34,874 bases of DNA from Crocosphaera sp. (GTDB lineage: Bacteria > Cyanobacteriota > Cyanobacteriia > Cyanobacteriales > Microcystaceae), in NCBI RefSeq assembly GCF_030064895.1, contig NZ_JASJEB010000030.1, forward strand, positions 1 to 34,874, written 5' to 3'. The notes under the pieces were generated by a model that saw only the letters and a program-made list of their open reading frames with translations, was not told the DNA's origin and did no database searches. The translations under genes and the position numbers were made by a program. Positions 1 to 34,874 of this stretch are shown here, one piece after another. Position 1 is the first letter of the stretch. Every line of letters starts with the position of its first letter.

Positions 1-38
1 ATAGACAGGCTAGTTAGGACACATAAATTATATTTTAA

Positions 39-67
39 GGGAACAGGGAACAGGGAACAGGGAACAG
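39..67. repeat. Heptamer tandem repeat GGGAACA x4
   Basis: Four perfect head-to-tail copies of GGGAACA, 39-66, plus one extra G. This matches the short tandemly repeated repetitive (STRR) heptamers common between cyanobacterial genes. No gene is visible in 1-169. Confidence 0.9.
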
Positions 68-140
68 AAAAATGTCCTAATAGCTTTGGCGACTGCTATA
101 GCTTTTCCCGGACTCATGAGGTACTGCTAATATCGCGCTT

Positions 141-170
141 CCGAACTCCGAACTCCGAACTCCGAACTCC
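141..170. repeat. Heptamer tandem repeat CCGAACT x4
   Basis: Four perfect copies of CCGAACT at 141-168 followed by CC. The array abuts the stop codon of the tamB-like gene at 170-172, so that gene ends exactly at the repeat edge. It is a second, unrelated heptamer less than 80 bp from the GGGAACA array. Confidence 0.9.
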
Positions 171-3100
171 TAAAATTTACTTTCATAGCGTATGGTTGCT
201 TCGTTTAAGGTATAGTCGTAGGAAAAGCGAATTGTGGACTTATTTTCTAGTTTATAAACGGTTTCTAGCACGGGAAATAATCGTAAATTTGTTAACCCAA
301 GACTCTCACCAAGTTCAGTTGTTTGTTGATTGGCATTAAATACCCAATCTTGTAAGAAAGGTAAAATTACTACAGCAGATTGTATGACACCAGTTTCTAC
401 TAATTGGCTAGAATTTCGTCTTTGTAATTTTTCAACTACATCGGGCAATTGTTGACCAAACAAGGTTAATAATTCAGTATTACTTAAAGGAGGATTACTG
501 GAAAAAGAAACAATGGGCGATCGCAATAAGTCGGCGATGGAATTTGCTCCTAAATTACTGATTTCAATACATCTGGCTAAATTATTTAAGTTTTCTGGAG
601 AGGTTTTATTATAAGTGGCAATAGGCGGCGTATTTCCATCATTAAATTGACAAACATCATCAAAAATATTGCCAACATTGGGTAAAACTTCACTAGCACT
701 TCCTGCAACTCTTAAGGTTATTTCGGCTGATTTTGCTCTACCACTTTGGACAATATCATCGGCAATTTCATTATCTTGAATAGAACGGAGTGCGACAGCG
801 AAAATATATAATTTTAGTTCTAAATCAATTATGGGGTTTAATAATCCTTGTTGGGGTAAAAAAGTTAAGGTATTTTCGTTTTGATCGCTAATAAAAACAC
901 GAGTTACAGGTAAATTAACTTGACCATTATTTATTCTGATTTGTCCTGATGGTTCAATTCTTAATACTTCTGCTAAAGATAAACTATTGATTTTACCATT
1001 TAAGTTTAAATTACCACTCAGATTAAGAAATGTTTTGGGAAGAGTTAATGTTCTTTCACTTTTAAGAGAAATATTATCAATGTTTATTTTAAGGTTATTT
1101 AATTCTGGTGGAATGACAATATTATTTTTAGTGGCAAGGATTCCTACCCACTGTTGAAATAAAGGTAATTTTTCTTCCGATTTTAAACTTAAATTAGGAA
1201 CTTGTATTTTCCCTTCTGTCAAGTCAATATTACCACCAATTTTGGGACTAATTAATGCACCTGTAATCATCAGATTCCCATTAATTAGTCCTTGATAAAA
1301 TCCTGATTCGTTTACTTCGTCTTGACTAACTTGGATAGTAAGAGGATTATTAACAATTTGTTCCCTGGGAAGAGGTAATAATGGAAACTCTCCTGTAATA
1401 TCTAAGCGTGTTTTAACAACATCTACGGTTAATTGTTCAACATTAAGACTTCTATTATTGAGGTTTACTTCTCCATTTAAGGTGAAAACTGTGGGGAGTA
1501 AATTATTAGTCAATTGTGCATTATTTAAGTTGAGGTTAATTTTACTATCAGAGTTTAAAGAAATTCTCAGTTGATTATCAATAGATATTTTTCCTTGTAC
1601 GTTTGCTGTAAAATCCCCTTCTCCCCCCACCCAAATAATTTGATCGAGGGTTAAAGGTTGTAGTAAAGTAAAAGCTTCTTTTCCTAAGTTTGCTGTAATT
1701 TTAAATTGATCGTTAGTATTTTCTACAATAGGAAAAGGTAGAGTAGTAGAGAAATTAATAAATTCAGGTTGAGTCGTTGCTACTTCTAGTTTATTATTAC
1801 TATAATTAAATTCTCCTCCTAAATTAATGTCAAGTAATCGAGCATTAATTGCTCCATCCTTAAATTCAAAAATACCATCAACTATGGGAGCTTTTAAATT
1901 ACCATTAAGTGTCCCTTCTACATTAATAACACCGTTAACATCGCTAGGGACAATAATTAGGTTGCGCACTAAGTCTAAAGTTAAATTTTCTACTTTAAAT
2001 GTGGATGAGTCAAGAGAAAAATCAGCATTATTATAAGATAAGTTAAGAATTCCTGATGCAGTTGCTTTCCCTAATTTTATTTCATGATTAACAGAAATTG
2101 TTCTATCTTGGAGTTGTCCAGTAATCTCTATTTTTTCAATAGGAATGACTTGCGAACCTTCCATAATTAATCCTAATGAGGGTACAATGGAAGCAGTAGA
2201 AGGTTGAGGAGTCCATGTCCATTTATTCCCTTCAAATTGTATGTCTATTTGAGGATTATTTATAGTTCCTTTTAGGATCATTTCTGCATTATATTGTCCT
2301 TTAATATCTAATTGTCTCGGTAAATCTCCTGCTTGCGTTTTAGCAAAAACTTCTTCTATTTTCTGATCATTAATCCAAAATTGATAAAGTTGTTCAGTAA
2401 TGGAGTTTAGAGAATTTCCAGCAGCATTAGTTTGTATATTTTCTGCTGTCGTAAAGTTGGGTTGTTTAAGTCGGACTAATCTTAATAAGTTATCCCACTC
2501 ATATAACTGTAAAGCTATTAGTAAATCTTCAATATTTCCTTGATTAATATCTACTTTTCCTTGAACTTCTCCTGAGTTAATATCTAAGTTAGCGAAAATA
2601 TTATAATTACTATTTCCTATGATTAGTTCAGTGTTTTCTAATTGAATTAGATTATTTTTGTAGGTTAACAATGCTTCAAACTGATCTGCTATTACATCTC
2701 CAAAACGAGGAGACTTAATAATTAGTTTTCCCACAGTATTTAAGTCCGATGAATTAAAACTTATTTCTAAATTAATTAAACCTTGTAAATATTCAGGTAA
2801 TCCATAGTTACCTAAAGGTGCTATTTTTAAGACATCTATAGGTAAACTGTCTACTTTGGCTACTAAATTATCATTTTTTCGTTTTACAGTGGCAAGAATA
2901 GGAACATTATTATTATAAGTTTGGCGAATTTCAAAGAAATCTATAATAGAAGTTAATGGACAATTTTCAACTAAACAGGGATTAAAAATAGCACTAATTT
3001 TATCTTGTTTTCCTTCTATATTGAAAGAAATTTTATTTGAAGATTCTATATCAATTTTTCCTGTTAACTCTGGTTCAAATTGTTGATCATTAAAACTTAA

Positions 3101-6100
3101 ATTTGCCAAATTAACATCACCTATAATTTGTAAATTACCTGGTAATAAAGGTGCAGTTAAGAGATTCTTTCCTAATAAAGTTCCTGTAAAATTACCTTCT
3201 CCTGTTAATGCTACTGTTGTGGGTAATAGTTGTCTGTTAATAGGTATGTTATCTAATAATTGTGTCAAAGGTAATTCATCTAAGTTAAAGCTAGTATCAA
3301 TATTAAAAGAAAAGTATTCAATATCTGGTGAACTCCAAATATTAGCAATAACAAAGTTTCCCTTTGCTTCAAGGTTTTGTTTTCCTGCCTCTAAATATAC
3401 TCTATTGACCGTAATAGGGAGTAATGAATCAGATGTCAAAAGAGCAGTCAGAGGAAGAGAAGCATTAATTTGACTATTCAGTTTTTTAGAGGTAAAAGCG
3501 GAAAAAATATCAGCATTTAAACTAGATAAATCAATATTTTCTGTTGTAATATTACCTACAATTTGATCATTATTAATTTCTCCATCAATAGTTACTATTC
3601 CCTCTGCTATTTCTATTTCTGTATTAGTATTTCCCTGAAAATCTCTAAAATTTAATGAAAGTAAAGATGATAAATTCCCGATAAAATTAGTTTCTGCTTT
3701 TCTAACTTTTATAACAGGATATCCTTCAATAATAAATGGTGCGACAGATAAGGGAGTTAAGCTTACATTTCCTGTAATAATACCTTCGTTTATTTCTGTG
3801 TTTGCTGTGATGCTTCGATTAGCAATTAAGAGATCACTATTAGCAGTTATTTGAAAATTATTCAGGTTAGATATTAGATTAGAAAAATTTAGTGTTCTTA
3901 AGTTTCCTGCTATATTAATATCACTATTAACCAATCTAACAGGAATAGGAATTTTAGGAATAATTTGATCAATAGATAAATTGTTAATATTAGCAACTGC
4001 TGCTAAAGACTCATCTTCTAGTTCCCCTGTTACTGTAACTAAACTATCTTCTATTTTAAGAACTACATCTCCATTGCCCTTGATTTCACTTAAGTTTAGG
4101 GTTTTATTGCTCCAAATACTTTCTAAATTACCCGAAAAAATTATACGAGAATTATTAACTAATATAGGTACAGATAAATTATCAATAAATGAGTTAATCC
4201 CTAGATTTAATGTAGTAAATTCTATTTGTAAATTACTATTCTCAAGATTACTATTAATAATAACTTTTCCTTCATCAATAGATAACAAAAGATTAGAATC
4301 AAGATCAAGAGATGAAAGAAAAGACTTATTTATATCCCCAGTTAAGCGAATATTACCTTGTTGTAATACTAAATTATTAGGACATTGAATAGTAATATTA
4401 ACACAGATAATACTGGAAAAAGGAGTCAAACTTAATCCTTCTGTATTAAGATAAGTTTGCCATTTTTTTGTTTTTAAGCTGCCACTTCCTGCAATATTAA
4501 TAATTCCTTGTTGAGTGCGAATATTTGTATCCTTTAAGAATAAGTTATTATCTTTTATAATAATTTCACCCTGGCTAATAATCCTAGTATTAGGTTCAGC
4601 AAAATCACCAGAAGTATCCCACTTAATTAAACCATTAATGTCACTTATTTTTCCTTTTATTTTACCCTTTGCTTGTAATAAATTTAAATTGAGATCAGAA
4701 GGTAAAGGATTATAGGGACTAATTAATTTTTCAGTTGGTAAAGCTACTTCAAAATCAAGTTTAATAGGAAATTGTTGAATATCAATAGGTTTATCTTGTT
4801 TAATTAATTGAGTAATATTTTGTTTTATATTCCCTTTGGCTTCTATTTTTCCTCCCACTTGTGGCTCAATTAAAAACTTTTCTAATAAGATTTCATTTAA
4901 ACTAATTTTAAACTCTCCCAAAATAGTTTTTAAAGATGTTTTTTCAAAAAAAATGGTGTTAACATTAACAAATCTCCCTTGAATTAGAGGATTACTAATT
5001 AAACCAGTTATATCAAAATTAATATTAAAATTTCCCTTTGCTTCCACTGGTAAACGAATGGGTATAACTTCAAAAACATTATCAATGCTAAAATTTTCAA
5101 CAGCAATTTTTATATTACTTCCCTGCTGCCAATCATAATAACCTTGTAACCTAGTAATAATATCCCCTAAAATAAATTTTCCTTGCTCAATTAATATCTT
5201 ACTTTCCTCAAACTGAAATACTAAATCTGCTTGAATAGGTTGCTTAAGAGATGTAATTTTTCCCCGCAAGTCTTCTAATGCTAAATTACCTTGTCCTTTA
5301 GTTTCTCTCAAATCTAGTAAAGATGGTAAATTAAGATTCAAATTAGCCTCAAAATAACTCTCATCAAAATTAAAAGGAAGATTAGGAAAAATAGATAACC
5401 AATCTGCTAAAGGTAATTGATTTAATTGTAAACTTAGCTGAGTTTTTGTACTGTTAACAAAAGTTTCACCTTGTAGTTTAATTTCCTTACTTTCTACTAA
5501 CCCCAAACCGATATCATAAAGCCACTTTCTCTGCTCACCTTTTTGATATTCTAGATTACCAGAAACTTTAATATTGACAGTTTTTTCTGATTGGTAAGGT
5601 AATAAACTGATCTCAGTATTATTAATATCCACAGAAAGATCAAAATTCAGAGGTATTACCTCATCAGTGGCCTTGACATTTAACCATTGACCGGGTTTAT
5701 TTTCACGAATATTAATCTTAACACTCTCAGGAGAGATATTAAGAGTTAATTTTCTTTCTAATAAAATAGTTAAAGGGTTAAACGTAACCTTAATCTTTTC
5801 AGCAGTCAATTGATTAGTATGTTGAGGAGTTTCTGGAATAGAAGCCCCATCTAGTTGTAAACTGGTAAAAGAAAACCCCTGTAACTCACCAATTTCCATA
5901 GGACGATGAATAACTTTACTCAGTCGTTGTTCCAACCAAGGAGGTAAATACTCCCTTAAAATGAAACTTAATCCCGAATAACCGATGAAAACAAAGGTTA
6001 CAGAAGTCGTTGCTAAAATAATAGTCTTCGGTTTCTTGATAAATCTTAAAAAACGGTTGAATTTATTAGAAAAGGGGTTAGGAGGTGGAGGAGAGTGACT

Positions 6101-6103
6101 CAT
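170..6103 (-). CDS. tamB: TamB/DUF490 family translocation and assembly protein
   Basis: A 1977-residue protein with an N-terminal membrane anchor (about residues 27-50) after a basic stretch (RFIKKPK), then a very long, monotonous beta-rich region. It ends in the TamB/DUF490 C-terminal domain, where LLTLFGQQLPDVVEKL and a final RFSYDYTLNEATIRYESKF are visible. Family members span the periplasm and help move lipids or outer-membrane proteins towards the outer membrane; cyanobacterial versions are usually this large. The start is the ATG at 6103, just upstream of the first charged residues; no good Shine-Dalgarno sequence is seen. It is transcribed divergently from ycf66 across a 148-bp gap. 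No Omp85/TamA gene lies beside it in this window. Family call is firm; the exact role is inferred from the family. Confidence 0.88.
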   Translation of the reverse strand: MSHSPPPPNPFSNKFNRFLRFIKKPKTIILATTSVTFVFIGYSGLSFILREYLPPWLEQRLSKVIHRPMEIGELQGFSFTSLQLDGASIPETPQHTNQLTAEKIKVTFNPLTILLERKLTLNISPESVKINIRENKPGQWLNVKATDEVIPLNFDLSVDINNTEISLLPYQSEKTVNIKVSGNLEYQKGEQRKWLYDIGLGLVESKEIKLQGETFVNSTKTQLSLQLNQLPLADWLSIFPNLPFNFDESYFEANLNLNLPSLLDLRETKGQGNLALEDLRGKITSLKQPIQADLVFQFEESKILIEQGKFILGDIITRLQGYYDWQQGSNIKIAVENFSIDNVFEVIPIRLPVEAKGNFNINFDITGLISNPLIQGRFVNVNTIFFEKTSLKTILGEFKISLNEILLEKFLIEPQVGGKIEAKGNIKQNITQLIKQDKPIDIQQFPIKLDFEVALPTEKLISPYNPLPSDLNLNLLQAKGKIKGKISDINGLIKWDTSGDFAEPNTRIISQGEIIIKDNNLFLKDTNIRTQQGIINIAGSGSLKTKKWQTYLNTEGLSLTPFSSIICVNITIQCPNNLVLQQGNIRLTGDINKSFLSSLDLDSNLLLSIDEGKVIINSNLENSNLQIEFTTLNLGINSFIDNLSVPILVNNSRIIFSGNLESIWSNKTLNLSEIKGNGDVVLKIEDSLVTVTGELEDESLAAVANINNLSIDQIIPKIPIPVRLVNSDINIAGNLRTLNFSNLISNLNNFQITANSDLLIANRSITANTEINEGIITGNVSLTPLSVAPFIIEGYPVIKVRKAETNFIGNLSSLLSLNFRDFQGNTNTEIEIAEGIVTIDGEINNDQIVGNITTENIDLSSLNADIFSAFTSKKLNSQINASLPLTALLTSDSLLPITVNRVYLEAGKQNLEAKGNFVIANIWSSPDIEYFSFNIDTSFNLDELPLTQLLDNIPINRQLLPTTVALTGEGNFTGTLLGKNLLTAPLLPGNLQIIGDVNLANLSFNDQQFEPELTGKIDIESSNKISFNIEGKQDKISAIFNPCLVENCPLTSIIDFFEIRQTYNNNVPILATVKRKNDNLVAKVDSLPIDVLKIAPLGNYGLPEYLQGLINLEISFNSSDLNTVGKLIIKSPRFGDVIADQFEALLTYKNNLIQLENTELIIGNSNYNIFANLDINSGEVQGKVDINQGNIEDLLIALQLYEWDNLLRLVRLKQPNFTTAENIQTNAAGNSLNSITEQLYQFWINDQKIEEVFAKTQAGDLPRQLDIKGQYNAEMILKGTINNPQIDIQFEGNKWTWTPQPSTASIVPSLGLIMEGSQVIPIEKIEITGQLQDRTISVNHEIKLGKATASGILNLSYNNADFSLDSSTFKVENLTLDLVRNLIIVPSDVNGVINVEGTLNGNLKAPIVDGIFEFKDGAINARLLDINLGGEFNYSNNKLEVATTQPEFINFSTTLPFPIVENTNDQFKITANLGKEAFTLLQPLTLDQIIWVGGEGDFTANVQGKISIDNQLRISLNSDSKINLNLNNAQLTNNLLPTVFTLNGEVNLNNRSLNVEQLTVDVVKTRLDITGEFPLLPLPREQIVNNPLTIQVSQDEVNESGFYQGLINGNLMITGALISPKIGGNIDLTEGKIQVPNLSLKSEEKLPLFQQWVGILATKNNIVIPPELNNLKINIDNISLKSERTLTLPKTFLNLSGNLNLNGKINSLSLAEVLRIEPSGQIRINNGQVNLPVTRVFISDQNENTLTFLPQQGLLNPIIDLELKLYIFAVALRSIQDNEIADDIVQSGRAKSAEITLRVAGSASEVLPNVGNIFDDVCQFNDGNTPPIATYNKTSPENLNNLARCIEISNLGANSIADLLRSPIVSFSSNPPLSNTELLTLFGQQLPDVVEKLQRRNSSQLVETGVIQSAVVILPFLQDWVFNANQQTTELGESLGLTNLRLFPVLETVYKLENKSTIRFSYDYTLNEATIRYESKF

Positions 6104-6251
6104 AAAGTTTTGGGGATAAAAAGACGTTAGAAGATAATTTTTTGACTACTCTAACGTACTTCCAAAAAAATCTTTCTCAGAAATAGGTGAGTAATAGGGG
6201 TCAAGATGCTTCACAATAAGAAAGAGAAACCATAAAAGGAGTAACCCACAG

Positions 6252-7358
6252 ATGTTGGCATACATCCTAGCGATCGCTGTTGGCCTTGCAAGCTTAAGTC
6301 TTTATTTATCCGCCTTTTTTCTGCCCGAATTACACCGCAAAGACGATTTTCTCTGGAGTGGTGTGGGATTATTTTACGCCCTTGTCCTCTGGGTTTGTGC
6401 AGGAAGAATCACAGGAGGTGTACTATTAGGGCAGAGTGCCTCAGTGACGTTAGTGTTATGTTTTGGTTGGCAAACCCTACGTCTCAGAAGGGCGATCGCT
6501 AATCCCGATGAAAAAACAGATATTCGGGGATTTTCTTTCCTCGTTTGGTTACAAAACCGTTTCCAGAAATCATCATCTTCCCCTGTAGTTGAAACACCAG
6601 CAGAAACAGAAACTACTGAAGAAGTTATTTCAGAGTCTGAAACACCAGCAGAAACAGAAACTACTGAAGAAGTTATTTCAGAGTCTGAAACACCAGCAGA
6701 AACAGAAACCACCGAAGAAGTTATCTCAGAATCTGAAACATCAGCAGAAACAGAAACCACTGAAGAAGTTATCTCAGAATCTGAAACATCAGCAGAAACA
6801 GAAACCACTGAAGAAGTTATCTCAGAATCTGAAACATCAGCAGAAACAGAAACTACTGAAGTTGTCTCAGAAGTTGAACTAGAAGAAGAAACAAGCGAAC
6901 TTAACACCACTTCAAGGGAGACTGAAACCCCTGAGACTAAAAAACAAGGATTTTCCTTTAAGTCCATGTTTGGAAGAGGAAAATCTCAATCTCAACCCAC
7001 CCCAGAAGTCCCAGAAACTGATCTTGAAGAAAGTAACTGGGATGATGATGATGAGGTTTCAGAAATGATAGAAGAAACAGAAGATATAGCTTCTGAGATC
7101 GTTGCAGAAACCAGTGAGATTAACCAAGAAGAATCAACCGAAAATAAGACCACCGAAGTAGCAGAAAATCTTGAAGAATACGTTGCTGAATTTGAACCTT
7201 ACATGGCCGATGATGATGCAGAAACCCTGATTGAAGAATACAAACCCACAACCCAATCATCTCAGTCTGAAACCACTGAAAAAGCTCCCGATCAATCTTT
7301 GAAAAGCGAAAATGATCAGGAAATTGAGCAAAAAGAAGAGGATAAAAAGTTAGATTAA
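6252..7358 (+). CDS. ycf66: Ycf66 family membrane protein with repeat-rich acidic tail
   Basis: A 368-residue protein. The first ~90 residues are the Ycf66 N-terminal domain, with three hydrophobic segments (about 1-20, 36-52, 58-78) and the cyanobacterial/plastid pattern LFYALVLWVCAGRITGGVLL. The rest is hydrophilic, strongly acidic and low in complexity: residues 114-203 hold five exact-length 16-residue repeats (ETPAETETTEEVISES type) and part of a sixth. A TEKAPDQ-type charged tail follows. AAGGAG at 6236-6241 lies 10 bp before the ATG and supports the start. Ycf66 is conserved in cyanobacteria and some plastids but its function is not established. The stop is only 3 bp from the convergent solute-binding gene. 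Confidence 0.9.
   Translation: MLAYILAIAVGLASLSLYLSAFFLPELHRKDDFLWSGVGLFYALVLWVCAGRITGGVLLGQSASVTLVLCFGWQTLRLRRAIANPDEKTDIRGFSFLVWLQNRFQKSSSSPVVETPAETETTEEVISESETPAETETTEEVISESETPAETETTEEVISESETSAETETTEEVISESETSAETETTEEVISESETSAETETTEVVSEVELEEETSELNTTSRETETPETKKQGFSFKSMFGRGKSQSQPTPEVPETDLEESNWDDDDEVSEMIEETEDIASEIVAETSEINQEESTENKTTEVAENLEEYVAEFEPYMADDDAETLIEEYKPTTQSSQSETTEKAPDQSLKSENDQEIEQKEEDKKLD
6591..6860 (+). repeat. 48-bp in-frame tandem repeat inside ycf66
   Basis: Five full 48-bp units (6591, 6639, 6687, 6735, 6783) and 30 bp of a sixth. Units 1 and 2 are nearly identical to each other, as are units 4 and 5. This suggests stepwise, recent expansion by slippage or unequal crossing-over. 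The repeat keeps long spurious frames open on both strands. Confidence 0.95.
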
Positions 7359-7361
7359 TTT

Positions 7362-8234
7362 TTAATCAAGATCGCCATTTTTTGCTCTACAAAAAGATTG
7401 AATAGACTCGAGTTGTTTAGCAATATCTCCAAACCAATTTAGGTAAAGATTTCTTGCTGGTGAAGTTCCAATTAATGAATTAATAAAACTGACCCATTGA
7501 GGATCATTATCGGGTAGAATTAGTCCGTATTCTTCGCAATCTATGGGGTTTTTTGGAACCAACAGATAATCTACACCGAGTCTTAAATCTTGCACTATTG
7601 CTTCCCCAACTAACAAAATACCATCACTAGCAAAAGCATCAATTTTATCCCCCCTTAATGCTTGTATTCCTCGATATCTACCAGTTACACCTTGAAACTG
7701 CACCAAATTTGCTAAAGGATATGTTTCAGCTATTAATTGTTCATTGGTGGTATTTTTGAGAACCCCAATATTAACATTATCTAAATTACCATCAGGATCA
7801 ATGGTTTTTGCTTTGTCAGCCTCAATTAATAATTGAGTTCCTGTTAAGAAAAAGGGGGTAGAAAATTGGATTTGATATTCAGGAAGTTCTCTAATCGTAT
7901 TCGGTCCACATTCTATGTCCACAATGCGATCGCTAACTAATTCAAAACGATTAAATAGGGTTGATTTATACAATTTAATAGCGATAACTTGTTTGTTTAA
8001 TTCTTGTTTAAGTTCTTCTCTAAGCACAGCAATAAAATCTAAACATAACCCCTCTAAATCTCCGTTAATATCTCGATAACCAAAAGGGACAGCATCTTCT
8101 CTGATACCGACTTTTAATAACCCTGTTTTCTCAATTCTTTCCAACACAGTTTCCTCTTGTCCATGACTAGGAAGACCAGAAAAAATCAATAAAAATAGAT
8201 TGATTACTATACCATAAATTTTAAAATTTTTCAT
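7362..8234 (-). CDS. Family 3 extracellular solute-binding protein
   Basis: A 290-residue protein with a signal peptide (hydrophobic core about 8-22, likely cleavage after SHG near residue 25). The periplasmic-binding type 2 fold follows: LLKVGIREDAVPFGYRD opens lobe 1, CLDFIAVLREEL comes next, and a GPNTIR..EYQIQFSTPFFLTGT block is typical of amino-acid-binding SBP_bac_3 proteins. It would bind a small polar ligand, probably an amino acid, in the periplasm; the ligand cannot be told from sequence. No ABC permease or ATPase is adjacent. It lies 14 bp downstream of the AI-2E-family permease gene on the same strand, suggesting co-transcription. Its 3' end meets ycf66 with a 3-bp gap. Cys residues near 107, 233 and 282 are visible. 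Confidence 0.82.
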   Translation of the reverse strand: MKNFKIYGIVINLFLLIFSGLPSHGQEETVLERIEKTGLLKVGIREDAVPFGYRDINGDLEGLCLDFIAVLREELKQELNKQVIAIKLYKSTLFNRFELVSDRIVDIECGPNTIRELPEYQIQFSTPFFLTGTQLLIEADKAKTIDPDGNLDNVNIGVLKNTTNEQLIAETYPLANLVQFQGVTGRYRGIQALRGDKIDAFASDGILLVGEAIVQDLRLGVDYLLVPKNPIDCEEYGLILPDNDPQWVSFINSLIGTSPARNLYLNWFGDIAKQLESIQSFCRAKNGDLD

Positions 8235-8248
8235 TGTTTTTTACATTT

Positions 8249-9280
8249 TTAAACAACAGAATCCCAAGGATCTAAAATATCTTTAAATAACACTTCTTCA
8301 ATCCAAGTTTTAGCTACAACAGCTAAAGGAAGAGCTAATAATAATCCTAATATACCAAAGGTTTGAGCAAAAAATATTTGTGCCATTAATGTCACCGCAG
8401 GAAGCAAAGAAACTTGTTTGGCCATAACAGTAGGAGTTAACCAATAACTTTCGATATTTTGAATTATAAAATACCAAATTAAAATCGCCCAAATTTTCCA
8501 AGGTTCATCTAATAAGGCTACCATTAAAGGAAAAACAACACTGGTAGCAGGACCCACATTAGGAATAAAGTTAAGTAACCCTGCTAATAAAGCATGAACT
8601 AACACCAATTTAACTTGTAATACTAATAACCCTAAACCGCTTAAAGTACCAATAAATAAACAATTAATAGTAACCCCAGTCAACCAATTTCCTAATGCTA
8701 CTTCAGAAAGAGTCAAAATTTCTTCCCCTCGTTTGCGATAAAAGGAAGGAAATAGTTTCAAAAATAGATAACGGTATCTTGGGGGGTCTATCACCATTGT
8801 AATTGTCAGAAAAAAAACAAAGACAAGTTGTAAGATAACGAATAAAGAATTAGAGAAAACAGTAAAAAAGTTGGTAAAAATTTCTGTTAATAAAGGCTGT
8901 AAACGGGTTAATAAATCATTTAAAGAAGGAGGTGGTGGCAACCAATCAAAACGACTTTGCGTTTCTGACAATAAAATTAAATTAGTTCTTAGTCTTTCCC
9001 AAACATTAGGGAATAAAGCCAGTAATTTTTGAAATTGATCGATAAAAGGAGGAACCACTAACCAACCAAATAAAATACTTAAAAAAATGATGACAATAAC
9101 AATAATAATAATGGCAAAATTCCGTCTAATCTTAAATTTTTTCAGAAATTTTACCAATCGATTTAAAGCCGTGGCAAAAACAACCGCCGTAAATACCAAT
9201 AATAATACCTGTTTAATTTCCCAAAGAATATAACAGGAGATAATAAAACTAGATAAGCCAAGCCATTGACCAAGATTCAT
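8249..9280 (-). CDS. AI-2E family (PerM/UPF0118) transporter
   Basis: A 343-residue polytopic membrane protein with about seven or eight hydrophobic segments. A pair lies at the N-terminus (5-40), one follows near 53-78, then comes an extramembrane stretch with the proline-rich sequence WLPPPPSLNDL. The C-terminal helices include GLLNFIPNVGPATSVVFPL and the ending AQIFFAQTFGILGLLLALPLAVV, both characteristic of the family. Members export diverse small solutes or sodium; few have been tested, so AI-2 should not be assumed as substrate. It is first in a likely two-gene operon with the solute-binding protein. The upstream gap to the protease gene contains that gene's terminator, so this gene probably has its own promoter. 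Confidence 0.87.
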   Translation of the reverse strand: MNLGQWLGLSSFIISCYILWEIKQVLLLVFTAVVFATALNRLVKFLKKFKIRRNFAIIIIVIVIIFLSILFGWLVVPPFIDQFQKLLALFPNVWERLRTNLILLSETQSRFDWLPPPPSLNDLLTRLQPLLTEIFTNFFTVFSNSLFVILQLVFVFFLTITMVIDPPRYRYLFLKLFPSFYRKRGEEILTLSEVALGNWLTGVTINCLFIGTLSGLGLLVLQVKLVLVHALLAGLLNFIPNVGPATSVVFPLMVALLDEPWKIWAILIWYFIIQNIESYWLTPTVMAKQVSLLPAVTLMAQIFFAQTFGILGLLLALPLAVVAKTWIEEVLFKDILDPWDSVV

Positions 9281-9390
9281 GGAACTAGAAGAAGCCTCAT
9301 AGCAGTTTTCAATTTAGTGTATCAACATTTTGCTGGAATGAGTGTGAGGAGTGTGGGGAGTGTTAATATTTTAATTTAATGCAATTAAAA

Positions 9391-9423
9391 ACAAAAAAAA
9401 GGAAGAAAGCAAGGCTTCTTCCT
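9391..9423 (-). terminator. Rho-independent terminator of the processing protease gene
   Basis: On the minus strand a hairpin AGGAAGAAGC..GCTTTCTTCCT (9400-9423, one bulged base) is followed directly by a run of eight T (9393-9400). It begins about 23 bp after the protease stop codon. This is the clearest intrinsic terminator in the window. Confidence 0.85.
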
Positions 9424-9446
9424 ATCACGATTGTTATGAGTTGAAA

Positions 9447-10748
9447 TTATCGTACATTACCACGGGCATTAGTTCCACGAGACTTGGCAATTTCCTTTTC
9501 TAGCTCTTCGTAAGCCTTTTCAAATTGAGGATCACCAAAATCGCCAATTTTATCCCGTTCCTGTTGAAGATCCTTTCTTTCCTGTTCGGTTAATTCCACA
9601 ATAATATCAGGTTCAATCCCCTGTTTATTGATATCTCGACCACTGGGGGTTAAATACTTAGCAATGGTAACAGCAAGTCCGGATGTACCATCTCCTAAGC
9701 GTCGAACGGATTGTACTAAACCCTTACCAAAGGTCTTAGTTCCCACTAAAGTAGCGCGGTTGTTATCCTGTAAAGCACCGGAAAGAATTTCACTGGCACT
9801 AGCGGAACCACCATCTACCATAATCACTAAAGGTTTATCGGTCAAAGCGCGGTTTGTTGCCCGTTGCGCTTCAACTTCACCGTTACGACTTACTGTTGAG
9901 ACGATACGACCTTCATCAAGCCACATCCGAGCAATTTCTACGCTAGAGTAGAGTAGTCCGCCTGGATTAGAGCGTAAGTCAAGAATATAACCGTTAACCT
10001 TAGCTGCTTCAGCCTCACGAATAGCATCGCGCATTTCTTTACTGGCCTGCGCACTAAACTGAGTCAAGCGGATATAACCAACCTTACCTGAAGGAGTTTC
10101 TTCGATACGAGCTTTAACCGGATGGAGTTCGATACGCGCGCGAATGATGGGATAATTAAATTCCTCCTCAGCACGACGGATGGTTAAAGTTACTTTACTG
10201 CCGGGTTTACCACGAATTAGTTTAACCGCGTCTTCCACTTCCATCCCTTCGGTGGTTTTGCCGTTAATTTTGGTAATCACATCTTTAGCAAGAATTCCAG
10301 CTTCAAAAGCGGGGGTATCTTCGATGGGAGCAACCACAGTTAATTCTTTGGTTTCTTCATCCTTAGTAATTTGGATACCTACACCGGTTAACTCTCCGGA
10401 GGTATCGATTTGCATATTTTTGAACTCTTCGGGGTCCATAAAACGGGTGTAGGGATCACCCAGTTGTTCTAACATTTCCCGAATAGCTTTATAAGCCTCT
10501 TCTTTGCTATTATAGGTTTTGGACTTGCCAACGTATTCTTGACGAACTGCACGCCAATCTACTTGATTAAAGGTACCATCAACATAAGTATCATTAATAA
10601 CTTGCCAGACTTCGTCGACTAATCTTTTAGGATTATCTTGAAGAGAAGCAACGCTACGGGGAAGACGCAACCCTGCTCCTGTAACGGCGATAGTGGTTAA
10701 AACGGCAGCAGTTGCACCAAGAACTAACCCTTTTTTGTAATTGACCAT
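9447..10748 (-). CDS. Carboxyl-terminal processing protease (S41 family, Ctp)
   Basis: A 433-residue serine protease with an N-terminal signal or anchor segment (residues 7-28), so it acts in the lumen or periplasm. It has a PDZ domain at about 118-195 (GELTGVGIQI, AGILAKDVITKING) and the S41 catalytic core (GYIRLTQFSA, ILDLRSNPGGLL). The catalytic Ser-Lys pair is visible as S317 in GGSASASE and K342 in GTKTFGKG, exactly 25 residues apart as in E. coli Tsp. Cyanobacteria carry several paralogues: CtpA matures photosystem II D1, while CtpB and CtpC have other roles. I cannot say with confidence which one this is, though the start resembles CtpB/CtpC more than the D1 protease. A strong terminator follows. 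The gene diverges from ftsQ over a 201-bp gap. Confidence 0.93.
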   Translation of the reverse strand: MVNYKKGLVLGATAAVLTTIAVTGAGLRLPRSVASLQDNPKRLVDEVWQVINDTYVDGTFNQVDWRAVRQEYVGKSKTYNSKEEAYKAIREMLEQLGDPYTRFMDPEEFKNMQIDTSGELTGVGIQITKDEETKELTVVAPIEDTPAFEAGILAKDVITKINGKTTEGMEVEDAVKLIRGKPGSKVTLTIRRAEEEFNYPIIRARIELHPVKARIEETPSGKVGYIRLTQFSAQASKEMRDAIREAEAAKVNGYILDLRSNPGGLLYSSVEIARMWLDEGRIVSTVSRNGEVEAQRATNRALTDKPLVIMVDGGSASASEILSGALQDNNRATLVGTKTFGKGLVQSVRRLGDGTSGLAVTIAKYLTPSGRDINKQGIEPDIIVELTEQERKDLQQERDKIGDFGDPQFEKAYEELEKEIAKSRGTNARGNVR

Positions 10749-10949
10749 AAGCTAAGTGTGTGTTTATGAAACTTCTATAACAGGCGATTGCTGACTCTAA
10801 GACAGGAACTTGTCTGAAGTATTTTAACTCAGTATATCTTAGACATCTATTAATTGACTTAAAGTTAATCGTTATTATTGAGTTATTTTCTCATAGAGTA
10901 AGCATTACCCCAATGATAGCATTGTCTTTAGAATAATGAGAGAAATATT

Positions 10950-11750
10950 ATGACAGATAGTAGTCTGATTCCTACTGATTCCCTCAAAAACCAACGTCAA
11001 AACCTACGCAGTCAACGCCGTTTAAAAGCATGGCAAGGAGTTTGGCGATTTCTTTTCCTCTGCGGTATGACTGGAGGTTTAATCTGGAGTGTTAATTTAC
11101 CCCATTGGTTGATTGAAGAAAAATCACAAATTAATATTTTGGGTAATGAACGACTGCATGAAGACCAAATTCATGCCATGCTGGATCTGAGTTATCCTGA
11201 ATTAGTTTGGAAGCTACCGATTCATCAGTTACAGCAAAAACTGGAAAGTCAACCTCCTGTGGAAACTGTCTATCTTACTCGTCAGCTATTACCTGTAGAA
11301 GTTACTGTTATGGTCAAAGAAAGACAACCGGTGGCTGAGGGAACTATGGGAATAAAAACCGGTTTTATCGATGAGGATGGGGTTTGGATTCCTGGAACCT
11401 TCTACGAAGGAGCAAAAGATAAGCCTTCAGTTAACCTAAAAGTGTTGGGTTTGACTCCACAAAGTTTGAGCTATTGGCAAGATATTTATCCTTTAATTAT
11501 CAATTCTCCTGTGAAAATTACGGCACTTGATTGGCGTGATCCCAGTAATTTAGTTTTACACACAGCTTTAGGAAAAGTGCATTGTGGAACCTATGTCAAT
11601 CAGGAGCGATTTGTTGAACAATTACAAGCGTTGGGTAAACTGCGTACATTATCTTCCCAAGTAGACAAAAAACGAATTATTTATCTCGATTTATCTAAAC
11701 CTGATGACCCCTCAGTTCATCTTAAAGAAATTCCCCAGAAATCTGATTAG
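10950..11750 (+). CDS. ftsQ: Cell division protein FtsQ/DivIB (POTRA)
   Basis: A 266-residue bitopic protein with a cytoplasmic basic N-terminus (RSQRRLKAW), one membrane helix (about 33-52), a POTRA domain (58-125; INILGNERLHEDQI, then PVETVYLTRQLLPVEVTVMVKERQPVA), and the FtsQ beta domain with YLDLSKPDDPSVHLKE near the end. FtsQ links early and late divisome proteins at the septum. AGAGA lies shortly before the ATG. In many cyanobacteria ftsQ sits directly before ftsZ; here the next gene is a convergent histidine kinase, so ftsZ must be elsewhere. A possible TAGAAT -10 box at 10929-10934 would give a very short leader, so it is not called. Confidence 0.88.
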   Translation: MTDSSLIPTDSLKNQRQNLRSQRRLKAWQGVWRFLFLCGMTGGLIWSVNLPHWLIEEKSQINILGNERLHEDQIHAMLDLSYPELVWKLPIHQLQQKLESQPPVETVYLTRQLLPVEVTVMVKERQPVAEGTMGIKTGFIDEDGVWIPGTFYEGAKDKPSVNLKVLGLTPQSLSYWQDIYPLIINSPVKITALDWRDPSNLVLHTALGKVHCGTYVNQERFVEQLQALGKLRTLSSQVDKKRIIYLDLSKPDDPSVHLKEIPQKSD

Positions 11751-11841
11751 TTGGGAATTTTCGTAAATATTAGTCAATAATTCATCAATCTATTAATTAT
11801 GTTATTTTCTGGTTTAATTCTAATATCAGAATCAGTAAATT

Positions 11842-13551
11842 TTAGGAACTTTTTACTTTTTTAATCACCGGCATTTGTTCTAGGGGAACGGTAAAGGTAA
11901 CAGTGGAACCGAGTCCTTCTCCCATACTATAAAATTCCACTTGTCCCCCCATAGCTTCCACTAGCTTTTGAGAAATAGCTAAACCTAGTCCCGTCCCTCC
12001 ATAAGCTTTAGTATGGGAACCATCCACTTGCACAAATTTTTCAAAGAGTTGAGCTTGTTTATCCAGAGCAACCCCAATACCCGTATCAGTGACACTGACT
12101 TTGACGAGACCAGGAAATTGCTGATCTTCGTGTTCTATTTTCTTTTTAACTATTTCTGCATTGACTACAATACTACCTTCGTGGGTGAATTTAATGGCGT
12201 TACTGACTAAATTCAGCATCACTTGTAAGAGTCGCTGATAATTACCATAAATCATGATTGGGGTTAAGGTACTGGGTAGTTTACTGCGAAACTCCAGATG
12301 TTTGCGTTGGGCTTGGGGTAAGGTAAAATTATCCACAGCTTGGAATAATTCCACAAGTTCCACTGCACCTAACTCGAGGTCTATTTTGCCTGCTTCGATT
12401 TTAGCAATATCGAGAATATCATTGATAAGATTAAGCAAGTGTAGGGCTGATTTATGGGCTTCTTCGAGGAATTCTTGTTGTTCTTCGGCATCATCAGCCA
12501 TACCGTCTAAAATCAGTTTCAGGAAGCCAATAATGCCATTGAGAGGTGTTCTCAGTTCGTGGGTGGTACTGGCTAAAAAGTCACTTTTGAGACGGGATGC
12601 TTCTTCAGCAGCGAGGGTTGCTTGTTCCAGTTCTTGATAGAGGGTAGCATGGGCGATAGCTGTTCCTACTTGATCAGCTAATTCTTGGATTAGTTCCACT
12701 TCGGCCGGGGACCATGACCGACTGCGATCGCATTGCTGCAAACAGATTAAACCGTTGCGTTTATTTTGATAAAAGGTAGAAACAATTAAATTAGATTGTA
12801 CTTTATGACAATTTTCGAGTAATTCTTCAAAAATTAGGGGTTCTCGTTGGTTTAAGGCTTGTTTCCAGGTGTTATCATCTTCAGGAATCAAACGACTGCC
12901 TAATTCTGAATGAAAATAAGACTGATGGTACTCTGCTTTAACTTCTAAATATGCTTGGTCCGGTCCGATGGCAATCATCAGACAACGACTAACTTGCAAC
13001 GCTTCTCCAAGACTATCTACAGTTTGTTGCCAAATGGTTTCTAAATTAAGGGTACGTCGAATTTTTCTGGCAATTTTGGTCAGGAGTTTTTGATAGGGGT
13101 CAGGATGGGTGGGTAAGGCGGAATTATTAATTAAACTGAGGTCATTATCTTGTAAGCGATGTCCCATTACAATAATGCTGGTTGCTTGTTTGTGTTTGGA
13201 TAAAATAGGACTAATGACTAATTCTAGGGCAAAAGTTTGACCTTTATATTCAAATTGACAATAACATTGTTCGGGGATTTTTCTTTCTAATACCCGTTTA
13301 ATTCTTTCGTAGTAAGCGTCTGGGGAAATTGGTTTTAGGCTTTGTTCTGGAAAAAAACCGATAATATCTTCGGCTTCAATGGTTAGTTCTTCCCCTAAAT
13401 CTCCATAAAATGACAGGTATTTCCCTGATCCGTCTTGAATATATACTAACTCAGCTTCCAATGCTTGCCATAAGGCAGGGTTGGTCATTGCATTTGACGG
13501 GATATCATTGGCACTAGAGGAAGATTTTTGTATTTTTATCAAGGAAGTCAT
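11842..13551 (-). CDS. PAS-GAF sensor histidine kinase
   Basis: A 569-residue soluble kinase. The order is a PAS-like region (about 25-130), a GAF domain (about 170-300), HisKA with the phospho-accepting H331 in TTHELRTPLNGIIGF, and HATPase_c with N box QVMLNLVSNAIKFT, G1 DTGIGV and G2 YGGTGLGLAISQKL. There is no membrane segment, receiver or HPt domain. The PAS part contains LVYIQDGSGKYLSFYG. The GAF lacks an obvious bilin-binding Cys-His motif, so light sensing is not supported. No response-regulator gene is adjacent, so this is an orphan kinase. It converges with ftsQ. The signal and partner are unknown. Confidence 0.9.
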   Translation of the reverse strand: MTSLIKIQKSSSSANDIPSNAMTNPALWQALEAELVYIQDGSGKYLSFYGDLGEELTIEAEDIIGFFPEQSLKPISPDAYYERIKRVLERKIPEQCYCQFEYKGQTFALELVISPILSKHKQATSIIVMGHRLQDNDLSLINNSALPTHPDPYQKLLTKIARKIRRTLNLETIWQQTVDSLGEALQVSRCLMIAIGPDQAYLEVKAEYHQSYFHSELGSRLIPEDDNTWKQALNQREPLIFEELLENCHKVQSNLIVSTFYQNKRNGLICLQQCDRSRSWSPAEVELIQELADQVGTAIAHATLYQELEQATLAAEEASRLKSDFLASTTHELRTPLNGIIGFLKLILDGMADDAEEQQEFLEEAHKSALHLLNLINDILDIAKIEAGKIDLELGAVELVELFQAVDNFTLPQAQRKHLEFRSKLPSTLTPIMIYGNYQRLLQVMLNLVSNAIKFTHEGSIVVNAEIVKKKIEHEDQQFPGLVKVSVTDTGIGVALDKQAQLFEKFVQVDGSHTKAYGGTGLGLAISQKLVEAMGGQVEFYSMGEGLGSTVTFTVPLEQMPVIKKVKSS

Positions 13552-13798
13552 GGGTCATTTTTTAAGATACAAAGGACTGGGCAAGCATGATGTTTCTTTA
13601 TAATCGCCTCATGAGGTTAGTATGCCCCAAAATTTGATAAAACGATCAAACCTTGAAGGTGGGTAATGAGAAAAGATTTCTTGATTAAAGGTTCAATTAT
13701 CTTTTTTTGTCCACCCTAAGCTGTAAGGTTAATTAATGATAACTAACATTGATTATAAACATATTTTTATCAATAACAATTACAATATAAACATCTAT

Positions 13799-14731
13799 TT
13801 ACTTTTCCCTCACTATTATATCCTCTGACCATTTAGCATCTTTTGTAAATATGATATCAATTATTAAATCAGGATAGTTTTGATAAATAACTCTGCTTAT
13901 TTCTTCCCTAATATTATCTAATTCTTGAATTCCTTTTGGGTTATATTCTGCCGGTAATAACCAATAAATACTAACAAATATTGTATTTCCTATTTTAGTG
14001 ATTCTTAACCAATACTTTTCTAGAGGAAAGGGAGAAGCTGTGTTTTCAAATAATTGTGTAATATTTTGTTTTATTTTTCTACTAGGAGAAGCTAGTAATA
14101 ATTGTTTTAAACTTTCAATAATAACTTTAATAGGAACAGGAATAGTAATTAATACAATAATAATAACTAAAGTAGAATCAGCGTAGGGAATAAACCAAGA
14201 TAAAGACGTATTTTTTATAAATATAATTACCGTAAAAGCAATGCCAACGCTCAAGCTAACTAATCCATTAACTAACCAGTTTTTGGCATCTACTTCTATC
14301 ATTATTGAACGGGTTTTTTGGGCTATTTTCTTTTGAATTAAGGCAGTTATTAAACAACCACCAGAAGCAATCAAAGCATAAATGACAGCAATATTAGCAT
14401 TGAGGGTTCTACCACCTTGTAAAATAGCAGTTATAGCAGAGGTTAAAGCAAATAATGATAAGAGAAAAATTAACAGTCCTTTGATAAGATTAACTAAGGG
14501 AATAAAACTCAGATAACCAAAGTTAAAATGTTCGTTTTCTGGTTGTTTCTGTAACCAAGCTACTCCCAATGTTATTAAAGCCATAATAAAGCTAACAACA
14601 TTAAAAAATCCATCTAGCAAAATAGCTTCTGATTGAATAAAAATACCAAAGCTAATGCCTAAAACTGACATAAATAGAGTTACAAAAATGGACAAATTAA
14701 GCCCAATTTTTTCTATTTTTTCTTGATTCAT
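13799..14731 (-). CDS. Cation diffusion facilitator-like transporter
   Basis: A 310-residue membrane protein with six predicted helices (about 12-34, 38-60, 78-100, 110-128, 155-172, 180-205) and a cytoplasmic C-terminal domain, as in CDF/ZnT proteins. HFNFGYLSFIPLVNLIKG matches the CDF loop after TM2. The metal-site positions look altered: TM2 has LLDGFFNVVSFI (D and N spaced as in DxxxD) and TM5 has AKNWLVNGLVSL in place of the usual H/DxxxD. The fold is therefore supported but Zn transport is not. It is a single gene with no metal-responsive regulator nearby. The IS element ends about 100 bp upstream of its start. Confidence 0.75.
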   Translation of the reverse strand: MNQEKIEKIGLNLSIFVTLFMSVLGISFGIFIQSEAILLDGFFNVVSFIMALITLGVAWLQKQPENEHFNFGYLSFIPLVNLIKGLLIFLLSLFALTSAITAILQGGRTLNANIAVIYALIASGGCLITALIQKKIAQKTRSIMIEVDAKNWLVNGLVSLSVGIAFTVIIFIKNTSLSWFIPYADSTLVIIIVLITIPVPIKVIIESLKQLLLASPSRKIKQNITQLFENTASPFPLEKYWLRITKIGNTIFVSIYWLLPAEYNPKGIQELDNIREEISRVIYQNYPDLIIDIIFTKDAKWSEDIIVREK

Positions 14732-14762
14732 TTCTCTAAGATTTCAAAATTTTTACACTGAT

Positions 14763-14795
14763 TGTAACACAAGCAGCATCCTTGTGCTTGTTACA
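14763..14795. other. Imperfect hairpin between the CDF gene and the IS end
   Basis: TGTAACA at 14763-14769 pairs with TGTTACA at 14789-14795. If two bases are bulged, AAGCA/TGCTT can also pair inside. It lies between the IS right end and the CDF start. It could be a transcription stop for tnpB or a target-site feature; no T-run supports a standard terminator. Confidence 0.4.
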
Positions 14796-14830
14796 GCCTA
14801 GAAAACGATGTTACTCTTGATAATAGTTGC

Positions 14831-14990
14831 GTGACGTTCTCCCACCGTTAACCGCTTAGGCGGTATAACGGGGGCTTCTAAAAGAGAGATAATTGTATAT
14901 ACTCAGTTCTAGAAGTTTCCTGCTTCACAGGCTGTCCATCGACGAAGCCTCCACAGGCAGACGGGATGAGACCCACCCCATATATTAAAG
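14831..14990 (-). ncRNA. Presumed omega RNA (reRNA) scaffold of TnpB
   Basis: In IS200/IS605 elements the RNA that guides TnpB covers the 3' end of tnpB and the right end, with the guide copied from DNA just outside the element. Here that would be minus-strand RNA through the right-end hairpin (14846-14872), with a guide taken from the bases below 14831. This is inferred from the family; the 5' limit is arbitrary. Confidence 0.4.
14846..14872. repeat. IS right-end subterminal palindrome
   Basis: CCGTTA-ACCGC, a four-base TTAG loop, then GCGGT-A-TAACGG gives an 11-bp stem with one unpaired base. It lies between the tnpB stop (14878) and the element terminus, the usual place for the TnpA-recognised hairpin. 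Confidence 0.75.
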
Positions 14991-16143
14991 ATGCCTTTTT
15001 AAGAATATTTACTGCGGCGTTTTCATCCCTATCCATTGTCAAATTACATTGAGGACATTCATGTAATCTAACTGATAGTGTTTTCGGGACTTTATTACCA
15101 CAGTTTGAGCAATTTACTGTCGTTCCATGAGGACTCACTTGAACAAACCAAACGCCGCGTTTGACCGCCACTGCTTCTAATTTTGTTAAGAAATTTCCCC
15201 AAGCGACATCTAAAATACTCTTTGCTAGAGGGGTTCTAGCTAAACCTTTGATATTTAAGTCTTCACAAGCAATAAAATCATAATTATTTACCAACCAATG
15301 TGCTGTTTTGTAGTGCCAGTCTTTTCGATATCTAGCAATTTTTTGATGAGTTAAAGCTATTCTTTTTTGTTGCTTTTCATAGTTTTTTGACCCCTTAACT
15401 TTTCTGGCTAATTTACGTTGTTGACGGGCTAAATGATTTTGTCGATTACCATAAATCTTTTTAACCGCAACTGTTTCTCCTTTACTGGTCGTTAAAAACT
15501 CTTTCAATCCCACATCAATTCCCACTGCTGATTTAATATTATCTATAGGTACAATATTAGGAATAGTCTCATCTTCGGCTGTAAGACAGACATAATATCC
15601 ATCAGCTTTTTTGACGATTGTAGCGGTTTTTATCTTAAAACCATCAGGAATCGGGCGATGAACAACTACGGGGATAGCTCCCCATTTCTTTGTCCAGATA
15701 CAATTATTAAAGAATTTAATAACAGCTTTCGGATGATTAACTCTTGAAAAACTAAAAGACCTTAATTGACCAGCTTTTTTAAATCTAGGTCTTCCTCTTC
15801 TTTTACCTTTTTTATCTGGAACTAACCATCTTGTCCAGGCTTTTTCTAATCTTTGAAGATTCATTTGTTGAACTTCGCAGTAGATATTCTTATAGTCAGG
15901 GAAAAGAATTTTTGTCTGTTTTAAATCTGATTGCTGAGTGTAATAATTAACTTTTTCTGTTATTTCTCCTATAGGTTCACTAATTAAATTACATCTATCA
16001 ATGGCACAGCGAGTCCGTCTTAACCAGTCCAAACGCTGACCAAGTGCATAGTTCCAGTGACGACGTAAAAGTTCTAACCACTGGTCTATACACTCTGCTT
16101 GCTTTTGATTAGGCTTGATTCGGTACTCATACGTAAGTATCAT
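14878..16143 (-). CDS. tnpB: TnpB, RNA-guided endonuclease of IS200/IS605
   Basis: A 421-residue protein starting at MILTYEYRIKPNQKQ; an in-frame upstream codon would add 15 residues unlike TnpB, so the start at 16143 is preferred. The N-terminal helical domain runs to about residue 110, followed by KKGKRRGRPRFKK and the OrfB_IS605 core. The RuvC triad is complete: D210 in AVGIDVGLKEF, E294 in IACEDLNIKGL, D373 in DRDENAAVNIL. The zinc ribbon has C345, C348, C363 and C366. Length and motifs suggest an active nuclease that cuts DNA matched by its omega RNA, helping the element persist at its donor site. Its start codon lies 7 bp from the remaining TnpA coding sequence, so the normal divergent promoter region may be lost. 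Confidence 0.93.
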   Translation of the reverse strand: MILTYEYRIKPNQKQAECIDQWLELLRRHWNYALGQRLDWLRRTRCAIDRCNLISEPIGEITEKVNYYTQQSDLKQTKILFPDYKNIYCEVQQMNLQRLEKAWTRWLVPDKKGKRRGRPRFKKAGQLRSFSFSRVNHPKAVIKFFNNCIWTKKWGAIPVVVHRPIPDGFKIKTATIVKKADGYYVCLTAEDETIPNIVPIDNIKSAVGIDVGLKEFLTTSKGETVAVKKIYGNRQNHLARQQRKLARKVKGSKNYEKQQKRIALTHQKIARYRKDWHYKTAHWLVNNYDFIACEDLNIKGLARTPLAKSILDVAWGNFLTKLEAVAVKRGVWFVQVSPHGTTVNCSNCGNKVPKTLSVRLHECPQCNLTMDRDENAAVNILKKASLIYGVGLIPSACGGFVDGQPVKQETSRTEYIQLSLF

Positions 16144-16149
16144 AATACT

Positions 16150-16380
16150 ATGATTGTAGCATTTGTTGAGTTTAATCCTAAAGTTCAACTTAGTAAATTT
16201 ATTGCTAATTTAAAAACTGTTTCTTCCCGTTTAATCAGAAAAGATTTTTCAGATCATTTAACTCAATTTTATGGACAAAAATCTGTATTCTGGACTGGTT
16301 CTTATTTTATTGCTACTTGCGGTGGCGTAAGAATTGAACAACTTAAACAATATGTTGAAAAACAACAATCTCCTGTTTAA
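16150..16380 (+). pseudogene. tnpA: TnpA (Y1 transposase) remnant lacking the HUH motif
   Basis: About 76 residues matching the C-terminal half of IS200-type TnpA: VEFNPKVQLSKFIANLKTVS, SSRLIRKDF, VFWTGSYFIATCGGV, and the nucleophile tyrosine context LKQYVEKQ. Intact TnpA carries a His-x-His pair just before the VEFNP region; here the homology starts right after that point and the upstream bases belong to the tnpB start. The catalytic tyrosine is therefore kept but the metal-binding histidines are gone. It reads open from a TTG at 16099, but that stretch is antisense to tnpB. Confidence 0.85.
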
Positions 16381-16410
16381 AAGGACTCCCTACGGTCGGT
16401 TTATTTGCTG

Positions 16411-16462
16411 GTCGCAATTTCCAGGGACGTTAACATTCGTATAACGGGAGACCCCTTGCGAC
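16411..16462. repeat. IS left-end compound hairpin
   Basis: GTCGCAA (16411-16417) pairs perfectly with TTGCGAC (16456-16462). Inside lie GGGA/CCCC-type pairing and a second stem CGTTA (16428-16432)/TAACG (16442-16446). The position just after the tnpA 3' end fits the left-end recognition structure. Confidence 0.65.
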
Positions 16463-16466
16463 ATTA

Positions 16467-16711
16467 AAGTTGGATATAACATAAATTTAACATCTATTAA
16501 TATTCAACACAGGACGTAAGGTAAATGGGAAAAAGTTCCATTCAGTATTAGCGGCAGCAAGGGTGTGTCTGCAAAGGAGGAAATTACTTGGTTTTTAATA
16601 TTCTAAATATGAGAGTAATAACAGAAATATTCGAGGGAGTCTAAAGTAGGCTGATATAAATCAATGATTTGACCTTATAGCTCTTAGAAATATTTGGGTG
16701 ATATTAATCTG
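16467..16711. other. Intergenic stretch without a supported gene
   Basis: Together with the IS left end this makes a 330-bp gene-free gap (16381-16711). The only notable item is a good AAGGAGG at 16574-16580 followed by a TTG-initiated 18-codon frame, which is not convincing as a gene. No terminator or promoter stands out. Confidence 0.6.
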
Positions 16712-18415
16712 TTAAAAACCTAATTCAGCCCTAGCAGTTTCTGCTGCTGCAAACACTTCTTCATCAGGTAATTGTGACCAATCGGTTTCCCCGATTTCCG
16801 CGTAAAATTGTTGATCATAAGCACGAGTTCTGATAACAACTGGCATCGGTACAGCATGACCCAATATTAAAGCTTGTTGTTTAGAATCTAACTTTGCTAA
16901 CACTGATCTTAAATTTTGTCCCCCAGAAACTCCTGTGAAAATAGCATCAATATCTTTTTCATCGTTTAGCAAACAAGTAATTCTTGTCCCTACTTGTGAC
17001 ATTACCTCATTATCAATTCCTGATGGTCTTTGATCCACTACTAAGAGGGTAACAAAATATTTTCGCATCTCCCTAGCAATGGTTCCAAAAATAGTTTGAT
17101 GAACAATTTTAGAGTCTAAAAAGCGGTGTGCTTCTTCGATAGTAATCACTAATTGTCGGGGGCGATCGCTCGGACTTTTTGTCTGTAAAAATCGCTCTGC
17201 TTTTTTGACATAACTCCCATGAATTCGTCGAGTAATCATATTAGTGGCTAACATATAAGAAAGCATATTAGATTGGGAACCAAATTCAATAACAACGTGC
17301 TTTCCTGCATCCAAAGATTCTAATACTTGATTAATATAATTATGGGGGCAAGCTGTACGCAAATATTTTAAGTTATCTAATCGCATTAACTTTCTTTGTA
17401 GGGACATAATTGACCCTGCATGACCCTGTTTTTCTTGACAAAACATTTTTATATCTTCGTTTGTCATATTTAATAACTGCATGATCCAAGTCTTACCATA
17501 TTCTGCTTCTAAAATGTTGGCATTATCTAAACTTGCCTCAGAAATTCCTAATTCATGTCCCACTAAACGGATATCTTCTATATCAATTTGATCGTAACTT
17601 AAGTATAATTCCTGCGCGTCGTTAACCCCTCTTCTTTTAGTAGATTCAGAATCTAACGTATAAATTTCTACCTGTCCAGGAAACAATTGACGTAATCCCT
17701 TAACTGTAGAAACTTCTTTCCCTTCTTTCATCGCTTCCCACCCATATTCTGAGTGCATATCAAACATTAAATTAACCGCAGCTTGTTTACGAATAATTCC
17801 AGAAATTAACAAGCGAGTTAAAAAAGATTTGCCTGTTCCAGACTTCCCAAAAACCCCATTACTACGCTCAACAAAACGGTCTAAATCAATACAAATCGGT
17901 ACATCCATATCTAATGGTTGTCCGATGGCAAAATTGCGCCGTGTGGGGTCATCTTCCCAACCAAAAACCGCCCGAAAATCTTGCTCAGAAGCTTCATAAA
18001 CTTGACTAAAATGGGTTGGTATGGTCTTAACTGGAAGCAGTTCTAAATCAGCATTAGTTTGCGCTTGAAACGATCCTAAAGAAGTGTCTTCGGTTTGAGA
18101 ATTGTTCTTTTTCTCCCCTTCTGTGGGGGTAAACATTAACATGGGTGCAAGTTCCACGTTGCCATAAGTAGCACTTCCAGCTAAGACATCCCTCATAAAT
18201 GTATCTTGAAAACTGGGAGGGTTGGCTAAAATACGAGGGTTAGCGGTTCCTAAAGAAACATCTGTCAGCAAACAGAAAAACCGCGATCGCACCCCTTGCA
18301 CCACCAAAAATTTTCCCACTCGCATTTGTTCGACGGAAACATCAGAATGTAAACGAACTTCTAACCCTTGTGAAAGGGAACCTTGAACAACGGCACCGAG
18401 GGGCTGATCTGTCAT
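16712..18415 (-). CDS. HerA-like ATP-binding protein (DUF87)
   Basis: A 567-residue P-loop ATPase. An N-terminal HAS-barrel-like region (about 1-95; GKFLVVQGVRSRFFCLLTDV) precedes the HerA/FtsK-type core. The Walker A is GVFGKSGTGKSF (K196), the Walker B is LVITIEEAHRF, and an arginine-containing C-terminal part (MSQVGTRITCLLNDEKD) follows. HerA proteins are hexameric DNA translocases, in archaea paired with NurA; cyanobacteria carry a conserved solo homologue whose job is not settled. The frame stays open upstream to a TTG at 18529, but the extra 38 residues look like untranslated DNA, so the ATG at 18415 is chosen. No nuclease partner gene is adjacent. Confidence 0.83.
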   Translation of the reverse strand: MTDQPLGAVVQGSLSQGLEVRLHSDVSVEQMRVGKFLVVQGVRSRFFCLLTDVSLGTANPRILANPPSFQDTFMRDVLAGSATYGNVELAPMLMFTPTEGEKKNNSQTEDTSLGSFQAQTNADLELLPVKTIPTHFSQVYEASEQDFRAVFGWEDDPTRRNFAIGQPLDMDVPICIDLDRFVERSNGVFGKSGTGKSFLTRLLISGIIRKQAAVNLMFDMHSEYGWEAMKEGKEVSTVKGLRQLFPGQVEIYTLDSESTKRRGVNDAQELYLSYDQIDIEDIRLVGHELGISEASLDNANILEAEYGKTWIMQLLNMTNEDIKMFCQEKQGHAGSIMSLQRKLMRLDNLKYLRTACPHNYINQVLESLDAGKHVVIEFGSQSNMLSYMLATNMITRRIHGSYVKKAERFLQTKSPSDRPRQLVITIEEAHRFLDSKIVHQTIFGTIAREMRKYFVTLLVVDQRPSGIDNEVMSQVGTRITCLLNDEKDIDAIFTGVSGGQNLRSVLAKLDSKQQALILGHAVPMPVVIRTRAYDQQFYAEIGETDWSQLPDEEVFAAAETARAELGF

Positions 18416-18629
18416 TTTTAACAGGAATTTATACACTACATATAGGGTTACTGTATACAACTGCAACCCTATGGGTATTGTATCGTAGGGAACAAGGTTA
18501 TTACTGAGACTTGATGAGTGCTTAGGCAAATTTAACCATAAAATTGCGGTTAGAACACAAAAGCAGAATAGGAAAAAGTTACAATTAATGCTCTTATTTC
18601 CTATTTTCGGTTTATTCTCAGCTATTTAC

Positions 18630-18851
18630 TTAGGACATTGGTAGTTTTTCTAGTTCTTTCTCTTTCTTTATGGTTTGGGTCTTCAAGGCAAATTTTTCTT
18701 TTTGACTGTTCAAACAGCCTAGAAATAGGCTTCCTAGCAACAATGTTACCATAAAGCTGAAAAAAGCCGTATTAGCAGAAATTCCTAGTAGAATTAAGCT
18801 AAAGTTCACAAAAAGCTTCTGAAACGGATTAACCGTATTGTTACTAGCCAT
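18630..18851 (-). CDS. Small membrane protein, unknown function
   Basis: A 73-residue protein starting MASNNTVNPFQKLFVNFSLI, with AAGG 5-8 bp before the ATG at 18851; a TTG seven codons upstream would fall inside a palindrome and is not used. Two adjacent hydrophobic segments (about 13-30 and 33-50) form a hairpin, followed by a strongly basic, Lys/Glu-rich tail (LKTQTIKKEKELEKLPMS). I do not recognise a family. The start is preceded by a perfect 20-bp palindrome, implying regulation. It follows tyrA on the same strand with a 76-bp gap and could be read from it or from its own promoter. Confidence 0.65.
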   Translation of the reverse strand: MASNNTVNPFQKLFVNFSLILLGISANTAFFSFMVTLLLGSLFLGCLNSQKEKFALKTQTIKKEKELEKLPMS

Positions 18852-18858
18852 TGACCTT

Positions 18859-18878
18859 AAAACTTTGTACAAAGTTTT
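18859..18878. promoter_or_regulatory. Perfect 20-bp palindrome before the small membrane protein gene
   Basis: AAAACTTTGTACAAAGTTTT is a complete inverted repeat with no spacer. It ends 7 bp before the ATG, immediately upstream of the AAGG ribosome-binding site. It could be a dimeric repressor operator or an RNA hairpin that affects translation. Confidence 0.6.
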
Positions 18879-18927
18879 TCTAGAATTTCTAAAATTATAT
18901 ACCGAATTAAGTGTTTCTGCGGAAAAA

Positions 18928-19794
18928 TTAAGAATTATTTTCCGAACTTTTTTCTAGTTGGATAAATGGCGATCTCTCTTTTTGTGTGATCATCAGTAAT
19001 TTTTCTAAGGAGTCCCATTGTTCGGTCTTTATATATTCTGTGATCTCGTCGAGTTGTTCACGATAACCCTGTAAAGCGTGCAATAAAGCGGTTTGATTAT
19101 ATTTAGCCATCATTACCCCTAACTCGGGGTTTCCTCCTCCAACACGACTGGTATCTCTGAAACCAGAACTCGCTAATTTTTGAGCTAATTTTAAAATATT
19201 TTTTTCTTTTTCTTCCGAACAAGCAGCGATTAAACTAGCACTAATTATTACGGGTAAATGGGAAATCCAAGCAACAGATTGATCGTGTATTTCGGGAGAA
19301 CAAGTATGGACAATAGATCCTAAAGATTGAGCTAATTTTTCTAAAATATTAATGCTATTTTTGCTTGTTTTTTCTGTGGGTGTAATCACATAAGGAGCAT
19401 TTTTAAATAAGTTTTCTTGTGCCGCTTCTATACCTTGTTCCGCCGTTCCAGCCATAGGATGACCCCCAACAAAATTAGGCCATAATAGCTCACATTCTTT
19501 AACTATAGAAGTTTTAACCGATCCTACATCAGTAATAATAGCCTCTGAGTTTAAATGAGGAGTTAATTGTTTTAAGGTTTGAGAAATTAACCCTATAGGA
19601 GTACAAATAAAAATAAAATCAACAGTAGACAGAGAGCTTAAGTTAATATTTGCATGGTTAACAACACCCTTTTCTAATGCTCTTCGACAGGTGCTTTCTT
19701 TCCGAGAAACACCATAAATAATATGTCCACATTTACGTAAGTCTAATCCTAATGAACCGCCAATTAATCCTAAACCAATGATTCCGATTTTCAT
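18928..19794 (-). CDS. tyrA: Prephenate/arogenate dehydrogenase TyrA
   Basis: A 288-residue enzyme with the N-terminal Rossmann motif GIIGLGLIGGSLGLDL (residues 3-18), IFICTPIGLI, then the TyrA signature GGHPMAGTAEQGIEAA. SHLPVIISASL in the helical C-terminal domain is typical of cyanobacterial enzymes. It makes tyrosine by oxidative decarboxylation; characterised cyanobacterial TyrA proteins prefer arogenate and NADP, so arogenate dehydrogenase is likely here too. There is no chorismate mutase or ACT domain, so it is the monofunctional form. It starts 2 bp after the stop of the small Cys-containing membrane protein gene, which suggests translational coupling. Confidence 0.93.
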   Translation of the reverse strand: MKIGIIGLGLIGGSLGLDLRKCGHIIYGVSRKESTCRRALEKGVVNHANINLSSLSTVDFIFICTPIGLISQTLKQLTPHLNSEAIITDVGSVKTSIVKECELLWPNFVGGHPMAGTAEQGIEAAQENLFKNAPYVITPTEKTSKNSINILEKLAQSLGSIVHTCSPEIHDQSVAWISHLPVIISASLIAACSEEKEKNILKLAQKLASSGFRDTSRVGGGNPELGVMMAKYNQTALLHALQGYREQLDEITEYIKTEQWDSLEKLLMITQKERSPFIQLEKSSENNS

Positions 19795-19796
19795 GT

Positions 19797-20072
19797 TTAA
19801 TTTTCTCGCTTATGATAATCTTGACAATTAATAGCTGCTTCTGTACTTGCTTGAAACGGATTAACAGGACATTTTAAACGGTAATCATTAGTAAAATATT
19901 GACAGTTACTACAAGGAATTTTGTGCATTTTTTTGGCTCTTTTTATGACATCCACTATCATAGCTATCACACTACTACTCAATACCAAAATAAACACCCA
20001 AGCTGTTATTAAACGAAGGGGAATAATTAAGGTTTGTATCCTATTTATTAAGCTGAATATTAAGATTAACAC
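19797..20072 (-). CDS. Conserved small membrane protein with Cys motif
   Basis: A 91-residue protein. The first ~45 residues are hydrophobic (helices about 2-19 and 22-43), followed by a basic turn (VIKRAKKMHK) and a cytoplasmic-looking tail with CSNCQYF, DYRLKCPVNP and INCQDYH: four cysteines at 54, 57, 69 and 83, with two histidines nearby. The pattern suggests a small metal-binding or redox domain. The motif looks familiar from other cyanobacterial hypothetical proteins, but I know no assigned function. The tight spacing to tyrA (2 bp) suggests co-translation. The ATG at 20072 gives a hydrophobic N-terminus with no separate signal sequence. Confidence 0.75.
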   Translation of the reverse strand: MLILIFSLINRIQTLIIPLRLITAWVFILVLSSSVIAMIVDVIKRAKKMHKIPCSNCQYFTNDYRLKCPVNPFQASTEAAINCQDYHKREN

Positions 20073-20143
20073 TTGAATTATTTAATTCTTTTCATCATCA
20101 ATACTAACACTTTTTTTCAGAAAATTAGCTTAAGAAAATATTG

Positions 20144-20170
20144 AGAGTTACCAATAATATTGTTGACTCT
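20144..20170. terminator. Hairpin downstream of comFB-like gene
   Basis: A 27-nt inverted repeat, AGAGT at 20144-20148 to ACTCT at 20166-20170, with CAATA/TATTG pairing inside; nearly all positions pair. It lies 76 bp past the comFB-like stop on the minus strand and is followed there by an AT-rich run, not a clean T-tract. A plausible weak terminator. Confidence 0.4.
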
Positions 20171-20245
20171 TAAGAAGAAGGGTGTCTAAAGAATTTATTT
20201 TTCCTAACTTTACTATTGGTAATAATTGAAAGTGTTAATTTCTTT

Positions 20246-20809
20246 TTATCTCCTCCTTTGGGATGGCTTATATCCTCGGGATAATTCGCTATTTAGCTGA
20301 CTAGAAACAGATGTTAAAGCTGCAAATTCTTGATCTTCTTTGCTGATATTTTTAGATTTAAACCTAGCAACTAATGGGTAGAGAACCCTATACAAATTTT
20401 CCCAAGAAAGTTTTTGGCTGTTACTAATAATTCCTTTTTGTTTTAAAATAATTTCTAATTTACTTAAGGATTTTTTAGCCAATTCCTGTTTAGTATAATC
20501 TTCTGAAACAAGAGGAACGACTTTTTTGATTGGATCTCTTTCAATAGCAGCTAAAGCTCGACGAACAGCTGAGGTTATTTGTTCTTTATATTGTTGCTGT
20601 CCTATTCGTTTTTGATGCTCTTTTCCTACCAAACTAGAGGCATAAAGGGCAGGTAAGCGATTGAGAGCGTAGGTAGCAACTTCAACTTTATTTATGTATT
20701 TTTTGATTTTTTCAGGATAATACTTCAGTTGTTTATCAATTTCTTCTTGTACTAATAATTCCATTATATTAATATGAAGTTTAGCTCCACGGTTTACATA
20801 ATAGTTCAT
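20246..20809 (-). CDS. ComFB-domain protein (possible c-di-nucleotide receptor)
   Basis: A 187-residue soluble protein. The ComFB domain occupies about residues 9-100: INIMELLVQEEIDKQLKYYP, then VATYALNRLPALYASSLVGK and QITSAVRRALAAI. The last ~80 residues form a helical, Ser/Lys-rich extension of unknown role. ComFB was first named in a Bacillus competence operon; cyanobacterial members have more recently been described as cyclic dinucleotide receptors that affect cell size or motility. Which nucleotide this copy binds cannot be read here. GAGGA lies 8 bp before the ATG. It stands alone, upstream of the tyrA group and divergent from proS across a 399-bp gap. Confidence 0.8.
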   Translation of the reverse strand: MNYYVNRGAKLHINIMELLVQEEIDKQLKYYPEKIKKYINKVEVATYALNRLPALYASSLVGKEHQKRIGQQQYKEQITSAVRRALAAIERDPIKKVVPLVSEDYTKQELAKKSLSKLEIILKQKGIISNSQKLSWENLYRVLYPLVARFKSKNISKEDQEFAALTSVSSQLNSELSRGYKPSQRRR

Positions 20810-21208
20810 GATTTAATCCTCAACATAAAAGCTATAAAACCCACTAAATAACCAGTTATTTCTCTAAATAAAAAAGCAAACTGATAAGAAATTTAGGAGC
20901 ATTAAAAATAACGAGAAAATACGTATGCTTGATTTTCTTTATTTTTCTCTATCCATAATTATACGCAAATTACTGAAAATTGTCTATTTTTTTTTGAATC
21001 TCATTAACTTCATTAAATCTTTATAAAAAATGGGTAACTTTATCAAATCTTTATAAAAAAATCAGTGTTTTTACATAAGCTCTCGTTGTTAACTACGGGG
21101 TTTAAATTAACAACTACCTAAGAGATAAAAGAGATAATTCTTAACAACTTGGTAGAAACCCCCAAAAAATGCGATAATAACTATCTGGTAATTGCGAGGA
21201 AACCCTGA
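20810..21208. promoter_or_regulatory. 399-bp divergent region between comFB-like gene and proS
   Basis: No gene seen. It holds a direct repeat of 26 bp with 24 matches (21005-21030 and 21035-21060; core AAATCTTTATAAAAAA), a perfect 8-bp inverted repeat GTTGTTAA/TTAACAAC (21085-21092 and 21107-21114), and a further TTAACAACT near 21143. These may be protein-binding sites for proS or the comFB-like gene; no -10/-35 pair is certain. Confidence 0.5.
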
Positions 21209-23008
21209 ATGCGACTCTCTCAGATGCTTTTTGTCACCCTACGTGAAGATCCCGCCGAAGCAGAAATTCCTAGTCATAAACTACTATTAAGAGCAGGTTA
21301 TATCCGTAGAATTGGTAGTGGTATTTATGCCTACTTACCTCTGATGTGGCGTGTATTACAAAAGGTTTCGCAAATAGTACGTGAAGAAATGAACGCGGCC
21401 GGGGCCGAAGAATGTCTCTTACCGCAGTTGCAACCGTCGGAGTTGTGGAAGGAGTCGGGACGATGGGAAACTTATACCAAAGCAGAAGGGATAATGTTTT
21501 CCTTGATAGATAGACAAGAAAGGGAGTTAGGGTTAGGGCCAACCCACGAAGAGGTAATTACAACAGTGGCCAAAGATATGATCCGTTCCTATCGACAATT
21601 ACCTGTTAATTTGTATCAAATTCAAACAAAATTTCGGGATGAAATTCGCCCTCGTTTCGGCTTAATGCGAGGTCGAGAATTTATTATGAAAGATGCTTAT
21701 TCTTTCAACGAAAATGAAGCCAGTTTACAAAAAAGTTACGACGCAATGGATCAAGCTTATCGTAATATTATTAGTCGTTGTGGGTTAGCATATAGAGCAG
21801 TAGAAGCTGATTCTGGAGCTATTGGTGGGTCGGCTTCCCAAGAATTTATGATCCTCGCCGAAGCAGGAGAAGATGAGGTTTTATACACAGAAGATGGTAA
21901 GTATGCAGCCAATGTAGAAAAGGCCATGTCCCTTCCTGCTGATGTAGAAAAATCACCTTTTACGACTTACGAAAAAAAAGAAACACCCGATTCTAATACT
22001 ATCGAAAAAGTGTGTAAAATTTTGCAATGTTCTCCTACGAATATTGTTAAAAATGTGCTTTATGAAGCGGTTTATGATAATGGTAAAACTGTTTTAGTTT
22101 TAGTTAGTATTCGAGGGGATCAAGAGGTTAATGAAGTTAAATTGAATAATGAGTTAGTGAAACTTGCGCCACAATATCAAGGAACTACCCTATTATCCTT
22201 AACTGTTCCTGATGAAAATGCCCAGAAAAAATGGGCTAATGAACCGTTACCTGTAGGTTATATTTCCCCAAGTTTGGAAGATGATTATATTGCTTCTGGG
22301 GACTATATTGAATCGAAGTTTTTAAGAATAGTTGATCAAACCGCTGTTGACTTAAAAAACTTTGTTACAGGAGCCAATGAAACCAATTATCATGTAATGG
22401 GAGCAAACTGGGGTCAAGAGTTTCAATTACCTAAATTAGTGTGTGATATTAGAACAGCAATGATCGGCGATCGCGCGGTTCATGATCCCAGTCAAATATT
22501 AGCCAGTGCGAGAGGAATTGAAGTCGGTCATATTTTCCAATTAGGTACTAAATATTCCGAGGCAATGGGAGCAACCTTTACCGATGAAAATGGGGAAGAA
22601 AAACCCATTGTCATGGGATGTTATGGTGTCGGTGTTTCTCGTTTAGCCCAAGCTGCTGTAGAACAATCCTATGATAAAAATGGCATAATTTGGCCCGTAG
22701 CGATCGCCCCTTATCATGTCATTATTGTTGTGCCGAATATTAAAGATAAAAATCAAATGGAAGTAGCCGAAAACTTATACAACGAATTGAATAAAATAGG
22801 TGTAGAAACCATCTTAGACGATCGCGATGAACGAGCAGGAGTTAAATTTAAAGACGCTGATTTAATCGGTATTCCTTACCGTGTAGTGACAGGAAGATCC
22901 TTGAAACAAGGTAAGGTTGAAGTGGTTACTCGAAAAACACAAGAATCCCAAGAAATTGACCTAACAAATCTAATAGAAACCTTAACAAATTGGGTGATAT
23001 CTTCTTAA
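21209..23008 (+). CDS. proS: Prolyl-tRNA synthetase
   Basis: A 599-residue class II synthetase of the bacterial type. It opens [20 protein letters not shown]. Motif 1 lies in the [19 protein letters not shown] region; TEGIMF-like and GPTHEEVIT sequences follow. Motif 2 is [20 protein letters not shown]. The inserted editing domain (about 225-400) includes [16 protein letters not shown]. Motif 3 is [17 protein letters not shown], and the anticodon-binding domain starts at [11 protein letters not shown] and contains [20 protein letters not shown]. It charges tRNA-Pro in the cytoplasm. GAGGA lies 9-13 bp before the ATG. Length and all domains are as expected, so it should be fully functional. 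The following gene starts 107 bp later and probably has its own promoter. Confidence 0.97.
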
Positions 23009-23115
23009 AATATCATAAAATTTTGCTGAGACAAACTTTATAATTTTCTCAGGCAATTCTCAGATAGTCTTATTAACTTTATCAAAAGATTATCGACTAA
23101 ATTTTGAATTCCGCC

Positions 23116-24021
23116 ATGATCAACTTATTCAAGAATACCAACCCATTGTTAATGGGTTTAACGTTTGCTTCTATTTTCAGCAGCGCATCAGCAGTCCAAG
23201 CATTAACCCTGAAAGTTGAAATAGAAAACCTTGGTCCAAATGGTGGTGTTGCACTCACTCCTGTTTGGGTGGGATTTCATGATGGTAGCTTTGATAGTTA
23301 CAATACTGGACTCCCTTCTGAGCGAGGGTTAGAGCAAATTGCTGAAGACGGTATACCTACCACCATATCCGAAGATTTCCTCAATAATTTAACCTATGTT
23401 CAAGGTGGTGCAAGTGGAATTTTTTCAAGCTCTCAAGTGGGAACTCGTGTTGATGGTGGTGTTGGTGACGGTCCTATTACCGCAGGAACTACAGTCACTA
23501 CGGAATTTCAAATAACTCCAGATGATTCTAATCGTTACTTCTCCTATGCATCGATGGTTCTCCCTTCCAATGATTATTTTATTGCTAATGGTAATCCCTT
23601 TGCTCATAATTTAACCAGTTTATTTACGGGAGAAGACTCCTCAATTTCATTTTTGATCGGACAAGCAAACACCATTAACGATGCTGGAACGGAAGTCAAT
23701 GATTTTGCTACTTCTGCTGGTAATGGTTTATTCCAACCTGGATTACCTGACGGACAACCAGAACCAGGCATAGGTGAGCCTCAAAATGGCCTTAACGTCA
23801 ATGTTGCTAATCCTTATGCTAATTTCCTCAATACACCGGCAGATTTTGACACGAATTTTGCCAGTCTCAATTTTAATAATACTGATCTTTATCCTAATGG
23901 TATTGCCCGTGTGACCATTACAACAGTAGCTGTTCCTGAATCATCCACCACTGTCGGTTTAATTGCGATCGCAGGATTATTCTTGGGTGCTGGTTTACGT
24001 CGTCGTCATCATTCTAAATAA
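23116..24021 (+). CDS. Spondin-domain protein with PEP-CTERM sorting signal
   Basis: A 301-residue exported protein. The signal peptide occupies residues 1-29 (LLMGLTFASIFSSASAVQA). A spondin_N-type domain follows (IENLGPNGGVALTPVWVGFH, then DGSFDSYNTG, LEQIAEDG). The C-terminus is a PEP-CTERM anchor: VPESSTTVGLIAIAGLFLGA followed by GLRRRHHSK. Such proteins are processed by an exosortase-like enzyme and sent to the envelope or extracellular matrix. The exosortase gene is not in this window. The frame is open from a TTG at 23104, but the ATG at 23116 gives a normal signal peptide. A strong hairpin follows the stop. The ligand is unknown; spondin domains often serve in adhesion. Confidence 0.85.
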   Translation: MINLFKNTNPLLMGLTFASIFSSASAVQALTLKVEIENLGPNGGVALTPVWVGFHDGSFDSYNTGLPSERGLEQIAEDGIPTTISEDFLNNLTYVQGGASGIFSSSQVGTRVDGGVGDGPITAGTTVTTEFQITPDDSNRYFSYASMVLPSNDYFIANGNPFAHNLTSLFTGEDSSISFLIGQANTINDAGTEVNDFATSAGNGLFQPGLPDGQPEPGIGEPQNGLNVNVANPYANFLNTPADFDTNFASLNFNNTDLYPNGIARVTITTVAVPESSTTVGLIAIAGLFLGAGLRRRHHSK

Positions 24022-24041
24022 TTTTACTGATTAGTTTTTCG

Positions 24042-24068
24042 TAGGGACTTAAGATGATTAAGTCCCTA
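24042..24068. terminator. Palindromic hairpin after the PEP-CTERM gene
   Basis: TAGGGACTTAA (24042-24052), loop GATGA, TTAAGTCCCTA (24058-24068): an 11-bp perfect stem 20 bp after the stop. There is no T-run, so it may be a terminator or a copy of an interspersed palindrome. A related one occurs at 32280-32308. Confidence 0.55.
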
Positions 24069-24306
24069 AGCTTTAAGCATCTAAATTACCATACTAGACT
24101 GACGGGGAGAAGGGAAAGGTAATTTGTTGCTTAGCACAACAGCTTATAAATTAAAGTGACAGTTGGGGAAATTTTGTGACATTCTCTTCAATTTTACTTT
24201 CATCAATTTTTTTATACTTGTAATGCGTTATGGGAAAACGGCTCAAAAAAATTTTTGATATCATCTAACTTATAACTGGTAACTGCTCACTCTTCACTGA
24301 TAACTG

Positions 24307-27294
24307 ATGAAAGCAATATTAAGTAGTCTCATAACCTTGGGTATTTGTCTAACTCCTATTAACCCTATATTGATCCTTCAACCCGCAACAGCACAAACTG
24401 AAAATTTACTACAACAAATACAGCAAATACAACAACAAATACAGCAAATACAACAACTAAGACGACAAGCGATACAGCAAGCAAGACAGGGAAAACCTTT
24501 TGAGTCTATAGAAACCTTTAAACAATTACTTACTATTGCACAACAACAGCAAGATAGGGAGTTAGAAGCGTTTTCTTTGTCAGGTTTAGGGTTTAACTAT
24601 AGTAATATTGGGCAACCTCAGCAAGCTTTAAAAAAATATGAGCAAGCATTGTTAATCTTTCGGGAAATTGAAAATCGCTTGGGAGAAGTTGCCACTCTCA
24701 GTAGGATTGGTCTAGTTTATTATCGTATCGGCCAACTCAAGGAATCATTAGACTACTATCAACAAGCATTACCTATCACCAGGGAAGTTGGCGATCGCTT
24801 AGGAGAAGTGAATAATCTTAATGTTATTGGAGACATTTACTACAACATCGGCCAACCCAAGGAAGCATTAGGCTACTATCAACAAGCTTTACCTATCATC
24901 AGGGAAATAGGTGATCGCTCTAGAGAAGCGATCATTCTCAATAATATTGGCTTCGTTTACAGCAACATCGGCCAACCGACAGTGGCATTAGACTACTATC
25001 AACAAGCTTTACCCATCAGGAGGCAAGTGGGCGATCGCTCTGGTGAAGCTGACACTCTCAATAATATTGGCTTCGTTTACAGCAACATCGGCCAACCCAA
25101 GGAAGCATTAGACTACTATCAACAAGCATTACCTATCATGAAGGAAGTAGGCCATCGCTCTGGTGAAGCTGTTACTCTCAATAATATTGGTTTAGTTTAC
25201 CGCAGTATCGGCCAACCCAACAAAGCATTAGACTACTATCAACAAGCATTACCTATCATGAAGGAAGTTGGCAATCGCTCTGGTGAAGCTGTTACTCTCA
25301 ATAATATTGGTTTAGTTTACCGCAGTATCGGCCAACCCAACAAAGCATTAGACTACTATCAACAAGCATTACCTATTATCAGGGAAGTTGGCGATCGTTC
25401 TAAGGAAGCAAAAACTCTCAGTAATATTGGCGTAGTTTACAACACTATCGGCCAACTAGAAGAAGCCCTAAAATATTTTCAACAAGCATTACCTATGATC
25501 AGGGAAGTTGGCGATCGCTCTGGGGAAGTTCCTATTCTAAATAATCTTGGTTTCGTTTACGACAACATCGGCCAACCCACGGTGGCATTAGACTACTATC
25601 AACAAGTATTACCTATCACCAGGGAAGTGGGCGATCGCTCTGGGGAAGCTAGAACTCTCAATAATATTGGCTTAGTTTACCACCGCATAGGGCAACCCAT
25701 GGTGGCATTAGACTACTATGAACAAGGGTTACTCATCATGAGAGAAGTGGGCGATCGCTTGAGTGAAGCTGGTACTCTCAGTAATATTGGGGGAGTTTAC
25801 CGAGATACAGATCGCCCCGTCGAAGCTCTTAAATATCTAGAAGATGCTGTTAATATTACCTTAGAAATGCGTCAGGGTTTAAAAAGGGAAGATAGAAAGG
25901 CATTTTTAAAACAAAAACAAGAACAAGGAACTGCTATTGCACTGATTGAACTTTTAATCGAACAAAATCAACCTGAAAAAGCTTTTGAATGGTCTAACCT
26001 TTTCACAACTTATGATTTAGCAGACTATAATCGTTTAATTAATGCACAAGTAGCTGACCCTGAAATACAAAAAGAGATTAATGACTGGAATCAAAAAAAT
26101 GAACAATTAAACTTTCTTAGACAACAATTAGATAAAGAACATTCTCCAGAAAAAGCACAACAAGTTAATGAACTGCAAGCAGAATTAAATCTACAAGCAG
26201 AAGCTATTGCTGATCAATATCCCGAAGTAGCAGAATTATTTGAAATTAAACCCACAGATATTGCTACTTTAAGGGAAAATATTGCTCTAGATACTGCTAT
26301 TATTCAACCTGTCATCTTATCGGATAAAATTGCGCTGTTTATTCTCACTTCTGAAGAATTAAAAGTAATTACACAAGATATTGATAGTGAGGAATTTAAT
26401 CAATTAATTACCCAGTATCGTCAGGAACTATCAGATTATAAAAATGCCAATGTATTTGTTACTGGCGAACAGATTTATGATATTTTAATTCGTCCCGTAG
26501 AATCTGAAATTAAAACCATTGCTCCTAAAAATTTAGCGATTATTGCTACAGGAAAACTGCGTTATATTCCCTTTGAAACTTTATCTGATCCAGAAACAGG
26601 AGAATTTTTATTAGAAAAATATCCTATTCATTATTTAACTCGTATTAGTACCAGCGCGATACCTACTGACACTTCTTTACAAAAGGGGGAAAAGAATATG
26701 AAAGCGTTGGTTTTAGCTAATCCTAAACCAACTCAAGAAACCCTACCAGGAACTGAAAAAGAAGCTCAACATCTTATGGATAATTTCCCAGGAAGTGAAG
26801 CTTATTTAGGAACAGATGCTACCTTACAAACTTTTGAGGAAAATGCTTCACGTTTCTCTATTTTACACTTAGGAACTCATGGCTGTTTTGACCCTGATGG
26901 TTGTCCAGATTTAGGGATGGAAGCTAATACTATTTTATTTGCTAATAACGAACAATATCACATCGCTGACGCTGATTTATTAGGGTTAAAAAATACAGAA
27001 ATCTTAGCCTTAAGTGCTTGTCAAACTGCCAAAGAAGCTAACGCTAACGGACGAGAATTATCGGGTTTAGCTTTTGTTTTAGAAAGAGCAGGAGCAAAAA
27101 CAGTTCTGGCTAGTTTATGGAATGCAGATGATAATATTAGTGCTAATATTATGAAGGATTTTTATACAAATATTAAGGAAGAAGGAATGAGTAAAAGTGA
27201 AGCAATGAGACAAGCAAAAATAAGTCATATTCAAACAGGAGAAAAAATTCATCCTTTTTTTTGGTCACCTTTTATTTTAATTGGCAACAATTAG
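24307..27294 (+). CDS. TPR-CHAT protein (caspase-like peptidase), exported
   Basis: A 995-residue protein with a signal peptide (residues 1-30, ending ATAQ) and a Gln-rich linker (LLQQIQQIQQQIQQIQQ, 34-50). From residue 93 there are eleven 40-residue tetratricopeptide repeats of the type GLVYRSIGQPNKALDYYQQA, then a helical linker (about 530-650). The C-terminal CHAT domain has the caspase-like dyad visible as H858 in LHLGTHGCFD and C905 in LALSACQTAKEA, so it should be an active cysteine peptidase. Such proteins are abundant in filamentous and unicellular cyanobacteria; targets are mostly unknown. The signal peptide argues for action outside the cytoplasm. The start is preceded by ACTGATAACTG with no Shine-Dalgarno sequence. 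It is monocistronic. Confidence 0.88.
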   Translation: MKAILSSLITLGICLTPINPILILQPATAQTENLLQQIQQIQQQIQQIQQLRRQAIQQARQGKPFESIETFKQLLTIAQQQQDRELEAFSLSGLGFNYSNIGQPQQALKKYEQALLIFREIENRLGEVATLSRIGLVYYRIGQLKESLDYYQQALPITREVGDRLGEVNNLNVIGDIYYNIGQPKEALGYYQQALPIIREIGDRSREAIILNNIGFVYSNIGQPTVALDYYQQALPIRRQVGDRSGEADTLNNIGFVYSNIGQPKEALDYYQQALPIMKEVGHRSGEAVTLNNIGLVYRSIGQPNKALDYYQQALPIMKEVGNRSGEAVTLNNIGLVYRSIGQPNKALDYYQQALPIIREVGDRSKEAKTLSNIGVVYNTIGQLEEALKYFQQALPMIREVGDRSGEVPILNNLGFVYDNIGQPTVALDYYQQVLPITREVGDRSGEARTLNNIGLVYHRIGQPMVALDYYEQGLLIMREVGDRLSEAGTLSNIGGVYRDTDRPVEALKYLEDAVNITLEMRQGLKREDRKAFLKQKQEQGTAIALIELLIEQNQPEKAFEWSNLFTTYDLADYNRLINAQVADPEIQKEINDWNQKNEQLNFLRQQLDKEHSPEKAQQVNELQAELNLQAEAIADQYPEVAELFEIKPTDIATLRENIALDTAIIQPVILSDKIALFILTSEELKVITQDIDSEEFNQLITQYRQELSDYKNANVFVTGEQIYDILIRPVESEIKTIAPKNLAIIATGKLRYIPFETLSDPETGEFLLEKYPIHYLTRISTSAIPTDTSLQKGEKNMKALVLANPKPTQETLPGTEKEAQHLMDNFPGSEAYLGTDATLQTFEENASRFSILHLGTHGCFDPDGCPDLGMEANTILFANNEQYHIADADLLGLKNTEILALSACQTAKEANANGRELSGLAFVLERAGAKTVLASLWNADDNISANIMKDFYTNIKEEGMSKSEAMRQAKISHIQTGEKIHPFFWSPFILIGNN
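24583..25902 (+). repeat. 120-bp tandem repeats coding the TPR array
   Basis: Eleven units of exactly 120 bp. Units at 25138-25257 and 25258-25377 differ at only 3 of 120 positions, showing very recent duplication or conversion. Several units encode VGDRS with the HIP1 octamer GCGATCGC at the same place. Confidence 0.93.
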
Positions 27295-27323
27295 TTTCAG
27301 TGATATAATATGAGTGTAATTCA

Positions 27324-28208
27324 TTACTTAGGAATAGATGGAGCTAAAATCATTACTTGTCCTTGATTATAAGTTTTTATAGCTAAAACTGCAGGAACTT
27401 GTTTTTTATCAGCATTTTTATCCAACCCGAAAAAACAATAAATTATATCATTATTTTCTAGTAATAATCGCCAGATTCTCGGTTCTTTTAAAGTGGGATC
27501 ATTATCTTCAAATCCTCGAATATATTCAAATAAACTTAAGTCTCCAATAAAACGAGAATTCTTTAAACTAGGATTAGTAAAAATATCATCTAAATCTCTT
27601 CCTAATACTAATTTATCTTTCGGAAAAATGTAGGTAAATACAGGTAAAGTAGAAGTTTCATTAATTGCATCTCGACGTGCATCATCCCATCCTTGACTTC
27701 TTGCTAACCAAAATAAAACAATTAATAACCAAATAACAATAATTAAATCTTTTCTCAGGGAAACAGGAATAAGAGTTGCTGATTCTCGCACAAACTTAGA
27801 TACTGAACATTGATGAAAAGTTTTAGCATACTTTCTCAAAAAATATTTTACTGTTTGCCATTTTCTACGACGAGATACACCATTTAAAGGTTCGGATAAA
27901 GGTAAAATAAAAGCAACCGTTAGGGGTTCCACAAACCAAAGCGTTATTTTAATAGTAGTTGCAACTAAAAATAATGCTAGAATAGTTTTAGTAAATGCCG
28001 AGCCATTACCTACAAAAACTTGAATAGGAACAAAAAAGAAGGATCGAAAGGGAAATGATAATTGTGTTAATTCTAATTGAAAATAACCAAAATAAGCCCA
28101 ACGATAGATCCATCCTGTAAAATAAAGAAAAATTGCTAGCAACCCCAAAATACTAGCCAAGGTTCCTACAATCTCTGTATTATCTTGTGAAGGTTGATTA
28201 TTGAACAT
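27324..28208 (-). CDS. Membrane protein of unknown function
   Basis: A 294-residue protein with hydrophobic segments at about 14-38, 72-96 and 152-171, a basic cytoplasmic loop (NGVSRRRKWQTVKYFLRKY), and a C-terminal domain of roughly 120 residues beginning near LARSQGWDDARRDAIN. The latter ends in a beta-rich stretch (VPAVLAIKTYNQGQVMILAP). I do not recognise a family. It converges on the TPR-CHAT gene with a 29-bp gap and diverges from gene A with 47 bp between start codons, so the two divergent genes probably share a control region. The ATG at 28208 has no strong ribosome-binding site. Confidence 0.72.
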   Translation of the reverse strand: MFNNQPSQDNTEIVGTLASILGLLAIFLYFTGWIYRWAYFGYFQLELTQLSFPFRSFFFVPIQVFVGNGSAFTKTILALFLVATTIKITLWFVEPLTVAFILPLSEPLNGVSRRRKWQTVKYFLRKYAKTFHQCSVSKFVRESATLIPVSLRKDLIIVIWLLIVLFWLARSQGWDDARRDAINETSTLPVFTYIFPKDKLVLGRDLDDIFTNPSLKNSRFIGDLSLFEYIRGFEDNDPTLKEPRIWRLLLENNDIIYCFFGLDKNADKKQVPAVLAIKTYNQGQVMILAPSIPK

Positions 28209-28255
28209 AAATACCTCACTCCTTGATTATACATTTCATATTATCCCATTTAATC

Positions 28256-28831
28256 ATGATAAAACTTACCACTAAAATCATTACCATTGCTTCTTTGACT
28301 GTTGGATTAGGATTTTATTTGATACAAAAACATAGTTTTTCTTTACCCTCTCCTGAAATAAAATCCACTAAAGTGCAAAATAATACTATACCTGTAGCAT
28401 TACCCTATGATGCCACAGTAAAATTAAAAACAGGTAGCACAATGTCAGGAAAAATTATAGGGTTTGAGCAACAACAGTCAATGATTACTCTACAAAGAAG
28501 TAGACAATCTAAAAAAATATCCATGGCTGATATTAACAAAGTAGAATTTGGAGGAGAAGTTAAATTTATCCATAGTGGAGAAGTTATAATAAGAGGAGAA
28601 GATGATGATTTTGACCCCAACACAAGACAAATTTGGCAAGAACCCTTAAACCATTTTAAAATAACTAATGCTCAAGATGGAAAAGCTGAAGTAATTTTAT
28701 CTAATCTGAGTAAAGGTAAATTAAGAGGAGTTGTTGCTGTTTCTCAAACCAATACTTATGTTGTGGATGAACTCAGTTTTGATAATAATAATAATCAGAT
28801 AAATTTAAACGTCATTCCTTATTCAGAATAA
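28256..28831 (+). CDS. Small exported/anchored protein ('gene A'), unknown function
   Basis: A 191-residue protein starting MIKLTTKIITIASL; an in-frame TTG 11 codons upstream is less likely. One N-terminal hydrophobic segment (5-22) is a signal or anchor. Residues ~55-105 look like a small Sm/SH3-type beta barrel (VKLKTGSTMSGKIIGFEQQQ, then INKVEFGGEV). A second beta-rich part ends NVIPYSE. No family is assigned. The original arrangement appears to be gene A then aroE, 11 bp apart. Here the following aroE is only a fragment, while pieces of a second gene A copy lie upstream of the real aroE. Confidence 0.7.
   Translation: MIKLTTKIITIASLTVGLGFYLIQKHSFSLPSPEIKSTKVQNNTIPVALPYDATVKLKTGSTMSGKIIGFEQQQSMITLQRSRQSKKISMADINKVEFGGEVKFIHSGEVIIRGEDDDFDPNTRQIWQEPLNHFKITNAQDGKAEVILSNLSKGKLRGVVAVSQTNTYVVDELSFDNNNNQINLNVIPYSE
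28641..28700 (+). repeat. Gene A segment duplicated at 29752-29811
   Basis: About 52 of 60 bases match 29752-29811. Both encode nearly the same peptide (HFKITNAQDGKAEVILS versus HFKIINAQDGQAEVILS), so the second is a real relic of gene A coding sequence. Confidence 0.88.
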
Positions 28832-28925
28832 TCTCAAACATAATGTCAATTATTACCGGAAAAACGAAACTATTAGGAATCATTGGTGATCCCGTCGAAC
28901 ATTCTTTATCCCCTGTCATGCAAAA
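28811..28925 (+). repeat. 115-bp duplication, left copy (end of gene A and start of aroE)
   Basis: Matches 30041-30155 at 113 of 115 positions (differences at 28888 and 28917). It covers the last seven codons of gene A, the spacer, and the first 27 codons or so of aroE. Confidence 0.96.
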
Positions 28926-28995
28926 AGAAGAGCCTAAACCTCAAGATAAAAACACTGATCAAGACTACGTAATCAATCCAGTTCATGATATTTAA
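28843..28995 (+). pseudogene. aroE: Truncated aroE copy
   Basis: The first 27 codons are aroE (MSIITGKTKLLGIIGDPVEH, then SLSPVMQ), with one change from the intact gene, His16 to Asp. The frame then runs into unrelated sequence coding KEEPKPQDKNTDQDYVINPV and HDI before a TAA at 28993. All substrate- and cofactor-binding parts beyond the first strand are missing, so it cannot be a shikimate dehydrogenase. A 50-residue peptide could still be made. Its stop overlaps the convergent stop of the coiled-coil gene. Confidence 0.9.
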
Positions 28996-29360
28996 GATGG
29001 GTTTTGTAATTGTTCTAATCTTGTTTCAAGATTTCTAAATCGTTGTTCAATATCGAGATGTTCTGATTCATTAGTAATGCTATAACCGATTAATTGTTCA
29101 ATGCGTCTCTCATTACGGTTAGACCTTGCAATAAATTGGTTTATCTCCTCAATCATTATCTGCAATGTCTCTCTTTCCCGTTCTTGGGAATCTTTTAATT
29201 GTTCTTGAGCCTCTTTCAACTGTTCTTGAGCATCTTGAAATTGAAGTTGTCTTTCTCTAAATTCAAATTGACTTTCTTGCAGTTGAATCTGTCTCTCTTG
29301 CAGTTGTCTTTGAACTGCTAACATCCCTTCAATGGTTTTCTGGATTTCTTCAAAAGTCAT
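28992..29360 (-). CDS. Coiled-coil protein of unknown function
   Basis: A 122-residue soluble protein. Residues ~12-75 are an almost uninterrupted charged, Gln/Glu-rich coiled coil (VQRQLQERQIQLQESQFEFR and following heptads). A second helical segment (about 95-120; IEQRFRNLETRLEQLQNPS) probably forms another coil, with IGYSITNESEHLD between. There is no catalytic motif. It follows the XRE regulator gene after 36 bp on the same strand and should be co-transcribed with it. The two genes sit inside the duplicated gene A-aroE locus. It may be a partner of the regulator (antitoxin-like or scaffold); function not recognised. Confidence 0.72.
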   Translation of the reverse strand: MTFEEIQKTIEGMLAVQRQLQERQIQLQESQFEFRERQLQFQDAQEQLKEAQEQLKDSQERERETLQIMIEEINQFIARSNRNERRIEQLIGYSITNESEHLDIEQRFRNLETRLEQLQNPS

Positions 29361-29396
29361 GATATTTTAGCGATTAATGTTTCTTTGACCGGGTAG

Positions 29397-29636
29397 TTAG
29401 TCATCAAAACTAACTCCTAAATTAATATTGAGAGCCTTTTCTACTTTTCTAACAAGGTTCTCTGTCACTGGCGATCGCAGATCCTCGTTTTCTAATTGAT
29501 ACCAATAGGATCGACTGATGTTACTTTGTCGACAGATTTCACTTAATGACCGTTTGTCATTTTCCCTTGCCTGTTTGATTTTTTTCCCTAGATCGGGAAA
29601 GTCTCGAACTGTTTCTGTAATTCGCTTAACTTGCAC
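29397..29636 (-). CDS. XRE-family helix-turn-helix regulator
   Basis: A 79-residue protein, nearly all of it a single HTH_3 (Cro/CI-type) domain: LGKKIKQARENDKRSLSEIC, the recognition helix region NISRSYWYQLENEDL, and VRKVEKALNI. It would bind DNA as a dimer. The start is a GTG at 29636, as no ATG is available in frame. The promoter upstream is overlaid by a 12-bp inverted repeat, so autorepression is likely. It is the first gene of a two-gene unit with the coiled-coil protein. Its small size resembles antitoxin or phage-type regulators, but no toxin family is recognised next to it. Confidence 0.83.
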   Translation of the reverse strand: MQVKRITETVRDFPDLGKKIKQARENDKRSLSEICRQSNISRSYWYQLENEDLRSPVTENLVRKVEKALNINLGVSFDD

Positions 29637-29676
29637 TATTGTTGTACTCGTTTATTTACCTCAACTCTATAATTTT

Positions 29677-29705
29677 ATTGTACATTGTCCACAGACGGTT
29701 GACAA
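29677..29705 (-). promoter_or_regulatory. Promoter of the XRE/coiled-coil unit
   Basis: On the minus strand TTGTCA (29700-29705) and TACAAT (29677-29682) are separated by exactly 17 bp, a near-ideal sigma-70 type arrangement. It lies 41 bp before the GTG start. Confidence 0.65.
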
Positions 29706-29726
29706 GTGTTTGCAGACAACGTACAA
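29678..29726. promoter_or_regulatory. Inverted-repeat operator over the XRE promoter
   Basis: TTGTACATTGTC (29678-29689) and GACAACGTACAA (29715-29726) form an inverted repeat with 11 of 12 positions complementary. TTGAC/GACAA-type half-sites also occur between them. The left arm covers the -10 box, and the -35 box lies between the arms, as expected for an autorepressor. Confidence 0.65.
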
Positions 29727-29751
29727 CTAAAAACAGAGAAAACTTACTAAT

Positions 29752-30061
29752 AATCCTTAAAGCACTTTAAAATAATTAATGCTCAAGATGGCCAAGCAGA
29801 AGTCATTTTATCAGCCTTCGGCTGGGAGGCAGAGGGCAGAAGGCAGAAGGCAGGAGGTTGTTCTTTCTTAGAAGATATCTCTGCACTATAGCAGCGAACC
29901 AGCCCTTGGGTTTAAAACCCCACCGTCTGCACGGTGTCTACAATTTGTTGGGGTTGAATCCCCATCAAATTGATCCTCCTGCCCCCTGCCCCCTGCCTCC
30001 TGCCTTTCAACTAACTTCTGACTTCTGACTTCATTGAACTGTCATTCCTTATTCAGAATAA
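29752..30061 (+). pseudogene. Remnant of a second gene A copy, interrupted
   Basis: 29752-29811 matches the middle of gene A, and 30041-30061 matches its last seven codons. The ~110 bp that should join them is replaced by 229 bp of repeat-rich, hairpin-rich DNA. The upstream part of gene A is missing. This relic lies exactly where gene A would be relative to the intact aroE. Confidence 0.8.
29813..30030. repeat. MITE-like structured element with heptamer arms
   Basis: The left arm has four GGCAGAR-type heptamers (29828-29857). The right arm has the complementary CCTGCCY-type heptamers (29975-30004); the two can pair over 30 bp with a few mismatches. Between them are separate hairpins: CTGC/GCAG (29881-29894), GGGTTTAAAACCC (29908-29920), ACCGT-CTGC-ACGGT (29922-29935), and CAATTTG-T-TGGGG/CCCCA-T-CAAATTG (29941-29972). 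An AGCC-TTC-GGCT hairpin marks the left edge and a TTCTGAC heptamer array the right. No protein is encoded. Confidence 0.65.
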
Positions 30062-30155
30062 TCTCAAACATAATGTCAATTATTACCGGAAAAACGAAAC
30101 TATTAGGAATCATTGGTCATCCCGTCGAACATTCTTTATCCCCTGTGATGCAAAA
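30041..30155 (+). repeat. 115-bp duplication, right copy (end of gene A and start of aroE)
   Basis: Partner of 28811-28925, 113 of 115 bases identical. This copy runs into the complete aroE. Confidence 0.96.
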
Positions 30156-30939
30156 TGCAGCCATAGAACATTTAGGGGTAGATTATATTTATGTTCCTTT
30201 CCCAGTCAAACCCGAAAACTTAGCAACTGCTTTGCATGGTTTTGCAACCATCGGTGTGATGGGATTTAATGCAACCATTCCCCATAAACAAGCTATCATC
30301 CCTCTCTTATCAGAGATTACCACAAATGCCCAATTAGTGGGAGCAGTTAACACAGTTTGGCGCACAGAAACAGGGTGGAAAGGGACAAATACCGATGTAA
30401 TTGGCTTTTTAGCCCCCCTGAAACCCCTTAAACGCCCCTGGAACACCATTAAACCTATTATCCTGGGAAATGGAGGCGCAGCGAGAGCCGTGGTGGTGGG
30501 ATTAGCGGAATTGGGCTGCCCCGAAATTGCGGTTGTGGGACGTGATCGCGACAAGTTAGAGCAATTTAAGCAAAGTTGGCATAATAGCGACCTTAAAGCC
30601 TCTGTAACCGTCCATTCCTGGGATGAATTATCGGGGTTGGTATCAGAAAGCCAGTTAATTGTGAATACTACACCCATCGGTATGTTTCCCCATACAAATA
30701 ATTCTCCTGTTGACAGTCATATTTGGGAAAAATTTCCTGAAAATGCCATCGCCTACGACTTAATTTATAATCCTAGTCCCACTAAATTTCTCAAAGATGC
30801 GCAACCACAGGGATTAAAGATTATTGATGGTTTAGATATGTTAGTCTATCAAGGAGCAGCGGCCTTAGAAATTTGGGTGCAAAAACCTGCACCTGGAGAG
30901 GTTATGAGTCAAGCTTTGAAACAATATCTTTTTAATTAA
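30073..30939 (+). CDS. aroE: Shikimate dehydrogenase AroE
   Basis: A 288-residue NADP enzyme of the shikimate pathway (3-dehydroshikimate to shikimate). The substrate site is visible as GHPVEHSLSP (residues 15-24), NATIPHK with catalytic K72, and NTDVIGF with D108. The nucleotide-binding fold has LGNGGAARAVVVGLAELG, and the C-terminus has DGLDMLVYQGAAALEIW. The ATG at 30073 is preferred over an upstream TTG frame because the same ATG begins the duplicated fragment. Length is normal. The native upstream neighbour (gene A) is reduced to relics, so the promoter may now come from the inserted repeat-rich DNA. Confidence 0.95.
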   Translation: MSIITGKTKLLGIIGHPVEHSLSPVMQNAAIEHLGVDYIYVPFPVKPENLATALHGFATIGVMGFNATIPHKQAIIPLLSEITTNAQLVGAVNTVWRTETGWKGTNTDVIGFLAPLKPLKRPWNTIKPIILGNGGAARAVVVGLAELGCPEIAVVGRDRDKLEQFKQSWHNSDLKASVTVHSWDELSGLVSESQLIVNTTPIGMFPHTNNSPVDSHIWEKFPENAIAYDLIYNPSPTKFLKDAQPQGLKIIDGLDMLVYQGAAALEIWVQKPAPGEVMSQALKQYLFN

Positions 30940-30955
30940 CTTATAGCTTTTCTTG

Positions 30956-30982
30956 AACTGATAACTGATAACTGATAACTGA
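30956..30982. repeat. Heptamer repeat AACTGAT directly before a start codon
   Basis: Three full AACTGAT units and six bases of a fourth, ending one base before the ATG at 30984. It occupies the ribosome-binding-site position of the Uma2 gene. Confidence 0.9.
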
Positions 30983-30983
30983 A

Positions 30984-31568
30984 ATGACCCTGACAAAAAC
31001 CCGTTTAACCCTTCAAGAATACCTCAACTATGATGAAACAGATACAACTTATGAACTGGTAAATGGAGAATTAATTGCCATGAGTTTGGGAATGGGAAAA
31101 CATGGTGAAATTGCTGATTTTCTCAACTATTGTTTTCGTCAAGAAATTAAGCATCTTAGTAAACCTTGGGTATCAAAACATAAGTTGATTGGTATTCAAT
31201 CACCCCGTGGATCTCGATGGGACACGGTTCGCATTCCTGATGTGGTGGTTTTATCAACTTCTCAATGGCAACAACTACAAAACCGTGAAGCGGTTATTCT
31301 ACTCGATGAACCCTCACCTATTTTAGTAGTAGAAGTGGTTAGCGAATCAACTAAAAATATTGATTATCGTGCCAAACGTTCTGAATATAGTGTACTCGAT
31401 ATTCCTGAATATTGGATTGTTGATCCCCTTGAAGAAAAAGTGACTATTCTATCTTTATCCGAGGGATTTTATGATGAGACTATCTTTACTTCTTCAGATA
31501 TGGTGAAATCTCCTACTTTTACTGAATTTAATTATACTGTATCTCAAATTTTAGAGGGGGATATTTAA
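30984..31568 (+). CDS. Uma2 family (DUF820) putative endonuclease
   Basis: A 194-residue protein with the Uma2 restriction-endonuclease-like fold: LTLQEYLNYDETDTTYELVN at the start, then the PD-(D/E)XK-type residues in RIPDVVVLS (Asp) and ILVVEVVSESTKNIDYRAKR (Glu, Lys), and IPEYWIVDPLEEKV. These genes are greatly expanded in cyanobacteria, often near mobile DNA; nuclease activity is predicted from the fold and the biological role is unclear. The start lacks a Shine-Dalgarno sequence and follows the AACTGAT array. It is unrelated in close sequence to the second Uma2 gene 130 bp downstream on the other strand. Confidence 0.85.
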   Translation: MTLTKTRLTLQEYLNYDETDTTYELVNGELIAMSLGMGKHGEIADFLNYCFRQEIKHLSKPWVSKHKLIGIQSPRGSRWDTVRIPDVVVLSTSQWQQLQNREAVILLDEPSPILVVEVVSESTKNIDYRAKRSEYSVLDIPEYWIVDPLEEKVTILSLSEGFYDETIFTSSDMVKSPTFTEFNYTVSQILEGDI

Positions 31569-31586
31569 TTATCCTTACTTATATAT

Positions 31587-31700
31587 TTAAACATTTTTGA
31601 AGTAAATAACATCACTATTATCTAATGTATTCTGGCATTGAATTCCTAAGCGATCTTTTAGTTTTGATTCAAGTTCAGTATTAAGGTTTAAGGTAATCAT
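31587..31700 (-). CDS. Small ORF coupled to Uma2 gene by ATGA overlap
   Basis: A 37-codon frame (MITLNLNTELESKLKDRLGI, then QCQNTLDNSDVIYFKNV). Its ATG overlaps the TGA stop of the upstream Uma2 gene, the classic arrangement for coupled translation. The opening resembles the beginning of small ribbon-helix-helix antitoxin-like proteins, but the rest does not continue that family, so it may be a truncated relic. It is too short for domain assignment. Confidence 0.4.
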   Translation of the reverse strand: MITLNLNTELESKLKDRLGIQCQNTLDNSDVIYFKNV

Positions 31701-32242
31701 GTTATTTTCCTTGTTTGAGTCATCTCCATAAGCTGATTAACAGTTATATTTTCTATGTCATCCAAGGTAGGTAAACTATCTTCTTTTGTGTAGATTAGAG
31801 GTAATTCTGTTCCTTGCCAAACCCATACTTGTTCCCGTTGTAGATCGATTAACCAGGCCAGTTTAGTATCATTACTAAGACAATGAAGAATTTTGCTTTG
31901 TAAACTCAGAGTACCTTGATCCGGAGAACGAATTTCGATCATCCAATCTGGTGAACCTTGCAAGGGACAATCTTCAGTTGGTAAGCGTGTATTTTTAACA
32001 ACAGCAATATCAGGAACAGGAGAAAAAGGTGGAACTATGCAACGAAATTCCTGAATCGCTTCATAATCGTTGGTTTGTTGATTAATTTTGTTAACTAAAT
32101 TACGCTGTAATCTAGAATGAAAAAGGGTTGGCATGGGTTTTTGTTGCGCCTGTCCATCGATAAATTCCCATGCAGGAGATGTTTCAATATTGGGTTGGGT
32201 GAGAAATGTCTCTAATAGGGAAGATATAAGAGGCGATCGCAT
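31697..32242 (-). CDS. Uma2 family (DUF820) putative endonuclease
   Basis: A 181-residue member of the Uma2 family, with FIDGQAQQKPMPTLFHSRLQ near residues 27-46, SPVPDIAVVKNT (Asp) and PDWMIEIRSPDQGTLSLQSK (Glu, Lys). LAWLIDLQREQVWVW follows, a typical Uma2 ending. The start codon lies in a HIP1 octamer (32233-32240). Its stop overlaps the start of a 37-codon ORF. The upstream ATPase gene on the same strand is 82 bp away with a hairpin between, so they are probably separate transcripts. Predicted nuclease, role unknown. Confidence 0.82.
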   Translation of the reverse strand: MRSPLISSLLETFLTQPNIETSPAWEFIDGQAQQKPMPTLFHSRLQRNLVNKINQQTNDYEAIQEFRCIVPPFSPVPDIAVVKNTRLPTEDCPLQGSPDWMIEIRSPDQGTLSLQSKILHCLSNDTKLAWLIDLQREQVWVWQGTELPLIYTKEDSLPTLDDIENITVNQLMEMTQTRKIT

Positions 32243-32279
32243 AGTTTAGAAATCAGTAAACATTCATCTTAATATTATT

Positions 32280-32308
32280 GTAGGGGCTTAATATTATTAA
32301 ACCCCTAC
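32280..32308. terminator. Palindromic hairpin after the ArsA-like gene
   Basis: GTAGGGG-C-TTAAT (32280-32292), loop ATT, ATTAA-A-CCCCTAC (to 32308): a 13-position stem with one mismatch. It lies 17 bp past the ArsA-like stop. No T-run. The core resembles the hairpin at 24042-24068. Confidence 0.55.
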
Positions 32309-32324
32309 GAGTTTTGTTAACAAT

Positions 32325-33518
32325 CTACGCTTTGGCAGCAACTCCACTACTAAAACGAATTTTCAAGAAATCTTCTTCCATTTTTGCCCCCGAAGGTTTC
32401 AACGCAGCTAACGCTTGCGGTAATACTAAATTACGGCGATGATTACCGATTCTAATATTCAATTCATCTCCTGTTTTATTTAGTTGTACCTTTTCTTTAG
32501 GAATTCCTGGTAAATACAATTCTAAACTGTAATCTTGACCAGCTTGTACAACCCTAATGGTATCTTCTTGATGATAAACTTGTGCGGGATCTTCATCTTT
32601 ATAGAGGGTTTCTTTTAACCTTTCTAATGCTTCCATGCCACACATTTCTTGAGAAAATAATGGCACTTCTTTCACTGGTAAAGGATGGAAATTATCATGA
32701 ATTTCTTGCTTATAAATTTGTTGATTATTCTTCCATTTTTCAAAGAAGGGATCCTTAACTGTTTCAGGAATGATACGGTTAGCAACTACTAAATCTGTAG
32801 AAACATTATACAAACTGAGATAAGCATGGGCCCGCAAAGATTCTTTAATGACCATTTTTTCAGGATTTGTCACCAAACGCACAGAGGTTTGCTTGTTATC
32901 CGTCAAAACCTTTTCTAATTCTTCGATTTGCTCGTAAAATTCGTAAGGTGCGTCCATTACTTCTTTATCAGGTAAAGAAAATCCTGCGATCGGTCTGAAC
33001 AAAGGTTCTACCAAAGGACGCAAGGCCACGGACATCCCTTGTAACGGTTTATAAAATCTTCTCATATACCAGCCTCCCACTTCAGGAATACTCAGCAGAC
33101 GCAATGCGGTTCCTGTGGGGGCCGAGTCGATAACTAAAACGTCGTATTCCCCTTCGTCGTAGTGGCGTTTCATGCGAACTAAGCCAAAAATTTCGTCCAT
33201 CCCTGGTAAAATGGCTAATTCTTCCGCTTGTACCCCGTCGAGTCCTCTAGCTTGTAATACCTGGGTAATATAACGTTTAACTGCCCCCCAGTTTCCTTCA
33301 AGTTCCATTAATGCGTCTAGTTCGGCCCCCCAAAGGTTGGGACGTACGGAACGAGCTTCATGTCCCAATTCTAAATCAAAACTATCCGCTAGAGAATGGG
33401 CCGGGTCGGTACTTAACACCAGGGTTTTATAACCTAACTCAGCACATCTCAGGCCAGTGGCCGCAGCGACGGAAGTTTTCCCAACTCCCCCTTTACCCGT
33501 CATAAGGATTACACGCAT
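32325..33518 (-). CDS. ArsA/GET3-family ATPase with HSP20-like tail
   Basis: A 397-residue ATPase starting [16 protein letters not shown], with GAGAG a few bases upstream; the open frame continues 26 codons further but runs through the intergenic gap. The deviant Walker [10 protein letters not shown] (8-16), switch [12 protein letters not shown] and [15 protein letters not shown] are those of ArsA/TRC40/GET3. The last ~70 residues ([20 protein letters not shown], then RKN-type strands to KIRFSS) form an HSP20/alpha-crystallin-like beta sandwich, as in cyanobacterial and plastid GET3-like proteins. A role in membrane-protein or tail-anchored protein targeting is possible; arsenite export is not supported, as no ArsB or ArsR gene is nearby. 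It follows the DUF2358 gene after 35 bp. Confidence 0.87.
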
Positions 33519-33553
33519 GGTTCTCTCAGAAAAATTTACATTACTTATCTTTA

Positions 33554-33940
33554 TTATGAAGGATTTGGGACAAAATGTTGTTTGAGAACATCCCAACGAG
33601 AACAGTTCCAGTAGTCAATATGGGAGATAATCAGGTTTTGCTCATTAAAGGTCATTTCGCTACGTCCTGGGATGGAAATAGGGGGTTTCCAGGGTAAAGG
33701 TGTTGTCCAGTGTAGGGTCCATTGGGTGTGAATAATATTATCACTTTGATAGATATTGTGCAATTCTAAGTCAATATTTTTGAACCAAGTTGACATAAAT
33801 TGGATCATTTCTTGATAGCGTTTGATTCCTGTAAACTCAGTCATGGGATCTTTAAAATACACATTGTCAGCGTAAATAGAATAGGTTTGGTTCTTGGGAA
33901 AGTTTTGATAATCGTTTTTGATGTTTTCTAGGAGGTTCAT
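33554..33940 (-). CDS. DUF2358 protein (NTF2/SnoaL-like fold)
   Basis: A 128-residue protein with the DUF2358 pattern: [20 protein letters not shown], then [20 protein letters not shown], a [13 protein letters not shown] strand and a final [16 protein letters not shown]. The fold is a cone-shaped NTF2-like barrel found across cyanobacteria and plants; its function is not known, though the cavity could bind a small hydrophobic molecule. It is 35 bp upstream of the ArsA-like gene on the same strand and likely co-transcribed, linking it to protein or membrane handling only by neighbourhood. Confidence 0.82.
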
Positions 33941-33976
33941 AATACTTGTTTTTTGATCAATATCATATTTTGTATA

Positions 33977-34312
33977 TTAAACAGAGACTTGAGTTAATTC
34001 ATGGGGATGTTTAAATAATTGGCCATCACTTTGATAATATACTTCATATTCCGACCCAAGTTCTTGTCTTAATGATAGCCAAAGCTGATATCCTTCTTGT
34101 TTGAAAGTTTCTTCAGCTTGAGGAGATGAAAAACCTGACTCTGGAGGATATTCTTCATTTAAAGTAAGATCAAAATTATCTTGCCATTGATGTAAACGTT
34201 TAATAGTTTTGGAGCATAAAGGTAATTCTTCAGGTGCAAAATTATCAATTTCGTCCACTCCCCAAAGAGGGTAGGAACCATAATCAGCCCATAATTTAAT
34301 GCGTTGTTTCAT
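33977..34312 (-). CDS. Putative immunity-type partner protein
   Basis: A 111-residue acidic, aromatic-rich protein opening MKQRIKLWADYGSYPLWGVD, with LDLTLNEEYPPESGFSSPQA-like sequence in the middle (FDLTLNEEYPPESGF) and LRQELGSEYEVYYQ near the end. I recall similar small acidic proteins (WADYG..PLW, ..SGF.S..., ..ELG..Y.V.Y) next to toxin domains in polymorphic toxin loci, but cannot confirm it here. Its ATG overlaps the stop of the upstream gene by four bases (ATGA), so the two are made together. The order nuclease-like gene then small acidic gene is that of toxin and immunity protein. Confidence 0.55.
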   Translation of the reverse strand: MKQRIKLWADYGSYPLWGVDEIDNFAPEELPLCSKTIKRLHQWQDNFDLTLNEEYPPESGFSSPQAEETFKQEGYQLWLSLRQELGSEYEVYYQSDGQLFKHPHELTQVSV

Positions 34313-34722
34313 TTTTGAAAACCTCTTTTATATTTAGTAATTAACCGAGTTGGAGTAGGATTAGCACTTACAATATAGCCATTAGAAGCAATTTCTACAG
34401 ACAGGTAGTGAGTTAATTCGTTAAAGATAAATTCGTAAATCTGTCGGCTTTTCCCTTGAATTCCGATCAAGTTACCATCAATAACTGCTGTCATAATAAA
34501 GTCAGGAATTTGTTGGGATGAAATTCCTCGATTTAGAAAATCTATAGAGTGATTTTCTACAATATGAATAAAACCAGCCTTGATGTTACCTTGTTCAAGA
34601 AAAATGATTAGGTTACTTTTAGTTTTAGCAATTCTAATGATGAAAGATGGATTATGCTTTATTCTTTTTTGTTCAAGTTCTTTACACAATCTTGTCTTAG
34701 TTTCATCATCAGAAAATTTCAT
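34309..34722 (-). CDS. Putative small BECR-type toxin domain protein
   Basis: A 137-residue protein with AGGAG 5 bp before the ATG, so it is a complete gene and not a cut-off tail. Residues ~50-122 (IHIVENHSIDFLNRGIS, IPDFIMTAVIDGNLIG, SRQIYEFIF, IASNGYIVSANP) look like the compact Barnase-EndoU-ColicinE5/D-RelE (BECR) RNase toxins: a conserved His (H58), a basic patch (K91, R93) and a closing strand with Ser/Asn. There is no secretion or repeat domain, so it would be an orphan or intracellular effector. The next gene, overlapping by 4 bp, is the likely immunity protein. Family assignment is by pattern only; a DUF4258-like protein is an alternative. Confidence 0.5.
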   Translation of the reverse strand: MKFSDDETKTRLCKELEQKRIKHNPSFIIRIAKTKSNLIIFLEQGNIKAGFIHIVENHSIDFLNRGISSQQIPDFIMTAVIDGNLIGIQGKSRQIYEFIFNELTHYLSVEIASNGYIVSANPTPTRLITKYKRGFQK

Positions 34723-34751
34723 AAGTCTCCTGAAGTTATTAGTTATATGAA

Positions 34752-34874
34752 CTACCCCAACTTTTGAGAAGTTGGGGTTTCTAAAGACCCCAAACTTTTC
34801 TTATGTTGTTGAGATTTTTGTCGCTTCATCTCCCCAAGTTGCTTCATAGAGCCAGTATGTTTACGAGTCCGAGA
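34752..34874 (-). CDS. C-terminal end of a TnpB-like gene, runs off the window
   Basis: An open frame of 40 codons with TAG at 34752-34754 continues past the window edge. It reads SRTRKHTGSMKQLGEMKRQK, then SQQHKKSLGSLETPTSQKLG. The composition (basic, low-complexity tail after the zinc-ribbon region) and the way the frame ends at the foot of a hairpin fit the 3' end of an IS605-type tnpB. The catalytic part lies outside, so the call rests on context. Confidence 0.45.
   Translation of the reverse strand, partial: SRTRKHTGSMKQLGEMKRQKSQQHKKSLGSLETPTSQKLG
34755..34777. repeat. Right-end hairpin of a second IS605-type element
   Basis: CCCCAACTT (34755-34763), loop TTGAG, AAGTTGGGG (34769-34777): a perfect 9-bp stem just inside the presumed element end and overlapping the final tnpB-like codons. 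It lies 33 bp from the start of the toxin-like gene, so it could also affect that gene's transcription. Confidence 0.6.

What the first reader, a model, noticed from the sequence alone, without database searches (positions are those of the whole stretch)
28256..30939. Reciprocally decayed tandem duplication of gene A-aroE
The junction 'end of gene A + start of aroE' occurs twice (28811-28925 and 30041-30155, 113/115 identical). A middle segment of gene A also occurs twice (28641-28700 and 29752-29811, about 52/60). The left unit keeps gene A and has only 27 codons of aroE; the right unit keeps aroE and has only scraps of gene A. This looks like a duplicated operon that lost opposite halves, separating two formerly adjacent genes and trapping a foreign cassette between them. 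The very different identities of the two segments (98% versus 87%) suggest either later gene conversion over the aroE start or two events.
Basis: partly seen in the sequence, partly recalled or inferred. Interest (0 to 1): 0.72.

Follow-up and report, generated by a model that had tools for sequence, protein, structure and literature searches.

The report
Insertion bracketed by duplicated gene junction
In one Crocosphaera-like cyanobacterium about 1.1 kb of extra DNA sits between two genes that are direct neighbours in two relatives, and a short copy of their junction lies on both sides of it; this looks like an ordinary recombination scar, clearly readable but not a new kind of system.

Summary
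The gene A/aroE junction occurs twice (2 of 115 bases differ) and a gene A segment twice (8 of 61 differ). The key prediction holds: two named Crocosphaera genomes carry gene B<-, gene A->, 11 bp, aroE->, Uma2-> without insert. The window adds about 1.1 kb (28926-30040): a 66-bp tail of unknown source, a small gene, a plasmid-type HTH gene with its upstream region, a gene A fragment and a ~200-bp dispersed repeat.

"Duplicated operon with reciprocal decay" is only partly supported. Nothing found shows that more than about 290 bp was duplicated. One single-crossover (Campbell-like) or homology-facilitated illegitimate integration gives this anatomy directly. E. coli experiments gave flank duplications of 109-950 bp, explained by single crossover (PMC3240628, passages). 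The gene A fragment is about as diverged as another species' gene (dS 0.62, 16 codons), the aroE start much less (dS 0.05, 27 codons). So the fragment may be older than the junction copy, or the junction was homogenised; both stretches are short, and 2/115 is not significantly below the 7/115 to a related species (p = 0.17). Assembly artefact is unlikely but untested.

The parts
27324..28208 (-). gene B, conserved divergent partner of gene A, unknown function
   Evidence: ORF; no Pfam or NCBIfam hit at E 0.001; found in 8 of 8 relatives' loci where gene A was re-found by tblastn
28256..28831 (+). gene A, open frame of 191 aa, function unknown
   Evidence: no Pfam hit; one NCBIfam hit far below its cut-off (20.4 v 200 bits)
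28641..28701 (+). gene A segment repeated at 29752-29812
   Evidence: 53/61 identical
28811..28925 (+). left copy of the gene A end / 11 bp / aroE start junction
   Evidence: 113/115 identical to 30041-30155
28843..28995 (+). truncated aroE: 27 native codons plus 23 unrelated codons and a stop
28926..28991 (+). tail at the left insert joint, origin unknown
   Evidence: window:28926-28999 matched only itself: no match in the 22 other genomes searched
28992..29360 (-). small gene, coiled-coil-like by eye (not predicted by a tool)
   Evidence: DNA relatives of it in seven other genomes of the family (G002, G003, G004, G006, G009, G010, G026; the last weak, E 6e-4), at other places; no Pfam hit; no match in the plasmid collection
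29397..29636 (-). HTH (XRE-like) regulator of a family found on cyanobacterial plasmids
   Evidence: Pfam HTH_3 23.2 bits v cut-off 23; 32 plasmid records
29678..29726 (.). operator-like inverted repeat TTGTACATTGTC / GACAACGTACAA upstream of the HTH gene
   Evidence: the region aligns with upstream regions of four HTH homologues and DNA likeness to two Nostoc plasmids runs into it, to 29718 and 29725
29729..29812 (+). gene A fragment (right copy); two stops in its upstream part
   Evidence: 77% to L043 over 84 bp, 78% to L042 over 73 bp; 53/61 to the intact gene A in its core; stops
29813..30033 (.). ~200-bp dispersed repeat with inverted ends (29827-29857 / 29975-30005) plus short heptamer-like repeats
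   Evidence: near full-length relative in G003:C6, 88% over 202 bp
30041..30155 (+). right copy of the junction
30073..30939 (+). aroE, complete shikimate dehydrogenase, 288 aa
30984..31568 (+). Uma2-family gene that follows aroE here and, by DNA alignment, in L042 and L043

Best explanation
This is a recombination scar. A piece of DNA carrying a small gene, a plasmid-type HTH gene, a fragment of a diverged gene A, a dispersed repeat and a gene A/aroE junction integrated into an ordinary gene A-aroE locus. One end joined by homology in the junction (115-290 bp) and the other end was non-homologous. This is what a single crossover with a circularised fragment (Campbell-like) gives, or a homology-facilitated illegitimate event whose illegitimate joint falls at aroE codon 27-28. 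Such an event yields at once an intact gene A followed by a stub of aroE, the foreign DNA, a stub of gene A, and the intact aroE. Both genes stay open; only their adjacency is lost. Shown: anatomy, insert-free locus in relatives, boundaries, divergences. Inferred: the integration route, the donor, and that the junction copies are alike through conversion or a close donor.
For: Two Crocosphaera relatives carry the uninterrupted locus, and their single junction aligns with both window copies (named records). The duplicated part is the part shared by the two flanks and no more was found. The insert holds an HTH gene of a family with 32 plasmid records; DNA likeness to two Nostoc plasmids covers 29404-29718 and 29404-29725 (69% and 66%), and the upstream region aligns with those of three Nostoc plasmids and G058; it ends where the gene A fragment begins. 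In E. coli, 56 of 60 Lac- clones gave the PCR product of a partial duplication of the homologous locus; the 14 sequenced had 109-950 bp (PMC3240628, passages). The gene A fragment differs from the local gene A about as another species' gene would (dS 0.62, dN 0.05 over 16 codons; whole gene A between species dS 0.38-0.45), which suggests a non-local origin.
Against: A simple one-step integration predicts that the two segments differ about equally, but they differ by 8/61 and 2/115 (8/60 v 2/115, p = 0.003), so a conversion step or a mosaic donor must be added; fast decay of the fragment could also widen the gap. No donor was found: four plasmid records match parts of the insert, none more than 29% of it, and no phage record matches. 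The tail has no match, so the left joint cannot be interpreted. The segments are very short (16 and 27 codons). The small gene and the HTH gene are not a known pair: they were found apart.
Confidence: 0.5

Rival explanations
1. Tandem duplication of the whole gene A-aroE segment, then loss of the 3' part of the first aroE and the 5' part of the second gene A, with foreign DNA caught between; the junction was later homogenised by gene conversion.
For: Same end structure; adjacency in two relatives holds; gene A decay beside aroE happens in this genus: G007 keeps only about 54 bp of gene A end and spacer before aroE.
Against: No remnant of the lost halves was found. It needs a duplication, at least two deletions, an insertion and a conversion. 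If the truncated aroE and the gene A fragment had drifted neutrally since one event, they should differ about equally; they do not.
Confidence: 0.22
2. Loss and regain: this lineage's own gene A decayed (right fragment plus repeat), and an intact gene A with the first 27 codons of aroE was later re-acquired from a close strain upstream of it.
For: The right gene A fragment is the more diverged one while the junction copies are alike. Gene A was not detected in five of eight genus relatives.
Against: The CHAT gene, gene B and gene A lie in the same order as in L042 and are about as diverged from L042 (87% and 85%) as aroE-Uma2 is (88%). Against L043 the left part is lower (80.5% v 85.0%), which may reflect faster genes. 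Neither marks the left unit clearly as newly arrived.
Confidence: 0.13
3. Assembly artefact: two strain haplotypes wrongly concatenated at the junction.
For: The genome is a 188-contig draft; three of five named relatives are metagenome assemblies; the longest exact run shared by the junction copies is 77 bp. No reads were available.
Against: A misjoin at the shared junction alone would not create the aroE-tail adjacency at 28925/28926. Gene A and full-length aroE each gave one place in the genome. Completeness 98 and contamination 1.01. The window holds no N.
Confidence: 0.1
4. A dedicated mobile element (transposition or site-specific integration) inserted the cassette, the duplication being its target duplication.
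For: Plasmid-type HTH gene and upstream region in the insert; a repeat with inverted ends lies within it.
Against: No transposase or recombinase domain among the insert's ORFs of 50 aa or more, which were scanned with Pfam. A 115-290 bp target duplication is far longer than the few to some tens of bp that I recall for transposons. The repeat lies between the two right-hand gene A pieces, not at the cassette ends.
Confidence: 0.05

Closest known systems
Single-crossover integration after end loss in E. coli conjugation (PMC3240628, passages read)
   Same: Insert flanked by a partial duplication of the homologous locus, 109-950 bp in 14 sequenced clones.
   Different: Laboratory plasmid; no diverged gene fragment; here the donor is unknown and the two duplicated segments differ in identity.
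Homology-facilitated illegitimate recombination in natural transformation (Streptococcus, Acinetobacter, Pseudomonas stutzeri; as described in passages of PMC3240628)
   Same: One homologous and one non-homologous end, about 1 kb of foreign DNA.
   Different: The product described there is insertion plus a deletion of similar size; here there is duplication and no deletion of native genes.
Vibrio cholerae type VI effector-immunity arrays with displaced genes (PMC5361080, passages read)
   Same: Incoming DNA anchored by homology is proposed to shift native sequence downstream, leaving partial genes.
   Different: There it is repeated and tied to competition; here one event without sign of selection.
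Short tandemly repeated repetitive (STRR) repeats of cyanobacteria (search listing only; likeness recalled)
   Same: Heptamer-like runs at about 30006-30034 and 30957-30984.
   Different: The ~200-bp unit with inverted ends is a larger dispersed repeat; its family was not identified.

Membership tests
Campbell-like / single-crossover integration scar | Inserted DNA bracketed by direct repeats of the recipient locus | tested here: met
Campbell-like / single-crossover integration scar | Uninterrupted single-copy locus in relatives | tested here: met
   L042 and L043
Campbell-like / single-crossover integration scar | Repeat copies equally diverged along their length | tested here: not met
   8/60 v 2/115, Fisher p = 0.003; dS 0.62 v 0.05; short segments. 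A later conversion tract would mask this, so this is offered as a likely mechanism, not as proven membership
Campbell-like / single-crossover integration scar | A donor molecule with the cassette and the homologous stretch | tested here: inconclusive
   Insert against plasmids: 4 records, at most 29% covered; against phages: none; large metagenomes not searched
Whole-operon tandem duplication with reciprocal loss | Traces of both genes beyond the shared ~290 bp in each unit | tested here: not met
Whole-operon tandem duplication with reciprocal loss | Adjacency of gene A and aroE in insert-free relatives | tested here: met
   11 bp apart in L042 and L043
Transposon or integrative element | Encodes a transposase or recombinase | tested here: not met
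   ORFs of the insert, Pfam
Homology-facilitated illegitimate recombination | Microhomology at the illegitimate joint | not testable with these tools
   The tail's source sequence is unknown

The most novel reading that the evidence does not exclude
The locus is a natural record of repeated gene A turnover: gene A beside aroE is lost again and again in Crocosphaera while the last tens of bases before aroE are kept (G007 and the window's right unit), and here an intact copy was restored next to a decayed one, with the junction serving as the recombination anchor because it holds aroE's translation start or promoter.
Probability: 0.12. Interest if true: 0.4.

Novelty: new member of a known kind. 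Interest (0 to 1): 0.25.

Why it matters
It is a clear example of how a short foreign stretch can separate two neighbouring genes without breaking either, with the insert-free state preserved in two relatives. It warns against reading a duplicated junction as a whole-operon duplication, and shows gene A as a gene that is often missing in this genus. It has little consequence beyond genome evolution.

Tried and rejected
A genome-contig scan with gene A found no confirmed locus; the scan with aroE gave five named records. The tail's DNA and peptide gave no source (22 other genomes; only loci fetched so far). The small gene's protein had no plasmid match. Rfam at gathering scores found nothing in the window. 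Small gene and HTH as a conserved pair was rejected: among the relatives' loci tested, each was found without the other (flanks about 1.5 kb). Gene A-aroE as a widely kept operon was rejected: aroE lay in 2 of the 8 relatives' loci where gene A was re-found (three further weak gene A loci, L018-L020, gave no gene A hit at E 1e-4 and were left out of that count).

Literature: four searches (12 of 49, 4 of 4, 6 of 6 and 2 of 2 rows seen). No listed title or abstract start concerns this locus; that is not proof that nothing is in print. Passages of two papers were read. The alignment had L073 in the wrong orientation and was not used; its reverse complement was read.

Results that weaken my reading: restricting the gene A comparison to 50 bp gives 6/50 v 2/115, p = 0.010, instead of 13/70, p = 0.00008; synonymous sites alone give about 4/10 v 1/19, p = 0.036 (rounded counts); the junction copies (2/115) are not significantly closer to each other than the junction is to L042 (7/115), p = 0.17. 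No structure prediction was made.

Full report
Observation. The junction copies 28811-28925 and 30041-30155 differ at 2 of 115 bases. The gene A segments 28641-28701 and 29752-29812 differ at 8 of 61. A mechanical repeat search lists both, and the fragment matches gene A with E = 2.7e-14 in a search of the whole genome. The left unit holds an open gene A and 27 codons of aroE, followed by 23 unrelated codons and a stop. The right unit holds the complete aroE.

Insert-free state. The genome is 5.5 Mb in 188 contigs; the window is one whole contig. Gene A was sought in 59 genomes, the own one included, and found in 10. Of eight genus relatives, two (G002, G003) carry a close gene A (68% and 60% identity), one (G004) a distant one (31%), and five none. 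In G002 and G003 aroE starts 11 bp after gene A ends, and a gene that aligns with the window's Uma2 gene follows. Their DNA aligns with the window from gene B to Uma2 with only the insert missing, and their single junction aligns to both window copies. The same contigs, by length and matches, are the named records Crocosphaera sp. MO_167.B6 and MO_188.B44, both metagenome assemblies (features). In G001, G005, G006 and G007 aroE was found without gene A in front. G004 gave no aroE hit, and G008 only the 3' third at a contig end. G007 keeps about 54 bp of the gene A end and spacer in front of aroE, a separate loss of gene A.

What gene A goes with. In the 8 relatives' loci where gene A was re-found by tblastn (L010-L017), gene B is present in divergent orientation in 8 and aroE in 2. 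Flanks were about 1.5 kb. The gene A-aroE neighbourhood is therefore seen only within Crocosphaera here, and calling it an operon is unproven.

What lies between. Window:28926-28999 matched nothing in 22 other genomes. The small minus-strand gene 28992-29360 (coiled-coil-like by eye) has DNA relatives at other places in seven of the 49 other family genomes searched: G002, G003, G004, G006, G009, G010 and, weakly, G026; its protein has no match in the plasmid collection. The HTH gene belongs to a family with matches in 32 plasmid records, of which 16 Nostoc and 5 Calothrix, and in 9 of 59 genomes searched, the own genome included. DNA likeness to Nostoc plasmids pNsp_b and pTCL26-01_G spans the HTH gene and its upstream region, 29404-29718 (69%) and 29404-29725 (66%). 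The upstream region holds an inverted repeat (29678-29689 / 29715-29726) and aligns with those of three Nostoc plasmid homologues and of G058, including an invariant TACAAT. Against reading the inverted repeat itself as conserved: with 12-base arms and at most one mismatch, it was found only in the window; L088 has a different repeat nearby, L058, L086 and L087 have none, three more distant homologues have unrelated ones, and 13 of 500 base shuffles of the window stretch gave an arm match as good. The pattern count used a pattern read from the window, so it is no independent test. The gene A fragment begins at about 29729, just after the plasmid-like stretch. No plasmid record covers more than 29% of the insert, and no phage record matches it. 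The two remaining insert ORFs of 50 aa or more have no Pfam hit.

The repeat. The ~200 bp after the fragment are a dispersed repeat. One near full-length relative is in G003:C6 (88% over 202 bp). Its ends and the heptamer-like stretch gave 46 further matches listed in the own genome, some of them the same place on both strands, from a search that scored 40 of 153 candidates. The fragment-repeat joint falls at ATTTTATC, which also precedes the G003 copy, so a microhomology joint is possible.

Dating. Over 16 codons the fragment and the intact gene A differ by 4 synonymous and 2 non-synonymous changes (dS 0.62, dN 0.05). Over the same codons the intact gene A differs from L042 and L043 with dS 0.24 and 0.11, and the fragment from them with 0.62 and 0.41; whole gene A between species gives 0.38-0.45. 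The two aroE starts give dS 0.05 over 27 codons; right aroE start against L042 gives 0.18. The gap between the segments is significant in plain counts (8/60 v 2/115, p = 0.003; 6/50, p = 0.010; 13/70 including the eroded upstream part, p = 0.00008), but the junction is a slow stretch: its copies differ by 2/115 and it differs from L042 by 7/115, which is no significant gap (p = 0.17). Since the truncated aroE should have drifted freely since it was made, the simplest reading is that the gene A fragment is older than the junction copy, or that the junction was homogenised later. The mostly synonymous changes in the core suggest it diverged as a working gene; the two stops upstream show later decay.

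Mechanism. The duplicated stretch need not exceed about 290 bp, and nothing beyond it was found twice. Integration of a fragment with one homologous end gives this in one step. In E. coli, 56 of 60 Lac- clones gave the PCR product of a partial duplication of the homologous locus, 109-950 bp in the 14 sequenced, explained there by single crossover with a circular molecule that had lost part of the homologous fragment (PMC3240628, passages). A related idea is proposed for displaced genes in Vibrio type VI loci (PMC5361080, passages). Against a one-step event stands the unequal divergence, which needs conversion, a mosaic donor or fast decay. Whole-operon duplication with reciprocal loss remains possible but needs more steps. 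Misassembly is unlikely because a misjoin at the shared junction would not by itself make the aroE-tail joint, but no reads were available.

Verdict. A real, well-defined insertion scar with the insert-free state found in two relatives; ordinary genome evolution, interest 0.25.

Noticed in passing
29404-29726: HTH gene plus upstream region resemble Nostoc plasmid DNA (66-69%), with an operator-like inverted repeat at 29678-29726.
   Followed up: partly
24307-27294: 995-aa TPR-CHAT protein with nine copies of a 120-bp-spaced DNA repeat; L042 carries a relative next to gene B too, with one extra small ORF between them.
   Followed up: no
L044:4506-6787: In G007 the ArsA-like gene (Pfam ArsA_ATPase for the window's copy) lies directly upstream of aroE in the same direction, unlike the window, where it is downstream and convergent: a local rearrangement.
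   Followed up: no
L049 (G005:C44): G005 has a second, 68% identical aroE on another contig; G005 is listed with contamination 3.
   Followed up: no
L083:1458-3022: The relative of the small insert gene in G010 sits beside a DUF433 protein and a HepT-like / nucleotidyltransferase pair, which I recall as a toxin-antitoxin type.
   Followed up: partly
30984-31568 and 31697-32242: Two Uma2-family genes face each other downstream of aroE.
   Followed up: no
23104-24021: Protein whose C-terminus looks PEP-CTERM-like by recall; no Pfam hit at E 0.001.
   Followed up: partly
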